From Roseateles oligotrophus (GTDB taxonomy: Bacteria > Pseudomonadota > Gammaproteobacteria > Burkholderiales > Burkholderiaceae_C), in assembly GCF_025717515.1 (NCBI RefSeq), contig NZ_JAJIRN010000002.1, positions 248,001 through 312,000 on the forward strand: a DNA stretch of 64,000 nucleotides, given 5' to 3'. Below, piece after piece: positions 1 through 64,000 of this stretch; the stretch's first letter is position 1, and each line of letters begins with the position of its first letter. The notes beneath the pieces were generated by a model. That model made no database searches. It saw nothing but the letters and a program-made list of their open reading frames with translations, and had not been told where the DNA came from. The translations under genes and the position numbers were made by a program.

Positions 1-1
1 A

Positions 2-94
2 GCCTCGCCGCTATGGGTGGCCGGTCTGGGATTGGCTGCTTTACTGCTGCGACGCACTCAACGCAGCCGGCAAGCCTCTCCGCAACAAGGCTAG
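2..94 (+). CDS. C-terminal end of a membrane-anchored protein (partial)
   Basis: The reading frame is open from the window edge and ends at a TAG. The visible 30 residues are a short hydrophobic stretch (WVAGLGLAALLL) followed by an Arg-rich tail (RRTQRSRQ). This layout is typical of a C-terminal anchor or sorting signal of an exported protein, such as PEP-CTERM-like or simple tail anchors. The sorting motif itself would lie upstream of the window, so the family cannot be assigned. A strong hairpin directly downstream fits this being the end of a transcription unit. Confidence 0.5.
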   Translation, partial: ASPLWVAGLGLAALLLRRTQRSRQASPQQG

Positions 95-100
95 TCTTGA

Positions 101-137
101 GCAGCTGGCCGGCAGACAAGGGCTGCCGGCCAGCTGC
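101..137 (+). terminator. Strong hairpin after the partial gene
   Basis: A perfect 15-bp inverted repeat (101-115 against 123-137) encloses a 7-base loop, 6 bases after the preceding stop codon. There is no T-run after it, so it may act as an mRNA-stabilising or Rho-assisted end rather than a classical intrinsic terminator. Confidence 0.6.
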
Positions 138-312
138 CCTCAGGCAAATGGTCGAGGGCTAATCCGCAGGCATGACGGTATCGGCATAGGCCTCGTACGA
201 AGTCAACTCTTTGCGGCAATGGCGACCAAGACCCTTCCCAGGGCTTGGTCAACGTTTCGGCCAACAAACTGCTACTGGCCTATCGGCCGCCATACGGCAA
301 GCGTTAGGCCTT

Positions 313-1383
313 CTACAAGGCTTTCAAAGTGAGCGCACTGAGGCGCTCGGCGCGTCGCGCCTCAAGCGCTAGCGATTGTTCCTGCAGAGTAATCGCACGT
401 TGCTCATGTCGATAACTTAAAAGCAGGTCGCCCGAGCCATCGCGCTTCAGCTCGATCAGCACGCCATCACTGCTGCGCCAGCGGCCAAAGGATTCGCTTT
501 CGGCATGCAAGGGAGCGCCGTACTTTTTGCGCAAACTGTCCTGCAAGCGTTGCAGGGTTTGGCTTGCAAATGCAGCCTCCTGGATCCCGAAGCGGTAGCT
601 CACATGGACGGGAACCAAAAGCTGCGAGCCCGCCTGCTTGCCATATTGCAGACTCATTTGCCTTGCGCCGGGCAGCATCTTTCCGAGCGAATAGATTTCA
701 CGTTCTGCACCAGCGCTTTGCTCTTGCTCGCGCATGCCCAAAGCCGTCAGCGCGCTGCGAAGTTCGCCGCGCGCCATACAAAACACCGGCAATTCAAACA
801 AGGCCACCTGTGCATGTTCACGGCATTCCTTGTTCTGCCTAAGACTGGCGAGCAAGACCTCGGCCTTGGCTACACCATCCTTTTGCGCTTCGATCAACAA
901 GACCTCCGCGTTCTCAGGAGCAATCGCGGCGTTGCCATGACCGTTGAGGCCGTGATAGGCCCAGATCATCTTGCCGAGCGCATCGTTCAGCTTGGCGGCG
1001 GCCTCCGCATGGCGGGCGCTCAAGGCCAGGGCGGCCACATCATTGTTCTCGCTCAGCATGCTGGCCACGGCCATGCTGGAATAGGCTTTGCCGGCCAATT
1101 CTTCGAATTGAGTGAACTCGCGGCACAACTCAAGGGCTTTGTCGAACTGGCGCTCGCGGACGGCCAACTCGCAACTCGCGGCATAGCGTTTGATCAGCGC
1201 CGCCTTTGACTCTGGTGGGCTGCCGACGGGCGATGCAGGCGTGATGGGTGTACTGGACGACGCCGCTGAAGCCTTGGCCTGCGTCACCCAGACCAAGCCC
1301 GCGACACCGGCCAGCAAGACTGCGGAGGCCACTGCGACCGGCAGTGCTGCACGACCAAACTTGTGACCTTGCTCAACAATCAT
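313..1383 (-). CDS. Hypothetical membrane-tethered protein with helical repeats
   Basis: A 356-residue protein of unknown function. A single transmembrane segment lies at about residues 12-33, followed by a Ser/Pro-rich linker (about 36-56). A helical Ala/Leu/Glu-rich region of about 150 residues resembles TPR/Sel1-type repeats, and a C-terminal amphipathic helix is rich in Arg and Leu. It should be anchored in the inner membrane with the bulk periplasmic. The start was chosen at 1383 because AAAGGGAG lies six bases before it; in-frame ATGs at 1404 and 1572 lack such a site. No family is recognised with confidence. It is convergent with the partial gene at the window edge. Confidence 0.7.
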   Translation of the reverse strand: MIVEQGHKFGRAALPVAVASAVLLAGVAGLVWVTQAKASAASSSTPITPASPVGSPPESKAALIKRYAASCELAVRERQFDKALELCREFTQFEELAGKAYSSMAVASMLSENNDVAALALSARHAEAAAKLNDALGKMIWAYHGLNGHGNAAIAPENAEVLLIEAQKDGVAKAEVLLASLRQNKECREHAQVALFELPVFCMARGELRSALTALGMREQEQSAGAEREIYSLGKMLPGARQMSLQYGKQAGSQLLVPVHVSYRFGIQEAAFASQTLQRLQDSLRKKYGAPLHAESESFGRWRSSDGVLIELKRDGSGDLLLSYRHEQRAITLQEQSLALEARRAERLSALTLKAL

Positions 1384-1538
1384 GACGCTCTCCCTTTGAT
1401 TCATCTCAGAGTCCGCACTGTCGCAAGAGTCGGTGACGTCACAATTAACTAGGGATACGTGATGTGCGCCATCCGGACTATTGACCTTGCCCTCGAAAAA
1501 CATAGCGCTTGCTGAGTGTTTAAATTCAAGCGAGGAGA

Positions 1539-1679
1539 ATGGAGGTGAAGAAGAAGACAAGCAGTGCGACAAGGTCGCGGTACAAGATGGAATTCAAGGT
1601 GGAGGTGGCTCGCCAGGTCGAGAAAGGCCAAAGTATTGTGCCTGCTGCACGACCGAGATCTATATCAAGAGGCACTTAG
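1539..1679 (+). pseudogene. IS3-type OrfA transposase N-terminal scrap
   Basis: A 46-residue frame (MEVKKK...) contains RYKMEFKVEVARQVEKGQS followed by AA and IS, resembling the N-terminal helix-turn-helix of IS3-family OrfA proteins. It stops at a TAG where the recognition helix and leucine zipper should follow, and no OrfB or terminal inverted repeat is visible. A purine-rich GAGGAG sits only one base before the ATG. The rest of the gene-free stretch from 1384 to 1762 shows no other coding signal. Best read as a degraded insertion-sequence fragment; a chance match remains possible. Confidence 0.35.
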
Positions 1680-1759
1680 TAAAGCCACTTCAGCCCAACG
1701 TGCGTGAGACAGAACAGGTCGAAACAGCCGCCTGACAGTCCGTCGAGTATTAGAAAGGC

Positions 1760-1864
1760 AAGAAAAAAGCACTTAGTGCCGTTCGGCGCTAAGTGCTTTT
1801 TTTCATTCTTATTTTTGGTGGGCCCTGAGTGACTCGAACACTCGACCTACGGATTAAGAGTCCG
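1760..1864. repeat. attL: duplicated tRNA-Lys 3' half plus terminator
   Basis: This segment repeats 9266-9370 with a constant offset of 7506 bases. The 64 bases 1801-1864 are identical to 9307-9370. The 16 bases before them differ at two places, and the leftmost part is similar but diverged. It contains the CCA end, T arm, variable loop and anticodon loop of tRNA-Lys(CTT), from 1816 to 1864, with no 5' half, so it is not a functional tRNA. It marks the left boundary of the integrated element. Confidence 0.9.
1763..1802. terminator. Bidirectional terminator, originally of tRNA-Lys
   Basis: An 18-base stem (1763-1780 against 1785-1802, one T-G pair) with a GTTC loop has A-runs on the left and T-runs on the right, so it can terminate in either direction. 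It sits just beyond the 3' end of the displaced tRNA-Lys fragment. Before the element inserted, it would have been the terminator of that minus-strand tRNA gene. A degenerate copy sits at the same place beside the intact tRNA, at 9269-9308. Confidence 0.75.
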
Positions 1865-1978
1865 ACCGCCCTGGTTTTGCGTGGTCACTACTGGACAAGC
1901 AATTTAATCTAAGTCGTTGATTTAACCAAGCAAAGTCTCCAACACCGTCCTAGAATGTCCAGCATCAACCACGCCAAG

Positions 1979-2041
1979 ACTGGCACCAGACTGGCACCAG
2001 CCCCAAAAGCTGGCCCACTGCTGGCACCAGACTGACACCAG
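1979..2041 (+). repeat. Left iterons, 11-bp unit actggcaccag x4
   Basis: Four near-identical 11-bp units occur as two tandem pairs: 1979-1989 and 1990-2000 (exact), then 2020-2030 (first base g) and 2031-2041 (one internal mismatch). They end 16 bases before the integrase start. The same tandem pair recurs at the far end of the element. Position and spacing suggest integrase arm-type binding sites, possibly doubling as an operator for int. The gene-free stretch 1865-1978 shows no confident promoter. Confidence 0.7.
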
Positions 2042-2057
2042 ATGAGCAGGGCAAGAG

Positions 2058-3425
2058 ATGGCAACCAAGGCAGACAAGACACCGGGCGAGATAGTCGGCG
2101 CACTCAAGCAAGGCCAATTCACCACGCTGGCGAAAGTCATCCCGAGCGGCGCATTGCAGGCCCGCAAGCTATCCACCGGAGCGGTGAAGCTGTATTGGCG
2201 CTACACGTTCAAGGGCGAGTCTGATCGGGTAGAAATCGGCCTGTATGACGGCAAACTGCCACCCAAGACCCTGACCCCCAAGGATGGCCGCTGGACTATT
2301 GCGGCGGCGATGGATGAAGCCTCACGACTGGCCCAGGCGCACGAGGACGGCAAGGAGCAAGGCGGGCACGCTGGCCTAGTCAAAGCCAAGGCCGACGCCC
2401 AAGCTCAAGCCATCACCAACGAGGCCGCAGCGCAAGCCCTGGCCCAAGCCGAGATTGATCGGCGCAGCAAGTACACGCTGGCCGAACTCCTGAAAGCCTA
2501 TTGGCTCAATCTTGAGGCGCTTGGCCGATCCTCACACACCGATGCCAAGTCAATCCTGACCAATCACGCGATAGCGGCATTTCCAGATATTGCCTGCCTA
2601 CCGGCTTCGGAAGTGACCGACGAGCAAATAGCCGACATGCGCCGCCGACTGATCGAGGCGGGCAAGGAGCGCACAGCCAACAAGCTCAGGGCCTACATGG
2701 GCGCAGCGTATGAGACTGCCCGCAAAGCAAAGACAGACCCCAAGATTCCGGTCGCATTCAAGGGCTATGAAGTCAAACACAATCCAGCCGCAGAGACAGC
2801 CGCTAACAGTGAATCCAACAAGGCCGACAAGAACCCTCTTTCAGCCGACGAGATGCGCGTTTACTGGAATTGCATTAAGGATATTGGCGGCATCAAGGGC
2901 GCGGCACTCAAACTGCACCTACTCACTGGCGGGCAGCGGATCGAACAATTGGTAAGGCTGAAGTCTGCCGATGTGACCGCCGACACAATCGCCATTTACG
3001 ACGGCAAGGGACGCCCAGGCAAACCGGCGCGGAGACATACCCTGCCGCTGACCGCTCAAGCCGCCGAAGCCATCAAGCTCTTAGACCTATCTGGCGAATA
3101 TGCGATCACCACCGAGGTGGGCGACAAGATCGGCACTATCCATTTGGTTAGCTCAACACTGAGCCGCTGGGCCGTCGACGCTGTGGGCGACAAGATCACC
3201 GACTTTCAGGCCAAGCGAATCCGCAGCGGAGTCGAAACCATCCTGGCGGGCAAGATAAGCAAAGAAATGCGCGGCAGGCTTCAAAGCCACGGCATCAGCG
3301 GCGTGCAAGACCGCCACTATGACGGTTACGACTACCTGCCCGAGCTGCGCACGGCGCTGGAAGCACTGGACAGGGAATTGAACAGCGTCAAGGCTGGCAA
3401 CGTGGTGGCGATCAAGGCGGCGTGA
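2058..3425 (+). CDS. int: Tyrosine recombinase / site-specific integrase
   Basis: A 455-residue phage-type integrase. The catalytic domain lies at about residues 265-430: box I Arg in TGGQR (R294), box II KRIR (K386 and R389), His in SHG (H411) and the probable nucleophile in RHY (Y421). Lys at 386 occupies the usual box II His position, a known but minority variant. The N-terminal half holds the arm-binding and SAM-like core-binding regions (about 140-250). It should catalyse integration and excision between the tRNA-Lys att sites; its position beside attL and the iterons supports this. AGGG about eight bases before the ATG is a modest ribosome site. Confidence 0.93.
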   Translation: MATKADKTPGEIVGALKQGQFTTLAKVIPSGALQARKLSTGAVKLYWRYTFKGESDRVEIGLYDGKLPPKTLTPKDGRWTIAAAMDEASRLAQAHEDGKEQGGHAGLVKAKADAQAQAITNEAAAQALAQAEIDRRSKYTLAELLKAYWLNLEALGRSSHTDAKSILTNHAIAAFPDIACLPASEVTDEQIADMRRRLIEAGKERTANKLRAYMGAAYETARKAKTDPKIPVAFKGYEVKHNPAAETAANSESNKADKNPLSADEMRVYWNCIKDIGGIKGAALKLHLLTGGQRIEQLVRLKSADVTADTIAIYDGKGRPGKPARRHTLPLTAQAAEAIKLLDLSGEYAITTEVGDKIGTIHLVSSTLSRWAVDAVGDKITDFQAKRIRSGVETILAGKISKEMRGRLQSHGISGVQDRHYDGYDYLPELRTALEALDRELNSVKAGNVVAIKAA

Positions 3426-3715
3426 CCGCTGGCCGAGAGGCAGACCCGCAGCGGCATTGGCTTACAGCGCATAAATGCCCGGAGAGCCGCGCCAATCAAA
3501 GGCCGACAACTTCGCGCGAGTCCTCTGATAAATCCCCAAGAACGACAAGTGTCTACGAGGAAGACATCGACATTGACGCCGATTCAAGGCGGAAACCGTC
3601 GGAAAAACCCGAAACCGCCAGTATTCTCAGTGAGATTTTTCCCGACGAAGAAAAAAGAAACCGAGTCGCAAAGTTAGCAGTCACTACCGCAAAAATGCGC
3701 GCACTTACGGCATAA
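3422..3715 (+). CDS. Small charged protein overlapping int stop
   Basis: A 97-residue frame beginning with GTG that overlaps the integrase TGA by GTGA, suggesting translational coupling. The N-terminal half is Arg/Thr/Ser-rich and low in hydrophobic residues. The C-terminal 50 residues have acidic and basic blocks (EEDIDIDAD, PDEEKRNR) and a short helix. No family is recognised. Composition alone does not prove that it is expressed. Confidence 0.35.
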   Translation: MTAGREADPQRHWLTAHKCPESRANQRPTTSRESSDKSPRTTSVYEEDIDIDADSRRKPSEKPETASILSEIFPDEEKRNRVAKLAVTTAKMRALTA

Positions 3716-4012
3716 AAACTACCGAAACACATACTGCCAGTTAATATTCTTAAACTATCAGCTAACTTTTGATTAGTGCACTTACTTGCGGGCTACGGAC
3801 GCTATTGGATGTTGCTAAGAACAGCCCTTAGAATTCAAACACGCAGCTATCCTTCGGCCCCGAATTCAAACCGGACAAGTGGAAACGTTGCGTAAAAAGA
3901 AATGGCCTGTGGGAGGTGAGATTCCCCAGGCCATCCCAAAAGACCGCTGGTGCGATCCTGTTCAACTTCGACAGCAGAACAGGACAAGTGTAGTTTCTGA
4001 AAGCCGAAAATG
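3716..4012. other. Gene-poor control region of the element
   Basis: About 300 AT-richer bases between int and the alpA-like gene. One imperfect hairpin is visible at 3903-3933 (GGCCTG against CAGGCC with an inner GGG/CCC pairing). No convincing ORF was found on either strand, and no promoter hexamers can be named safely. This is a plausible place for the leader of the replication operon or a small RNA. Confidence 0.4.
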
Positions 4013-4051
4013 TCTAGCTGCCAGCTAGAAAGAGTCAACTTTTTGTTGACT
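4013..4051. promoter_or_regulatory. Two adjacent palindromes, operator candidates
   Basis: Two perfect inverted repeats lie three bases apart, 53 bases upstream of the alpA-like start. TCTAGCTG and CAGCTAGA flank one base at 4013-4029. AGTCAAC and GTTGACT flank five T at 4033-4051. The arms are short and symmetric, like dimeric repressor sites, and no terminator-type T-run follows. They are candidates for binding by the element's own HTH proteins or by a host or helper repressor. Confidence 0.55.
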
Positions 4052-4103
4052 TAGCACGGCAGCCGGACAACTACATCACCGGCATCAACGCGAAAGCAAT
4101 TTG

Positions 4104-4328
4104 ATGACCGTAGCCCAAACCCCCCCAAAGAACGCTCAAACCGTTCAGCCTGCCGTGTACCGCTGCGCCCAAGCTGCGCCATACATCGGCGTTTCCCGCT
4201 CACAGTTCTACAACTTGGCGAAGTCGGGAGAATTCCCGATTCTCAAGCTAGGCGAACGTGCCAGCGGTGTCCTGCGCTCCGACCTGGACGCATGGCTTTC
4301 CAAGCAACGCACTGCCGCCCTGGCCTGA
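4104..4328 (+). CDS. AlpA-family HTH regulator / excisionase
   Basis: A 74-residue MerR/AlpA-type winged-helix protein. The DNA-binding unit spans about residues 19-66: AAPYIGVSRSQFYNLAKSGEFP, then a wing with KLGERASGVLRSDLDAWL. AlpA-like proteins in integrative elements activate int or act as excisionases. The ATG at 4104 was preferred over the TTG at 4101. It begins the leftward control of the replication genes and lies just downstream of two palindromes. The fold is clear; whether it activates, represses or directs excision is inferred. Confidence 0.82.
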   Translation: MTVAQTPPKNAQTVQPAVYRCAQAAPYIGVSRSQFYNLAKSGEFPILKLGERASGVLRSDLDAWLSKQRTAALA

Positions 4329-4340
4329 TCGGAGGCCACC

Positions 4341-4694
4341 ATGACGAGCAAAAAGCACGGCGCGAAGCCGGGACAAGTCACGCCTATTGCATCGGCTTTG
4401 AGCCTGCAAACCACCGCGCCCGAGCGCATCGCGGCACTGCACGCAATCCGCGACCGCTATCTCGGCGACAGCTCAAGCCAGCAATGCGCCCGACTACTTG
4501 AGGCGATGCAATCACTCGGACACTGCACCACGTTCGAGGCTTCGCGCTATCTCGATATGTACTACCCGCCAGCCCGCAAACTGAACCTTTTGCAACAGGG
4601 CCACGCGATCCAAACGACATGGCGCACTGTGCAAACCGAATCAGGCGCAACACACCGAGTCGGCGTTTACTCGCTGAAAAGGGGGCAAGAATGA
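4341..4694 (+). CDS. HTH_39-type winged-helix protein
   Basis: A 117-residue protein whose core (about residues 45-100) matches the phage-associated helix-turn-helix family PF14090: a stretch beginning LLEAMQSLGHCTTFEASRYL, then PPARKLNLLQQGHAI. The family is common in small phage-like elements and is thought to bind DNA near replication genes. It begins 12 bases after the alpA-like gene, and its TGA overlaps the next ATG (ATGA), so it heads a translationally coupled chain. The role in replication control is inference. Confidence 0.7.
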   Translation: MTSKKHGAKPGQVTPIASALSLQTTAPERIAALHAIRDRYLGDSSSQQCARLLEAMQSLGHCTTFEASRYLDMYYPPARKLNLLQQGHAIQTTWRTVQTESGATHRVGVYSLKRGQE

Positions 4695-4888
4695 GCGCCG
4701 CAGATACTGACGCCAGCGCCGACCCAAAAGCCTTTGCCACGCTTCAAGCTCAGTTCTCGCTGAAGGGTTACGCCCTGCTGCGCATGGCTGATGGCGTGAT
4801 ATTGGCCGAGCGATGGGGATTCATTCGCCAGCTCGACAGCCTGGCTCAGGCGGCGCAATTCCTGCACCAGATCGGCGGTGCACGATGA
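4691..4888 (+). CDS. Small element-encoded protein
   Basis: A 65-residue protein with an acidic, Ala-rich start (SAADTDASADP) and an amphipathic C-terminal part containing LKGYALLRMADG and ERWGFIRQLDSL. Both ends are ATGA overlaps with neighbouring genes, which strongly supports that it is translated. No named family can be assigned; its place before the primase suggests an accessory replication role. Confidence 0.65.
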   Translation: MSAADTDASADPKAFATLQAQFSLKGYALLRMADGVILAERWGFIRQLDSLAQAAQFLHQIGGAR

Positions 4889-7323
4889 ACACTGAACAAC
4901 TTTTCCAATCCGCTATCGCCAATGCTGGCCTGCCGCCACCGGACTCAATCGAGGCAGACGGCAAGCTGCACCGATTCAGCAGCAGCGGCAAACGGGGCGA
5001 CGATTCCGGCTGGTATGTCCTGCACCTGGACGGCGTACCGGGCGGCTCTTTCGGCTGCTGGCGTGCGGGCCTTACTTCAGCATGGAGTGAGAAACCCGCC
5101 ACGGCAATGACCCAGGCAGAACGCGAGGCACAACGCCAACGCAATCAGCAAGCCCAGGCCCAGCGCGATGCAGAAAAGGCGGCAGCACAAGCAGCGGCAG
5201 CAATCGAAGCATCACACCGATGGGAGGCGGCAGAACTCGCTACAGCGCACGGCTATCTGTCGGCCAAGGGCATAGCCGCCTACGGCCTGCGGATTGATTC
5301 AGCGGGCGCTCTGCTGGTTCCCATGCGCGATGCGGCGGGCAAGCTGTGGAACGTGGAGCGGATCAACCCGCAAGACACCAAGGACAAGCGAGGGCTGCCC
5401 GGAGGCAAGCGAACGGGGCTTTATCACTCAATCGGCAAGCCTAACGGCGCTCTGATCGTCTGCGAGGGCTACGCGACCGGCGCAAGCATTCACGAGGCAA
5501 CCCGGCAAGCTGTAGCGGTGGCTTTCAATGCGGGCAACCTGGAAGCGGTGGCGGTAGCACTGCGGGCCAAATACCCGGCGCTAAAGATCGTCATAGCGGC
5601 AGACGATGATTTTCAGACCGAGGGAAACCCAGGCATCACCAAGGCCACCCAGGCGGCGCGAGCTGCGGGCGCTGTCCTGGCTGTGCCTGACTTCGGCGCA
5701 GACCGACCCGACAAGGCGACCGACTTTAACGACCTGCACCAGATCGGCGGCGCTGCTATGGTGGCTCGGTGCATCGAGGCTGCGACCAGCGCCAGCCCTG
5801 CCGCCAGCAATACCGAGGAATCAGGCTGGCCAGAACCTACCCCGCTTCCCAATGACTTGCCCCCAGTTATGGCTATGGACGCCGAACTGTTGCCCGAGTC
5901 GCTGAGAGGCTGGGTGATGGACATAGCGCATCGAATGCAATGCCCTGCCGACTTCCCGGCTGTGGCGGCGCTGGTGGCGGTTTCCAGCCTGATCGGCGCG
6001 CGCGCCGTTATTCAGCCCAAGGCCCGCGACGATTGGCAAGTTGTGCCGAACCTTTGGGGCATGACGGTGGGCCGCCCAGGCGTCAAGAAAAGCCCCGCAC
6101 TGAGCGAAGCCCTGCGCCCGTTGAACCGCTTGCAAACCACCGAGTTTGAAAAGTGGCAATTGGCGCATGACGATTGGGCGCTTGATTGCAAGGTCGCAGA
6201 AATGCAATCCGACGCCAGCGAGAAAAAAGCCAAGGGACTCGCAGCAAAAGACCCGGCAGCAGCGCGGCGAGCATTGGAAGAACCTGCCGAGCTACCGCCC
6301 GAACCATTGGCGCGGCGCTTTGTCGTCAATGACGCCACTGTCGAAAAGCTTGGCGAACTGATGCAGCAAAACCCTTGGGGAACGCTGTCCTACCGCGACG
6401 AGCTTTATGGACTGTTAACCGGATTAGACAAGCAAGGCCAAGAGGGTTCAAGGGCTTTCTACCTTCAGTCCTACGACGGCAATCAGGGCTATACCTTCGA
6501 CCGCATCGGGCGCGGCACTGTCCACATACCGCGAGTCTGTCTCGCCATGATCGGAGGCATTCAGCCCGGGCGCATTCAGGAGTATGTGCGCGGCGCTGTT
6601 GCAGGCGGCAGCGGCGACGACGGCCTATTGCAGCGGTTTGGTTTGACCGTTTGGCCTGACACCTGCGGCGAGTTTGTGCACGTTGACCAATGGCCAGACA
6701 CGCCAGCAAAGCAAGGCGCTTGGGCGGTGTTTGAAAGGCTGTCGGAGTTGCAACCCGCGACCGACGACGAGCCGACCGTATGGCGCTTCGATTCAGCGGC
6801 GCAAGCTCTGTTCGTTGAATGGCTAGTCCCCTTTGAAACCGAGATACGCGGAGAGGACTTACACCCGGCGATGGTTTCGCACCTGAGCAAATACCGGAAA
6901 CTGATCCCGGCCCTGGCGCTGGTGTTCGCATTGATTGACACCCCCGAAACCGGCGGCGTGATTCAGGAGCGGGAGCTTATGCGGGCATTGGCTTGGGGCG
7001 ACTATTTGCGCACTCATGCAGAACGGCTCTATGCGGCGGCGGTAGTGCCTGAAACATCGGGGGCACGGGCGCTGCTGAACAAGATCAAGGCGGGCAAGCT
7101 GGCCGACCGTGACGGTGTGTTTTCTGATTCATTCACACCCCGACAAATTGCCGTAAAGGGGTGGACTGGCTTGAACACCCCGGACGCTGTTCGCAAGTCT
7201 GCCGATGTGCTGGCCGACTTCGACTATCTGCGGCGCGATCAAACCCAAGCGAGTGCAGCAGGAGGCAGGCCAAGCGACCGGTACACCATCAACCCGGCGG
7301 CAATGCGGAGGGCTTGCGCATGA
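4885..7323 (+). CDS. TOPRIM primase fused to DUF3987 helicase-like domain
   Basis: An 812-residue replication protein. The N-terminal part (about 1-60) resembles the DNA-binding leader of phage primases, then a Gln/Ala-rich helix (about 75-115). A TOPRIM domain covers about 185-290, with CEGYATG (E194) and AADDD (D240-D242) as metal-binding acids. The DUF3987 region covers about 320-740, with a P-loop GRPGVKKS (396-403) and SYRDELYG / GGSGDDGLLQRFG motifs. A winged-helix-like tail is likely. It should prime and unwind the element's DNA. The ATG at 4885 overlaps the preceding TGA, which fixes the start; earlier in-frame codons fall inside the upstream gene. Confidence 0.88.
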   Translation: MNTEQLFQSAIANAGLPPPDSIEADGKLHRFSSSGKRGDDSGWYVLHLDGVPGGSFGCWRAGLTSAWSEKPATAMTQAEREAQRQRNQQAQAQRDAEKAAAQAAAAIEASHRWEAAELATAHGYLSAKGIAAYGLRIDSAGALLVPMRDAAGKLWNVERINPQDTKDKRGLPGGKRTGLYHSIGKPNGALIVCEGYATGASIHEATRQAVAVAFNAGNLEAVAVALRAKYPALKIVIAADDDFQTEGNPGITKATQAARAAGAVLAVPDFGADRPDKATDFNDLHQIGGAAMVARCIEAATSASPAASNTEESGWPEPTPLPNDLPPVMAMDAELLPESLRGWVMDIAHRMQCPADFPAVAALVAVSSLIGARAVIQPKARDDWQVVPNLWGMTVGRPGVKKSPALSEALRPLNRLQTTEFEKWQLAHDDWALDCKVAEMQSDASEKKAKGLAAKDPAAARRALEEPAELPPEPLARRFVVNDATVEKLGELMQQNPWGTLSYRDELYGLLTGLDKQGQEGSRAFYLQSYDGNQGYTFDRIGRGTVHIPRVCLAMIGGIQPGRIQEYVRGAVAGGSGDDGLLQRFGLTVWPDTCGEFVHVDQWPDTPAKQGAWAVFERLSELQPATDDEPTVWRFDSAAQALFVEWLVPFETEIRGEDLHPAMVSHLSKYRKLIPALALVFALIDTPETGGVIQERELMRALAWGDYLRTHAERLYAAAVVPETSGARALLNKIKAGKLADRDGVFSDSFTPRQIAVKGWTGLNTPDAVRKSADVLADFDYLRRDQTQASAAGGRPSDRYTINPAAMRRACA

Positions 7324-7820
7324 ACTGGCTAGCAAGGCTGAAAAACAAAGAAGGCCCTAAAGCCGACCCTACAAAACCTACAAAACCAGGTTTCGTAGGT
7401 TTCGTAGGTACCCCGGCGGGCACTTTTGCAAATTCAGGGCCATCAATTGAGGCGGCGAATGATCCCGCCCACGCAACGCCCCTGCAACAAGAACGCACCA
7501 CGGACGCAACAAGCCAAACCCCCTATTGGCCAAATACCCAGCACGCGAACGATTCGGAGCTGGACACGATGGAGGCCCGCATGATGCTGTTTACACGGCG
7601 CGGCATGGCCGACACGGAAGCCGATCAACTGGCTGACAAGCTATTGCAGGCCGACCGGCAACAGACCGGCCAAGTAACTTGCCACTTGTGCCAGCACTTC
7701 AACCCCAGGCGCAAGACTTGTTCAAACTTCAAACAAGCCGGTGTAGGTCAAGAAGTCGGGTCAGACTTGGCGGCGATGTTGCAGCGGTGTCCGGGCTATC
7801 GAAAGGGGTCGACACAATGA
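7320..7820 (+). CDS. Cys-rich element protein with KPTKPGFVGFVG segment
   Basis: A 166-residue protein coupled by ATGA at both ends. Residues 17-30 (PTKPTKPGFVGFVG) are encoded by a 20-base inverted repeat. A central region is Thr/Gln/Asn-rich. The C-terminal half has CHLC (C121, C124), H126, C134 and C157, a likely zinc-binding knuckle. Proteins with the same PTKPGFVGFVG phrase occur on many proteobacterial phage-like elements, from memory of such annotations. The function is unknown; a single-strand DNA or replication accessory role would suit its place after the primase. Confidence 0.7.
   Translation: MNWLARLKNKEGPKADPTKPTKPGFVGFVGTPAGTFANSGPSIEAANDPAHATPLQQERTTDATSQTPYWPNTQHANDSELDTMEARMMLFTRRGMADTEADQLADKLLQADRQQTGQVTCHLCQHFNPRRKTCSNFKQAGVGQEVGSDLAAMLQRCPGYRKGSTQ
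7368..7408. repeat. 20-bp inverted repeat inside coding sequence
   Basis: Arms at 7368-7387 and 7389-7408 match at 18 of 20 positions and are separated by one base. Each arm is itself a near-duplicate of a smaller unit. In the minus-strand sense the two mismatches become G-U pairs; in the mRNA they are A-C. The repeat encodes the KPTKPGFVGFVG phrase. Confidence 0.8.
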
Positions 7821-8050
7821 GCAGTTCACCCGAGTTCAAGGCCGCGATGGCTCACTACAAAATTGTCGTAGTGAAGCATGGCGCGGAGTCTGCCCAGGCT
7901 CAGGCCGCATTCGCTGAGATCGTCAGGCACGCTCCTGCCGAGTACATCGATGAAGCCTATGCAGTGGCACGCGCACACTTCAACGGCGACCGACCCGGCA
8001 ACCATCGACGGGGGGAGGCTCAGGTGATGAGCTTATTCAAGAGGCGATGA
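7817..8050 (+). CDS. Small helical element protein
   Basis: A 77-residue protein, the last of five genes joined by ATGA overlaps. It is mostly helical and Ala-rich, with FKAAMAHYKIVVVKHGAESAQAQAAFAEI, so the first 45 residues probably form a helical hairpin. The basic tail (RRGEAQVMSLFKRR) may bind nucleic acid. No family is named. The 192 bases downstream hold no gene. Confidence 0.6.
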   Translation: MSSSPEFKAAMAHYKIVVVKHGAESAQAQAAFAEIVRHAPAEYIDEAYAVARAHFNGDRPGNHRRGEAQVMSLFKRR

Positions 8051-8242
8051 CGGCACCCTGGCGCTAGATCAAATGCCACCGTTTGGCGGTATTTAAGGCG
8101 CAAGCTGAACGGCTAAATACCCGGAAAAGTAGGCATTTATTCAAAGTGCCTCAAACCCAGCAACGGCGCGGCATAGCGGGCGATTGAGGCTCAAATGCTG
8201 CGCCTATTTCCCTAATGTTTTCGTAATCTGTGAGTTTCAAAA

Positions 8243-8836
8243 ATGGGCAAAGGTGGCAATAGGTGCGGCGCCGGCAGACCGGCCCAGCATGTGAAGGCCG
8301 AGCATTGCTTGAGCATTGATTCAAGGCGCTGGCAGCGTGAAGGCATCTTTACCGCTGGCCGCTCTGGTACTTGGCAATGGCGCGACCCATACACCGGGAA
8401 GCCAAGCGCGACCATTAGCTATCGAGGGCTTGGTGATGCGGTAGTTCTGCAATACAGCATTGGTGACAAGCAAATGCACCAGCACATAGAGCTAACCCAT
8501 ACCGGCTGCAACTTCGGCGGCGCGAGAACGTGGTTTGCCTGTCCGAACTGCTGCCGGAGAGTCGCAAAGCTATTCATGCGATCCGGTGCGGGTTTCATTT
8601 GCCGACACTGCGGGCGACTGCGCTATGCCAGTCAATCCACCGATGCAGTGGGCCGAACATGGCTCAAGCAATACAAAGCAGAGGCCAAGCTCGACAAGTA
8701 CCATGTGCGCCCCAAGGGAATGCACCACGCCACGCGGGCCAAGCTGCTGACCGTCATTCATGCCTGCGAGGAACAGCGCGACCGCGCACTTTGCGCATTT
8801 ATGACGGCGAGGTTTCCGAACGGCTGGCCTTGGTAG
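8243..8836 (+). CDS. Zinc-ribbon protein of mobile elements
   Basis: A 197-residue protein with a treble-clef or ribbon motif CPNC-x16-CRHC (C100, C103, C120, C123) in the middle and a basic C-terminal half rich in His and Arg. The N-terminal GKGGNRCGAGRP resembles an AT-hook-like or basic DNA-contact start. Similar proteins are often annotated as hypothetical next to integrases on proteobacterial elements. No clear ribosome site precedes the ATG. DNA or RNA binding is inferred from the ribbon. Confidence 0.7.
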   Translation: MGKGGNRCGAGRPAQHVKAEHCLSIDSRRWQREGIFTAGRSGTWQWRDPYTGKPSATISYRGLGDAVVLQYSIGDKQMHQHIELTHTGCNFGGARTWFACPNCCRRVAKLFMRSGAGFICRHCGRLRYASQSTDAVGRTWLKQYKAEAKLDKYHVRPKGMHHATRAKLLTVIHACEEQRDRALCAFMTARFPNGWPW

Positions 8837-8906
8837 CTAGCGAGGGCTGGCGCTGCTGGACTCTCCAATTTTGGATTGACCTACCGCCCCCTCAGTTTTG
8901 CGGCGG

Positions 8907-9105
8907 CGCGAATGTTCCAAAGGTGTCGAACGATACGACACCTTCGACGCCAACCCTAGCCGACATGGGCCTGACCCGCGACGAATCCAGCCGCTACCAG
9001 CAGCTTGCCGCCACTGTGCGGGCTTTTCCATTTGCGGGCGGCGAGGATGGGCACAAGCTGCGCCCCCTTGCAAATACGGGAAATTCCCGCAATGGGCCAA
9101 AGTGA
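8907..9105 (+). pseudogene. Truncated phage-type gene remnant
   Basis: In one frame, GANVPKVSND, TLADMGLTRDESSRYQQLAA and a short unrelated tail can be read before a TGA. The phrase TLADMGLTRDxSSRxQxLAA recurs in phage and plasmid proteins of about 150-250 residues that carry an HTH-like segment. Here the normal N-terminal and C-terminal parts are missing and no good start exists, so this looks like an internal fragment. From 8837 to 9235 nothing else codes convincingly; several small palindromes lie here. Confidence 0.5.
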
Positions 9106-9118
9106 GAATTCCTCACTT
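8920..9118. repeat. Three short perfect palindromes near attR
   Basis: Three inverted repeats lie within 200 bases. AAGGTGTCG pairs with CGACACCTT over a 7-base loop (8920-8944). CGGGAA and TTCCCG flank one base (9077-9089). AAGTGAG and CTCACTT flank AATTC (9100-9118). None has a T-run. They could be protein sites, stem-loops in an RNA, or features of a replication start. Confidence 0.5.
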
Positions 9119-9235
9119 CGCAAATCCCTGACATTCCGGGTGTTTGATCCGGCGATGCATTCAGCGCCAGCTAGATCGGCGCAGTCTTTCAGCGATGGCG
9201 CAACAACAGCCCAAAACGGGGTCAATCCGGCAAAT

Positions 9236-9257
9236 ACTGGCACCAGACTGGCACCAG
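9236..9257 (+). repeat. Right iterons, actggcaccag x2
   Basis: Two exact tandem copies of the 11-bp unit seen four times next to int, in the same orientation, ending 8 bases before the right att repeat. Presence at both ends of the element fits arm-type integrase sites on attL and attR. Confidence 0.7.
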
Positions 9258-9265
9258 CACCCGAA

Positions 9266-9370
9266 AAGAAAAAAGCACCTAGAGCCCTGCGGCGCTAAGT
9301 GCTTGATTTCATTCTTATTTTTGGTGGGCCCTGAGTGACTCGAACACTCGACCTACGGATTAAGAGTCCG
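9266..9370. repeat. attR: element copy of the att repeat
   Basis: Matches 1760-1864 at an offset of 7506 bases, with 64 identical bases at its right side. On this side the element supplies the sequence flanking the tRNA 3' end, including an imperfect copy of the tRNA terminator (two mismatches in the stem and an altered loop). The tRNA therefore keeps its 3' sequence and most of its termination signal after integration. Confidence 0.9.
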
Positions 9371-9397
9371 CTGCTCTACCAACTGAGCTAAGAGCCC
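9322..9397 (-). tRNA. tRNA-Lys (CTT)
   Basis: A complete 76-base cloverleaf with encoded CCA. The acceptor stem GGGCTCT pairs with AGGGCCC including one G-T. The D arm has AGCTCAGTTGGTAGAGC, the anticodon loop CTCTTAA gives CTT, and the T arm carries TTCGAGT. Its 3' half is the integration target of the 7.5-kb element, which lies directly downstream. The AT-rich 9398-9518 spacer should hold its promoter. Confidence 0.96.
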
Positions 9398-9518
9398 TAC
9401 TCTTTATTTAAATCGTCAATTTCTCAACAATTTATTTTATTCCATCAATCTTCACAGTATAGCTAATATTTTATACAAACTCACTTTTCAGTGAACGCAT
9501 ATTAATACTTGCTAGATA

Positions 9519-9594
9519 TGGTGGGTCGTGCGGGACTCGAACCTGCGACCTACGGATTAAAAGTCCGCTGCTCTACCAACTGAGCTAACGACCC
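9519..9594 (-). tRNA. tRNA-Lys (TTT)
   Basis: A complete 76-base cloverleaf with encoded CCA. The anticodon loop CTTTTAA gives TTT, and the acceptor GGGTCGT pairs with ACGACCC. It differs from the neighbouring tRNA-Lys(CTT) in the acceptor, anticodon and T stem but shares the D arm and anticodon stem. Transcription is leftward, toward the other tRNA-Lys gene. Confidence 0.96.
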
Positions 9595-9633
9595 ATCAAG
9601 CGAAGCTCACTATTCTAATCTCAATTCATGGCT

Positions 9634-10473
9634 TCACGCAATAGGCTTGCGTGAATTTTTCAAAAGAATCTTGATCAACTCCGCTGCGGCGGCCATGCCA
9701 AAGCTCGCGGTGACAGCAACACTGGAGCCATAACCGTGGCAATTGAGGCTGCCATCGACTGCGCAGGCCTCGCCGCCCTGCACTGTCGGGCGGTGAACCG
9801 CTTCACGAGAGAACACGCAAGCGAGCCCCATCTTGCCCTTGCGCGGAGCCGCATGATGTTGCCTCAAACGCTGACGTAAAGAGGCCAATAGGGGGTCATG
9901 CGTCGTGTCGGCCAAATCCTCAATGCTCATCAGATGCGGCTCTCGCTTACCTCCGGCCGCCCCGACAGCAACAAACGGCAGGCGCTGCTGTATTGCCCAA
10001 GCCGCCAAATGAGCCTTGGCTCGAACCTGATCACAAGCATCAACCAAACCATCCAGCGCTATATCGGCCCCGTCCAGCATCGCAGGCCAGTTCTGCTCAT
10101 CAACGAACTCTTCGATGATTCGAACTCGGCAGCCGGGATGAATGTCTTGAATCCGTTGCCACAGCGCCTCCGCTTTGGCCATGCCAACGGTCGAGCCAAG
10201 AGCCTGCACCTGACGGTTGATATTTGACTCAGCGACTTGGTCAAAATCTATCAGAGTCAGGGCCGCTACCCCGCTGCGAGCCAGCGCTTCGACCACCCAA
10301 GAACCCACGCCGCCAAGGCCTACGACCGCAAAATGGGCGCCGCGCAAGCGTTGATAGTCGCTGTCGCCATAAAGTCTGCGCAGGCCTCCAAAACGCCGCT
10401 CCGAGTCCGCCTCAATCGGCAAGTCAACAATGAGGCTTTGGTCCTCGAGCTTGATCTGAGGGTTGTCTTGCAT
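9634..10473 (-). CDS. tcdA: tRNA threonylcarbamoyladenosine dehydratase TcdA
   Basis: A 279-residue E1/ThiF-like enzyme. An N-terminal RRFGGLRRLYG segment is followed by the nucleotide-binding VVGLGGVGSWV (about 49-59), IDFDQVAESNINRQ, and a C-terminal GKREP / SREAVHRP region typical of TcdA (YgdL, CsdL). It uses ATP to cyclise t6A37 to ct6A37 in tRNAs reading ANN codons. The start ATG is 91 bases from the cpoB stop across a terminator. It lies directly upstream of two tRNA-Lys genes whose products are substrates of this pathway. Confidence 0.93.
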   Translation of the reverse strand: MQDNPQIKLEDQSLIVDLPIEADSERRFGGLRRLYGDSDYQRLRGAHFAVVGLGGVGSWVVEALARSGVAALTLIDFDQVAESNINRQVQALGSTVGMAKAEALWQRIQDIHPGCRVRIIEEFVDEQNWPAMLDGADIALDGLVDACDQVRAKAHLAAWAIQQRLPFVAVGAAGGKREPHLMSIEDLADTTHDPLLASLRQRLRQHHAAPRKGKMGLACVFSREAVHRPTVQGGEACAVDGSLNCHGYGSSVAVTASFGMAAAAELIKILLKNSRKPIA

Positions 10474-10510
10474 GGCGCAATTCTAGGAAGGCCCACAGGC
10501 CGGGTGACAA

Positions 10511-10540
10511 AAATAGAAAAAGGCCCCGCGAGCAGGGCCT
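10511..10540 (-). terminator. Intrinsic terminator of tolB-pal-cpoB
   Basis: Read on the minus strand, AGGCCC and GGGCCT flank an 8-base loop and are followed by a run of five T, 25 bases after the cpoB stop codon. Confidence 0.75.
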
Positions 10541-10564
10541 CTTCAAGCAACTTTCTTGCGCGAA

Positions 10565-11362
10565 TTACTTCAATGCCGCCAGGCGTTCTTTGGCCGCTTG
10601 CGCGGCCTCGGTACCCGGGTAAGCCTTGATCAAGTCTTCCAAGCTGCGTCGTGCCGACTTGTTGTCTTTCAACTCGATTTGACTGTTCGCCAATGCAAGC
10701 AAAGCCTCGGCTGCCCTGGGGTGCTGAGGATTACCGGAGATAAAGGTCTTGAAAGTTGCAATCGCGTCCTTGTAGTCCCGCTTGCCGTACTGCGCATTGC
10801 CGAGCCAAAACCGCACCGAGTCGACATAGCCACTGGCCGGAAAGCGGCGCAAGAAACCCGCCATCGCGGTCGCCGCTTCGGCAAAGTCGCCGCGCCTGAT
10901 CAGCCCCATTGCCGCGTCGTACTGCCTGCGTTCTTCCGGCTCGACCTGAAACTCGCGCCCATCGAGCTGCACCTTTTGCGGCTCCAATGGTTTCAAACGC
11001 GAGTCCAAGGACTGTGCCTGATCACCCAGCTTGCGCTGGGTTTCAGATAAATCACGAGCCAGTTGTTCGTTTTGTCCGCGCAGCTTGGCGATTTCAAGTC
11101 GCAAAGTGTCGATTTGGGCATTCAGATCAAGCATGCTGCGGCGCAAGGGACCTAACTGGTCCTGCGTCTGCGCTGCGATTTGCTCGATACGCTGGCGCTG
11201 TGCATCCTCGCTTTGCTGAACCCGATTGCGCAATTCAAGAATGGCCTTGCGTGCCTCGTCATCATCAAACAAGGCGGCGTGCGCCGGCAAACTGAACAGA
11301 ACAGCTGCCGCCATTGCGGACAAGGTACGGCCAATACCTTGACTACGACGCTGCAAGCTCAC
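10565..11362 (-). CDS. cpoB: Cell division coordinator CpoB (YbgF)
   Basis: A 265-residue periplasmic protein. The signal peptide ends near PAHA-ALFDDDEAR, residues about 35-110 form the trimerising coiled coil, and the C-terminal 130 residues form TPR repeats ending in AKERLAALK. CpoB links Tol-Pal with PBP1b during outer-membrane constriction. It starts with GTG one base after the pal stop, so it is co-transcribed with pal. The family length is normal. Confidence 0.92.
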   Translation of the reverse strand: MSLQRRSQGIGRTLSAMAAAVLFSLPAHAALFDDDEARKAILELRNRVQQSEDAQRQRIEQIAAQTQDQLGPLRRSMLDLNAQIDTLRLEIAKLRGQNEQLARDLSETQRKLGDQAQSLDSRLKPLEPQKVQLDGREFQVEPEERRQYDAAMGLIRRGDFAEAATAMAGFLRRFPASGYVDSVRFWLGNAQYGKRDYKDAIATFKTFISGNPQHPRAAEALLALANSQIELKDNKSARRSLEDLIKAYPGTEAAQAAKERLAALK

Positions 11363-11363
11363 T

Positions 11364-11900
11364 TCACTTATCCTTCAACTCAACGCGGCGGTTCTTGGCC
11401 CAAGCCGCTTCGTCGCTGCCTTGCGCAGCCGGCTTTTCTTTACCGAAACTGACCGCCTCAACCTGCGCAGCGCCCACGCCCATCAGGCTCAAGGACTTGG
11501 CCACCGCCTCGGCACGGCGTTGGCCCAGCGCCAAGTTGTACTCGCGTCCACCACGCTCGTCGGTGTGACCTTCCAGGCTGAGTGCCAGCTTGCGATCGTT
11601 CGACAGACGCTTGGCATGCGCTTCGACCAAGCCCCGATATTCGTCCTTGACAACATAGCTGTCGAAGTCGAACAGGACGACGCGCTGGCTTGCCACGGCG
11701 GCCGTCAACTGCGCGCCCAAGTCGACCGTCTGCACCTTGGATTCGGCCATCGGCGTGCTGTTAGCCCCGCTATTGGCCGTGCTGTTGGGCGACACCGGAC
11801 GGGTCTCAACGGGCGCCGGATCATCCAGCTTGACGGTCGAGCTGCAACCGGCCATGGCCGCAAGCACCAACAAACTCACAGCAAAACGGGTCATCTTCAT
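11364..11900 (-). CDS. pal: Peptidoglycan-associated lipoprotein Pal
   Basis: A 178-residue outer-membrane lipoprotein. The signal ends at the lipobox MAGC, followed by a variable linker and an OmpA-like domain (about 70-178) with LEGHTDERGGREYNLALGQRRAEAV, the peptidoglycan-binding signature. The ATG at 11900 was chosen because AAGGAG lies eight bases upstream; a GTG at 11909 is too close to that site. It acts in the Tol-Pal complex at the division site, with tolB upstream and cpoB downstream. Confidence 0.95.
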   Translation of the reverse strand: MKMTRFAVSLLVLAAMAGCSSTVKLDDPAPVETRPVSPNSTANSGANSTPMAESKVQTVDLGAQLTAAVASQRVVLFDFDSYVVKDEYRGLVEAHAKRLSNDRKLALSLEGHTDERGGREYNLALGQRRAEAVAKSLSLMGVGAAQVEAVSFGKEKPAAQGSDEAAWAKNRRVELKDK

Positions 11901-12046
11901 TCGGGTCACTCCTTCAAAAACGATCGCAAAGATCTACAAAAAATAACTCGCCGGACGACAAACAGTCAGCAAGCCTCAGTGGCAATTATCCAACAAGTCA
12001 AGAGGCCAACTTGACAGGCTGGCCGCGCATACACATGAACTCGGAA

Positions 12047-13360
12047 TTAGCGACCAAACGGACCCCAGGTCGGCTCGCGCACATCGGCCGCAGTCGAGAT
12101 CAATTTGGCCTTGATCTTGCCGTCCAAGGTGCTGGTCATCAGCACGTCGCGCCCGCCCGCACGCGTGGCATAGACCAGCAAACGGCCATTCGGCGCAAAG
12201 CTCGGGCTTTCGTCATCACTGCTATCGCTGATCTGCTGCACCGCGCCCGAGCCCAGATCCATCACGCACAGGCGAAAGCTATTGCCGCCCTGCCGCGTAA
12301 TGAAGGCCATGCTGCGGCCATCAGGGCTGATGGCCGGGCTGATGTTGTAAGCACCGCTGAAGCTGACTCGCTCGGCCGCGCCACCGCTCACCGCCATGCG
12401 GTAGATCTGCGGTCCGCCGCCACGGTCGCTGACGAAATAGATCGAGCGGCCATCGGGTGAAAAGACCGATTCGGTATCGATCGCCGAGCTTTGCGTCAAG
12501 CGCCGCAAGCCGCTGCCGTCTCGGTTCATGATGAAGAGCTGGGAGCCGCCTTCGCGCGACAGCGTCAATGCCACCTGCTGCCCGTCGGGCGAAAAAGTGG
12601 GCGCGCTATTGGTGCCGCGGAAGTCCGCCAATACCCGGCGCCGGCCGGTCTGCACATCCTGAATCCAGACCACCGCCTTGCGGCTCTCAAACGACACATA
12701 GGCCAGCTCTTTGCCGTTCGGCGACCAGGCCGGCGAGATGATGGGGTCAGGGCTTGCCAAGGCGACCTGCCCGCCTTCGCCGTCGGCATCGGTGATGCGC
12801 AGGCTGTAACGCCCACCTGCCTTGGTCACATAGGCCATGCGGGTCGCAAAAATGCCGCGCTCGCCGGTTAGTTTTTGGTAGATGGTATCGGCGATGCGGT
12901 GCGCGCCCAGACGCACATCCTCGGGCGCCACGGCATGGGCTTCGCCGCCCAGATCCTGACCCTTGACCACGTCCCAGAGTTTGTAGCGCAGATCAACGCG
13001 GCCGTCGGCCAAGCGAGCGGCGGAGCCGGCTGCCAAGGCATCGGCATTGCGGGCCCGCCATTCACTCCACACCGGCTGACTGCCTTCGAACATGCCGGCC
13101 GGGGCGTCAATGATGCGAAACTGCCCGCTGCGCTCCAGGTTGGAGCGAATGATGGCCGCCACAGGTTGGCCGGCGCGCGCCTCATCACGGAAATCCGGCA
13201 GCGCGATCGGCATCTGCGTACCGCCCACCCCAGAAATATCGACACGGAATTGAGCATTGGCCAGCGGGCTGAAGCCAAGCAATGTCGCGGAACAAGCGCC
13301 GACGGATTGCTGCAGCAGGCGCCGCCGCGATGGGTGATTCTGGGAATTCTGCTCGGGCAT
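12047..13360 (-). CDS. tolB: Tol-Pal beta-propeller protein TolB
   Basis: A 437-residue periplasmic protein. The N-terminal signal carries RRRLLQQ, a Tat-like twin-Arg variant, and ends near LANAQ. A TolB N-terminal domain follows (about 30-160), then a beta-propeller with repeated SPDG / SPNG blades such as FSPDGRSIYFVSDRGG. It binds Pal and links TolA to the outer membrane. The start at 13360 puts a short region before the twin Arg; 13399, with an AGG upstream, is an alternative. tolQ, tolR and tolA are not adjacent; rng lies upstream instead. Confidence 0.94.
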   Translation of the reverse strand: MPEQNSQNHPSRRRLLQQSVGACSATLLGFSPLANAQFRVDISGVGGTQMPIALPDFRDEARAGQPVAAIIRSNLERSGQFRIIDAPAGMFEGSQPVWSEWRARNADALAAGSAARLADGRVDLRYKLWDVVKGQDLGGEAHAVAPEDVRLGAHRIADTIYQKLTGERGIFATRMAYVTKAGGRYSLRITDADGEGGQVALASPDPIISPAWSPNGKELAYVSFESRKAVVWIQDVQTGRRRVLADFRGTNSAPTFSPDGQQVALTLSREGGSQLFIMNRDGSGLRRLTQSSAIDTESVFSPDGRSIYFVSDRGGGPQIYRMAVSGGAAERVSFSGAYNISPAISPDGRSMAFITRQGGNSFRLCVMDLGSGAVQQISDSSDDESPSFAPNGRLLVYATRAGGRDVLMTSTLDGKIKAKLISTAADVREPTWGPFGR

Positions 13361-13441
13361 TGGTTTTGCAATCAACAGTTGAAATATTCGCCGAGGCATT
13401 TTGCCTGAGCACGCCAGCAACCATGCCAGCTGCTCAGGCGG

Positions 13442-14929
<1,488 letters not shown>

Positions 14930-14990
14930 GGCCCTAATTTCTAATGTTGACGCATATCGGCAAGCATCTGCAAGCGCCGACCGATATGCG

Positions 14991-15602
14991 TCAAAACTGA
15001 ACGTCCCATTGCCGCAGCAATTGCGCGGTCTCGAACAAGGGCAGGCCCATGATGCCTGAATAGCTGCCCTCGATGCGAGAAATCCAGGCCGCCGCCTGAC
15101 TTTGAATCGCATAAGCGCCGGCCTTGCCGAAAGGCTCGCCGCTGGCGATGTATTGCCGAATCTGCGCGTCGCTGAGTGGCGCGAAGTCCACCCAGGACAG
15201 ATTCAGGGCCACGCTGCGCCGCGCACCCAAGCCAAGCGCCACGGCGGTGATGACGCGGTGGCTGCGGCCGGACAGCAGGCGCAGGGTGCGAAACGCATCG
15301 TCGGCATCCAGCGGCTTGCCGAGGATTTGCTGGTCGACCGCCACCGTCGTGTCCGAGCAAAGAATCGGCGCCGGCGGCAAACCACGCGCCGCCAAGCGAG
15401 CCAAGGCCGCATCCAGCTTGGCCTCGGTGACTCGTGCCACATAGACCTCGGGCGACTCGCCGGCAATTTCTGCCTCCAGACTCTCGGCATCTTCCTCGGC
15501 GCCCGCCAACAAGAGCTCGTAGCGCACACCGAGTTGCTCCAGCAACTGGCGTCGGCGCGGGCTCTGCGAAGCAAGATAGATGAAATCCATGGCGATGCTC
15601 AT
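14991..15602 (-). CDS. maf: Maf-family nucleoside triphosphate pyrophosphatase
   Basis: About 203 residues. The Maf signature LASQSPRRRQLLEQLG lies near the start; SDTTVAVDQQILGKP and the conserved E/K pocket follow, then SYSGIMGLPLFETAQ near the end. It hydrolyses dTTP, UTP or modified NTPs. The SPRRR and LPLFET combination suggests the YhdE-type dTTP/UTP pyrophosphatase. A start at 15590 (MDFIYLAS) is equally possible. It lies four bases after rlmH, clearly in one operon. Confidence 0.92.
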   Translation of the reverse strand: MSIAMDFIYLASQSPRRRQLLEQLGVRYELLLAGAEEDAESLEAEIAGESPEVYVARVTEAKLDAALARLAARGLPPAPILCSDTTVAVDQQILGKPLDADDAFRTLRLLSGRSHRVITAVALGLGARRSVALNLSWVDFAPLSDAQIRQYIASGEPFGKAGAYAIQSQAAAWISRIEGSYSGIMGLPLFETAQLLRQWDVQF

Positions 15603-15608
15603 TCGCGG

Positions 15609-16076
15609 TCATTCACGGTGATAGGGGTGACCCGTCATCACCGTCCAAGCCCGGTAAAGCCCCTCGGCCAAGAGCACGCGGGCAAAGGCATGCGGCAGGG
15701 TCAAATCAGACAGACGCAGCGTCTCGTCGGCAGTCGCTTTCAGCGAGGGCGCCAAGCCGTCCGGCCCGCCGATGATCAAGGCCACATCGCGGCCGTCGCC
15801 CATCCACAGCTTCATCCGTTCGGCTAACTGCATACTGGTACGGCGCTCACCGCGCTCGTCCAGAATCAGCCGGCGCACACCGCGCGGCAAGGCGGCCTCG
15901 ATGCGCAGCGCTTCGGCCGCCATCAATTGTTCGGCCGTCTTGCTGCCGCGCGTCTCGGCCTTGACGGCCTTCAACTCCAAGCGCATTTCCGGTGGAAAGC
16001 GCTTGGCGAAGTCTTCATAGGCCGTATCGGCCCAGGCCGGTTGGCGCTGGCCCACGGCCACCAAAAGCAAACGCAT
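15609..16076 (-). CDS. rlmH: 23S rRNA (pseudouridine1915-N3)-methyltransferase RlmH
   Basis: A 155-residue SPOUT methyltransferase of normal family length. [15 protein letters not shown] forms the SAM knot, and the C-terminal [24 protein letters not shown] is diagnostic. It methylates pseudouridine 1915 in helix 69 of 23S rRNA. The gene lies between rsfS and maf in the usual beta- and gammaproteobacterial cluster. Confidence 0.96.
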
Positions 16077-16096
16077 GCCGACTACAGACCGGCGAC

Positions 16097-16855
16097 TTAG
16101 GCGTCGCTGCTCTTCTTGCTGGCGGCCTTCTTGACCGCAGCCTTGACCGCTGGCTTGGCCGCAGCGCGCTTGACACCGACGGTCTTGGTCACGGCAGACT
16201 TCTTGGCTGCGGCCTTCTTCACCGCCGGCTTGGCCGCACCGACCTTGAGCGTGCTGGTGGCCGGCGTCTTGTGATCAACCTCGCGGCTGCTGGTGGACGA
16301 GCGGTCGACCGGCTTCTTGGCCGCAGGCTTCTTAACGGCGGGCTTTTCGGCAGCGGCCTTGGCGGCAACCTTCTTGCCCACGCCCGGCTTGCCCGGCAAT
16401 GAGGCAGCGACAGTCTTCTTCGCCGCAGTCTTCTTGGCGGCCTTTTTGGGCGCGGCCTCTTCTTCGCCTTCGTCGTCCTCTTCCGAGGCCTTGACCAGCT
16501 TGGTCTTGCCGTCGCCCAGCGCCATCTTGACCGGCTTGCCGCCCCACAACTCTTCGAGGTGGTAGTAGTCGCGGATGGCCGGCTGCATCACGTGCACGAC
16601 GGCGGCGCCGCAGTCAACGATGATCCATTCGCCGTTTTCCTCGCCCTCGCAGCGCAGCACATCCATGCCGCGCTCCTTGACCGTGACCCGCACGGCCGAA
16701 GCCAAGGCCTTGGTCTGACGGTTGCTGGTGCCGGACGCGATGATCACGCGCTCGAACAGCGGTGTCAGGTGTTCGGTGTTGAAGACCAAAATATTTTGGG
16801 CCTTCACATCTTCCAAACCATCGACGATGGCGCGTTGCAGCTTACGAATGTCCAT
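16097..16855 (-). CDS. rsfS: Ribosomal silencing factor RsfS with Lys/Ala-rich tail
   Basis: 252 residues, about twice the usual length. Residues 1-118 are the RsfS core ([36 protein letters not shown]), which binds uL14 and blocks subunit joining in starvation. Residues from about 125 are a low-complexity tail of AAKK, AVKKA and AAKP repeats, very like histone-H1-type AlgP/HctB tails, with a short Ser/Thr/Asp break ([12 protein letters not shown]). The tail should be disordered and strongly basic, and may bind RNA or DNA. The frame is uninterrupted from core to tail, so it is a true extension. Confidence 0.93.
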
Positions 16856-16862
16856 TCAGTAC

Positions 16863-17486
16863 CTACTCACTGTAAAGACGGTGGAGGGCAATATACCCCG
16901 CCACCGCGTCGCCCACCAAGGGGCTTAGTTCCTCGTTGCGCGAGGCCAACTCGCGCACTTGGGTGGATGAAACCTGCATCGCCGGCATCGCCAGTTTCAG
17001 CATTTTGTTGGGTTCGGCGTGGACGACTTCCATGACTTCGGCCGAACCCTGAACTTCTTGACCCGCACGTGCCGCCACCGCCAGCGTCACCAGGCTCAAC
17101 AACTCGCGCCAATCACGCCAGGTATGAAAACGCTCGAACTGATCCTGGCCTATCACCAGGAACAATTGCTCACCAGGATGTGCGGCCAAGCGTGCCCGCA
17201 CGGTGTCGATGGTGTAGCTCGCCCCATCGCGCTCCAGCTCGCTGTCGTCAACCGCAAACCTCGGCTCGCCCGCCACCATCAGCTCGGCCATGGCGCGCCG
17301 GTGCGAGGGTGCAGCCAGACCGCGTCCGGTCTTTTGCCAGGGTCGCCCGGCCGGCAGCCACAGCAATTGATCCAAACTCAGCTGAGTCAAGGCGCAATGC
17401 GCCAGGCTCAAATGCCCCAGATGAGGTGGATCAAAACTCCCGCCAAACAGGCCGGTGCGGCCCGCTCCGCCGAGCGTTACAGCCAT
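16863..17486 (-). CDS. nadD: Nicotinate-nucleotide adenylyltransferase NadD
   Basis: A 207-residue nucleotidyltransferase: [12 protein letters not shown] is the (H/T)xGH-containing nucleotide site near the start, with [11 protein letters not shown] and a C-terminal [15 protein letters not shown] carrying the ISSTxIR-like motif. It converts NaMN to NaAD in NAD synthesis. It overlaps the hemF end by ten bases and is followed seven bases later by rsfS, giving tight co-transcription. Confidence 0.95.
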
Positions 17487-18424
17487 AAATGGGTAGCTGC
17501 TTCATGCGCCCAATCGCGCGGCCGCAAAAAGTCGCTGTACAACTTGGCCTCCAGCGTGCCGGCTTCGGGCGCCCATTGATAACGCCATTTTACGATGGGC
17601 GGCATCGACATCAAAATCGCCTCGGTGCGCCCGCCCGATTGCAGGCCAAACAAGGTGCCGCGGTCGAAGACCAGATTGAACTCGACGTAACGACCGCGCC
17701 GGTAGGCTTGGAAGTCGCGCTCGCGCTCGGTGTAGGCCAGGCCGTGGCGGCGCTCGACGATGGGCAGATAGGCCGGCACAAAGGCGTCGCCGACCGAACG
17801 CAGCATCGCAAACGCAGCATCGAAGCCGCCCTCGCTTTCAGGCAAGGAAAAGTCATCAAAGAAGATGCCGCCGATGCCACGGGGCTCGTCCCGGTGCTTC
17901 AGATAGAAATACTCATCGCACCAGGGCTTGAAGCGCCCATACAGCTCCTCACCATGCGGCTGTAGCGCCGCCTCACACGTACGGTGGAAATGCTGCGCGT
18001 CGCGCTCGAAGCCGTAATAAGGCGTCAGATCCATGCCGCCACCGAACCAAACGACCGGCTCGGCATCGACGGGGAAGGCGGCGAACATGCGCACATTCAT
18101 ATGCACCGTCGGCACAAAGGGGTTGTGCGGATGAATCACCAGCGACACGCCCATCGCCTCGAACGGCGCGCCGGCCAGTTCGGGACGATGCTGCGTCGCC
18201 GATGGAGGCAAGACCCGACCCCGCACATGGGAGAAGTTGACGCCGCCGCGCTCGATCACCGCGCCGCCCTCGATCAGCCGCGACAGGCCATCGCCCTCCA
18301 GCCGGCTGCCCGGCTCACGGGTCCAGCCATCGCTGATGAATTCGCCGCCGTCCGCGGCCTGCAAGGCCGACACGATGCGCGACTGCAGGTCGAGCAGATA
18401 GTCACGTACGAGTTGCGTATTCAA
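17477..18424 (-). CDS. hemF: Oxygen-dependent coproporphyrinogen III oxidase
   Basis: A 315-residue HemF. The motifs [34 protein letters not shown] and [15 protein letters not shown] are characteristic. It performs the aerobic oxidative decarboxylation to protoporphyrinogen IX. A TTG start at 18424 is proposed because GGTGAAG precedes it; the T-T-G-A sequence overlaps the purD stop. The open frame continues upstream but only through purD coding sequence. Confidence 0.93.
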
Positions 18425-19701
18425 CGCTTCACCGCCCGGTAACCGATGTCCTGGCGGTACTGCTTGCCTTCGAACTGGATATTGACCAGACTCTCGTAGG
18501 CCAAGGCCTGCGCCTTGCGCACCGACTCGCCCAAAGCGGTCACGCAGAGCACGCGCCCGCCCGAGGTCTGCAAAGCCCCGTCTACTTCGGCGGTGCCGGC
18601 GTGGAAGACCATATGGTCCTCCGCATCGGCCGGCAGGCCAGTGATCGCGTCGCCCTTGCGGGGGCTGAGCGGATAGCCCGCAGCGGCCATCACCACGCCA
18701 AGCGCCACGCGCCGGTCCCACTGCAGCTCGACCTGGTCGAGCGTGCCGTCGGTTGCGTGCAGCAAGACTTCCAGCAGATCGCTCTTGAGCCGCATCATGA
18801 TGGGCTGCGTTTCGGGATCACCCATGCGGGTATTGAATTCGACCGTGTGCGGCTGGCCCTGAGCGTCAATCATCAAACCGGCATAGAGGAAGCCGGTGAA
18901 AGGGATGCCGTCGCGCGCCATGCCTTGAATGGTCGGCATGATGATTTCATGCATCGCCTTGGCGTGGACATTGGGCGTCACCACCGGCGCCGGCGAATAA
19001 GCACCCATGCCCCCGGTGTTGGGGCCTTCGTCGCCGTCCTTGAGGCGCTTGTGATCCTGGCTGGTGGCCAACGAAACGACGTTCTTGCCGTCGCACAAGA
19101 CGATGAAGCTGGCTTCTTCGCCTTGCAGGAATTGCTCGATCACCACCCGCGCCACACCTTCGTTATGCACGACGCCGAGCTTGTTGTCTTCCAGAATCCA
19201 GTCGATCGCCTCATGAGCCTCGGCCAGCGTCATCGCCACGACCACGCCCTTGCCTGCGGCCAAGCCGTCGGCCTTGATGACGATGGGGGCGCCCTGCGCG
19301 TCCACATAAGCGTGGGCCGCTGCCACATCGCTGAAGACCTCGTAGGCGGCGGTCGGAATGTTGTGGCGCTTCATGAAGTCTTTGGCAAAGGCCTTGGACG
19401 ACTCGAGTTGCGCGGCGGCCTTGGTGGGACCGAAGATGCGCAGGCCACGGGCACGGAACTCGTCGACGACGCCGGCAGCCAGATAGCCCTCCGGGCCGAC
19501 CACGGTCAGCGAGACCTTTTGCTCGACGGCAAAGTCGGCCAGCGCCTTCACATCGGTGATGGCGATATTGGTCAGACGCGAATCACGCGCGGTGCCACCG
19601 TTGCCGGGCGCCACATACACCTGGCTGACCCGCTCACCCTGTGCCAGCTTCCAGGCCAGCGCATGTTCGCGACCGCCATTGCCAATTACCAAAACCTTCA
19701 T
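18421..19701 (-). CDS. purD: Phosphoribosylamine-glycine ligase PurD
   Basis: A 426-residue ATP-grasp enzyme. [20 protein letters not shown] begins the N-domain, followed by [26 protein letters not shown] and [12 protein letters not shown]. It catalyses step 2 of de novo purine synthesis. The ATG at 19701 has AAGGGAAG seven bases upstream. It is 16 bases after yebC and overlaps hemF, an arrangement often found in Burkholderiales. Confidence 0.96.
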
Positions 19702-19717
19702 GCGCAGACTTCCCTTT

Positions 19718-20443
19718 TTATTCGTTGATGTTGGCATTGCTGTAAACGGCCTGAGCATCGTCCAGGTCTTCCAGCATATCCAGCAGCTTTTGCATCCGCG
19801 CCGCGTCGTCACCGCTCAACTCGACGGTGTTTTCGGCCCGCATCGTCACCTCGGCCACCTCGGCCTTCAGGCCGGCGGCCTCGAGCGCGTTCTTGACCGT
19901 CTCGAAATCGGCCGGCGCGGTCAGCACCTCGATGGCGCCGTCATCGTCGGTGATGACATCCTCGGCGCCGGCTTCCAGCGCCACTTCCATGATCTTGTCT
20001 TCCGAGCTGCCGGGCGCGAAAACCAGCTGACCGCAATGCTTAAACTGGAAGGCCACGGCGCCCTCGGTGCCCATATTGCCACCGCATTTGCTGAAGCAAT
20101 GCCGCACTTCGGCGACGGTGCGCACCTTGTTGTCGGTCATCGTGTCGATGATCACCGCCGCCCCGCCGATGCCGTAGCCTTCGTAGCGGATTTCGTCGTA
20201 GTGGATGCCGTCCAGATTACCGGTGGCCTTGTCGACGTTGTACTTGATGCGGTCGGCCGGCATATTGGCGCCCTTGGCCTTTTCCACCGCCAGACGCAGG
20301 CGTGGGTTCTCCTTGATATCGCCGCCGCCCAAGCGAGCGGCGACGGTGATTTCACGGATGATGCGGGTCCAGATCTTGCCGCGCTTCTCGTCTTGGCGGC
20401 CCTTGCGATGCTGAATATTGGCCCATTTGGAATGACCAGCCAT
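19718..20443 (-). CDS. YebC/PmpR-family regulator
   Basis: A 241-residue TACO1/YebC protein: [23 protein letters not shown], then [16 protein letters not shown] and an acidic C-terminal domain. Members have been described as transcription regulators (PmpR) and more recently as translation factors that relieve ribosome stalling. It heads the purD-hemF-nadD-rsfS-rlmH-maf run. The divergent gene at 20589 leaves 145 bases for both promoters. Confidence 0.94.
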
Positions 20444-20588
20444 GTGGCTTTTGCTCCTGCTGGGTCTGCAAATTTGCGACCCACATTAGTTGGATAGACT
20501 TCAATTTTAGTTCCGACATCACATCGCTTTGCGATATGAGTCTTCTCTGAAGCGTAAAAACGCTTTAGCCCTGCCTTCTGGAGCCCTC

Positions 20589-22103
20589 ATGCCCGACCCA
20601 ATTTTGCTGGCCAGCCACGGTCAAATTGAATGCCATCTGCTGCCAGCGTTAGCAAATCGGCACGGCCTGATCACCGGCGCCACCGGCACCGGCAAGACCA
20701 TCAGCCTGCAAACCTTGGCCGAGAGCTTCAGCCGTATCGGCGTGCCGGTTTTCATGGCCGACGTCAAAGGCGACCTGACCGGCATCTCGCAGGCCGGCGC
20801 ACCTTCGCCCAAGCTCTTGGCAACCTTGAAAGAGCGCGGCATCGAGGCGCCTGCCCCCTTGGCCTGCCCGACCACGTTGTGGGATGTATTCGGCGAGCAA
20901 GGCCACCCGGTGCGCGCCACCATCTCCGATATGGGCCCGCTCTTGCTGGCCCGCATGCTGGCCTTGAACGAGACCCAGCAAGGTGTGCTGCAGATGGTCT
21001 TCAAGATCGCCGATGACGCCGGGCTCTTGTTGATCGACATGAAGGATCTGCGTGCGATGCTGCAGCATGTCGGCGACAACGCCGCGCAGTTCACCACCCA
21101 ATACGGCAATGTCTCGGCCGCCAGCATCGGTGCGATCCAGCGCGGCCTGCTGCAGATCGAGGCTCAGGGCGGCGACAAATTCTTCGGCGAGCCGATGCTC
21201 AATATCGCCGACTTCATGCAGACCGAAGCGGGCCTGGGCGTCATCAACGTCTTGGCAGCCGACAAGCTGATGAGCGCGCCGCGCCTGTACGCCAGCTTCC
21301 TGCTGTGGATGCTGTCCGAGCTGTTCGAGACCCTGCCCGAGGTCGGTGATCTGGACAAGCCCAAGCTGGTGTTCTTCTTCGACGAGGCCCATCTGCTCTT
21401 CAAGGACGCGCCGGCCGCGCTGGTCGAGCGGATCGAACTCGTCGTTCGACTGGTGCGTTCCAAAGGCGTGGGCGTCTATTTCGTCACCCAGAATCCGCTC
21501 GACATTCCCGACGCCGTGCTGGGCCAACTCGGCAACCGGGTTCAACATGCGCTGCGCGCCTTCACGCCGCGTGACCAAAAAGCCGTCAAGGCGGCGGCCG
21601 ACACCATGCGCGCCAAGCCCGGGCTGGACATCGCCACCGCCATCACCGAGCTCGGCGTCGGCGAGGCGCTGATCAGCCTGCTGGACGAAAAGGGCCGACC
21701 CAGCGTGACCGAGCGCGTGTTCGTGCTGCCGCCGGGCAGCCAGATCGGGCCCATCACGGCCGAGCAGCGCCTGGCCTTGATCAAGAATTCGCTGGTGGCC
21801 GGCGTGTATGAGGCCTTGGTTGACCGGGAATCGGCATTCGAAAAGCTCAAGAGCGGGCCTGCAAGGGCTTCAACGCCGGCCGGCAGCACCCCAGCTCCGG
21901 CCAACACGGAGGATGGCGGCATGCTCGGCGGCCTCAAGGACTTGCTCTTCGGCACCACCGGCCCGCGCGGCGCCCATCACGAGGGCCTGGCCGAGGTGGC
22001 GGCCCGCTCGGCCATTCGCACCATGGGCAGCTCGGTCGGCCGCGAGATTGTGCGAGGCGTGCTGGGCAGCTTGCTGGGGGGCAGCGGCAGCCGGCGCCGC
22101 TGA
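20589..22103 (+). CDS. HerA-like ATPase, DUF853 (YjgR type)
   Basis: A 504-residue AAA+ type ATPase: Walker A GATGTGKT (about 31-38), Walker [12 protein letters not shown], sensor QNPLDIPD, and a C-terminal [21 protein letters not shown] glycine-rich tail. It belongs to the HerA/FtsK superfamily as the E. coli YjgR protein; its cellular role is not established. The ATG at 20589 follows GGAG. A short Pro/Ser linker at about 435-455 separates the ATPase from the tail. Confidence 0.88.
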
Positions 22104-22212
22104 AAGGCGCTTGGCGCCCGGCGGCGGCACTTGGTCGCAAGCCGCTGTCGCCGGCCTGCCGAAGGCTTAAAAATGCCTGCATCCCTTCTTCAGACCGATA
22201 CGGAATCCAAGC

Positions 22213-22740
22213 ATGAACAGCGCAGGCGCAGGCGAAATTTTCAGTCACATACCCAGTTTTGTCTGGGCCATTCTGGCCTTCATCGTGATCATGGGCCTGC
22301 TGCAAAGCGGCGATCAATGGATGAGCAAGAGCCGCTTGAAGCTGGTGCCAATGATCTGGCTGGCCTATGGCGTTTGGGGCGTCGTCGGCAGCTTCGGCTA
22401 TTCGGCCGGCGCGGTTGTGCCCTGGGTGTTTGGCCTGCTCGCCAGCCAGTCGCTGGTGCGCCGCAGCGGCTGGCCGGGTGGCTGCCGCTTCGACAGCGCC
22501 CGTGGCCAATTCTTTGTACCCGGCAGCTGGCTGCCCTTGACGCTGATGATGGGCATATTCATGGCCAAGTTTGCGCTTGGCATGAGTTCGGCCCTGCAGC
22601 CCGAGCTGCTCGACTCCAGCGCGTTCGCCAGCAGCTTCAGCGCCTTGTTCGGCGCGTTCGGCGGCGCTTTCTTGGGTCGCTCGCGCAATATCCTGAACAG
22701 CAACACCCCAATGATTGAAGGCCAATTTGAAGCTTCTTGA
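22213..22740 (+). CDS. Membrane protein with four predicted helices
   Basis: A 175-residue inner-membrane protein. Hydrophobic segments are at about 15-33, 45-60, 65-80 and 115-132, with a basic Arg/Trp loop (LVRRSGWPGG) between the third and fourth. It resembles the uncharacterised DUF6622 membrane family in layout, but this is a weak assignment. The sensor kinase gene starts inside its last codons, so the two are translationally linked and it could be an accessory of that system. Confidence 0.7.
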   Translation: MNSAGAGEIFSHIPSFVWAILAFIVIMGLLQSGDQWMSKSRLKLVPMIWLAYGVWGVVGSFGYSAGAVVPWVFGLLASQSLVRRSGWPGGCRFDSARGQFFVPGSWLPLTLMMGIFMAKFALGMSSALQPELLDSSAFASSFSALFGAFGGAFLGRSRNILNSNTPMIEGQFEAS

Positions 22741-23911
22741 CCCAAGCCCTGAACCGCTAGCGCCCGAGCCTGTCGCGGCCGGCGGCTCGATCTTCAATTT
22801 CCAGAATTACACCGGCAAACGCTGGCTGTGGTTGCTCAGGCAAGCCTTGCTGGTGTTGACCATTGCCTTGCTTGTCAACCTCAGCTTCTTGCTGTTCTCG
22901 GGAGCCAGCTGGGCCCAATATCGCGCCACTTTCAGATCCGAGTTCGTCTACACACTGCTGATCAGCGCCGCTTGCTCCAGCATCATTCAAGGGCTGACGC
23001 ATCTGGCCACCATGCTGAGCAACCGTCTGCGTGCCCGCAGCGGCAAGCCGGCCAAGAAATGGATAGGCTGGCCGCTGATGGTGAGCGTCCTGTTGCTTGG
23101 CACGCTGGCCGGCTTCAGCATCGGCATGGAGGTCGGCAACTGGCTGCTGGGCAATAACTACAAAAACCCACTCAGCGCCGGGCCACGCAGCGGCACCGTC
23201 ATGCTGTTGATCGCCCTTGTTCCAGGCATTTTGATCACGATTTACTTCGTCGCCCGTGGCCACCTGGACGAAGCCAATCTGCGCGCCCAGACCGCCCAGC
23301 GCCTGGCGGCCGAGAACAAACTGCGGCTGCTGGAGTCGCAGCTGGAGCCGCATATGCTGTTCAACACCCTGGCCAATCTGCGCGTGCTGATCGGCTTGGA
23401 CCCGGCCCGCGCGCAAGCGATGCTGGACCAGTTGATCGGCTTTTTGCGCGCCACCCTGAACGCGTCGCGCAGCGGCAGCCACCCCTTGCGCGAGGAGTTT
23501 GCTCGCCTGCGCGACTATCTGGCCCTGATGCAAATCCGCATGGGCAGCCGGCTGCGGCCGGTCTTGGACCTGCCGGCCGAGCTCGGTGACTTGGCCGTCG
23601 CGCCGCTGCTCTTGCAGCCGCTGGTCGAGAACGCCATCAAACATGGGCTGGAGCCGGCGATTGAAGGCGGCGAGCTGCGCATCTCGGCGCGGCGTGAGGG
23701 TCAGGTGTTGCTGCTGGTCGTGCAAGACAGCGGCGTTGGCTTGGCCCATGCGGCCAGCGCCAGCAGTTCAGCCCAAGGCACGCAGTTCGGTCTGCACCAA
23801 GTGCGCGAGCGCCTCGCGACCCAATATGGCGCCGCAGCCAGTTTGACCATCACCCCGGCTGCTGAATCCGGCACCGTCGTCACCCTTCAAATTCCAATCC
23901 AAGCACCATGA
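22727..23911 (+). CDS. LytS/YehU-type sensor histidine kinase
   Basis: A 394-residue kinase of the His_kinase (PF06580) class. Four hydrophobic segments (about 35-145) form the membrane part, then a coiled linker, the phospho-acceptor QLEPHMLFNTLANLR (His at about 209), and the ATPase N-box LVENAIKHGLEPA with a G-box DSGVGL. A TTG start at 22727 is chosen because GAAGG lies just upstream; a TTG at 22715 lacks one. It overlaps the membrane protein by 14 bases, and its TGA overlaps the regulator ATG. Ligand unknown. Confidence 0.88.
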   Translation: MKLLDPSPEPLAPEPVAAGGSIFNFQNYTGKRWLWLLRQALLVLTIALLVNLSFLLFSGASWAQYRATFRSEFVYTLLISAACSSIIQGLTHLATMLSNRLRARSGKPAKKWIGWPLMVSVLLLGTLAGFSIGMEVGNWLLGNNYKNPLSAGPRSGTVMLLIALVPGILITIYFVARGHLDEANLRAQTAQRLAAENKLRLLESQLEPHMLFNTLANLRVLIGLDPARAQAMLDQLIGFLRATLNASRSGSHPLREEFARLRDYLALMQIRMGSRLRPVLDLPAELGDLAVAPLLLQPLVENAIKHGLEPAIEGGELRISARREGQVLLLVVQDSGVGLAHAASASSSAQGTQFGLHQVRERLATQYGAAASLTITPAAESGTVVTLQIPIQAP

Positions 23912-24735
23912 ATCCCACCGCCCTGATTGCCGAAGACGAATCCCTGTTGGCCGAAGGCCTGCGCCAGGAATTGGCGCGGCTGTGGCCGGAGCTGCAAATC
24001 GTCGCGATGGCCCCGCATGGCCAGGCGGCGCTGGACGCCGCGCTGCGCCTCTTGCCCGACATCTGCTTCCTCGACATCCGCATGCCGGGCTTGAGCGGCC
24101 TGGAGGCGGCGCAGGCGATGGCCGAAGACTGGCCGCAGGGGCAGCCCTTTCCCTTGCTGGTTTTCGTCACTGCTTACGACCAATATGCGCTGCAAGCCTT
24201 CGAGCGCGCCGCCGTCGACTATGTGCTCAAGCCGGTGCAGCCCGAGCGGCTGGCGCTGAGCTGTGAGCGCTTGCAGGCGGCGCTGGCGCTGCGCAAGGCC
24301 AGCGCGCCAGCCGAAGTAGACAACAAGGGCGAGGAAAAAATCAATCAAGCCGTCGAGCAATTGCGCCTGCTGCTCGGCGCCGCTGTGCCCTCGGCCGCAG
24401 CAGCGCCACCGCCCTTGCGCCTGTTGCAAATAGCGCAGGGCAGCGTGATCCAGATGTTGCCGGTGGACGAAGTCTTGTACTTCGAGGCGGCCGACAAATA
24501 TGTGCGCGTGCTGACCGCCGGCAAAGAGCATTTGATGCGCATCTCCTTGCGCGAATTGCTACCCCAACTCGACACCACACGCTTTTGGCAAATCCACCGC
24601 AGCGTCGTGGTGCGCAGCGACGCCATCGACCGAGCCGTGCGCGATGAAGCAGGCAAGCTAAACCTGCATCTGCACGGCAGCAAAGACCGCCTGGCCGTCA
24701 GCCGTATGTACGCCCATTTGTTCAAGGGCATGTAG
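23908..24735 (+). CDS. LytTR response regulator
   Basis: A 275-residue regulator. The receiver domain (1-122) has the acidic pocket EDE, the phospho-acceptor in FLDIRMPG (D56) and KPVQP. The C-terminal LytTR DNA-binding domain (about 170-275) has VLYFEAADKYVRV, FWQIHRSVVVR and SRMYAHLF. It is ATGA-coupled to the sensor kinase, so the pair is a genuine two-component system. Targets are not visible; LytTR systems often control a nearby membrane protein. Confidence 0.9.
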   Translation: MNPTALIAEDESLLAEGLRQELARLWPELQIVAMAPHGQAALDAALRLLPDICFLDIRMPGLSGLEAAQAMAEDWPQGQPFPLLVFVTAYDQYALQAFERAAVDYVLKPVQPERLALSCERLQAALALRKASAPAEVDNKGEEKINQAVEQLRLLLGAAVPSAAAAPPPLRLLQIAQGSVIQMLPVDEVLYFEAADKYVRVLTAGKEHLMRISLRELLPQLDTTRFWQIHRSVVVRSDAIDRAVRDEAGKLNLHLHGSKDRLAVSRMYAHLFKGM

Positions 24736-24823
24736 CCCTGGCCGGGGCTTGACGCTGACACCGATAAAATCAGCCCAAACCAGCCACTTTGACGGCGCAG
24801 CCCTGCTGCCCTGCCCCTACCCG

Positions 24824-26611
24824 ATGTCTCATCCGTCCGACGACAACAAGCCCGCCCCCGGCAACAACTTTCTGCGCAGCATCATCGAGCGTGACTTGGC
24901 ACAGACTGGCCAGCCCGAGCGTCACTTTGCTGGCACCCCCGGCGATGCCGCCCATCACGCGGCCGGCCCGCTGGATGCGGCCAAGATTCGCACCCGCTTT
25001 CCGCCCGAGCCCAATGGCTATCTGCACATCGGCCATGCCAAGAGCATCTGCCTGAATTTCGGCATGGCGCGCGACTACGGCGGCATCTGCCATCTTCGCT
25101 TTGACGACACCAACCCCGAAAAAGAAGAGCAGGAATATGTCGACGCGATCCAGGAGATGGTCGCCTGGCTGGGCTGGGACTGGCACTCGGGCGGTACCTC
25201 GCACCTGTTCTTCGCCAGCAACTATTTCGACTTCATGTACCGTGCGGCCGAGCACCTGGTGACGGCCGGCCTCGCCTATGTAGACGAGCAAACGCCGGAA
25301 GAAATGCGCGCCAACCGCGGTGACTTTGGCCGCCCCGGCGTCAACAGCCCGTTCCGTGCACGCACACCGGCCGAAAACCTGGCGCGTTTTCGCGAGATGA
25401 AGGACGGACAACATGCCGATGGCGCAATGATTCTGCGCGCCAAGATCGACATGGCCGCGCCCAATATCAATCTGCGCGACCCGGCGCTCTACCGCATCCG
25501 CCGCGCCACCCACCACAACACCGGCGACCAATGGTGCATCTACCCGATGTACACCTTCGCGCACCCGATCGAAGACGCGCTGGAGCGCATCACCCACAGC
25601 CTGTGCACGCTGGAGTTCGAAGACCAGCGCCCCTTCTACGACTGGCTGCTGGGCCACCTCGCCGAGGGCGGCTTGCTGGCGCATCCGCTGCCGCATCAAT
25701 ATGAATTTGGCCGTTTGAACCTGACCTATGTCGTCACCTCCAAGCGCAAGCTGCGCCAGCTGGTCGACGAAGGCCATGTGGACGGCTGGGACGACCCGCG
25801 CCTGCCGACGTTGGTGGGCATGCGCCGGCGCGGCTACACCGCCACAAGCATCCGCAATATGGTCGAAGCCACCGGCGTGACCAAGAGCAATGCCTGGCTC
25901 GACTACTCGGTGATGGACGGTTGCCTGCGCGCCGATCTGGAAGGAAAGGCCGCGCGCGCCTGCGCGGTACTGGATCCGCTGAAGTTGAAGTTGACGAACT
26001 GGGTCGAGCTGTTCGGCAGCAGCAGCCATGTCGAGCGCAGCAGCGCGCCGGCACACCCTCAGCTTGCGGAGTTAGGTCAGCGCGAATTCGGTCTTGGCCA
26101 TGAGGTCTGGATCGAGCGAGATGACTTCATGGAAGTCCCGGTCAAGGGCTATCACCGCCTCTTCCCCGGCAACCGCACAAGGCTGAAATACGGCTATGTG
26201 ATCGAGTGCACCGGCTGCGAAAAAGACGCCGAAGGCCAGATCACCGCCGTGCTCGCCACCGTGGTGCCCGACACCAAGAGCGGCACGCCGGGCGCCGACG
26301 CGGTCAAGGTCAAGAGTGCGATCACCTGGGTCAGCGTGCACGAGGCGGTTGAGGCCGAGCTGCGCTTGTATGACCGCCTGTTCACCATAGAGCAGCCAGA
26401 TGCGGGTGACGGTGATTACTTGAGCTTCATCAACCCGCAAAGCCGGCGCGTGGTGACCGGCTATCTGGAGCCGTCACTGGCCAAGGTGCCGGCCGGCACT
26501 CATTTCCAGTTCGAGCGGCATGGCTATTTCGTCGCCGACCGCGTCGATCATCAAGCCGGCAAACCGGTCTTCAACAAGATCACCGGACTGAAGGACGGCT
26601 GGTCGAAATAG
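24824..26611 (+). CDS. glnS: Glutaminyl-tRNA synthetase
   Basis: A 595-residue class I synthetase. RFPPEPNGYLHIGHAKSICLN holds the HIGH motif, VVTSKRKLR is the KMSKS-like loop, and a C-terminal anticodon-binding barrel follows (about 370-590). It charges tRNA-Gln directly. The ATG at 24824 fits the family start and leaves an N-terminal extension of about 50 residues rich in polar residues. A long upstream open frame lacks a good ribosome site. Presence of glnS implies direct glutaminylation. Confidence 0.95.
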   Translation: MSHPSDDNKPAPGNNFLRSIIERDLAQTGQPERHFAGTPGDAAHHAAGPLDAAKIRTRFPPEPNGYLHIGHAKSICLNFGMARDYGGICHLRFDDTNPEKEEQEYVDAIQEMVAWLGWDWHSGGTSHLFFASNYFDFMYRAAEHLVTAGLAYVDEQTPEEMRANRGDFGRPGVNSPFRARTPAENLARFREMKDGQHADGAMILRAKIDMAAPNINLRDPALYRIRRATHHNTGDQWCIYPMYTFAHPIEDALERITHSLCTLEFEDQRPFYDWLLGHLAEGGLLAHPLPHQYEFGRLNLTYVVTSKRKLRQLVDEGHVDGWDDPRLPTLVGMRRRGYTATSIRNMVEATGVTKSNAWLDYSVMDGCLRADLEGKAARACAVLDPLKLKLTNWVELFGSSSHVERSSAPAHPQLAELGQREFGLGHEVWIERDDFMEVPVKGYHRLFPGNRTRLKYGYVIECTGCEKDAEGQITAVLATVVPDTKSGTPGADAVKVKSAITWVSVHEAVEAELRLYDRLFTIEQPDAGDGDYLSFINPQSRRVVTGYLEPSLAKVPAGTHFQFERHGYFVADRVDHQAGKPVFNKITGLKDGWSK

Positions 26612-26621
26612 ACAGGATTTT

Positions 26622-26870
26622 TCAGTCTTCGCGAACCTGGATGACCGGGTTCGCGTACTCATGACCGACCACCGCGCGGGCGAACAAATAGTTCTCCAGC
26701 GCCTTGTCGCTCAGCACGTCCAGCATCACATCGCCATGCGAATCGCAGGGGAAGGCCAAGGCCTTGCCCGAGTGAAACAGGGACTGGAAGCGCAGCTCGA
26801 ACTGACCGTCTATTTGAACGGTCTGTTGCGGGGCTTGCTTGGGGCTGCTATGCATTTGTTGGGTGTCCAT
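26622..26870 (-). CDS. Hypothetical protein
   Basis: An 82-residue soluble protein with a Gln/Ser-rich start and a compact core (VQIDGQFELRFQSLFHSGKALAFPCDSHG) ending in VIQVRED. AGGAG lies eight bases before the ATG, which supports translation. No named family; similar small proteins of this layout occur in Burkholderiales. It converges with glnS across 10 bases, and the 177 bases upstream toward dbpA are non-coding. Confidence 0.65.
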   Translation of the reverse strand: MDTQQMHSSPKQAPQQTVQIDGQFELRFQSLFHSGKALAFPCDSHGDVMLDVLSDKALENYLFARAVVGHEYANPVIQVRED

Positions 26871-27047
26871 CTTGTGTACTCCTGAGCTGTCACCATGATC
26901 TCGGTCTGCATGTGTGAAGACTAGACCCCATCTGAGGGGGTGACCATGTGCATAGGTCTCAAGAAAACGTCGGATGAACTCCCTCGGTGGACTAAGACTT
27001 TCGCTGACAACAATTTGTCACACAAAAACCTTGCCCTCGGCCCCAGA

Positions 27048-28472
27048 TCAATCAGCCAGATCGGCCAGATCGGCCATGCGCCGCACCTTGGCCTTGCGGC
27101 CCTTGATCTTGCCCTCGGACAGCCGCTTGACGGCCTCGCGAGCAATGCTGCGCTCTACCGCCACATAGCTGTGGAACTCGGTGATATTGATCTTGCCTAC
27201 CTGCTCGAACTTGAAGCCGGCCTCGCCGGTCAGCGCACCCAGGATGTCGCCAGGGCGGATCTTCTCCTTGCGGCCACCCAGGATCTGCAGCGTGTCCATC
27301 GGCGGCTGCATCACATTGCCCGGGGCGGGGATCAAAGTGTCCAGCTTCTGCCAGACAAAGGCATAGCCCTGCATCTGCTCGATGCGGCCGATGCGGCCCA
27401 TCTCGTCCAGGCTGGCCAGGCTCAGCGCCAGACCGTCGGCGCCGGCGCGGCCGGTGCGGCCGATGCGGTGCGTGTGCACCTCCATGTCCGGCGTTACTTC
27501 GACGTTGATCACACATTCGAGTTGCGCAATGTCCAGGCCGCGCGCGGCGACATCGGTGGCCACCAAGACCGAGCAACTGCGGTTGGCAAACTGGATCAAG
27601 ACCTGATCACGGTCGCGCTGCTCCAGATCACCATGCAAGGCCATCGCAACGAAACCCTGGCCGGCGAGCACATCGACCAGATCCCGGCATTGCGCCTTGG
27701 TATTGCAAAACGCGATCGTGCTGGCCGGGCGGAAATGATTCAGCAGCAGCGACACCGCATGCAGGCGCTCGTCCTCCCTAACCTCAAAGGCCAGCTGACG
27801 AATGCTGGTCGGCGCCTGTTGCGCAGCCGCCGAGAGCTTGACTTCTTTGGGGTCCCGCATGAACTGGGCGCTTAAGCGGGCGATGCCTTCCGGATAGGTG
27901 GCCGAGAACAGCAGGGTCTGGCGCTTCTTCGGCGCTTGTTTGGCAACAACGACGATGTCATCAAAAAAGCCCATGTCCAGCATGCGGTCGGCTTCGTCCA
28001 GCACCAGCGTGTTCAAGGCGCTCAAATTGAGGCTGCCGCGCTCCAGATGGTCCATCACCCGACCCGGCGTACCCACCGCGATATGGCAGCCAAAACCGAG
28101 GCTGTCCATCTGCGGCTTCATCGGTGTGCCGCCGCACAGCGTGAGGATCTTGATGTTGTCGGCGGCGCGCGCCAGGCGGCGGATTTCTTGCGTGACCTGG
28201 TCGGCCAATTCGCGCGTCGGGCATAACACCAGCGCCTGAACATCAAAACGCGCCGCGTCGAGCTTGTGCAGCAGCGCCAGGGCAAAGGCGGCGGTCTTGC
28301 CGCTGCCGGTTTGGGCTTGCGCGATCAGGTCTTGCCCGGCCAAAGCCAAAGGCAGGCTGGCGGCCTGGATTGGCGTCATTTCGGTGTAGCCGAGCTGGGC
28401 CAGATTGGCCTGCATGGCGGCGCTCAATGGGAGTTGAGCGAAAGATTGCTTGTCGTTGATGGGTGCGTTCAT
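27048..28472 (-). CDS. dbpA: ATP-dependent RNA helicase DbpA
   Basis: A 474-residue DEAD-box helicase. Motifs: Q motif MTPIQAASLPLAL, AQTGSGKT, DEADRMLDMGFF, FSAT, and HRIGRTGRAG. The C-terminal DbpA RNA-binding domain (about 390-460) has KIRPGDILGALTGEAG and SYVAVERS. DbpA is activated by hairpin 92 of 23S rRNA and aids 50S assembly. The end is Ala/Asp-rich (MADLADLAD). The ATG at 28472 begins the recognised family sequence. Confidence 0.93.
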   Translation of the reverse strand: MNAPINDKQSFAQLPLSAAMQANLAQLGYTEMTPIQAASLPLALAGQDLIAQAQTGSGKTAAFALALLHKLDAARFDVQALVLCPTRELADQVTQEIRRLARAADNIKILTLCGGTPMKPQMDSLGFGCHIAVGTPGRVMDHLERGSLNLSALNTLVLDEADRMLDMGFFDDIVVVAKQAPKKRQTLLFSATYPEGIARLSAQFMRDPKEVKLSAAAQQAPTSIRQLAFEVREDERLHAVSLLLNHFRPASTIAFCNTKAQCRDLVDVLAGQGFVAMALHGDLEQRDRDQVLIQFANRSCSVLVATDVAARGLDIAQLECVINVEVTPDMEVHTHRIGRTGRAGADGLALSLASLDEMGRIGRIEQMQGYAFVWQKLDTLIPAPGNVMQPPMDTLQILGGRKEKIRPGDILGALTGEAGFKFEQVGKINITEFHSYVAVERSIAREAVKRLSEGKIKGRKAKVRRMADLADLAD

Positions 28473-28681
28473 CTGCCGATTATCCCTGCACGCCCGCCGC
28501 GAGCGCCTGCCGACCGAGCGCGGCGCCGCAGCAACAAGACATCTGGCCCCGAATCGGGGAGCTGTTTGCCGTTCAGACGGGGCCGCCATGTCTATGATCA
28601 AATCCGCAAACAAGTTGGTGCTCGGCCGAACTACTTGGCCAATTCAGAGTTCAAGCACCAGTTCTTCACAGGGAAGTGCCC

Positions 28682-30439
28682 ATGCTCCAAGCAGACGCAG
28701 AAGCCACAGCTCAGCCGGACAGTCATGACCCCACGGCACACGCCAAGCTGCGCCGCATTATCATTGCTGGCGCTGTCTTGGGCTTGATCGTGGCTTGGGC
28801 CACCGTCATCACGCTGATTCTGGTTTTGCGCCGGGATGAACTCAACAACGAGATCAAGGCCAACACCAATCTGGCTCGGGTCTTCGACGCCCAGACCGAG
28901 CGCCTGCTGGCCACCATTGATCAGGCCACGATTCGCTGGCGCGATCAGGTGGCGGCCGGTAATGCCTCCAGTGCCGATCTGATCCGCTACGCCAACGAAA
29001 CCGGACTGGCGCCCAAGATCCTGGCGCAACTGGCTTGGGTCGATGCGGATGGCCTGATGATGGCCAGCAACCTGGATCCGAACGGCAGCAAGAGCAAGCG
29101 CATGGATCTGTCCGAACGCGAGCACATCAAGATCCATCTGCCCCAGCAAAAGCCGCCGGAAGTAGCACGTCTGATCGACCCGGATCAGCTCTTCATCGGC
29201 AAGCCGGTGCTGGGCAAGGTCTCGCAGAAATGGACGATTCAACTGACCCGCCGCATCATCGCGCCCGACGGCCGCTTCCTGGGCGTCGTGATCGCCTCGC
29301 TGGACCCGGGCTATCTGGAGGATGTCTACCGCCGGGTCGATCTCGGCAGCGCGGGTGCGATGACCTTGATTGGCGCCGACCTGAGCATCCGCGCCCGGGT
29401 GATCGGTGGCGTCAGCTCAAAGCCGGGGATCACGCTGGACGCAACTTCGGCCTTTGCCCGCGAAGGCCTGGGCAAGCCCGAGAGTACCTTCATGGGCGCC
29501 GGTTCGGTTGACGGCACCAGCCGCATCATCGCCTCGCGCCAGATCAACAATTACCCGCTCTACCTGCTGGTGGCGTCCGGCCTGAACGAGGCGCTGAACG
29601 AGTGGCGCCACTTCCGCAATGTTGCCCTCGGCCTGACCCTGCTGCTGTCGGCCGTGATGGTAGGTGCTGCGGCCGCCCTCTTGACCGGCCTGCGGCGCCA
29701 GCAGGACGGCATGGAAGCGCTGCGCCAAAGCGAAGCCAAGGCGCATGCCGCCAATCAAACCAAGAGCGAGTTCTTGGCCGCAATGTCGCATGAGTTGAGA
29801 ACGCCCTTGACCAGCATTCGCGGTTTTGCCGAGCTGATGGAGCAGCGCCTGGAGGACCCCAAATTCCGCAAACAGGCCGGCCTGATCCGCAAAGGCGCCG
29901 AGCATCTCAATACCTTGCTGACCGAGATTCTGGATCTGTCCAAGGTCGAGGCCGGCGGGCTGAAGCTGGCGCTGGAACTGCATGAGTTGCGCCCCCTGGT
30001 GCAGGGCTGTGCCGACTTCTTCACCCTCAGCGCCAGCAACAAGGGTCTGGAGATGAGAGTGATCGTGGCCGAGGCCGCGCCGCTCCATTTGCTCTGTGAC
30101 GGTCTGCGCGTGAAGCAGATCATCAGCAATCTGCTCTCCAACGCGATCAAGTTCACCGCCAGCGGCAGCGTCACGCTATCGGTCGAGAAGATCTCGGACG
30201 GCCTATTGGCCTTTCATGTCGATGACACCGGGCCCGGCATGCCGCTGGAAGTGCAGGAACATATCTTCGAAAAATTCCGGCAGGCCAATGCGCAGATCAG
30301 CACCGAACATGGCGGCACCGGCCTCGGGTTGGCGCTGTCACGCGGCTTGGCCGAGGCGATGCACGGCAGCCTGGTGGTCAAGTCGGAACTCGGCCATGGC
30401 GCCCGATTCACGCTGACCATTCCGCTGGTCAGTGCTTGA
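28682..30439 (+). CDS. Membrane sensor histidine kinase
   Basis: A 585-residue kinase. Transmembrane segments lie at about 25-48 and 312-335 and enclose a 260-residue periplasmic sensor with a double-PDC (dCACHE-like) layout. Then come HisKA with AAMSHELRTPLTSIRGF (H370) and HATPase_c with NLLSNAIKF, DTGPGMP, FRQANAQIS and GGTGLGLALSRGL. AGGGA precedes the ATG. There is no receiver domain and no adjacent regulator, so it is an orphan kinase or part of a phosphorelay elsewhere. Confidence 0.9.
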   Translation: MLQADAEATAQPDSHDPTAHAKLRRIIIAGAVLGLIVAWATVITLILVLRRDELNNEIKANTNLARVFDAQTERLLATIDQATIRWRDQVAAGNASSADLIRYANETGLAPKILAQLAWVDADGLMMASNLDPNGSKSKRMDLSEREHIKIHLPQQKPPEVARLIDPDQLFIGKPVLGKVSQKWTIQLTRRIIAPDGRFLGVVIASLDPGYLEDVYRRVDLGSAGAMTLIGADLSIRARVIGGVSSKPGITLDATSAFAREGLGKPESTFMGAGSVDGTSRIIASRQINNYPLYLLVASGLNEALNEWRHFRNVALGLTLLLSAVMVGAAAALLTGLRRQQDGMEALRQSEAKAHAANQTKSEFLAAMSHELRTPLTSIRGFAELMEQRLEDPKFRKQAGLIRKGAEHLNTLLTEILDLSKVEAGGLKLALELHELRPLVQGCADFFTLSASNKGLEMRVIVAEAAPLHLLCDGLRVKQIISNLLSNAIKFTASGSVTLSVEKISDGLLAFHVDDTGPGMPLEVQEHIFEKFRQANAQISTEHGGTGLGLALSRGLAEAMHGSLVVKSELGHGARFTLTIPLVSA

Positions 30440-30450
30440 ACCTCGCCGGC

Positions 30451-30843
30451 TCAACCACCGGCGCGCTTGACCTGCCATTTGGGCTCTTTCTTCTTCAAGA
30501 GCTCGACGACCCGCTCGCAATGATCGCCCTGCACCTCGATCACGCCGTCTTTGACCGTGCCGCCGGAGCCGCAGGCGGTTTTGAGCTCCTTGCCCAAAGC
30601 GACCAAGCCTTCGGCGTCCAGCGGCACGCCCTTGACCAGGGTGACGCCCTTGCCGGCGCGGCCCTTGGTCTCACGCGAGACGCGCACGACGCCGTCGCCT
30701 TTTGGCAAGACGGGCCGGCCGCAGCGGCAATCGGCCTTGGCCTGGCGGCAGTCCGGGCAGGTGCGGCCCGCATCAGTTGAATAGACCAGGCCTGTCAATG
30801 CGCCCAGGGCGCCAAGTCCGGACAATGTTTTGCTTGATTTCAT
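30451..30843 (-). CDS. SUI1/YciH-type translation factor
   Basis: A 130-residue protein. The N-terminal CPDCRQAKADCRC (C29, C32, C38, C40) may bind zinc. The SUI1/eIF1-like fold spans about 50-130 with RVSRETKGRAGKGVTLVKG and SGGTVKDGVIEVQGDH. Bacterial YciH inhibits non-canonical initiation in some systems. It is ATGA-coupled to the dusC stop, last in a four-gene operon. Confidence 0.88.
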   Translation of the reverse strand: MKSSKTLSGLGALGALTGLVYSTDAGRTCPDCRQAKADCRCGRPVLPKGDGVVRVSRETKGRAGKGVTLVKGVPLDAEGLVALGKELKTACGSGGTVKDGVIEVQGDHCERVVELLKKKEPKWQVKRAGG

Positions 30844-31862
30844 AAGTGCTCCGCTGGCATGCCGAACAATTGCAGATGCAGCTCAAAGGGCGAATTGATG
30901 GTGCGTACGCGCAGATAGGCCTCCTCGGCCTCCGGGTAGCGGCGGCGCAAATAATGCAGCCATTGCTTGAGCCGCCCGGCCTGGTGCTTGGGCGGCATAT
31001 GAATCATCACCTGACCCCAAAAGAGCCGCATCAAGGGCAGCAACTGCGACCAAGTCAAGGCCGCGCTGGCAGGCGCGCAGATCGCCAGCGCCAGCCCCGG
31101 ATCGGCCACCATGCCGCGACCCAACATCAAAGCGCTGCAGCCGGATTGCTGCAAACAAGCCTGCGCGTCGGCGGCCGTCCAGACCTCGCCATTGGCGACC
31201 ACCGGCACCGGCACCTGCGTTCGCACCGCGTTGATACGGTCCCAGTAAGCGGGAGGCTTGTAGCCATCCGCCTTGGTGCGGGCATGGATCACCAGCTCCT
31301 CGGCGCCGCCGTCCACCATCGCCTGCGCGCATTCGAGCGTGCGCGAATCGTCCATATAGCCCAGCCTCATCTTGACCGACAGCGGCATGCCCGGCGGCAT
31401 CGCGCGTTTGACCGCGCCGACGATGCGCAGGATCAGCTCGGGCTCATCCAGCAGCACCGCGCCGCCCCGGTGACGATTGACGTTCTTGGCCGGGCAACCG
31501 AAATTCAAATCGATGCCGGCCGGTTTCAAGGCCGCCAGCTTGGCCGCGTTCTCGGCCATGCAGACGGGGTCCGAACCCAAAAGCTGCGCGCGCACCGGCA
31601 CGCCAGCCGGCGTCAGCCCGCCATTCAGCAGCTCGGGCACGATCCGCGTGAAGACGCGGTTAGGCATCAAGCGGTCGGTGATGCGGATGAACTCGGACAC
31701 GCAGCGATCGATGCCGCCGACGCGCGTCAGCACATCGCGCAGCATATGGTCGAGCAAGCCTTCCATTGGCGCAAGAAGAATGGCCCCTCGCCCACCGGGT
31801 ACGGCGGTCGATCCCCCGAGGGGATGTGGGTCGGCTTGGGGCGGCCCGGCGCTCGACCCCAT
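30840..31862 (-). CDS. dusC: tRNA-dihydrouridine(16) synthase DusC
   Basis: A 340-residue flavin enzyme. APMEGLLDHMLRDVLTRVGG, FIRITDRLMP and LNFGCPAKNVNRHRGGAVLL are DusC-like; VKMRLGYMD and VIHARTKADGY follow, with the catalytic Cys in NFGCPAK. It reduces U16 in tRNA. The ATG at 31862 overlaps the upstream hydrolase stop (TGATG), fixing the start; the longer open frame has no support. The first 30 residues are Gly/Pro-rich. Confidence 0.92.
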   Translation of the reverse strand: MGSSAGPPQADPHPLGGSTAVPGGRGAILLAPMEGLLDHMLRDVLTRVGGIDRCVSEFIRITDRLMPNRVFTRIVPELLNGGLTPAGVPVRAQLLGSDPVCMAENAAKLAALKPAGIDLNFGCPAKNVNRHRGGAVLLDEPELILRIVGAVKRAMPPGMPLSVKMRLGYMDDSRTLECAQAMVDGGAEELVIHARTKADGYKPPAYWDRINAVRTQVPVPVVANGEVWTAADAQACLQQSGCSALMLGRGMVADPGLALAICAPASAALTWSQLLPLMRLFWGQVMIHMPPKHQAGRLKQWLHYLRRRYPEAEEAYLRVRTINSPFELHLQLFGMPAEHL

Positions 31863-32368
31863 CACGCCGCCGCTCCGGCCAGCAAGTCTTGCTGGGTGAG
31901 GTACAGGCGCAGATCGAACTCCAGCTGCCCGTAGCCGGGCTCCATATGCTGGCAAAGCTGATAGAAGGCCTTGTTGTGATCAAGCTCCTTAAGATGCGCC
32001 AACTCGTGCACGACGATCATTTTGAGGAACTCGGCCGGGGCCTCCTTGAACAGGCCGGCAATGCGGATCTCGCGTTTGCTCTTGAGCTTGCTGCCCTGCA
32101 CCCGCGACGCCCGCGTGTGGGTGCCCAGCGCATGCTGAATGACCTTCAGCTTGGCATCAAAACAGACCTTGGACAGCGGCTCGGCATTGCGCAAAAAGCG
32201 CAGCTTCAAATCCTGCGTGTAGTCGAACAAGGCCTTGTCGCTGCGCACCTCATGGCCCGCCGGATAGCGCCGGGCCAGCAACTCGCCCAAGCGCCCCGCA
32301 TCAATCAGAGATTGCACTTGCTGCAGAGTTTCGGCGGGATAGCCGGCCAGATACTTCAATGGCTTCAC
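31862..32368 (-). CDS. YgjP-like metal-dependent hydrolase (M48/DUF45)
   Basis: A 168-residue protein with the zinc motif HELAHLKELDHNKAF. The N-terminal region is helical (TLQQVQSLIDAGRLGELLARR), then KLRFLRNAEPLSKVCFD. It belongs to the WLM/DUF45 group related to SprT peptidases; the substrate is unknown. A GTG start at 32368 is chosen because AAGGA lies just upstream, close to the end of the M3 peptidase gene. Confidence 0.8.
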   Translation of the reverse strand: MKPLKYLAGYPAETLQQVQSLIDAGRLGELLARRYPAGHEVRSDKALFDYTQDLKLRFLRNAEPLSKVCFDAKLKVIQHALGTHTRASRVQGSKLKSKREIRIAGLFKEAPAEFLKMIVVHELAHLKELDHNKAFYQLCQHMEPGYGQLEFDLRLYLTQQDLLAGAAA

Positions 32369-32375
32369 TGAGTCC

Positions 32376-34241
32376 TTAAGGTGTTGCTGTGGCGTAATTT
32401 TCGCCGACCCAGGCCTCAAAGCGCGCGCACATGGCCTCTTCGCCGGCGCTGCTGTCGGCCAGCAACTGATCGCCGTGAACGATGCGGATCTGCGCATCAA
32501 GCGCAGCCGGCACCGACTCGGCATAGCACCGCGCCGCCGCCGCTGCCAAGCAGGCCTGCGCCTGCTCCCAGCAAGACTCGACCGACTGATTGCAGGCCTC
32601 GGCGAGATAGCGGGCCGAGAAGCCCTCGCCGGTCAGACTGCGCAGCGTCGCGTCATGATCGATGCTGTTGCCGGGCTGCCAGTAATGTTTGGCCAATTCC
32701 GGGCCGATCGCCACGTTATCGGTCAAAAACCCATGCTCGCGCAAGAAATGGGCGCGGGTTTGATAGACCGCCATATGCGCCAGCAAATAGCCTTGGTAGC
32801 TGGCCGCCGACTCTTGATTGAGCAGATGCGGAATCGCCAACAACGGACGCGGGCTGACGACGCCCAAGACCCGCAACTCTGTCGCACGGGCCAGCGCCAG
32901 CACCGCCTCGGCCGTCATTTCCTCGTCGCTCAAGGCATACAGCGCGGCCTCGAAGTAAGGCACAACGGCGATCGAACGCTCATCAAAGGCGCGCATCGGC
33001 TGGCTGCTGGCAATGCGGTCGCGGATCAGTTGATCGGGCATCGCCTCGCCGGCGGCATTCTTGGCATAACGTTTGAGCCAATCGGCATCGCCGAGCAGGC
33101 TGTCGCAGAACATCGACTGCGTCTCGGCATAGGCCATCGAGGTCGGCGCGAACTCCTGCGAAAAGCAAGGCGAGTTCTGCGCCACATTGGCGAAATGCGC
33201 GGCATGGCCGCCCTCATGGAACAAGGTATTGATCGCGCGCAGGCCGCTGCCGACCTGATCGGGCTTGGCCTCGGCGGTGAAATTGATCTGGCCCGGCACC
33301 CACTCGCCCTGCTCGTTCACATAGCTCGGGATGGGCCCATGGCAGAAGCCGTTCTGGTACTTGCCCTCGCGCTCCAGCAGGTCTAGCTGCATGGTGGCAC
33401 CGCGGTACTGAATACCGAGCCGGCGGAACGATTCGACCCAGCGGCGCAGCGCCGGGCCAAAAGGCATGTACTCGTCCATGCGCCGCACCACATCTCCGCT
33501 GGAGCGAAAGCGCAGATTCCAGGGTGCCAGCACCTCGGCTCCATGGCTGGCCTGCAGATCGGCCAAGCTGCGGGCATGCGCCGCGTCGGTGCGGGCAACA
33601 AAATCGTCCAAGATGGCTTTCAACTGCTCGGGCGTCATGCGCTCGTTCTTGCGCAGCTTCAGCTCAAAATAATTGGCAAAGCCCAAGGCACGTGCAAAGC
33701 GGTTGCGCAGCTTGACCAGATCCAGGAAGCCATTGGCCAGCACCCAATGCTCGATCTCCTGAAACGCCGCGAAGGAGCTGCGGCGGCAAGCTTCGAGCGG
33801 GTTGGTTGCCAGATTGGTCGCCAGCATGGACAAGGTCGCGACCTCCGACTCGCCATGCTGATTCAGGTGTCGCGGCTGCAACTCGCGCTTCTTGGCGAAC
33901 AGCGTCGCCTCGGCCTGGATGATGTCGCTCATCAAGGCACGGGCGATGTCGTTGTCGATGATATTGGCCTCAAACAGCGCCAGCCAACCCTTCAGGCCAT
34001 GCAGCAGCGATGCATCTTGCTCGGCCGCCGGCAGCGCCTGCAACTGCGCGATGTGGGCGCGCGTGTCGCTCAGCTTGATGGGGTCGGAAATGAAATCCTT
34101 GTAAGCGCCTTCGGCGCTGGCAAAGCCGGCTTGGTCCGCGCTTGTGGCCATATAGGTGGCCCAGAACAAATCCTCTTTGGTCTTGTGGACCCGGTTGTAC
34201 TCAAGGTTCAAATGATGAAAAAAATCGCGCGCTGATTGCAT
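32376..34241 (-). CDS. M3-family oligopeptidase
   Basis: A 621-residue zinc peptidase. LFHEGGHAAHF is the HExxH motif, followed by the downstream Glu in SMFCDSLL and a C-terminal Tyr-rich part (LLAHMAVYQTRAHF). It resembles PepF-type oligopeptidases rather than short dipeptidases. It should degrade small peptides in the cytosol; no signal peptide is present. The ATG at 34241 begins MQSARDFFHHLN. It heads the operon with the YgjP-like gene seven bases on. Confidence 0.88.
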   Translation of the reverse strand: MQSARDFFHHLNLEYNRVHKTKEDLFWATYMATSADQAGFASAEGAYKDFISDPIKLSDTRAHIAQLQALPAAEQDASLLHGLKGWLALFEANIIDNDIARALMSDIIQAEATLFAKKRELQPRHLNQHGESEVATLSMLATNLATNPLEACRRSSFAAFQEIEHWVLANGFLDLVKLRNRFARALGFANYFELKLRKNERMTPEQLKAILDDFVARTDAAHARSLADLQASHGAEVLAPWNLRFRSSGDVVRRMDEYMPFGPALRRWVESFRRLGIQYRGATMQLDLLEREGKYQNGFCHGPIPSYVNEQGEWVPGQINFTAEAKPDQVGSGLRAINTLFHEGGHAAHFANVAQNSPCFSQEFAPTSMAYAETQSMFCDSLLGDADWLKRYAKNAAGEAMPDQLIRDRIASSQPMRAFDERSIAVVPYFEAALYALSDEEMTAEAVLALARATELRVLGVVSPRPLLAIPHLLNQESAASYQGYLLAHMAVYQTRAHFLREHGFLTDNVAIGPELAKHYWQPGNSIDHDATLRSLTGEGFSARYLAEACNQSVESCWEQAQACLAAAAARCYAESVPAALDAQIRIVHGDQLLADSSAGEEAMCARFEAWVGENYATATP

Positions 34242-34325
34242 GAAACAATGCTCTTGTGGAGTCTGCAAGGGCCGAGAGCATAGCGCCTGCAGGCTTTGCA
34301 TGGCTTTTCTGGGATGATTCCCGCC

Positions 34326-34610
34326 ATGGCGAAACGTTTTCAAATCACGCTTGCGGGCGAAGCTATCAGTTTCTGGGCCGAGCCCGAGCTGACGATCTTG
34401 CGAGCGTCCTTGCGAGGCGGCGGCGGGCTGCTGAGTTCCTGCCGCAGCGGCACTTGCCGTGCTTGCCGCTGCCGGCTGCTGGAGGGCGAAATCAGCTATC
34501 TGATTGAATGGCCAGGCCTGAGCGCCGAGGAAAAGGCCGAGGGCTGGATACTGCCCTGCGTCGCCCAGCCGCGCAGCAATCTGCTCCTGCTGAGGCCCGC
34601 AGAAGATTAG
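34326..34610 (+). CDS. Plant-type 2Fe-2S ferredoxin
   Basis: A 94-residue electron carrier. Cluster ligands are C39, C44 and C47 (SCRSGTCRAC) and C78 (ILPC), in the plant-type C-x4-C-x2-C...C pattern. It is a stand-alone domain without a reductase partner nearby, so its electron partner is unknown. It is convergent with the coiled-coil gene across 10 bases. Confidence 0.9.
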   Translation: MAKRFQITLAGEAISFWAEPELTILRASLRGGGGLLSSCRSGTCRACRCRLLEGEISYLIEWPGLSAEEKAEGWILPCVAQPRSNLLLLRPAED

Positions 34611-34620
34611 GCGGGATTAT

Positions 34621-35769
34621 TCAAGCGGTTTTATCGGATGAAGGAGTCAGAGCCGGGATTGGAGGCGGCGCAGCTTCCCCCAAGCCCTGCTCAAGCGCCG
34701 CGGCGTCCTCGCGCTGCTTGCGGGTTTCGGCCAGGTAATGCTCTTCTATGAAATTCTTTTCGACCAAGTTGCGGTGCAGTGAGTCCTCCAACTCCTCGAC
34801 CCGACCGTTCAACTGCTCAATCTCTTTTTCAAGCCGCGAGCGGGCTTCGTCGAGATCGCTTGGATGGGCCGCTTCGGCATCGTCATGTTGCGGCGGATCG
34901 GCCGACAGCACTGCCAGATCGCGGCGCAGTTTTTCAATCGTCTCGCCCGCCTCGGCCAGTTGCTCGCGCTGGGCCTTGGCCTCGCGTTCGAGTTTCTTCA
35001 GCGCCCCTGGGTCGGCAGCAGCAGCCTCGCCGGCGGACACCGCGACAGTGTCCGGATTCAAGGCCAGGGTCTCCAACTCGCGCTGCAGGCGGGCGGCGGT
35101 GCGTTCGGCCCGCTCGGCGCGGGTCTCGGCCATGCCATGCTTCTCCTGCCACTGCTGCATCTGCGTGCGCGCTTGTTCGGCGCGCTGGCGGGCTGCGTTG
35201 ATCTCGGCCTGATCGTTGAGCGTTTGACTGGTCCGGGACCGAAAGGAATTCAGCAGCCGCGAGCTTTCTTCAAGGCGCTCACGGGCCTGGGCCAACTCGA
35301 CCTGCACACGGCGGCGCTGCGCCACCATGCGCTCGACCTCATTGCGATGGCTGCGCTTGAGTGCTTCAAGGCTCTCCTCATTCATGTCGCTGGCATGTTC
35401 GGGCCAAGGCAGGCGTTCGGACTCTTGCTGCGCGGCAGTACTGCCGGCCTCCATGCCGAAGGTATTGAGCAATTGGCGCATCAGCAAGGGCAGCTCGGTC
35501 AAACCGCGCACATCGGCCGGCGACAGATTGCCCGCGGCCACGCCACCACCGGCGCCGAGGCCGCGTTCGGCCACCCGCATCAGTTCATTCGACGCCGACT
35601 TCATCGCTCGCCCCGCCTCGCGGGTTTCCCGCAGCGCATTGACGATATGGATATGGTTGCTTTCCTCGTAGCGGGTCATCCGCCAGTAGGTCGCGATGAC
35701 CACGATGATCACGATCACATTGGCCAAAAACAGCGACAGCGCCGCCAGGCTTTCGAGCGTCAAGTTCAT
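34621..35769 (-). CDS. Membrane-anchored coiled-coil protein
   Basis: A 382-residue protein. One transmembrane helix sits at about residues 8-28 (LSLFLANVIVIIVVIATYW), then a helical neck. A long heptad-rich region covers about 150-365 with many Ala, Gln, Arg and Glu (ARERLEESSRLLNS, EKEIEQLNGRVEELEDSL). No enzymatic domain is visible. It is the third gene of a signalling operon, 12 bases after the receiver gene, so it may be a membrane scaffold for that system. Function unknown. Confidence 0.75.
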   Translation of the reverse strand: MNLTLESLAALSLFLANVIVIIVVIATYWRMTRYEESNHIHIVNALRETREAGRAMKSASNELMRVAERGLGAGGGVAAGNLSPADVRGLTELPLLMRQLLNTFGMEAGSTAAQQESERLPWPEHASDMNEESLEALKRSHRNEVERMVAQRRRVQVELAQARERLEESSRLLNSFRSRTSQTLNDQAEINAARQRAEQARTQMQQWQEKHGMAETRAERAERTAARLQRELETLALNPDTVAVSAGEAAAADPGALKKLEREAKAQREQLAEAGETIEKLRRDLAVLSADPPQHDDAEAAHPSDLDEARSRLEKEIEQLNGRVEELEDSLHRNLVEKNFIEEHYLAETRKQREDAAALEQGLGEAAPPPIPALTPSSDKTA

Positions 35770-35781
35770 ACCGTCAAGCTC

Positions 35782-36690
35782 CTAAACCCGCACGAAGGCG
35801 AGTCGGCCCTCGCCGTAACCCGGCACCGAGAGCCGATAGTCGCTGCGTCCATTGCCGCGCTCCATCAACACGCTCATTTTTTCAAACGGCTTGCTCATCA
35901 AATTGGCCACCTTGAGCGCCACCTCGGGCGAGTCCTTTGACTTCAATAAAAGGCCGGCGGCGGAATGCATGAACTGATCGGCAAACTTCATCATCTCGGC
36001 CGTCGGCACGCCCGCCTGCATGGCCGCGCGCACCGGAGCGGGCTGCATTTGCGCCCCGCCGCCGCCCAGGATGCAGCAGCAGTTGACATCCAGCACTCCC
36101 AGCGCGTGCGGCGACTTATGGCCGGCAGCCACATACATGGCCAGGTTGTGCGGCAGCTTCAGCTCGCTCAGTTGCTGACCCGGCGCTGCAATCAAGCGAA
36201 ACGGGATGTCATGCAAGAACGACTTGATCAGGTGACTCAGCGCCTCGACCGACTGCAGCGCCGGCGGCGGGCCGGGTGGCGCTTGCAATTCGGCCAGCCG
36301 CTCCGCCAGGGCCTTTTGTACCTCGCGCAGCAAGTCCTCGTCCTTGAAGGGCTTGTTGATCACAAACAGCGCGCCATTGCTGCGCGCCTGGTCAAGATGG
36401 CGAGCGGCGGTTTCGGTGGTGACAAAACCGACCTTGATCTCATGTCTGCCGATCTGCCGCAAGGTCTGCAGCATTTCCAGGCCGCCGACCTTGGGCATAT
36501 GCCAATCGGAGATCACCAGATCAGGCTCAAACGACGACACCAAGCGCAGCGCCTGCTCGCCGTCCATCGCCAACTCGACCAGCAAAGGCCCAAGCCCCGC
36601 GGTCTGCAAGACCCGCTGGATGATGGCTTGAATAGCCCGGCTGTCATCAACAATCAAAACGCGTAGCGGCGCATGTGTGGCTGTTTGCAT
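35782..36690 (-). CDS. Receiver domain fused to a CheX/CheC-like C-terminal domain
   Basis: A 302-residue protein. The receiver (about 8-130) has LIVDDSRAIQ (D15, D16), the phospho-acceptor ISDWHMP (D62), and NKPF. The C-terminal 170 residues (VEALSHLIKSFLHDIPFRL, then MMKFADQFMHSAAGLLLKSK) are reminiscent of the CheX/CheC phosphatase helix but are not a clear match. The gene follows the CheX-like gene by four bases. The unusual poly-Gly/Cys stretch CCCILGGGGAQM is notable. Confidence 0.75.
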   Translation of the reverse strand: MQTATHAPLRVLIVDDSRAIQAIIQRVLQTAGLGPLLVELAMDGEQALRLVSSFEPDLVISDWHMPKVGGLEMLQTLRQIGRHEIKVGFVTTETAARHLDQARSNGALFVINKPFKDEDLLREVQKALAERLAELQAPPGPPPALQSVEALSHLIKSFLHDIPFRLIAAPGQQLSELKLPHNLAMYVAAGHKSPHALGVLDVNCCCILGGGGAQMQPAPVRAAMQAGVPTAEMMKFADQFMHSAAGLLLKSKDSPEVALKVANLMSKPFEKMSVLMERGNGRSDYRLSVPGYGEGRLAFVRV

Positions 36691-36694
36691 AGGT

Positions 36695-37228
36695 TCAATT
36701 CTCGCTAGAAAGGCCGCCCGGATGCCTCGCATCGCCAGGCATGGCCTCATCGGCTTGGGCATGGATATCGGTCAGCATCACCGCCAGACGTTGCGTCTGG
36801 TCGGCGGAAACGAAAAGCGCGCGCGGCTCACCCGTACGGCTGGAAACTTGCCACTGCGGCTGGCTGAGCATTTCAGGCAAGCCGAGGCTGGTCAGGCTGT
36901 TGTCCTCCAGGCATTGCAGCAAGCAAGCACTGAGGATGTTGCACAGCTCCATGCCGGCGTCTTGCACATCAGCCGGCTGCAGTTGCTCGCGGGGGCAGCC
37001 GAACATGGCCGCGGCAAGTGCCTGCGCGTCGGCAGCCCCCAGCATCAGCAAGACCAAAGCATGCGGATGGCTGGAGAAGCCGGTGATGCAGTCGGCAATC
37101 GGCAAGGAGAAACAGGCGTCATCGGGCCGCAGGCTGGGCAGGCAAGGCGCCGCCACAAAGGGGCAGGTCTTGCCACTCAGTCCCGCCCACACATTGGCTA
37201 GTTTTGTTGCGACGACCGCTGCTTGCAC
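36695..37228 (-). CDS. CheX-like chemotaxis phosphatase
   Basis: A 177-residue protein with GMELCNILSACLLQCLEDNSL, which matches the E-x2-N phosphatase helix of CheC/CheX/FliY proteins (ELCN). These dephosphorylate CheY-like receivers. The GTG start at 37228 has GGAG eight bases upstream; a longer frame to 37309 lacks such a site. It heads a three-gene operon with a receiver protein and a coiled-coil membrane protein, which suggests the receiver is its substrate. There are no MCP or cheA genes in this window. Confidence 0.7.
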   Translation of the reverse strand: MQAAVVATKLANVWAGLSGKTCPFVAAPCLPSLRPDDACFSLPIADCITGFSSHPHALVLLMLGAADAQALAAAMFGCPREQLQPADVQDAGMELCNILSACLLQCLEDNSLTSLGLPEMLSQPQWQVSSRTGEPRALFVSADQTQRLAVMLTDIHAQADEAMPGDARHPGGLSSEN

Positions 37229-37480
37229 GCGAACACTCCGTGGCGATGCCGCAGTGTGCACGAAATTGGCGGACCGCAATCGCGGAGGAAGCAGGGGCGC
37301 ATTGAGCAATTCATGCTTTCATGGCGCTTGCGCCCACAAATGCTTGAAAACCGTCAATCTTTCTTGCTGCGCCCGAAAAGCGGGCAGTGGCCCCGGTGGG
37401 CGCTGGATAATCCCAGCCTGTTGCGTGGCCAAAGAAGTTTTTCTAGGCCGCGCTGATCTGATTGCCAACAGGCTCGCTTC

Positions 37481-38071
37481 ATGCACCGAACCATTTTCAC
37501 CACGCCTGTCATCAACAGCTTGCTGCGCGCTGGCTCGCTGGCCTTCCTCAAGCTCAAGGGCTGGAAGATCGATGGCAGCCTGCCGCCCGGCCAAACCAAA
37601 TGCGTGCTGATCGCCGCACCACACACCAGCAACTGGGATCTTCCGTACACGCTGATGGTTGCCTTTGCCCTGCGGCTAACGCCCTACTGGATGGGCAAGA
37701 GCCAGATTTTCCGCTGGCCTTTTGGCGGCCTGATGCGCTGGTTGGGCGGCATCTCGGTGAACCGGGAGCAGTCCACCAATCTGGTCGCCGCGTCCGCTGA
37801 GGCGCTGCTGGCGGCCGATGGCCCGGTGCAATTGATCGTGCCGCCGGAAGGCACGCGCAGCAAGACGCGCTACTGGAAAACCGGTTTTTACTGGATCGCC
37901 CACACCGCGCAAGTGCCCATCGTGATGGCTTATATGGACTATCCGCGCAAGCTCAGTGGCCTCGGGCCGGTGTTCAAACCTAGCGGCGATATCGATGCCG
38001 ATATGCTGGCCATCAAGGCCTTTTACGCGCAATTCAAAGGCAAGAACTGGCAACAGTTCGATCACCAATAA
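37481..38071 (+). CDS. 1-acyl-glycerol-3-phosphate acyltransferase-like protein
   Basis: A 196-residue PlsC-family enzyme. The catalytic HTSNWD (H-x4-D) is followed by GGISVNRE, and VPPEGTRSK forms the substrate-binding loop. It has a short hydrophobic part but no clear transmembrane segment. It would acylate a lysophospholipid or related substrate at the membrane. Close paralogues often accompany lipid remodelling; the substrate is unknown here. Confidence 0.87.
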
Positions 38072-38090
38072 GCCCGCCATAAGCGAACAA

Positions 38091-38366
38091 ATGAGCGAAC
38101 AAAAACAAGTCAAACCGAAAGACCCGCTGCACGGCCTAACGCTGGAAGCCATCGTGACCGCCCTGGTCGACTATTTCGGCTGGGAGGAGCTGGGGCAAAG
38201 GATAGAGATTCGATCCTTTGTGATCGACCCCAGCGTGGCCTCAAGCCTGAAGTTCTTGCGCAAGACACCTTGGGCGCGCACCAAGGTGGAGAGCTTGTAC
38301 TTATTCATGCTGCGCGAACAATCTCGCGAGCAGTCTCGCGAACAAACACGCGGGCAGCGCAACTAA
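38091..38366 (+). CDS. VF530-family DNA-binding protein
   Basis: A 91-residue protein matching the VF530 (DUF2132) family: [46 protein letters not shown] and VESLYLF. The NMR structure of the family founder suggested DNA binding. The last 17 residues are a low-complexity [12 protein letters not shown] repeat that is not part of the family core. It starts 19 bases after the acyltransferase stop. Confidence 0.85.
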
Positions 38367-38369
38367 AAA

Positions 38370-38627
38370 TCAACGCCCGTCGGGCATTTCGATCTTCAGC
38401 TCCAACACATCCAGATCGCCCTGATGCTCGAGGCTAACCTTGATGTCGTCCGGATCGATCTTCATGTATTTGGAGATTACCACCAACAGCTCGTTCTTGA
38501 GCTGAGGCAGGTAGTCCGGGCTGGCGGCGCGGCCATTGCGCTCATGCGCGAGGATCAGCTGCAGGCGCTCTTTGGCGACGTTGGCGGTGGTCTTCTTCTC
38601 GCCCAGGAAATATTTCAGAAATCCCAT
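38370..38627 (-). CDS. minE: Cell division topological factor MinE
   Basis: 85 residues. The N-terminal [16 protein letters not shown] is the MinD-activating helix, and [27 protein letters not shown] is the topological-specificity domain. It stimulates MinD ATPase, driving pole-to-pole oscillation. It follows minD by ten bases. Confidence 0.95.
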
Positions 38628-38637
38628 AACTGCCTCC

Positions 38638-39453
38638 TCACTTGCCGCCGAACAGGCGCTTGAACAAGCTCGGCTTGATCGCCTCGACAAAGCGCATCGG
38701 CCGCTCCTCACCCAGGAAGCGGCGGACCACATCCTTATAGGCCTCGGACACATCGCTGCCCTGCATATGGATGGCCGGCGAGCCCTGGTTGGAGGCTTGC
38801 AAGACGATCTCGGACTCCGGGATCACGCCGATCAAGGGCGTGCGCAGAATCTCGTGAATATCTTCCAGTGACAGCATGTGGCCGCCCTCAACCCGGTTCG
38901 GGTTGTAGCGCGTGATCAGCAGATGCTCCTTGATCGGCTCCTTGCCCTCGATGGCCCGCTTGGTCTTGCTATTGAGCATGCCCAGGATGCGATCGGAGTC
39001 GCGCACCGACGAGACTTCCGGGTTGGTCACGACAATCGCTTCGTCGGCGAAATGCATGGCCATCAAGGCACCGGTTTCGATACCGGCCGGCGAGTCACAG
39101 ATGATGAACTCGAAATCCATCGCCTTGAGTTCTTCCAGCACCCGCTCGACGCCTTCAACCGACAGCGCGTCTTTGTCGCGCGTTTGCGATGCGGCCAGGA
39201 TGAAGAGCTTGTCCAGTTGCTTGTCCTTGATCAGCGCTTGGCTCAGCTTGATCTCGTCGTTGATGACGTTGATCAGGTCATAGACCACGCGGCGCTCGCA
39301 GCCCATGATCAGATCCAGATTGCGCAGGCCGACGTCGAAGTCGATCACGCAGGTCTTGTGTCCCCGCAAGGCCAAGCCGGTTGCGAAGCTGGCACTGGTG
39401 GTGGTCTTGCCGACGCCGCCCTTGCCCGAAGTCACCACGACGATTTTTGTCAT
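38638..39453 (-). CDS. minD: Septum site-determining ATPase MinD
   Basis: A 271-residue deviant-Walker ATPase: KGGVGKTT at about 10-17, SPAGIETGA, and the C-terminal amphipathic helix [15 protein letters not shown] that docks to the membrane. It recruits MinC. It lies 69 bases after minC and directly before minE. Confidence 0.97.
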
Positions 39454-39522
39454 CGAATCAATTCCCTAAAAAAGACAGTCCACTGAGACCGCGAAGAATT
39501 CGCTGCCTCGATTGCATTCATT

Positions 39523-40374
39523 TCAAAGCTTGAGCGGCTCCATCACCAGCTTTTCGCCTTCCAAGCGTATTTGCGCCGCTTTGCCGAATACCGTGTCGGG
39601 CAGCGGATTCTCGGTCGTGCGGTAGGTGCCCGCGATGGCGATCAACTCGGCCTCCATGCTGGTGGCGAAAATCCGCGCTTCGGTGTTGCCCTTGGCGCCT
39701 GCAATGGCCTTGCCACGCAGCGGTGCATAGACATGGATGCTGCCATCTGCGATCACCTCGGCACCATGATTGACCAAGGCCAGCACGACCAGATCGCCGC
39801 CCTTGGCATAGATCTGCTGGCCCGAGCGCAAAGGCTTGTCGATGATCATGGTCTTGGCCGCCTCGACGGGCACCGCAACTTCACGGACGACCTCGACACG
39901 CACCTCTTTGACGACTTCCTGAACCTGAATCTGGACGGCCGCCGCTTGCGTTTGATGGCCATGCGCCATATCGGGTTCGGGCGATTCGGCCAAGCCCAGC
40001 GACAAGGCCTGAGCCAATTCGGCCGCCGTCGCACCCAACACGGCCACCGGCTGCATGTTGTAGCGTCGCAACAGCAGCAGCAAGGGCGCAAAATCCAGTT
40101 CCGTCGCCGCTTCGTCCTCCAAGCTCATCTGCGCCGGCTCGGATCCGTCAACACCAAGCCTCGGCGCGCTGCGATTCAGATGGGTCAAATCGATCAGCAG
40201 CGGCTCGTGGTTGAACAGATCCGGCGTATCACCCAGACGCTCGTGCAGCGCCGTCGCCAGCGCCGACAAATCGGCCGACTTCAAGACCAAGGAGAGCAGG
40301 CTCAAAGAGGCGCTCTTCAACTCGAATACATCGGCGATTTTTGACGCCGTCTTACCTTGCTGTGCCTGAGACAT
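39523..40374 (-). CDS. minC: Septum formation inhibitor MinC
   Basis: 283 residues. The N-terminal FtsZ-inhibitor domain (about 1-110) is followed by a linker with an alternating Val/Glu stretch ([16 protein letters not shown]) and the C-terminal beta-helix with [24 protein letters not shown] and [15 protein letters not shown]. It blocks FtsZ rings away from midcell. The ATG at 40374 starts the family sequence; an upstream Met at 40425 lacks support. It heads minCDE, upstream of which lies the DnaA-box-rich region. Confidence 0.95.
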
Positions 40375-41021
40375 CGAGAGCCGCTGTTGTGCAAAGGGCG
40401 CGATTTTAGCCGTGCCGCGCGACACCGGCCCTAGGCATTGCCCCCAAGTCGCTCAAACAGACTGCAACAAATTCAGGCAAACCAACAAAATTCCAGCGCA
40501 ATCAAGCACTTAAACACGCTTTGCTAAGGCGACCCACATGGATATCCACAGCCAATGTGGAAAAAACTGACGCCAAGGCGGCTCGTTTGCCATCGATTTT
40601 CGTGACATATGCCACTGCAGGCTTGACTTATCCCCATTTCACGCCAGGGTCAAGTGCAATGGCAGAGATTTTGTAAGGACCTGCAAAGACACCCGGCCAT
40701 CACGCTAAGTCATTGATTTATATAAGGCTCGCCTCAGTGCTTCGAAAAGAGGCAGGCTAAGCCCAAGCGCCGCGCTTCAAGGGCTTAGCGCCAGCCCGGC
40801 GGCCTTGTCCACAAAGTTATCCACAGCAAAGGTGGATAGTCTTTCAAGCCGTTAAAAATCATGGACTTACCCGTCATGCCTAAACTCGAATAGAGCATTC
40901 CGCGCTAACTCGAACAGAAGGAAAAGACATTGCCTGCGCGCATCGGCCGAGGGCAAAAAGCCGCGCAGCGGTTACAGTGAAGGCAAATCCGCGCCTCGCG
41001 GACTCTTGCAGGAGCACGGCA
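40375..41021. other. 647-bp gene-free region between minC and a small gene
   Basis: No convincing reading frame on either strand. The region holds several DnaA-box-like 9-mers (listed separately), an AT-rich patch near 40710-40725, and a perfect hairpin at 40757-40788: an 8-bp outer stem, a 3-base bulge and an inner 5-bp stem over CCG. It also contains the divergent promoters for minC on the left and the 41022 gene on the right. Confidence 0.7.
40542..40839. promoter_or_regulatory. Cluster of DnaA-box-like sites
   Basis: One perfect TTATCCACA at 40817-40825. Single-mismatch versions occur at 40542-40550 (ATATCCACA), 40556-40564 (TGTGGAAAA, reverse), 40628-40636 (TTATCCCCA) and 40805-40813 (TTGTCCACA). 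A two-mismatch copy lies at 40831-40839 (reverse). Six sites in 300 bases of non-coding DNA exceed casual expectation for high-GC sequence. They could form a DnaA-titration or reactivation locus, a regulated promoter, or an origin; which one cannot be told here. Confidence 0.55.
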
Positions 41022-41225
41022 TTGGCCACACCCAACTACTCATACGAAAAACGCCAACGTGAATTGGCCAAGAAGCGCAAGGTCGAAGAAAAGCGCCAAC
41101 GCAAGGTCAGCAAGGTTGACGGCGACGGTCAACCGACCGAAGGCGGCGAGGCCGGAGAGAGCCCCGACGGCGGCCCATCGGCTGAGCCGGACGGCGGCGA
41201 CGGCACCCCTCCGACTGCCGCCTGA
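41022..41225 (+). CDS. Small basic-acidic protein
   Basis: 67 residues. The basic helical N-terminal half (YEKRQRELAKKRKVEEKRQRK) is followed by an acidic, Gly/Pro-rich disordered tail. A TTG start at 41022 is proposed because GGAG lies eight bases upstream; the family start reads MATPNYSYEKRQREL. Short proteins of this pattern are common next to betaproteobacterial housekeeping genes; function unknown. Confidence 0.7.
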   Translation: MATPNYSYEKRQRELAKKRKVEEKRQRKVSKVDGDGQPTEGGEAGESPDGGPSAEPDGGDGTPPTAA

Positions 41226-41387
41226 AGTCTGACTTCAGAGTCGGACCCGCACCGCCCGAGCGCTGGCCGGCGCTGGGTCGGCCGGGTGTTTTGCGAATCG
41301 GCCCAAGGTTTGCGCCAGCGCAGGCCCTAAAATGCCGGCCTGCCCGGCACTGCTGCCAGGCACTGTTGCCAGGCCCGCAAACACACC

Positions 41388-43433
41388 ATGACACGTAAGC
41401 TCTTCGTCACGACCGCCCTACCCTACGCCAACGGCAACTGCCATATTGGCCACATCATGGAATGGACCCAGGCCGATATCTGGGTGCGCTTCCAACGCAT
41501 GCGGGGCCAGCATGTGAACTTCGTCTGCGCCGACGACGCGCATGGCGCGCCCATCATGATCGCGGCCGAAAAAGCCGGCATCACGCCGCAAGCTTTCGTC
41601 GCCAATATCGCCGCCGGGCGCAAGACCTATATCGACGGTTTCCACATCAGCTTCGACAACTGGCATTCGACCGATGGGCCGGAAAACCACGAACTGAGCC
41701 GCGACGTCTACCGCGCGCTGCGCCGCAATGAGTTGATCGACGTGAAGACCATCGATCAGTTCTTTGACCCCGAAAAGCAGATGTTCCTGCCCGACCGGTT
41801 CATCAAGGGCGAATGCCCGAAATGCGGCGCCAAGGATCAGTACGGTGACTCCTGCGAGGTCTGCGGCGCGGTCTACACGCCGACCGAGGTGAAGAATCCG
41901 TTCTCGGTGCTGTCCGGTGCGACGCCGGTGATGAAGAGTTCCGAGCATTACTTCTTCAAACTCAGCGACCCGCGCTGTGTCGCCTTCCTGGAAGAGTGGA
42001 CGCAGACTCCGGGGCGCTTGCAGCCCGAGGTGTTCAACAAGATCAAGGAATGGTTCGCCAAGGATGAAGAGGGCAAGGGCGGCCTCGGAGACTGGGACAT
42101 CAGCCGCGACGCGCCCTATTTCGGCATCGAGATTCCGGACGCGCCGGGCAAGTATTTCTACGTCTGGCTGGACGCGCCGATCGGCTATCTGGCCTCGCTG
42201 AAGAATTATTTCGCCAAGACCGGCGGCGACTTTGATGCCTATATGGCCGACGAGACGGTGGAGCAGATTCACTTCATCGGCAAGGACATCACCTATTTCC
42301 ACACGCTGTTCTGGCCGGCGATGCTGCATTTCAGCGGCCGCAAGACGCCCAACCATGTCTATGTGCATGGCTTCATGACCGTCAACAACGGCGAGAAGAT
42401 GAGCAAGAGCCGCGGCACCGGCCTCGACCCCTTGAAGTACCTGGGCCTGGGCTTGAACGCCGAATGGCTGCGCTACTACATCGCGGCCAAGCTGAACGCC
42501 AAGGTCGAAGACATCGACTTCAATCCGGAAGACTTCTGCGCCCGCATCAACAGCGATCTGGTCGGCAAATACATCAATATCGCCTCGCGCGCGGCCGGCT
42601 TCCTGGCCAAGCGTTTTGACGGCCATTTGTCCGGCGACTTGGGCGTCGAGGGCCGCACGCTGCTGGACGGCCTGCGCGCCCAAGCGGCCGCGATTGCCGA
42701 GTTATATGAGGAACGCGAGTTCGGCAAGGCGCTGCGCGAGATCATGTTGCTGGCCGACCGGGTCAATGAATATGTGGACCAGAACAAGCCCTGGGATCTG
42801 GCCAAGAAGGAAGGCATGGACGCCGTGCTGCATGACGTCTGCAGCGTCTGCATCGAGGCCTTCCGCCTGCTCACGATCTACCTGAAGCCGGTCTTGCCCG
42901 AGTTGGCGGCCAAGGTCGAGGCCTTCCTGCGCATCGAGCCCTTGCAGTTTGCCGATGCCGCGCGCGCGATGGGCCCGCACCAGATCGGCGTCTATCAGCA
43001 TCTGATGCAGCGCGTCGACGCCAAGTTGCTGGAGGCCTTGTTCGAAGCGCCCGAGGCACCCAAGGTGATCCCGGGTGGCGAGGATTTGGCACCGGAAATC
43101 AAGATCGATGATTTCTCCAAGGTCGATCTGCGCATTGCCAAGATCGTCAAAGCGGAATCCGTCGAAGGTTCGGACAAGCTCTTGCGCCTGACCTTGGACG
43201 CCGGCGAGGGCCGCTTGCGCAATGTCTTCAGCGGCATCAAGAGCGCCTACAAGCCGGAGCAGTTGGAAGGCAAGTTGACCGTGCTGGTGGCCAATCTGGC
43301 ACCGCGCAAGATGAAGTTCGGCATCAGCGAAGGCATGGTGCTGGCGGCCTCTCACGCCGACGAGAAGAGGCACCCCGGCATCTTCGTGCTGGAGCCCTTC
43401 CCAGGCGCGCAACCCGGCATGCGGGTGCGCTGA
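41388..43433 (+). CDS. metG: Methionyl-tRNA synthetase
   Basis: A 681-residue class I synthetase. [14 protein letters not shown] carries HIGH. A zinc-binding pair of knuckles follows ([18 protein letters not shown]), then KMSKSRG and the anticodon domain. A C-terminal tRNA-binding EMAP-like domain occupies about 580-680 ([28 protein letters not shown]). It charges both initiator and elongator tRNA-Met. It is 11 bases upstream of the SulP gene. Confidence 0.97.
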
Positions 43434-43444
43434 AACGGCGACCA

Positions 43445-45127
43445 ATGCCAATCAAGCCGGGTCGTTTGCATCGCTTCCGCCCGCGCTCCCTGGCGCTGCT
43501 GCAGAGTTATTCAAAGCAGCGCCTAATTGGCGATATCGGCGCCGGTTTGACGGTCGGCATCGTCGCCCTGCCCTTGGCGATTGCGTTTGCGATTGCATCG
43601 GGCGTCAAGCCCGAGCAAGGCATCTTCACCGCCATCATTGCCGGTTTCTTGATCTCGGCTTTGGGCGGCTCCAGCGTTCAGATCGGCGGCCCGGCCGGGG
43701 CCTTCATCGTCATCATCTACGGCATCGTGCAGCGCTACGGCCTGGCCAACTTGCTGATTGCGACGATCTTGTCGGGTGGCTTGCTCGTTCTGATGGGGGC
43801 TTTGAGGCTGGGCGTCCTGGTGCGCTACATCCCGGTCAGCATCGTGATCGGCTTCACCAATGGCATCGCAATTCTGATTGGGCTGTCGCAGCTGAAGGAC
43901 TTTTTCGGCCTCAAGATCGCCCAAATGCCGGCCGACTTCTTCAGCCAGATTACCGTGCTCAGCGCGCATTGGCGCGAGGCCGAGGCCTGGGCTCCGCTCG
44001 TAGGGCTGGCCTGCATCGGCATCGTCATGCTGTGGCCCAAGACCTACGAGATGCAGCGCGACAACCCGTCCTTGCGCGCGCGTACGCAGCGCTGGATGTC
44101 ACAACTGCCCGGCACCGTGATTGCACTGGTCGGCGCCACTGCCGCCACTTACTGGTTCTCTTTGCCGATCGAGACCATAGGCAGCCGCTTTGGCGGCATC
44201 CCGCAGGCGCTGCCCGTCTTCGCCCTGCCCGAATTCAGTTGGGCGACGGTCAAGCTGCTGCTGATCCCGACGCTGACGATTGCCATGCTCGGTGCGATCG
44301 AATCCCTGCTCTGCGCGCGCGTGGCCGACAACCTCAGCGAACAACCACGCCATGATCCGAATCAGGAGCTGATGGCTCAGGGCATCGCCAATATCGTGAC
44401 GCCTTTCTTCGGCGGTATCCCGGCCACAGGCACCATCGCCCGCACCGTCACCAATGTGCGCGCCGGCGCCACCAGCCCGGTCGCCGGCATGGTGCATGCG
44501 CTGAGCCTCTTGCTCATCATCTTGCTGGCGGCGCCGCTGGCGGCCCATATCCCCTTGGCGGCACTGGCGGGTATCTTGTTGGTGGTGGCCTGGAATATGG
44601 GCGAGTGGCATGAATTCGCCCGCCTGCGTCAATTCAGCCTGCCTTACCGAACAATCTTGCTCGGTACCTTTGTGTTGACCGTGGTGTTTGATTTGACCGT
44701 CGCCGTTGAGGTCGGGCTGCTGCTGGCCTGTCTGTTCTTCATTTACCGCATGAGCCAACTCTTTCGCGTCGAGCCCATACAGATGCCCGAGCAGCCTGCC
44801 GACACCCAATGCATGAAGCTGTACGGCTCGCTGTTCTTCGGCGCGGTCGGCAAGGTCGAGGATCTGGCCGAGCAATTGAGCGCCGATTGCCGCGTCCTGC
44901 TGCTGGACATGCATTTGCTGATTTCCATAGACACCTCGGGGCTGGACGCCTTGCTGCAGCTGCAGCGCGCTCTCGCCCGCCAACAGCGCCGCCTGCTGCT
45001 TTGCGGCTTGCAAGATCAAGTGGCCAGCCTGGTTCGCCGCGGCGGCTTGGCCGATGCCTTGGGCGCCGATGGTATTCATGCCGATTTGCAGGCCGGACTG
45101 GCCTCCTTAAGGCCGTCCGGCCTGTAA
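43445..45127 (+). CDS. SulP-family anion transporter with STAS domain
   Basis: A 560-residue membrane transporter: ten or more hydrophobic segments from about 30 to 425, with PLAIAFAIASGVKPEQG and GGIPATGTIARTVTNVRAGATSP marking the SLC26/SulP core. A C-terminal cytoplasmic STAS domain covers about 450-555 (LLLDMHLLISIDTSGLDAL). Substrate may be sulfate, bicarbonate or another anion; it cannot be told from sequence. It follows metG by 11 bases. Confidence 0.88.
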   Translation: MPIKPGRLHRFRPRSLALLQSYSKQRLIGDIGAGLTVGIVALPLAIAFAIASGVKPEQGIFTAIIAGFLISALGGSSVQIGGPAGAFIVIIYGIVQRYGLANLLIATILSGGLLVLMGALRLGVLVRYIPVSIVIGFTNGIAILIGLSQLKDFFGLKIAQMPADFFSQITVLSAHWREAEAWAPLVGLACIGIVMLWPKTYEMQRDNPSLRARTQRWMSQLPGTVIALVGATAATYWFSLPIETIGSRFGGIPQALPVFALPEFSWATVKLLLIPTLTIAMLGAIESLLCARVADNLSEQPRHDPNQELMAQGIANIVTPFFGGIPATGTIARTVTNVRAGATSPVAGMVHALSLLLIILLAAPLAAHIPLAALAGILLVVAWNMGEWHEFARLRQFSLPYRTILLGTFVLTVVFDLTVAVEVGLLLACLFFIYRMSQLFRVEPIQMPEQPADTQCMKLYGSLFFGAVGKVEDLAEQLSADCRVLLLDMHLLISIDTSGLDALLQLQRALARQQRRLLLCGLQDQVASLVRRGGLADALGADGIHADLQAGLASLRPSGL

Positions 45128-45159
45128 ACTCCCCCCTTTCACGCTTTTGACCTTACGCC

Positions 45160-45357
45160 ATGCCATTGTTCTGGAAGCCTTACAAGTCCGAAGTCAGCAA
45201 CTTCATCGATGCATTGAAGGCCAAGAAGCCGACGCTCGAGCAAGAGCAACGCGACGGGCGCGCCTTGCTGTGGGAAAAGCCGGTTGACCGCGCCGAGCAG
45301 GCCGATTTTCGCGCCGCCCGCGTGGCCCAGCAGCCCTACGTCTATCAGACCAAGTAG
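45160..45357 (+). CDS. DUF3460 family protein
   Basis: A 65-residue protein beginning MPLFWKPYKSEVSNFID and ending in a YVYQTK-like tail. DUF3460 is a small betaproteobacterial family of unknown role. The gene sits between a transporter and scpA, as is common in Burkholderiales. Confidence 0.85.
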   Translation: MPLFWKPYKSEVSNFIDALKAKKPTLEQEQRDGRALLWEKPVDRAEQADFRAARVAQQPYVYQTK

Positions 45358-45381
45358 ATATCGGCGCAGCCAAGCAGCTGG

Positions 45382-46254
45382 ATGAGCGCTTTACCGGAAA
45401 GCACCGCGCCATTGAGCCTGCCGGTGCTGGATCCCTCGGTGCCCGCCTTGCCGGGCCTGCCCGAGACGGTCGACAGCGTGGCGGTCGCTCGGCTATACGG
45501 CGAGCCGCTGTTCCAGATGCCGCTGGATCTGTACATCCCGCCGGACGCTTTAGAGCTTTTCTTGGAGGCCTTTCAAGGGCCGCTGGATCTGCTGATCTAC
45601 CTGATCCGGCGCCAGAATTTCAATATCCTGGATATCCCGCTGGCCGACGTGACGCGGCAATATCTGAGTTATGTCGACCAACTGCGCAAGCATAATCTGG
45701 AGTTGGCGAGCGAATATTTGCTGATGGCGGCGATGCTGATCGAGATCAAATCTCGCATGCTGCTGCCGCCCAAGAAGACCGAAGACGGCTCCGAGCCCGA
45801 AGACCCGCGCGCGGAGTTGGTGCGGCGTTTGCTCGAATACGAGCAGATCAAACTGGCCGCGGCTCGCCTAGGGGCGCTGCCGGTCGCCGGGCGCGACTTT
45901 CAGCTCGCTCAAGTTCATATCGAGCAGTCGCTGCAGCCACGTTTTCCGGACGTTGATGCGAACGACTTGCGCGATGCCTGGGCCGACATCCTGCGCCGCG
46001 CTAAGCTCAATCAGCATCACAAGATCACCCGCGAACAGTTGTCGGTGCGCGAGCACATGAGCATTGTGCTGCGGCGCCTGCAGGGTCAGCGTTTTCTGGA
46101 GTTCGAGCATCTGTTTGACGTCAGCCGCGGCCAAGCGGTGCTGGTCGTGACCTTTATCGCGATGCTGGAATTGGCGCGCGAACGGCTGTTGGAAATTACG
46201 CAGGCCGAGGCCTTCGCTCCCATCTATGTGCGTTTGGCCTACAGCCCCAGCTGA
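45382..46254 (+). CDS. scpA: Segregation and condensation protein A
   Basis: A 290-residue ScpA kleisin. FQGPLDLLIYLIRRQNFNILDIPLADVTRQYLSYV is the N-terminal SMC-neck-binding helix, followed by EIKSRMLLPPK, and the C-terminal winged helix ends the protein. It links SMC heads in chromosome condensation. The 40-residue N-terminal extension before the core is a little longer than usual. scpB is not adjacent in this window. Confidence 0.92.
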   Translation: MSALPESTAPLSLPVLDPSVPALPGLPETVDSVAVARLYGEPLFQMPLDLYIPPDALELFLEAFQGPLDLLIYLIRRQNFNILDIPLADVTRQYLSYVDQLRKHNLELASEYLLMAAMLIEIKSRMLLPPKKTEDGSEPEDPRAELVRRLLEYEQIKLAAARLGALPVAGRDFQLAQVHIEQSLQPRFPDVDANDLRDAWADILRRAKLNQHHKITREQLSVREHMSIVLRRLQGQRFLEFEHLFDVSRGQAVLVVTFIAMLELARERLLEITQAEAFAPIYVRLAYSPS

Positions 46255-46267
46255 ATTGCGCCGCAAC

Positions 46268-47011
46268 TTATGGCGTGGTGGCCCCGCGCCAGGTTGAAAA
46301 AAGCGTTTCCGGCTGGTGTTGCACCATCTGACCGACCGCCAGTACCGCCTGAGTTCGGGAGCCCACGCCGAGTGCTTTCAAAACTGCCGCGACATGATCC
46401 TTGACCGTCTCAACGGTGATACCCAGTTCGCGGGCAATGATCTTGTTCGGCTTGCCTTGCAAAAGCAGCGCCAAGACATCGGTTTGACGCGGGGTCAAAG
46501 CCAAGCTCTCCAGCCCGGTCGAAACCTGATAGTTCGAAGACATCGCCTGTTGCTGAATCTGCACCAACTTGGCTTGCTTTGACAAAGCCTTGCCACTCAA
46601 ACTTGGGCTTGTTTCCGCGCCCAAATCCATCGGTGGCACGTAAATCCCCCCCGCCATCACCAGCTTCAAGGCTTGCGACAGCAACTCGGTACCGGCACGT
46701 TTGGGCACAAAACCCATCGCACCCTGATCAATCGCTCTGATCACATCACTGGACCGGTCCGAAGCCGAGATGACCACCACCGGCAAGGCCGGATAGGCGG
46801 CCCGAAACTCGTCCAGAACATCGAAGCCGCTGGCATCGCCGAGCTGCAAATCAAGCAAAACCAGATCGAAATCGCTATGTTTACCGAGCTCCAAGCGAGC
46901 GGCGGCGGCGCTATCGGCACCGATCACCTCGACGCTTTCATCCAGACCTTCAATGACAGTTTTCAGCGCCGACAAGATCAGCGGGTGATCGTCGATGAGC
47001 AAGACCTTCAT
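46268..47011 (-). CDS. NarL/FixJ-type response regulator
   Basis: A 247-residue regulator. The receiver has LIDDHPLILSA, LVLLDLQLGD (D54) and VPKRAGT. A LuxR-type HTH lies at about 180-240 (LTPRQTDVLALLLQGKPNKIIARELGITVETVKDHV). AAAGGGCG lies upstream of the ATG at 47011. No sensor kinase is adjacent. Targets unknown. Confidence 0.88.
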   Translation of the reverse strand: MKVLLIDDHPLILSALKTVIEGLDESVEVIGADSAAAARLELGKHSDFDLVLLDLQLGDASGFDVLDEFRAAYPALPVVVISASDRSSDVIRAIDQGAMGFVPKRAGTELLSQALKLVMAGGIYVPPMDLGAETSPSLSGKALSKQAKLVQIQQQAMSSNYQVSTGLESLALTPRQTDVLALLLQGKPNKIIARELGITVETVKDHVAAVLKALGVGSRTQAVLAVGQMVQHQPETLFSTWRGATTP

Positions 47012-47120
47012 GCTCGCCCTTTCTTGCTTTTTGCCAATGTCTTCATATAGGTCCAAATGATAGGTCAGGTTGGGTGCGTTGCGCTTTGCCCACTTGGGCA
47101 ATCTGCGCCAAGGCTCACAC

Positions 47121-47573
47121 TTATCTGTAGTGCCGGACCAGTGCCTCGGCAACGCACACCGGCTTGACGGCGCCTTCTCTCTCGACGCTGACCTCGATGT
47201 TCAACTGCATGCCGCCTTCGATGGGCTCACAGTCCAAAAGCTTGAAGCGCCCACGCAATAGGCTGCCGACCGGCACCGGCGCTGGAAAACGCACCCGATT
47301 GAGCCCGTAGTTCAGCCCCATACGACTCTCGCTCACCCTGAAGGCGGTTTCAAAAAACCGCGGAATCAGACTCAGCGTCAAAAACCCATGCGCGATACAG
47401 CCTCCGAAGGGGCCGGCAGCCGCCCGTAGCGGATCGGTATGAATCCATTGTTGGTCATCGCTTGCATCGGCGAAGCGCTGAATACGGGCTTGATCCACCA
47501 GAATCCACTCGCTGCAGCCAATCTCCTGCCCTCGCAATTCGGCCAAGTCGAGAAGACGTTCGAACTTACGCAT
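47121..47573 (-). CDS. MaoC-like (R)-specific enoyl-CoA hydratase
   Basis: A 150-residue hot-dog-fold enzyme with FADASDDQQWIHTDPLRA, GGCIAHGFLTLSLIPRFFE and NYGLNRVRFPAPVPVGS, typical of MaoC dehydratases that act on short (R)-3-hydroxyacyl-CoA. The catalytic Asp/His pair lies in the first two motifs. The ParA-type gene upstream overlaps it by eight bases. Confidence 0.9.
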   Translation of the reverse strand: MRKFERLLDLAELRGQEIGCSEWILVDQARIQRFADASDDQQWIHTDPLRAAAGPFGGCIAHGFLTLSLIPRFFETAFRVSESRMGLNYGLNRVRFPAPVPVGSLLRGRFKLLDCEPIEGGMQLNIEVSVEREGAVKPVCVAEALVRHYR

Positions 47574-48207
47574 GCCGGCCTTCCAACCATGCCGTCAGCG
47601 GCTGCCACTGCGCCAAATCCCGCTCGACCCGACTCTGAGCCACATCCCAGAGCGTCAAGCCGCGCGCCGCCAATTGCACATAGTTCTGCGTGTCGCGCAG
47701 CAGGCCCAACACCGGCACCCCCAACTCGCGCAAGAAGTCCTGCAATTGCTGCACCGACAAGGTGCCCTCTTTGGCCCGCATGCCAACAATGGCCAATTGC
47801 GGCCGCTTGTCATTGCCACCGTTTTCGGCACGGAGTTCTTGCAGCTTTTGAACGAAATCAAAGGTGGCTTGAATATCGAACAAGCTAGGTTGGAGCGGAA
47901 TCAGAATTTGGTCTGCCAATTTATACAAAGCCCGCAATTTCTTGCCGCTCAAACCGGCCGGGCTGTCCATCACCACATGGCTGACGCCCTTGGGCGGTTT
48001 GACGGTCTGCTCACCGTCAAAGTCCCAGCCCTGGATCAAGGGCAGGTCGGCCGGGCGAAGTGCCAGCCAACGGCGTGCCGACTGCTGCTTGTCCACATCG
48101 CCCAACATCACCGCATGACCGCGCCGAGCCAGATAGCCGGCGGTATTGGTAGCGACCGTGCTTTTGCCCACCCCGCCCTTGGGATTGGCGATCAGGATCA
48201 CAGGCAT
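47566..48207 (-). CDS. ParA/MinD-like ATPase
   Basis: A 213-residue deviant-Walker ATPase: ILIANPKGGVGKSTVATN, HVVMDSPAGLSGKKL and ILIPLQPSLFD. Stand-alone ParA-like proteins of this size without a ParB partner are found with various protein-positioning or plasmid-like roles. No parB or parS site is seen here. It overlaps the MaoC gene, an unexpected pairing. Confidence 0.82.
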   Translation of the reverse strand: MPVILIANPKGGVGKSTVATNTAGYLARRGHAVMLGDVDKQQSARRWLALRPADLPLIQGWDFDGEQTVKPPKGVSHVVMDSPAGLSGKKLRALYKLADQILIPLQPSLFDIQATFDFVQKLQELRAENGGNDKRPQLAIVGMRAKEGTLSVQQLQDFLRELGVPVLGLLRDTQNYVQLAARGLTLWDVAQSRVERDLAQWQPLTAWLEGRHA

Positions 48208-48311
48208 GACAACAACTCCTTGCTTAGCGTTGGGGCAGGCCATATTAGCCGCCCATTTGCACCGCGGGCGCGTCAAGCGTCAAACGCGCGTCGGCGCTGC
48301 GACAATTACTC

Positions 48312-48743
48312 ATGTTTGCCCCATCCCAACTCGACGTCCGGCGCTTTTTTTGCGCCACTTATCGCAAGCTGCGCGACAAGCTGCCCTTGATCCCCATGGA
48401 GGCGATTGCCGCCGAATGGATAGACCAACACCCGGAATATCACGCCGAGCTCGCGGATGAGGCAGCGGCCTTGGCTGCCGTCTACAGCGTCGAGGAGGGG
48501 CGCACCAATCCGTTTTTGCACCTATCGATGCATCTGACCATCAGCGAGCAGCAATCAATCGACCAGCCGCATGGAGTTCGACAAGCGATCGAGCTGCTGG
48601 CCGCGAAACGCAACTCTTTGCACGAAGCCCATCATGTCGCGATGGACTGCCTGGGTGAAATGATCTGGGCATCGCAGCGCAGTGGCTTGCCGCCGGATGG
48701 GCACCTTTATCTTGACTGTGTAAGCAAAAAAGCCACGCGCTAG
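48312..48743 (+). CDS. DUF1841 family protein
   Basis: A 143-residue protein of unknown function with FAPSQLDVRRFFCATYRK, FLHLSMHLTISEQ and LHEAHHVAMDCLGEMIW, matching DUF1841. The family is widespread in beta- and gammaproteobacteria. Its stop codon lies inside a bidirectional terminator shared with flgN. Confidence 0.88.
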   Translation: MFAPSQLDVRRFFCATYRKLRDKLPLIPMEAIAAEWIDQHPEYHAELADEAAALAAVYSVEEGRTNPFLHLSMHLTISEQQSIDQPHGVRQAIELLAAKRNSLHEAHHVAMDCLGEMIWASQRSGLPPDGHLYLDCVSKKATR

Positions 48744-48760
48744 GGCGTGGCTTTTTTGCT
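48723..48760. terminator. Bidirectional terminator between DUF1841 gene and flgN
   Basis: A perfect 16-base stem (48723-48738 against 48745-48760) with a six-base loop and A-runs or T-runs on both sides. It overlaps the DUF1841 stop codon, so the last codons lie within the hairpin. Confidence 0.85.
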
Positions 48761-48788
48761 TGGCTTTTTGAGCAGGGCGTTTGTTCGC

Positions 48789-49190
48789 TCAGGCTTGGAT
48801 AGAGCCGCCCAAGGTCTTGCGCTCGTTCTTGCCAGAGGCCGAATAGAGGCCAGTGTTCTCGCCCGGCATCAGCACATCAATGGCACGATCCAGGGCGGCC
48901 GTGGCGCGCGCCAGTGACTCACGCTGCGCAGCCACACGACCGCCGGCCAGCGCCAAACGATGACGCAAATTAGGCGGGACGGAGCCGCTGCGTGCCGCGT
49001 CGCTGAAGCGGCTGATGGCTTGCGCCAAGGCCTGGTGCAGTTTGCCTGCATATTGCTCGATGGCGCCGGTGTCACGACGCAGCAAAGCATCGCCGAGCAA
49101 ATTCAAACAGCTTTCCACCTCCAACAAAGGCTGCTCAAGCTGCAGGCTGACCGCCGCGGCGTTTGGATCTGAGGTGGGCAAAGCTTGCAT
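48789..49190 (-). CDS. flgN: Flagellar chaperone FlgN
   Basis: A 133-residue helical protein with EQPLLEVESCLNLLGDALLRRD and AQRESLARATAALDRAIDVL, in the position after flgM expected for the FlgK/FlgL export chaperone. FlgN sequences diverge, so the assignment rests on position plus helical layout. The start at 49190 has GGGG ten bases upstream; 49244 and 49205 are weaker. Confidence 0.75.
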   Translation of the reverse strand: MQALPTSDPNAAAVSLQLEQPLLEVESCLNLLGDALLRRDTGAIEQYAGKLHQALAQAISRFSDAARSGSVPPNLRHRLALAGGRVAAQRESLARATAALDRAIDVLMPGENTGLYSASGKNERKTLGGSIQA

Positions 49191-49294
49191 GACAATCCCC
49201 GCCATAAGGCGTTGAGAACGCGCAGGGTCCGCGTTCAGGTCCAAGAGAAAACAGACTCAATCGATACCACCATGGCCAAAGCCATGGCCTCGCC

Positions 49295-49624
49295 TCAATG
49301 CGGCGTCATTCGACCGAGCATTTCCTGTGCATTGGCAATCAATTTCTCGGCAATCACGTTGGCATTAACGGTGAACTTGCCTTCGGTGATGGCCTGAGAT
49401 ATGCGGCCCACCTTCGCTGCATCAAAGCTGCCGTCTTCTGGCACGCCTTGCAGTAGCTGGGTGGCATTACTGGACAACTCAAGCTTGGCGCTCGCTTCGG
49501 GAGCTTTTTTGTTCCCGACCGGAGCGCTGCCGCCATTGGCTGATGCCCGCCCCGTTTGGCCCGCAGCGGGTTTGTCTACCCCCACCGGGGCTGACGCGAC
49601 TTCAGGGCTGTTACCGATCTTCAT
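49295..49624 (-). CDS. flgM: Anti-sigma28 factor FlgM
   Basis: A 109-residue protein. The N-terminal half is Ser/Ala/Gly-rich and disordered. The C-terminal FliA-binding part has DAAKVGRISQAITEGKFTVNANVIAEKLI, typical of FlgM. It holds sigma28 until hook completion allows its export. GGAG lies upstream of the ATG. A strong sigma28-type promoter sits ahead of it. Confidence 0.92.
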   Translation of the reverse strand: MKIGNSPEVASAPVGVDKPAAGQTGRASANGGSAPVGNKKAPEASAKLELSSNATQLLQGVPEDGSFDAAKVGRISQAITEGKFTVNANVIAEKLIANAQEMLGRMTPH

Positions 49625-49717
49625 GGTGTTCTCCATAGACTTGGCAGGGGCCCAAATCTTTCCAGGTTTTGCTCAAACCAGCTCGGCCTTCTTACAAGAC
49701 CGACCTGTTTTCTTGGT

Positions 49718-49744
49718 GTATCGACACGGGAAAAGAAAACTTTA
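49718..49744 (-). promoter_or_regulatory. sigma28 (FliA) promoter of flgM
   Basis: On the minus strand TAAAGTTT (49737-49744) and GTCGATAC (49718-49725) are spaced by 11 bases. The consensus is TAAAGTTT-N11-GCCGATAA, so the -35 is perfect and the -10 has two differences. It lies 94 bases upstream of flgM, giving FliA-dependent, class-three synthesis of its own inhibitor. Confidence 0.8.
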
Positions 49745-49838
49745 GAACTTTCGACAAAAAACCACCCCTGCGTCATGGCGACCGAGCCATGGCGACAAGA
49801 CTGCCTGTGTACCGGCGACCGGCCTAAAAGATCTGCTT

Positions 49839-50579
49839 TCATAGCAGCATCTCCACAACCCGATCACCAACCACCCGACCGGAGATGATCCGGCCATTCT
49901 CAAAACGAACTTTGACGCTTTGTCCTTCCAGTCCCGCCGTCAATGCCTGGCCTTCCCTGGCAACCGCATAGCCCGAGCCTACGGCCCGCACCATCACGGT
50001 ATCGCCAGCGGCGAACCATTGCCGCACCTTCAAACTACTGCTGCGCACCGCTTCCCCGGCCGCCAAAGGGCGGCTGAGCGTACGTCCGACCAGACTGTTG
50101 GCATCCGAAAATACCGCACCAGTCTCGGCCGCTATATCTATTTCGGCCGAACCGAGCAGAGCTTGAGTGAGCAAGGACCCGGCCGGCAGGGCATCGGCGG
50201 CCACCAGCGCGCGAGCATAGACCTTTACTGTCACGGGCAGGCTGACATTCCAGCGTACCGAGCCCGAAAGGCAGCGTAATCCGATACGGGTCCGCCCCCA
50301 CATCGGCAAACCGGGCGGTAGGTAGGGTTGCACTTGCGCACAGGGGGCGAGTTTGAGTCTTGGGTCAAGCCGCCCTATCTGCACTTCAACTCTTGCCTGC
50401 TCCGGCATGCCGACGCGAGCACCGGCCAGCGCGATTTTCTGAACCTCCGAGGTCAACTCGGTGTTCAAGCTGCCCAGGTCCTGCGCCTGAACGGCTGCCC
50501 CTAGAGTGCCCAAAGCAAGACCCAAAACACGGGCCACGAGGCAGGTGCTTCTGGGGGAAGGTGGGCGAATCTGGAACAT
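49839..50579 (-). CDS. flgA: Flagellar P-ring assembly chaperone FlgA
   Basis: A 246-residue periplasmic protein. The N-terminal signal is followed by the SAF domain (about 110-170: VTVKVYARALVAADALPAGSLL) and a C-terminal thumb with GRTLSRPLAAGEAV and SVKVRFENGRIISGRVVGDRVVEM. It assists FlgI ring assembly. The flgA-flgB intergenic region (50580-50779) carries the divergent promoters; no sigma54 site could be named. Confidence 0.92.
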   Translation of the reverse strand: MFQIRPPSPRSTCLVARVLGLALGTLGAAVQAQDLGSLNTELTSEVQKIALAGARVGMPEQARVEVQIGRLDPRLKLAPCAQVQPYLPPGLPMWGRTRIGLRCLSGSVRWNVSLPVTVKVYARALVAADALPAGSLLTQALLGSAEIDIAAETGAVFSDANSLVGRTLSRPLAAGEAVRSSSLKVRQWFAAGDTVMVRAVGSGYAVAREGQALTAGLEGQSVKVRFENGRIISGRVVGDRVVEMLL

Positions 50580-50779
50580 GTCTGAACTTTAGACCCTGCC
50601 TAGCGATCGACGTGCGCCGAATTGCGCAGCAAAGCCCTTGCTATTCCCGCTAATGTTTTTAGAAGCCGGCCAACACAATCCGTTCACATCGCCTATTCCC
50701 CCGTCCGACCTTCGTCCGGAGCAAGGAATAGACCGCCAAGTGCTCACCTTGAGCCGGCAGCGACAAAGGGGTATTCATC

Positions 50780-51193
50780 ATGCTGAACCGACTTACCGAT
50801 GCCTTGAACTTCCAAACCCAGGCGCTGACCCTGCGGTCGGAGCGGCAGCGCTTGCTGGCCAGCAATATCGCCAATGCCGACACACCGGGTTTTCAAGCCA
50901 AAGACATGGACTTTGCCCGCGCATTGCGTGAAGCCAGCTCCGAGAACGCCCAAGCAGGCGCCCTCAGAACGACGCAAAGCGGTCATATGGCGCCGCCGCC
51001 CGGGGCGCGCAGTGAGTCACAAAAACTCTACTCCACCGCAGCCCAAACCAATATGGACAGCAACACGGTGGACATGGATCGCGAGCGCGCCAACTTCGCC
51101 GACAACTCGGTCAAGTACGAGGCGACGCTGCGCTTTATCAGCGGTTCGGTGCGCACCGCGCTGGATGCGATGAAGTCTCATAACGCCGCCTGA
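50780..51193 (+). CDS. flgB: Flagellar basal-body rod protein FlgB
   Basis: A 137-residue proximal rod protein: LNFQTQALTLRSERQRLLASNIANADTPGFQAKDMDF is the N-terminal rod signature, with a C-terminal helix. AAAGGGG precedes the ATG. It is the first gene of the long rightward operon. Confidence 0.95.
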   Translation: MLNRLTDALNFQTQALTLRSERQRLLASNIANADTPGFQAKDMDFARALREASSENAQAGALRTTQSGHMAPPPGARSESQKLYSTAAQTNMDSNTVDMDRERANFADNSVKYEATLRFISGSVRTALDAMKSHNAA

Positions 51194-51220
51194 TCCCGTC
51201 ATTGAGAACAGGAGTACCCC

Positions 51221-51637
51221 ATGTCAATGTTCCAAATATTCAATGTCGCCGGCAGCGCAGTCAGCGCGCAGAGCCAACGCCTCAATGTGGTGGCCAGCAA
51301 TCTCGCTAACGCCGAGACCGTGGCCGGCCCCGACGGCCAAGCCTACAAGGCACGGCAAGTGGTGTTCCAGACCGCCTTGGTGGGAGCCGGCAACGACCCG
51401 GCGAGTGCCGGCGTACGGGTCAGCACCATCAGTGAAGACCAGACACCCGGGCGCCGCGTGCATGACCCCAAGCACCCCAAGGCAGATGCCGAGGGCTATG
51501 TGACCTATAGCAATGTCAACACGGTCGAAGAGATGGTCAACATGATTTCGGCCTCGCGCTCTTATCAGAACAATATCGAAGTGATGAGTACGGCCAAGAG
51601 TCTGCTGCTCAAAACCCTGCAACTCGGTCAGTCCTAA
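51221..51637 (+). CDS. flgC: Flagellar basal-body rod protein FlgC
   Basis: 138 residues with AQSQRLNVVASNLANAETVAG at the start and VEEMVNMISASRSYQNNIEVM at the end, the paired helices of rod proteins. It forms the proximal rod together with FlgB and FlgF. AGGAG lies upstream. Confidence 0.96.
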   Translation: MSMFQIFNVAGSAVSAQSQRLNVVASNLANAETVAGPDGQAYKARQVVFQTALVGAGNDPASAGVRVSTISEDQTPGRRVHDPKHPKADAEGYVTYSNVNTVEEMVNMISASRSYQNNIEVMSTAKSLLLKTLQLGQS

Positions 51638-51659
51638 GGGCTGAAACAGAAAGCACATC

Positions 51660-52304
51660 ATGACAGTCAGCTCAGTCACCAACACGACGATCACTAGTCC
51701 GGTAGAAAAGACCGCGACCAAAACCGCGGCCGATACGCAAGACCGGTTCATGAAGTTACTGATCGCTCAAATGAAGAATCAGGACCCGATGAATCCGATG
51801 GACAACGCGCAAGTCACCAGCCAGATGGCGCAGATCCAAACGGTCACCGGGGTCAGCACGCTGGACACCAGCATCAAGTCACTGTCATCACAGTTCGTAC
51901 AGATGCAAGCGCTGCAAAGCGTTTCACTGGTCGGGCGTGACGTTTCCGTCGAAGGCAATCGCCTCGACATGGAAAACGGCATCGGCACCGGCGTCTTCGA
52001 GCTTGGATCGCCCGCCGATGCCGTCAAGCTGGAGGTACTTAGCCCCGGTGGCAACGTCATCGATACGGTTCAGCTAGGGGCGCAAGGGTCCGGCAGGCAC
52101 AACTTCGAATGGTCCGGCGACAAAAGCGATCCGGCCGCAAAGTACAACTTCCGCATCACCGCCACGCAGGGAACTGCCGCCGTGGCCAGCATCCCCTATA
52201 GCTTCGACAAAGTGATCGCAGTCAATACAAGCGGGTCCAAGTTGCAACTGCAACTGCAAAACGCCGGCCTGGTTGACTACGGCAGCATCAAGACGATCGA
52301 TTGA
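51660..52304 (+). CDS. flgD: Hook-capping protein FlgD
   Basis: A 214-residue hook cap. The N-terminal RFMKLLIAQMKNQDPMNPMDNAQVTSQMAQIQTV is the export and cap motif. A FLG-D/Tudor-like domain lies at about 90-205. It guides FlgE polymerisation and is discarded. Confidence 0.95.
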   Translation: MTVSSVTNTTITSPVEKTATKTAADTQDRFMKLLIAQMKNQDPMNPMDNAQVTSQMAQIQTVTGVSTLDTSIKSLSSQFVQMQALQSVSLVGRDVSVEGNRLDMENGIGTGVFELGSPADAVKLEVLSPGGNVIDTVQLGAQGSGRHNFEWSGDKSDPAAKYNFRITATQGTAAVASIPYSFDKVIAVNTSGSKLQLQLQNAGLVDYGSIKTID

Positions 52305-52340
52305 TCTTTCTCCTCTCGCTATACAGAACAAGGAACCATC

Positions 52341-53702
52341 ATGAGCTTCCAACAAGGTCTATCCGGTCTCAATGCCGCAGCCAAAAATCTCGACGTTATT
52401 GGTAACAATATCGCCAATGCCGGCACCTACGGCGCCAAGTCCTCGCGGGCCGAATTCAAGGAGGTCTATGCGGGGGCCTTGGGCGGTGGCCAAGGCAGCC
52501 CCATCGGCATCGGCGTAACGCTGTCAACGGTCGCCCAGCAATTCACTCAGGGCAATGTCACCGCAACCGACAACCCGATGGATTTGGCCATCAATGGTGG
52601 CGGCTTTTTCCAAGTCGGCGACGGCAAGAACCCGGTGTCGTATACGCGCAATGGGCAATTCAAAGTCAGCCAGGAGGGCTACATCGTCAATGGCGAAGGG
52701 CTCAAGTTGCTCGGCTACCCTGCCGACACGGCCGGCGTCATTCAACCGGGACTGGCCCAAACCCTGCGCCTGCCGACCAGCGGCATCTCACCGCAACCGA
52801 CCACCGCGGTCAAGATGGAATTCAATCTTGACTCCCGGGCCAGCTTCTCCGGCAAGACCGCTGACCCAGGCATCAACTTGAAGGACGCAAAGACCTATAA
52901 CAATGCCACGTCGATGACCGCATACGACGCCAAGGGCCAGAGCGTTGCCGTCACCTTCTACTTCCAGAAGGCTCAGCCACTGACCGGCCCTCTGTCCAGC
53001 GATCCGACCATCCCTTTGGATCCGCTCGAAACCACCAAGTGGAATGTGTTCGCGACCGCCAACGGTGAGTTCTTCACCAAAGGTGCAGACGGCAACCCTT
53101 CCACCATAACGCCGGCCGACCCAGCAGCCGTTCCCCCGACCGTGGCGAGAATGGTTTCGCCCTACACCACGCTCGAGTTTGACCCCAAAGGCGGCAAACC
53201 GATTGTTCCAACCAAGGAGTTGCCGCTCTATATCCCGGCGACCGGCAACACCCTGGAGATCGTTGGCGCCTCCTTGAATATGCTGGGCGCGAGTGAAAAC
53301 GGCTCCGGCTTTGGTGTGACGAATTTGACTCAAGACGGCTACGCCCCCGCTCAATTGACGGGCATCGTGATCGAAGGCACGGGCACCGTCACTGCGCGCT
53401 ATTCCAATGGTCAATCCAAGCCGGCGGGGCAGGTTGAGTTGGCCAACTTCATCAACCCGCAAGGCCTGCAACCCTTGGGCGGCAACCGCTGGGCGCGCAC
53501 GCTGACCTCGGGTGAAGCGGTCGTCGGAGTTGCCGGCGATGGCAATCTGGGTCGCATACAGGCCGGCGCATTGGAGGAATCCAATATCGACCTGACAGCG
53601 GAATTGGTCAATATGGTGACAGCGCAGCGCGCCTACCAAGCCAGCGCGCAGACCATCAAAACGCAGGATCAGGTTTTGCAGACCATCGTCAACCTGCGCT
53701 GA
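52341..53702 (+). CDS. flgE: Flagellar hook protein FlgE
   Basis: A 453-residue protein. GLNAAAKNLDVIGNNIANAGTYG is the N-terminal D0 helix, a variable D1/D2 core lies in the middle, and ELVNMVTAQRAYQASAQTIKTQDQVLQTI is the C-terminal D0 helix. It forms the curved hook. Confidence 0.96.
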   Translation: MSFQQGLSGLNAAAKNLDVIGNNIANAGTYGAKSSRAEFKEVYAGALGGGQGSPIGIGVTLSTVAQQFTQGNVTATDNPMDLAINGGGFFQVGDGKNPVSYTRNGQFKVSQEGYIVNGEGLKLLGYPADTAGVIQPGLAQTLRLPTSGISPQPTTAVKMEFNLDSRASFSGKTADPGINLKDAKTYNNATSMTAYDAKGQSVAVTFYFQKAQPLTGPLSSDPTIPLDPLETTKWNVFATANGEFFTKGADGNPSTITPADPAAVPPTVARMVSPYTTLEFDPKGGKPIVPTKELPLYIPATGNTLEIVGASLNMLGASENGSGFGVTNLTQDGYAPAQLTGIVIEGTGTVTARYSNGQSKPAGQVELANFINPQGLQPLGGNRWARTLTSGEAVVGVAGDGNLGRIQAGALEESNIDLTAELVNMVTAQRAYQASAQTIKTQDQVLQTIVNLR

Positions 53703-53745
53703 TGCAGCGGCAAGCCTAAGCAATTCGGATTGAAGGACAGCCGCC

Positions 53746-54471
53746 ATGGACCGCATGATTTACCTCTCGATGGCCGGAGCCAAGGCCTCGATGCAGCGCC
53801 AGGATGTGCTCGCCAACAATCTGGCCAACGTGTCGACCAATGGTTTTCGAGCCGAGTTGCAGGCCTTTCGGTCGGTGCCGGTGAATGGCGACGGCGCCAG
53901 TACGCGCGCCTATGCGCTCGAAACCACCACCGGCTACAACCCCGAGGGTGGCCCGGTGCAGGCCACCGGGCGCAATCTGGATGTCGCCATGAAGAACAAC
54001 GCCTGGCTGGCCGTGCAAGGTCTGGACGGTACCGAGGCCTACACCCGCGCCGGCTCGCTTGACGTCAATGCGGAGGGCTTGCTGGTGCTGCGCAATGGCT
54101 TGCAAGTCATTGGAGACGGCGGCCCTATTACCGTGCCGCAGAACACCGAAATCGCCATTGGTACTGACGGCACCATCAGCGCCAAGGACAGCAAAGGCAA
54201 AAGCAGCACGGTCGGCAAGCTCAAGCTCGTCACCCCCGAGGCGCCGATGACGCGCGGTGCCGATGGCCTGTTCAGAGCCGCCGAAGGAGACCTGTCCGCG
54301 AATGAGACTGCGCGTTTGCAGGACGGCGCACTTGAGGGCTCCAACGTCAGCCCGGTCGAAACCATGGTCGGCATGATTGCCGCCGCTCGCCAGTTCGAAC
54401 AGCAAATGAAACTGTTGCAGATTGCCCAGACTCAGGGCCAGCAGTCGTCCAAATTGCTGGGCTCCACTTAA
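53746..54471 (+). CDS. flgF: Flagellar rod protein FlgF
   Basis: A 241-residue proximal-rod protein with [28 protein letters not shown] and PVETMVGMIAAARQFEQQMKLLQ. It precedes flgG by 24 bases. Both share the D0 helical pairs used in rod self-assembly. Confidence 0.95.
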   Translation: MDRMIYLSMAGAKASMQRQDVLANNLANVSTNGFRAELQAFRSVPVNGDGASTRAYALETTTGYNPEGGPVQATGRNLDVAMKNNAWLAVQGLDGTEAYTRAGSLDVNAEGLLVLRNGLQVIGDGGPITVPQNTEIAIGTDGTISAKDSKGKSSTVGKLKLVTPEAPMTRGADGLFRAAEGDLSANETARLQDGALEGSNVSPVETMVGMIAAARQFEQQMKLLQIAQTQGQQSSKLLGST

Positions 54472-54495
54472 AGCCACCCCGAAAGGATAGGCATC

Positions 54496-55278
54496 ATGAT
54501 TCGCTCCCTCTACATCTCCAAGACCGGCATGGAGGCCCAGCAGACTCAGCTGGACACCATCTCGCAGAATCTGGCCAACGTCTCGACCAATGGCTACAAG
54601 CGTTCGCACGCGATTTTTGAGGACTTGATGTATCAAAACCTGCGCCAAAGCGGAGCCAACACGACCGAGCAAACCCAGTTGCCGACCGGTTTGCAAATCG
54701 GTCTGGGCGTGCGCCCGGTCGCCACAGCGCGAATCTACAGCCAGGGCAATCTGCAACAAACCACCAACAATCTGGACATCGCCATCAAGGGCAATGGCTT
54801 CTTCCAGATTCAGCAACCGGATGGCACCACGGCCTACACGCGCGATGGTTCGTTCCAACTCAACCCCAGCGGCCAAATGGTCAATAACAATGGCTACACG
54901 CTGCTCCCCGGCATCACCATACCCAATAATGCGCAAAGCGTAACGGTCGGCAATGACGGTACGGTCAGCATCACGGTGCCGGGGTCGCCGACGCCGCAGA
55001 CGGTGGGTCAAATCCAATTGGCCAACTTCATCAATCCGGCCGGTTTGGACCCCAAGGGCCAGAACCTCTTTACCGAAACAGCCTCCTCAGGCACGCCCAC
55101 CAGCGGCTCGCCGACATCGGACGGCTTGGGCGTGTTGCAGCAAGGTTATGTCGAGACCTCCAACGTCAATGTGGTGGAGGAACTGGTGGCGATGATTCAA
55201 ACCCAGCGCGCCTATGAAATGAACTCCAAGGCGATACAGACCTCGGACCAAATGCTGCAAAAACTCGCTCAGATTTGA
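54496..55278 (+). CDS. flgG: Flagellar distal rod protein FlgG
   Basis: A 260-residue distal rod protein: [39 protein letters not shown] and [29 protein letters not shown]. It extends the rod through the P and L rings. flgH starts eight bases after its stop. Confidence 0.97.
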
Positions 55279-55286
55279 GGCCCATC

Positions 55287-55985
55287 ATGATGCCAAAACC
55301 ATCCCCTAAGCGTTTGTTCACACTGAGCTTCTCGCTCGGTCTGAGCTTCCTTATGTGCGGCTGCAGCACGCTCTACAAAGAACCCCAGGTCGACCTGCAA
55401 CCGGGCCCGGTTGTGAACTTGCCGTCCTTGCCGCAGAACAGCCCCAGCAACGGCGCCATCTACCAGGCCGGCAACTACCGGCCGCTGTTTGAGGATCACC
55501 GCGCACGCATTGCCGGCGACACCTTGATCGTCCAGATCGTCGAGAAGATCAGCGCCAGCCAAAGTTCGACCAGCGCTTTGAACAAGAGCGGAACCATCAG
55601 CGCGGAGGTCACGGCCGCGCCCTTCATCAGCCCCAAAGCTTTTGCCCGCGCCTCGACCGCCGGCACCTCGGCCACCACCGCAGCCGGCAAGGGCAGCAAC
55701 GAGAACTCCAACAACTTCTCCGGCAGCATCACCGCAGTGGTCACGGCCGTGCTGCCCAACGGGCATCTATTGATCAGCGGCGAAAAGCAGATCGGCGTCA
55801 ACCATAACGTTGATGTTCTGCGTTTTTCGGGCCAGGTTGACCCCCACATGATTACCCAGGGCAACATCATTCCCTCGGCCTCGGTCGCGAACGTGCGGAT
55901 CGAACAAAAGGGTCGTGGATCGATCTCCGATGCCCATGGAATTGGCTGGTTCTCACGCTTCTTTTTGAACCTTTCGCCGATTTAA
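55287..55985 (+). CDS. flgH: Flagellar L-ring lipoprotein FlgH
   Basis: A 232-residue outer-membrane lipoprotein. The signal peptide ends at a lipobox read as LMCG-C, then STLYKEPQVD. The core has FEDHRARIAGDTLIVQIVEKISASQ and NHNVDVLRFSGQVDP. It forms the L-ring bushing. The ATG at 55287 follows GAGG. Confidence 0.94.
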   Translation: MMPKPSPKRLFTLSFSLGLSFLMCGCSTLYKEPQVDLQPGPVVNLPSLPQNSPSNGAIYQAGNYRPLFEDHRARIAGDTLIVQIVEKISASQSSTSALNKSGTISAEVTAAPFISPKAFARASTAGTSATTAAGKGSNENSNNFSGSITAVVTAVLPNGHLLISGEKQIGVNHNVDVLRFSGQVDPHMITQGNIIPSASVANVRIEQKGRGSISDAHGIGWFSRFFLNLSPI

Positions 55986-56028
55986 GTTTGCGCAGAATCG
56001 GTCGTAGAAGTCCCCCTTCACGACCATC

Positions 56029-57171
56029 ATGCAAACCTCCTCAAAAACCACCTTCCGCAGCTCGATCAGCCAGCTCCTCCCGGCCCTGCTGCTGCTCAGC
56101 GCCCTGCTTTGGTGGCCACATGCAGCCGAGGCGGCCCGCATCAAGGAGGTCGCCTCCGTCCAGGGAGTTCGCAGCAATGCCTTGACCGGCTATGGACTGG
56201 TGGTGGGTCTGGACGGCACCGGTGACCAAACCACCCAAGCGCCCTACACCGGACAAAGCCTGTCCGCGATGCTGCAACAGTTTGGCGTGACCCTGCCGCC
56301 GGGCGTCACGATTCAGCCCAAGAATGTTGCCGCCGTCATGGTGACCGCCCAATTGCCCGCCTTCGCACAGCCCGGTCAACAGATCGACATCACCGTTGCC
56401 TCGATCGGCAACTCCAAGAGCCTGCGCGGTGGCACCTTGATCTCCACCCCTCTGCGCGGCGCGGACGGTCAGGTCTACGCGATGGCGCAGGGCAATTTGA
56501 TCATCGCCGGTGCCGGCGCCGCTGCGGGCGGATCCAAGGTCACGATCAATCATCTCAGCGCCGGCCGGATACCGTCGGGCGCCTTGGTCGAACGCAGTGT
56601 GGCCACAGCACTCCAAACAGGCGATTTCATTCAGCTCGATTTGAATTCGATCGACTTCACCACCGCTCGCGCGGTGGCCAGAGCCATCAACAAGGCCAAA
56701 GGGGCCGGCGTCGCGCAGGCGGTGGACGGCCGAGTGGTGCGTGTGCGCGCCCCCATGGACCCCGACGAACGCGTCAACTTCATGGCCGATATGGAGAACC
56801 TGACGCTGGAACTCTCCGAACCCGCGGCCCGCATCATCATCAATGCGCGCACCGGCTCGGTGGTGATCAATCAAGCCGTTACTTTGGCGGCTTGTGCGGT
56901 GGCGCATGGCAGCTTGTCGGTGACGATCAGCTCGACCCCCGTGATCAGTCAACCCAATGCACTCTCCGGCGGCCAGACCGTGGTCGCCGAGAAGACCGAT
57001 ATCGCGATCAAACAGGAACCCGGCGCCCTGATCCAATTGCCGGCCGGAGCCAAGCTGGCCGATGTGGTGAAGGCGCTCAACTCGTTGGGCGCCACACCGC
57101 AAGACCTGCTGGCGATTCTGCAAGCGATGAAGAGCTCGGGCGCCTTGAATGCCGAGTTGGAGGTGATTTGA
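56029..57171 (+). CDS. flgI: Flagellar P-ring protein FlgI
   Basis: A 380-residue periplasmic ring protein. The signal ends near HAAEA-ARIKEVASVQGVRSNALTGYGLVVGLDGTGD, and LPAGAKLADVVKALNSLGATPQDLLAILQAMKSSGAL forms its end. It assembles around the rod with FlgA. Confidence 0.97.
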   Translation: MQTSSKTTFRSSISQLLPALLLLSALLWWPHAAEAARIKEVASVQGVRSNALTGYGLVVGLDGTGDQTTQAPYTGQSLSAMLQQFGVTLPPGVTIQPKNVAAVMVTAQLPAFAQPGQQIDITVASIGNSKSLRGGTLISTPLRGADGQVYAMAQGNLIIAGAGAAAGGSKVTINHLSAGRIPSGALVERSVATALQTGDFIQLDLNSIDFTTARAVARAINKAKGAGVAQAVDGRVVRVRAPMDPDERVNFMADMENLTLELSEPAARIIINARTGSVVINQAVTLAACAVAHGSLSVTISSTPVISQPNALSGGQTVVAEKTDIAIKQEPGALIQLPAGAKLADVVKALNSLGATPQDLLAILQAMKSSGALNAELEVI

Positions 57172-57172
57172 A

Positions 57173-58027
57173 ATGGCCCTGTCTCCCACCACACTCAACT
57201 CGGGCGGCAACGACTTCCGCTCGATCGAATCGCTGCGCGGATCGGCGGCCCGCGACCCCAAGTCAAGCATCCGTGAAACCGCCAAGCAATTCGAATCACT
57301 CTTCATGCAAGAGGTCATGAAGAGCATGCGTGCCTCGACCATGTCCACAGGCATGATGGACAACTCGGCCACCCAGCTGGGTACCGAGATGCTGGACACC
57401 CAGTTCGCCGGCAAGATGACAGGCCTGCCCGGCGGCTTGTCGGGCGCGATCGAACGCCATTTGCAGCGCCAAATGGGCATCAGTGAAAAGCCCGGCGAGA
57501 AAGCCGCGCTGCAGCCATTGCCTGCGATGGCAAAAAAGGGCATCGCGCCCCATGTCCAGAGCTTCATTCAAAAGCATGACAACGCCGCCCGTGCCGCCGA
57601 GACACAGACCGGCATCCCGGCCAGCTTCATGTTGGCGCAGGCCGCGCATGAGTCGGGTTGGGGCAAGCGCGAGATCACCGGGGCGGACGGCACCCCCTCC
57701 TTCAACGTCTTCGGCATCAAAGCGACATCAAGCTGGACCGGTCGGGTGACCGAGGTACAAACCACCGAGTTCATCGACGGCAAGCCGCAAAAAGTGATGG
57801 CCAAATTCCGTGCCTACGCAAGCTACGAAGAGGGCTTCAAAGACTATGCCAAGCTGATTGGCTCGAACGAGCGCTACAGCAAGGTGTTGGCCCAAGCGCA
57901 GAGCGGCGGCGCCGAGGGCTTTGCGCGCGGCCTGCAAAAGGCCGGCTACGCAACCGACCCCGAATACGCGCAAAAGCTCGCCCGCGTGATCAACACCACC
58001 GTGCGTGTGCAACGCGCGCTGGCGTGA
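57173..58027 (+). CDS. flgJ: Flagellar muramidase/rod cap FlgJ
   Basis: A 284-residue two-domain protein. The N-terminal rod-scaffold part (about 1-100) has KQFESLFMQEVMKSMRAST. The C-terminal glucosaminidase domain (about 125-280) has AAHESGWGKRE with the catalytic Glu and FNVFGIKATSSWTG. It opens the peptidoglycan for the rod. It starts one base after the flgI stop codon. Confidence 0.95.
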   Translation: MALSPTTLNSGGNDFRSIESLRGSAARDPKSSIRETAKQFESLFMQEVMKSMRASTMSTGMMDNSATQLGTEMLDTQFAGKMTGLPGGLSGAIERHLQRQMGISEKPGEKAALQPLPAMAKKGIAPHVQSFIQKHDNAARAAETQTGIPASFMLAQAAHESGWGKREITGADGTPSFNVFGIKATSSWTGRVTEVQTTEFIDGKPQKVMAKFRAYASYEEGFKDYAKLIGSNERYSKVLAQAQSGGAEGFARGLQKAGYATDPEYAQKLARVINTTVRVQRALA

Positions 58028-58052
58028 GAGCCAGAGCTGAGGAGCACTGAGC

Positions 58053-60050
58053 ATGGGATCGCTGCTTTCGATCGGCATCCGCGCGATGATGGCCAACCAG
58101 GCCGCCATTCAAACGGTGGGTCAGAACATTGCCAATGCCAACACACCGGGCTATTCACGCCAATCGGTGGTCTTGACCACGCCTAACGGCCAATTCAGCG
58201 GTGGCGGGTTTTTCGGCCGCGGCGTCAATATCCAAACGGTGGAACGGGCTCACAACGAGTTCTTGACCAGTCGGGCCGTGAACTCGAAAGCGCTTGCCCA
58301 TATGGACTCCACCCGCATGGACAAAATGTCCCAGCTGGAAAAAGTTTTCCCCCCGGGCGAGACCGGCATTGGCGCCTCCGCAGGGCAATTCCTGAGCGCG
58401 ATGGTCGACGTCACCAGTCGGCCGTCCGACCCATCGGCGCGGCAGGTTGTGATGGGCAAGGCCACCGAGTTGGCGTCCCGCTTCTCCAGCGCCGGCCAAC
58501 AACTGAGCGAACTGCAAGCCGGTGTCGTCAGCGATATGCGCACCAATGTGGATGTCGTGAATCAGTTGGCCGAGCAAATTGCCATGGCCAATCGGGAAAT
58601 ATCCGGCGCGATCGGAACCGGCCACACGCCCAATGACCTGCTGGACAAACGCGAGCAGTTGATCTCCAAGCTCAGCGAATTCGTCCAGGTTTCGACGCTG
58701 GCGGCGAACGATGGCTCCGTCGGGGTCTTTATTGGTGGAGGCCAAAATCTGGTGCTGGGCGCCAACGCGGAGACTCTGTCCGTCACGGTTGACCCTTATG
58801 ACGACAAACGCGGCACGCTGAGTATTGGCGGCGCCGTCAACGGTCGCACGCTGGACGACAGCGTGATGACCGGCGGATCATTGACCGCATTGCTGAGATT
58901 TCAGAACAAGGACTTGCAGGACGCTCGCAATCTGATGGGCCAAATGGCTGCGGCGCTGTCGAACCGAGTCAACAGCCAGCAAGCACTCGGCCTGGACCTC
59001 TCGGTGCCCGCAGGCAAGGGTGTCCCATTGTTTGCCGTTGGCGCGGCACGCAGCCTGCCTGCGGCCACCAATGGGCGCGATGCCACGGGGCGTTTTTTGA
59101 CCGACATCAAACTCACCATCACCAATGCCAACCAGTTGCAGGCCAGTGCTTACAAGCTGCAAGCCGACCCATCCGGTGTAGCCGGGGGTTACCAACTGAC
59201 CCGCTTGAGCGATGGCGACCAGCGCATTGTCTTTGACGGGGACACCGTCGATGGCTTCAAATTCGATTTCACCGCGGGCCCTCCGGGCAATGGCGACAGC
59301 TTCATCCTTGAGCCGGTCGGGCAAGCCGCGCTTGATATGCGCAGGGTGCTGGATCAGACCTCCGGCATCGCCGCCGCGTCCCCGTTGACCGCCTCCACCA
59401 TTATCGACAACAAGGGTTCGACCACGGTCAACTCGATGTATGCCGTCAACGACAAGTTGGACAAGACGCTGGCCCCGATGACCATCACCTTCGGCGACCC
59501 CGACCCGGTCGACCCCGCCAAACTGCAATACACGCTGACTCTGGCCGATGGATCGGTGCTGAACGGCACTTGGTCGGCCGGCCAGCGTATCGGCAATGAA
59601 CCCAATGCGGTGCCGCCCATAGACCTTGGCTTCGAGCTGAGTCTGAACGGTGTGCCCCGAAAAGACGACACGATTTCGATCGAGGTCACCAAATACCCCG
59701 CCACCAACAATGGCAATGCCAAGGCATTTTTGAACATTCAAGGCGAGAAGTTCATCGGCCAACGGCTCCAACCGGACGGCAGCCTGGCGGTCGGATCGAC
59801 GATCAATGAGTCCTACGCTTCTTCAATGAGCGAGATCGGTTCGCGCGTGCAAGGCGCTACCTACCTGTCCGGCGTATCGGTCAGCGTGGCGGCCGATGCC
59901 GAGGCCAGCCGGGCCGGCCAAGCCGGCGTCAATATCGATGAAGAGGCCTCGCGCCTGATGCAGTACCAGCAGGGCTATCAAGCGGCTGCAAAAGTGCTGC
60001 AGGCGGCCCAATCCATTTTTGATGAGCTGATGCGGATCGCAGCCCGCTAA
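58053..60050 (+). CDS. flgK: Hook-filament junction protein FlgK (HAP1)
   Basis: A 665-residue HAP1. AIQTVGQNIANANTPGYSRQSVVL is the N-terminal D0 helix, and INIDEEASRLMQYQQGYQAAAKVLQAAQSIFDEL is the C-terminal helix. The middle region (about 330-560) is longer than in enteric homologues (roughly 550 residues), so a larger D2/D3 domain is present. Confidence 0.95.
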   Translation: MGSLLSIGIRAMMANQAAIQTVGQNIANANTPGYSRQSVVLTTPNGQFSGGGFFGRGVNIQTVERAHNEFLTSRAVNSKALAHMDSTRMDKMSQLEKVFPPGETGIGASAGQFLSAMVDVTSRPSDPSARQVVMGKATELASRFSSAGQQLSELQAGVVSDMRTNVDVVNQLAEQIAMANREISGAIGTGHTPNDLLDKREQLISKLSEFVQVSTLAANDGSVGVFIGGGQNLVLGANAETLSVTVDPYDDKRGTLSIGGAVNGRTLDDSVMTGGSLTALLRFQNKDLQDARNLMGQMAAALSNRVNSQQALGLDLSVPAGKGVPLFAVGAARSLPAATNGRDATGRFLTDIKLTITNANQLQASAYKLQADPSGVAGGYQLTRLSDGDQRIVFDGDTVDGFKFDFTAGPPGNGDSFILEPVGQAALDMRRVLDQTSGIAAASPLTASTIIDNKGSTTVNSMYAVNDKLDKTLAPMTITFGDPDPVDPAKLQYTLTLADGSVLNGTWSAGQRIGNEPNAVPPIDLGFELSLNGVPRKDDTISIEVTKYPATNNGNAKAFLNIQGEKFIGQRLQPDGSLAVGSTINESYASSMSEIGSRVQGATYLSGVSVSVAADAEASRAGQAGVNIDEEASRLMQYQQGYQAAAKVLQAAQSIFDELMRIAAR

Positions 60051-60077
60051 ATCAGATCAGCCAAGGAGCTTTTAATC

Positions 60078-61289
60078 ATGCGCTTGTCCACCGCCAATAT
60101 TTTCGACACCAGTATCGCCACCCTGCAGCGCCGCCAGCAGCAAATGCAGAACTCCCAAGTTCAGCTGACTTCGGGCAAAAAAATCGCCCTGGCCAGCGAC
60201 GATCCGACCGGCGCTGCGCGTGCCGAACGAGCGATGGCGACCATCAGCCGGGTGGATGCCAATCAGCGCGCTTTGGAAGCCAGTCGCAACGGCACAAACT
60301 TGGGTGAAGCGGCACTGGGCGACGCCAATGAGCTGCTGCAACAAATGCGCGAAACCATGGTTTCGGCAGGCAATGCCAGCTATAGCGACTCCGAACGCGT
60401 AGGTTTGGCCAACAAGATTTCAGGACTGCGGGATCAATTGCTGGCGATTGCCAACCGCGGCGATGGCGCCGGGGGCTTTCTGTTCTCGGGCCAGGGCTCC
60501 AGCGACCCGCCCTTTCTCGACCAGGCCGGCGGCGTGCGCTTCAACGGCATCTCCGGCAGCATCCAGACCGGCAATATCGACAGCTTTCCCTTGACCGTCG
60601 ATGGCCGAATGGCTTTTGAGCAAGCGCGCAGCGGCAACGGCACCTTTGAGACCATCCCGAAGCCAAACCAATTCACGGGCGGGCCGCCCAAGGGCTGGAT
60701 CGACGCCGGTCGAGTTGCCGACCCGGCCCTGCTGACCGGTCACAGCTACCAGATCAACATCAGCGGCAGCGCGCCTGCTACGACCTATGACGTGATCGAC
60801 CTCAATTCGGGCGGCTCGGTTCAATCAGGCCCCTACCTCACCGGCAAGGCCATCACCTTCGACGGCATGGCGGTGACGCTGACCGGCGCCTTGGCCGACG
60901 GCGATCAATTTGACTTGACGCCTTCGACCAACTCACTGAAGCTCTTTGACGTGCTTGACCGCACGGTGGCCGAATTGCGCATGCCCTTGCGTGCCGGTGC
61001 CGAAATTACCCAATCCAACTCCGGCCGGGTGCGTGACATCGATGCGGTAATGGTCAACTTGCAAAACGTTCGCAGCCAACTGGGCGAGCGGCTGAATAAT
61101 CTGGACGGCACCGAGGGACGTATGGCGGCCTTGAAGCAGTACAACCAAGCCGAGCGCTCGGCCGCCGAGGATCTCGATATGGTGCAAGGCATCTCCGATT
61201 TTCAAAACCAGCAAAATGGCTATGACACTGCCTTGAAGACCTATGCCATGGTGCAACGCATGTCGCTCTTCCAATACATTAACTCCTGA
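60078..61289 (+). CDS. flgL: Hook-filament junction protein FlgL (HAP3)
   Basis: A 403-residue HAP3 with ATLQRRQQQMQNSQVQLTSGKKI and LDMVQGISDFQNQQNGYDTALKTYAMVQRMSLFQYI, the D0/D1 helical ends. It joins hook and filament with FlgK. The length is above the enteric average (about 320) because of a larger central domain. Confidence 0.94.
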   Translation: MRLSTANIFDTSIATLQRRQQQMQNSQVQLTSGKKIALASDDPTGAARAERAMATISRVDANQRALEASRNGTNLGEAALGDANELLQQMRETMVSAGNASYSDSERVGLANKISGLRDQLLAIANRGDGAGGFLFSGQGSSDPPFLDQAGGVRFNGISGSIQTGNIDSFPLTVDGRMAFEQARSGNGTFETIPKPNQFTGGPPKGWIDAGRVADPALLTGHSYQINISGSAPATTYDVIDLNSGGSVQSGPYLTGKAITFDGMAVTLTGALADGDQFDLTPSTNSLKLFDVLDRTVAELRMPLRAGAEITQSNSGRVRDIDAVMVNLQNVRSQLGERLNNLDGTEGRMAALKQYNQAERSAAEDLDMVQGISDFQNQQNGYDTALKTYAMVQRMSLFQYINS

Positions 61290-61336
61290 CTCCTGGTCGC
61301 GCTTCTCCATCCGAACCACCCGACCCGCCAAACTCA

Positions 61337-62515
61337 ATGAACCATCAGATTCTGGGCGCTGTTGCGCTGGGTTACACCCCCTTGATTGACCAACACCGCA
61401 TGGTCACGGCGACCCGCCTGACCGTGATTCCGCTGCGCCCCGATGCCAAGCTGGAGGCCACCGAACTGTTGGCTGCCGTGGCCGAGGTTTGGCCCGCCGG
61501 CGGCGGCACGGTGATCCTCAATGTCTTGAGTGAAGACTTGCTGGAGGGCCTGTTGCGGACCGAGCCCTCGGCCAACTTGATGATCGAGGTGCCGGCGTTT
61601 ATGGCCGCAGACGCTTCGCGCAGCGAACTCTTGCTGGCGCTGAAAAAACGCGCCACGCCCTTGCTGCTGAAGGGCTTGCCGAGTGCGGCCTTGGCGGCCG
61701 ACATCAAGGCCTGCTTCAAGTACGTGGTGCTCGACTTGGACGACGAGAGTCGCGGCGGCGCCGACACCGGTTTGCCCAAGCTGCAATCGGGTCTGCGCAG
61801 CGCGGCCGACATCGACGCCAGTTTCAAGCGCGGCGCCACCGGGGTGATTGGCTGGCCCATGCAAGGTGTTTACGAGGCACCGGCGGTACCCGGCAAGACC
61901 GAGGTGCAGGCTGATTTGCAGGTCATTGTTGAATTGATGTCGCGCATCGACCAAGGCGAAGACGTCGAACGACTGGAGCAAACACTCAAGCGCGACCCCA
62001 GCCTGGCGTTCAAATTATTGCGTTATCTGAACTCGGCCGCGTTCGGCTTGCCGGTCGAAGTTGCCTCGTTCCGCCACGCCATCATGTTGCTCGGTTATGC
62101 CCGAATGAAGCGCTGGCTGGCCCTGCTGCTGACGACGGCCAGCAAGGACCACAGCATGCGCCCGATCATGTTTGCGGCCTTGCGCCGGGGCCTGTTGATG
62201 GAAGAACTGGCCAAGGACACCAGCGACGCAGAGTCTCGCGACGAAATGTTCATCTGCGGCCTGTTTTCGCTGCTGGACCATATGCTGAAACAGCCGTTCA
62301 GCAAGCTGCTGCAATCAATTCCTATGCCCGAACGGGTGCGCCAAGCCTTGGTCGATGAGACCGGGCCCTATCAGCCCTTTTTGGAGTTGGTGCGCGCGGT
62401 TGAGCATTCCTCGGTGTATGACTACCGCAGCGCCGCCGAACAGCTGATGCTGGGGGCGGAAGAAATCAATATGTGCGTACTGCGCGCCCTGAGCAAGGCA
62501 GCGCAACTGGAGTGA
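61337..62515 (+). CDS. YuxH-type EAL/HDOD signalling protein
   Basis: A 392-residue protein. The N-terminal part is a reduced EAL-like fold (about 1-195) without the ExLxR motif: LMIEVPAFMA occupies that place. An HDOD domain follows (about 200-390): AQADLQVIVELMSRIDQG is its start, and RDPSLAFKLLRYLNSAAFGLP and HAIMLLGYARMKRWLALLL follow. Such proteins bind but probably do not hydrolyse c-di-GMP. It is placed directly after flgL, which suggests a link to motility. Confidence 0.85.
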   Translation: MNHQILGAVALGYTPLIDQHRMVTATRLTVIPLRPDAKLEATELLAAVAEVWPAGGGTVILNVLSEDLLEGLLRTEPSANLMIEVPAFMAADASRSELLLALKKRATPLLLKGLPSAALAADIKACFKYVVLDLDDESRGGADTGLPKLQSGLRSAADIDASFKRGATGVIGWPMQGVYEAPAVPGKTEVQADLQVIVELMSRIDQGEDVERLEQTLKRDPSLAFKLLRYLNSAAFGLPVEVASFRHAIMLLGYARMKRWLALLLTTASKDHSMRPIMFAALRRGLLMEELAKDTSDAESRDEMFICGLFSLLDHMLKQPFSKLLQSIPMPERVRQALVDETGPYQPFLELVRAVEHSSVYDYRSAAEQLMLGAEEINMCVLRALSKAAQLE

Positions 62516-62553
62516 ACACACCCAAGCTCGGCTGGCCCGTAAACTCGGAGCCA

Positions 62554-64000
62554 ATGTCAGAACAGCTTTCACTCCTGCCCCAAGACTTGGCCGCCCTGCG
62601 CGGCCTGTTTGGTTTGATCAACGACCCCTTGATGTTGTTGGGCGAGTCACTTGAACTGCTGGAGGCCAACCCTAGCGCCTTGGGGCTACTGGAACAGGCG
62701 CCAGGCCAGGGCTCGGCCAAGGGTCTGCACGGTTTACAAACCAGCCACGGAGGGCGCTTGGGCGACTGGCTGCGCCTGGCAAGCCGGGCCTTGATTGACG
62801 GCCGGCGCGGCCCGCCGGCCCCCAGCATCAAACTCGGCAGCGGCCAACGCGCCCTACTGACCTTGGTGGCCTTGCCGCCCCAGGATCAAACCGATCTGGC
62901 GCGCTGGCTGCTGCATGCAAAAGCAGAAGACAAACCACGCGCCAAGATCGCGGCCAGCCTGACAGCTCCGACCGCAGTGCCGGCCGCAGCGCTGGAGCAG
63001 TCATCCAGTGCCGCACTGCAACAGGCCTGCAGTAGTGAAGTTAGCGCGCGCGAACACGCCGAGTTGGCGCAATGGTTCAAGCTATGCCCCTTGCCCATGG
63101 TCTTGTTCGACGCCCAAGGTTTGTTATTGAAGAGCAACGCGGCCTTTGCGGCCCTTTGCCTGCAATTGCCGTCCACCTTGCATGAAGCCGAGCCGGGCTT
63201 GCAACAACTGCTGGCTTGGCACAGCGGACGCTTGACGGATGAATTGCAGGCGCTGACCGAACCCGAGGCCTCGCTGCTCACGCAGGCCAGTTTGCTCGGG
63301 GGCAATGGGCGCACGCATTGGATGCAAGGTCGGCTGCAAGCCTTCAGCGGAAGCAATAGCAGCACCCAGAGCAAGCTGCCCAGGCGCTTTCTTGCGGTAT
63401 TGGAAGATCGCACCTTCGAGCAAGAACGAGACCTTGCACATCAGCAACTCGATGCCTTGATGGATACCGCCGGGGTTGGCCTCGCCACGTTTCAGCAAGA
63501 CGCCGGCTGGCTGCGCCCACGCGCATCCCGATCCAGCGCCAGCGTGGGCAACGCCACACGTAATCCTTTGGCCAGCTTGCAAGGGATTGGCCGCGACATC
63601 GTCGAAGCGGCCTCCTTGCCCGAGTTTGAGCGCCTGCAAAAGGCGCTGAAAAAAGGCGACCGAATCGAGGTCAGATACGCGGTGCGCCACCCCGAACTGG
63701 GTCGGCGCTGGTTGCTCACCCGGGTTGAACCGGGGCAGCTCAAGTCCGGCCAACGCACCACCTCGGTGGTCACCCTGGATGTAACGGCACAGGCGCAGGC
63801 CGAGGACCGCAGTGAACAGCTGCTGCACGAGCTCACCACCATCATGGACAGCGCCAGCCTGGGCCTAGCCTATCTGCGCGGCGATCAACTGCTGCGCTGC
63901 AACCGCGGCTTCGAACAGATGCTGGGGCTGACCGACCCACAATCAGCCGGCACGGCCGTCAGCAGCTTGTTCGCTGCGCTGCCGGAGCTTGCCGGCCAGG
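62554..64000 (+). CDS. PAS-domain signalling protein (partial)
   Basis: A reading frame open from ATG 62554 to the window edge, at least 482 residues. PAS-like folds are visible: FGLINDPLMLLGESLELLEANPSAL (about 15-40), KLCPLPMVLFDAQGLLLKSNAAFAAL (about 170-195), and a third near the end (TTIMDSASLGLAYLRGDQLLRCNRGFEQML). The output domain lies outside the window; it could be GGDEF/EAL or a kinase. It starts 38 bases after the HDOD gene. No signal peptide is present. Confidence 0.8.
   Translation, partial: MSEQLSLLPQDLAALRGLFGLINDPLMLLGESLELLEANPSALGLLEQAPGQGSAKGLHGLQTSHGGRLGDWLRLASRALIDGRRGPPAPSIKLGSGQRALLTLVALPPQDQTDLARWLLHAKAEDKPRAKIAASLTAPTAVPAAALEQSSSAALQQACSSEVSAREHAELAQWFKLCPLPMVLFDAQGLLLKSNAAFAALCLQLPSTLHEAEPGLQQLLAWHSGRLTDELQALTEPEASLLTQASLLGGNGRTHWMQGRLQAFSGSNSSTQSKLPRRFLAVLEDRTFEQERDLAHQQLDALMDTAGVGLATFQQDAGWLRPRASRSSASVGNATRNPLASLQGIGRDIVEAASLPEFERLQKALKKGDRIEVRYAVRHPELGRRWLLTRVEPGQLKSGQRTTSVVTLDVTAQAQAEDRSEQLLHELTTIMDSASLGLAYLRGDQLLRCNRGFEQMLGLTDPQSAGTAVSSLFAALPELAGQ

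Follow-up and report, generated by a model that had tools for sequence, protein, structure and literature searches.

The window, meaning the whole 64-kb stretch of DNA that was analysed, carries a small element inserted at a tRNA-Lys(CTT) gene. With a probability of roughly 60%, this integrative element is akin to phage satellites, belongs to the Gram-negative PICI or PICMI type, replicates itself and is moved in helper-phage particles. The support shown at the level of sequence consists of the element's borders, an empty site, the gene order, the iterons and the co-variation of the iterons with DUF3987. Movement in phage particles, as in known phage satellites, is probable.

Table 1. Features of the element and its target, in window coordinates.
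Feature	Position	Strand	Remarks
Distal att copy	1801..1864		Integrase-side end; remnant of tRNA-Lys 3' end plus 15 bp
Four CTGGCACCAG-type repeats	1980..2041	+	Two pairs, 11-bp spacing; three exact, one with one mismatch
Tyrosine integrase, 455 aa	2058..3425	+	phrog_1, E = 1e-25; Pfam below cut-off
97-aa ORF, GTG start	3422..3715	+	GTGA overlap with int stop; positioned like PICMI iolg
AlpA/excisionase-type HTH protein	4101..4328	+	Phage_AlpA, HTH_17 and TIGR01764 above cut-off
HTH_39 winged-helix protein, 117 aa	4341..4694	+	PF14090, E = 1e-20, above cut-off
Conserved small protein, 65 aa	4691..4888	+	Directly 5' of replicase; homologs before primase in several relatives
Replicase	4885..7323	+	Toprim primase domain, residues 190-290; DUF3987 domain, 352-717; C-terminal wing-type fold (own reading of model)
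Cys-containing protein, 166 aa (g166)	7320..7820	+	Start encodes iterons; homologs 3' of primase in many relatives
Putative replication origin	7368..7408		Four iterons CCTAC[A/G]AAACC, two forward and two reverse, 9-bp period
Small protein, 77 aa	7817..8050	+	ORF, ATGA overlap
Protein with CxxC pairs, 197 aa (g197)	8243..8836	+	Relatives in 29/299 family genomes, own included
Right-end segment	9076..9171		91% identical in sister element despite differing neighbouring cargo; short palindromes by eye
Two exact CTGGCACCAG repeats	9237..9257	+	11-bp spacing; right end of element
Hairpin 3' of tRNA, diverged element-borne copy	9269..9306	-	Other copy at 1763-1800 (alignment)
Proximal att copy	9307..9370		Continues into intact tRNA-Lys(CTT)
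tRNA-Lys(CTT), target gene	9322..9397	-	ARAGORN, Rfam; left intact by element's att half

Borders, integrase and gene content

Positions 1801-1864 and 9307-9370 are identical over 64 bases at an offset of 7506, with mismatched flanks on both sides. Leftward, a weaker similarity continues through the hairpin, giving 105 nt at 94% (1760-1864 versus 9266-9370). A congener (G297) has the matching empty site, where the left flank (313-1481) aligns at 80%, followed by 52 unaligned bases and then by the hairpin and tRNA-Lys(CTT) (1758-1864) at 94%. This match identifies the duplication as the mark of an insertion and rules out a chance duplication, and the delimitation of an element of about 7.5 kb at tRNA-Lys(CTT) made in an earlier note thus stands. 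The hairpin may be the terminator of the tRNA. Terminator-like sites were called at both of its copies, yet the total for the region, 8, did not exceed that of shuffles (10.8), and promoter and terminator scans were uninformative. Apart from tRNAs, no structured RNA of known type was found in 1500-9700.

The integrase is recognised by PHROGs, and with Pfam PF00589 it reaches 15.8 bits against a cut-off of 27.1. Its catalytic residues R294, R389, H411 and Y421 are conserved in seven of the eight relatives aligned; the alignment of the remaining one, L130, is poor at H and Y. The integrase has one match in its own genome at E <= 0.001. The CTGGCACCAG repeats on the left and right are probable arm sites of this enzyme. 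All five exact copies in the window lie at the element ends, and the stretch at 1980..2041 is conserved alongside related integrases; at up to one mismatch the window holds 13 occurrences, a number reached by 7 of 100 shuffles and thus weak by count. Related integrases (79-80%) also lie at tRNA-Lys remnants in two congeners, G301 and G304. Because the intact tRNA-Lys of G304 lies about 194 kb from its remnant on the same contig, such an integrase may also serve large islands.

Four consecutive gene pairs overlap at ATGA. Whether the 97-aa ORF is a real gene is uncertain: it has no significant family match in Pfam, PHROGs or NCBIfam and was not observed in the sister element, and 3426-4100 has no DNA match in any other fetched genome. 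The 166-aa protein likewise matches no family in these three collections. By our own reading of its CxxC pairs, the 197-aa protein is zinc-ribbon-like; a lone marginal PHROG match (E = 0.44) to the small subunit of a terminase, lacking any significant stretch, is treated as noise. Family searches of 10 ORFs agree with the gene set first described, namely a tyrosine integrase, AlpA, HTH_39, Toprim plus DUF3987 and small unassigned genes, in that Pfam and PHROGs, searched up to E = 1, and NCBIfam, searched up to E = 0.01, revealed no family with a structural, packaging or conjugation role. Terminase, portal and capsid genes went unrecognised in Pfam and PHROGs, as did relaxase and type IV secretion genes across the 10 ORFs in Pfam and NCBIfam, in keeping with the view that the element is neither a full prophage nor an ICE. 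No interference gene was recognised in Pfam, PHROGs or NCBIfam, no pac or cos site or redirecting gene was found in the element, and PADLOC gave no defence match for nine proteins (seven from the window, two from the sister).

The replicase and the iterons that follow it

The replicase matches Toprim_3 (E = 4e-13) and DUF3987 (E = 1e-92) above the Pfam cut-offs. An AlphaFold2 model of its last 480 residues (pLDDT 90.4) gave MCM matches, and the modelled DUF3987 appears distantly akin to MCM helicases. The PDB offered no sequence match to DUF3987 beyond two artificial repeat proteins (E 0.01-0.02). Pattern scans of IMG/VR (2.9 million contigs selected for viral genes) turned up a single relative of the replicase but no relatives of int, g166 or g197, which counts against a satellite; these scans detect close relatives only, and they missed a g166 homolog present in locus L144.

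The window contains exactly four CCTAC[A/G]AAACC matches, all inside the putative origin. Where the DUF3987 gene shares 62% identity or more with that of the window, CTAC[AG][AG]AA occurs on both strands within 150 bp 3' of it at 23 of 23 loci (window included), whereas it does so after none of four divergent genes (23-37%), where other repeats are found. In the sister element (L071, from a congener, Paucibacter), DNA similarity is lost over 5796-7451. This block takes in DUF3987 and the C-terminal part together with the iterons and the opening codons of the 166-aa gene, and the pattern suggests that DUF3987 and iterons were swapped as one. By such comparisons, the two co-vary, and their pairing in one replicon is, we suggest, new here.

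At single loci the signal is modest, because background windows reach the score in most of them. Over 27 loci the array score was 3-7, unreached by background windows in 7 and reached by 1 to 27 windows elsewhere; this set includes the window, drops two short duplicates (L029, L031) and the too short L069, contains L059 and L144, which carry one and the same element, and places the stop of L123 24 bases late. At its true stop L123, whose DUF3987 is 23% identical to that of the window, scores 4, which none of 246 background windows reaches. Synonymous shuffling, which covered 8 of the 27 loci, reached the palindrome in 24 of 500 shuffles for the window, so that, with the encoded protein taken into account, the palindrome there is only slightly surprising; the corresponding counts were 0 for L052, 1 for L055, 3 each for L060 and L061, 4 for L056, 27 for L058 and 36 for L051.

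Relatives, known satellites and competing explanations

The existence of related elements, and of the same gene order at tRNA-Lys, had been named earlier as a check, and both were found. Repeats of tRNA ends (42-82 bp, at 5.7-12.3 kb) bound 12 of 28 fetched loci longer than 5 kb and holding a tRNA, a count that leaves out the tRNA-Lys site loci L094-L110. Each of the 12 has, at the remnant end, an ORF that clusters with the integrase of the window, and elements of similar size occur at tRNA genes in several genera. One locus (L112), from another genus, has its element at tRNA-Lys(CTT) with the same core gene order. At a tRNA-Pro, L144 is a 99.99% twin of the element of L059 and adjoins a prophage (terminase, tail, endolysin and virion-protein genes) at a common att core. 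When seven host genomes of relatives were searched for the L144 terminase, none gave a match, a negative that is uninformative on its own.

Contrary to the placement of the element outside the PICI layout in the earlier note, its rightward order of int, alpA, replicase and iterons is the published Gram-negative PICI order, and it also resembles PICMIs. Gram-negative PICIs such as EcCICFT073, read rightward, carry int, alpA and pri-rep and then an origin with two iteron sets directly 3' (PMC6092414). No terS, redirecting or interference gene was recognised in our element; only some PICIs have packaging, capsid or interference genes. The two iteron sets of the window are separated by a 1-bp spacer and lack the AT-rich stretch of the PICI origin. 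According to PMC6092414, prophages never use the att sites of PICIs, whereas the twin at L144 shares its att core with a prophage, and the tRNA-Lys site also holds the related integrases of possibly large islands.

PICMIs are described as having int, in many cases with a small gene overlapping it, then alpA and a primase, for which models of DUF3987 or DUF5906 served as the search query; genes that redirect packaging were not found in them (PMC10803314). Our element matches this account in its int, 4-nt-overlapping ORF, alpA, small gene and DUF3987-type primase, and in being small and devoted mostly to excision and replication. It differs in lying in Burkholderiales at tRNA-Lys(CTT) rather than in Vibrionaceae at fis, and its overlapping ORF begins with GTG and has no counterpart observed in the sister element. 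With the PICMI Pfam models, AlpA and DUF3987 pass and the integrase falls below the PF00589 cut-off. The published search model would miss the element, because it requires a fis gene (PMC10803314). For PICMI115 of Vibrio chagasii, a helper and concatemer packaging were demonstrated (PMC10803314), whereas in our element both are putative. In outline, the element appears to fit both PICIs and PICMIs except in host and target gene. The Pseudomonas satellite phiAH14b, reported to be packed in capsids of phage AH14a (PMC4936722), also has int, alpA, a Toprim primase, a helicase and inverted 9-bp iterons after the helicase, but its helicase is of the DUF927 type, it measures 16.8 kb and its replication genes are two and separate. 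With P4 and CP4-57, whose yfjI is annotated DUF3987, the element has in common a tyrosine integrase, an AlpA-like regulator and a replication gene. The capsid and transactivation genes of P4 are psu, sid and delta, and no match to their families was obtained in the element with Pfam, PHROGs or NCBIfam.

As a satellite, the element would be excised between its att copies by the integrase and AlpA. The Toprim-DUF3987 protein would then bind the inverted iterons just 3' of its own gene, which would act as origin, unwind that site as an MCM-like helicase and prime replication, probably into multimers. Packaging would fall to a helper phage, because no packaging gene was recognised in the element, and the helper would probably be an infecting phage rather than a resident prophage. 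A mobilizable island, whose excised circle is transferred when a helper plasmid or ICE acts on its origin of transfer, or by transformation, with replication merely maintaining the circle, is unlikely. The integrases at the tRNA-Lys remnants of G301 and G304 would suit it, and plasmids do carry replicases with similar domains, but no relaxase or conjugation family was recognised in the 10 ORFs, and the gene order and origin are those of phage-satellite replicons.

An integrating plasmid, in which a mainly plasmid-capable replicon enters the chromosome by its tyrosine recombinase and has no specialised transfer, is improbable. No partition gene was recognised in Pfam or NCBIfam, and among the matches listed from a search of 72,556 plasmid records none covers 80% of the replicase; that all 12 bounded relatives are integrated carries little weight, since they were picked by their tRNA repeats. 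In its favour are two plasmids, one from Bartonella (21.8 kb) and one from Acinetobacter, in which YfjI-type DUF3987 genes precede iteron-like repeats, neither significant alone (each scores 4, a value attained by 8 of 89 background windows for the first and by 5 of 95 for the second). A decayed prophage, shorn of its structural genes and now fixed in the chromosome, is more improbable still. Full phages do carry such Toprim primases, and three families (Terminase_6N, GpA_ATPase and Phage_portal) gave no match, and hence no resident helper, in the host's own genome, a result that also weighs against the satellite reading. Against decay, the element retains its four ATGA overlaps, integrase catalytic residues, both att copies and arm repeats, similar-sized elements recur at tRNA genes in several genera, and a search of 50,697 phage records with the DUF3987 part gave a single match at E <= 1e-5.

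A possible wider DUF3987 replicon

Beyond the satellite reading of this one element, it is possible, at slightly less than even odds, that a widespread and self-contained replicon has DUF3987 as its initiator-helicase. It would be an MCM-like AAA+ protein with a C-terminal wing-type fold that recognises 9-bp-period iterons right after its own gene, and sometimes inside the next. Helicase domain and iterons would then form a cassette exchangeable among satellites, plasmids and islands, and a Burkholderiales family of tRNA satellites would spread by means other than a dedicated packaging gene. DUF3987, previously only a predicted helicase, would thereby gain a concrete, testable DNA site, for which the natural swap between L071 and the window is a ready-made specificity test. 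Iterons after DUF3987 could serve as a DNA signature for finding such replicons, and minimalist satellite-like elements would extend from the fis sites of Vibrionaceae to the tRNA genes of Burkholderiales.

In a phylum sample, 9-bp periodicity after DUF3987 is enriched, at some loci only. Neither CP4-57 yfjI nor vB_Pae_U10 shows an iteron signal, which speaks against the origin reading. Under a strict inverted-and-periodic test, 8 of 938 control windows passed, compared with 8 out of 30 loci, a set that includes the window itself (L158) and two loci where the right ORF was not found (L178, L179), with L152 marginal; a looser inverted-repeat test gave 11 of 28 loci (L158 included) against 26 of 456. 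For direct periodicity, 27 of the 30 loci (L158, L178 and L179 dropped) were compared with 1222 control windows, giving p = 6.7e-8, a value that is optimistic given some close relatives. This test was picked after the sequences of the same loci had been viewed, the 9-bp period having already been seen in the first locus set. Ten of the 27 exceed all of their own control windows, and others, for instance L153, L154, L165 and L171, show nothing. RHOAph (L151), which fails the repeat test, has a long inverted repeat visible by eye.

Borders and gene content of the element

The element at tRNA-Lys(CTT) is bounded by att copies of 64 identical bases at an offset of 7506, a duplication that the earlier note had claimed and that our analysis confirms, with an empty site present in a congener. 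The right copy leads into a complete tRNA-Lys(CTT) gene, which is read from the minus strand, and the left copy is a displaced remnant of the tRNA. Beyond the 64 bases, a weaker likeness extends through a hairpin that lies downstream of the tRNA; the element thus carries a diverged copy of this hairpin. Its GC content is 58.5% vs 61.3% in 9401-64000. In the congener (G297), the window's left flank (80%) is followed by 52 unaligned bases and then by the hairpin and tRNA-Lys(CTT), an arrangement that is the empty site. G297 appears to be the genome of Paucibacter sp. B2R-40, the source of the sister element L071, because the matches to integrase, alpA and HTH_39 in its locus L002 are the same.

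Six repeats of the CTGGCACCAG type (five exact, one with a mismatch) lie within the terminal 241 bp on the left and 134 bp on the right of the element, both att copies counted, and no exact copy occurs elsewhere in the 64-kb window. This stretch is also found beside related integrases, which fits the putative role of the repeats as integrase arm sites.

Coordinates of features in the window and in other records
Feature	Record	Position	Observation
Left flank	window	313-1481	aligned to G297
Stretch outside element	window	1482-1757	276 bp unaligned to the congener empty site (52 bases there); a short ORF resembles, in our reading, a transposase fragment
Left att	window	1801-1864	
Element	window	1801-9306	
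Replicase	window	4885-7323	Toprim plus DUF3987
Iterons	window	7368-7408	four CCTAC[A/G]AAACC, two in each orientation, 9-bp period
Right att	window	9307-9370	
Partial DUF3987 gene	own genome (G000:C54)	163088-163786	profile 123-361 in a 443-aa open frame
Toxin-antitoxin-like pair	L112	7913-8694	int-alpA interval; Gp49-like just under cut-off, plus HI1420-type antidote
Related integrase with Prim-Pol/AAA replicase	L113	10602-12722	integrase at tRNA-Lys(TTT); replicase in place of Toprim-DUF3987
Integrase	L105 (G304)	6643-7971	beside 49-nt tRNA-Lys remnant
Integrase	L107 (G301)	7206-8525	beside 49-nt tRNA-Lys remnant
Phage block	L144	6866-15253	endolysin, tail-fibre, terminase and virion-protein genes

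All genes lie on the plus strand, in the order integrase, 97-aa ORF (doubtful, overlapping int by GTGA), AlpA, HTH_39, 65-aa, Toprim+DUF3987 replicase, 166-aa, 77-aa and 197-aa, the last containing CxxC pairs. Four consecutive gene pairs overlap by ATGA (HTH_39/65-aa, 65-aa/replicase, replicase/166-aa and 166-aa/77-aa), and the HTH_39 through 77-aa genes would thus form one translationally coupled unit. Family searches recognised no structural, packaging or conjugation family among the element's ORFs, bearing out the absence noted earlier, and no known defence family. The second, partial DUF3987 gene of the same genome is perhaps a remnant of another element.

The DUF3987 protein and its iterons

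The iterons, a putative replication origin, begin 45 bp past the replicase stop, and no further exact copies occur in the 64 kb. The cleanest test of their link to DUF3987 is a recount by DUF3987 identity. CTAC[AG][AG]AA occurs on both strands within 150 bp downstream of the stop in all 23 loci with a DUF3987 part that shares 62% identity or more with that of the window (the window itself counted; L059 and L144 represent one element), and in the same position in none of four divergent loci, L143 (37%) and L071, L112 and L123 (about 23%), where different repeats follow. L071 is especially informative: its DNA similarity to the window extends across the Toprim part (to 5796) and resumes at 7451, and the unmatched block takes in DUF3987 and the C-terminal part as well as the iterons and the opening codons of the 166-aa gene, suggesting that DUF3987 and iterons vary together.

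Scored without reference to the unit, the array reached 3-7 in each of the 27 loci. For a given locus, between 0 and 27 background windows scored as high. The array is not merely a protein motif, since it is present in L067, L068, L070 and L072, where no 166-aa homolog was found. When the start of the 166-aa gene was shuffled synonymously (8 loci, 500 shuffles each), the observed value was reached 0-4 times in L052, L055, L056, L060 and L061, and 24, 27 and 36 times in the window, L058 and L051, respectively.

In the phylum sample of 299 genomes, 34 contained PF13148; 30 loci were retrieved, and 27 of them entered the analysis. In the 150 bp after DUF3987, 9-bp periodicity was 11.5 of 18, compared with 8.8 for the 1222 control windows (p = 6.7e-8), in a test picked only after sequences of the same loci had been viewed. 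Among periods 5-15, only 8 was also raised (p = 8e-4), and 10 of the 27 loci exceeded all their own control windows at 9 bp.

An AlphaFold2 model built from 51 aligned domains (pLDDT 90.4) was compared by Foldseek. At E <= 0.001 the model had eight matches, each to a chain labelled 2, 5 or 7 in an MCM2-7 complex or a replisome. With TM-scores of 0.34-0.38 and rmsd of 10-17.5, the modelled likeness is distant. The last helices and strands (420-470) look, by their order, like a winged helix in our reading. DUF3987 is already predicted as a helicase of primase-linked mobile elements by Kazlauskas et al. (PMC5862659); no paper treating DUF3987 and iterons together was found in the literature searched.

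Relatives in other genomes

Among 299 sampled family genomes, 33 hold integrase relatives (E <= 1e-30) and 29 hold 197-aa relatives (E <= 0.001), the window's own included in both. Searching genome contigs for the replicase gave 22 loci, with titles naming Burkholderiales genera or families or merely a beta proteobacterium. Loci longer than 5 kb were checked for exact repeats shared by a tRNA gene and another part of the same locus. Of 72 such loci, 42 contained a tRNA; setting the tRNA-Lys site loci aside left 28, of which 12 had a repeat of a tRNA end, 42-82 bp long and 5.7-12.3 kb away, at genes for tRNA-Lys, Met, Pro and Thr. In each of these 12 bounded elements, the remnant end has an ORF that falls into one cluster with the integrase of the window. 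Five share the replicase (L059, L071, L112, L123 and L130), and others combine a related integrase with a different replicase (in L113, Prim-Pol plus AAA) or have the 197-aa protein but not the shared replicase (L133, L136 and L137).

The core of the gene order that the earlier note proposed to seek at tRNA-Lys is indeed present in another genus of the family. L112, at tRNA-Lys(CTT), keeps the same core: int, toxin-antitoxin-like pair, alpA, small gene, 65-aa homolog, replicase, 166-aa homolog, small gene and 197-aa homolog. Its replicase is 37% identical overall and its 197-aa homolog 31%, and a small gene without a Pfam hit takes the HTH_39 position. The integrases of L105 and L107 are 79-80% identical to the window's. 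In G304, an intact tRNA-Lys lies about 194 kb from the remnant on the same contig, which suggests a very large island using the same integrase and site.

Mechanism and the helper question

It is plausible that the element is a phage satellite. Its supposed position outside the PICI layout did not hold up, as the arrangement is the same as, or similar to, the one known from demonstrated satellites (PICI/PICMI). Host, tRNA target and the DUF3987-iteron cassette differ, making the element a variant within a known kind; its newness lies in these three. Most likely, the integrase, assisted by AlpA, would excise the element, DUF3987 would initiate replication at the adjacent iterons, Toprim would prime it, and a helper phage would package the resulting DNA.

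Helper packaging draws indirect backing from the satellite-like layout, from the satellite phiAH14b, whose origin design is the same, and from a junction in the IMG/VR contig L144. There, a 99.99% twin of the related L059 element is joined at a 47-bp att core, at tRNA-Pro, directly to a block of phage genes, and the intact tRNA found behind the element in L059 is missing; later ORFs look capsid- and portal-like, as judged by eye only. This may represent a satellite and its helper in tandem or one composite prophage. Either is possible, because the contig is truncated at the distal end and because a search that used the integrase of the satellite as query found that integrase alone and could miss an unrelated one. 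A resident helper of the Terminase_6N, GpA_ATPase or Phage_portal types is unlikely, since these three families gave no match in the window's genome. A 10.7-kb linear Rhodovastum record, RHOAph (L151), carries a DUF3987 gene, a prohead protease/capsid fusion, ParA and a toxin-antitoxin pair, and looks to us like a plasmid-form capsid-bearing satellite.
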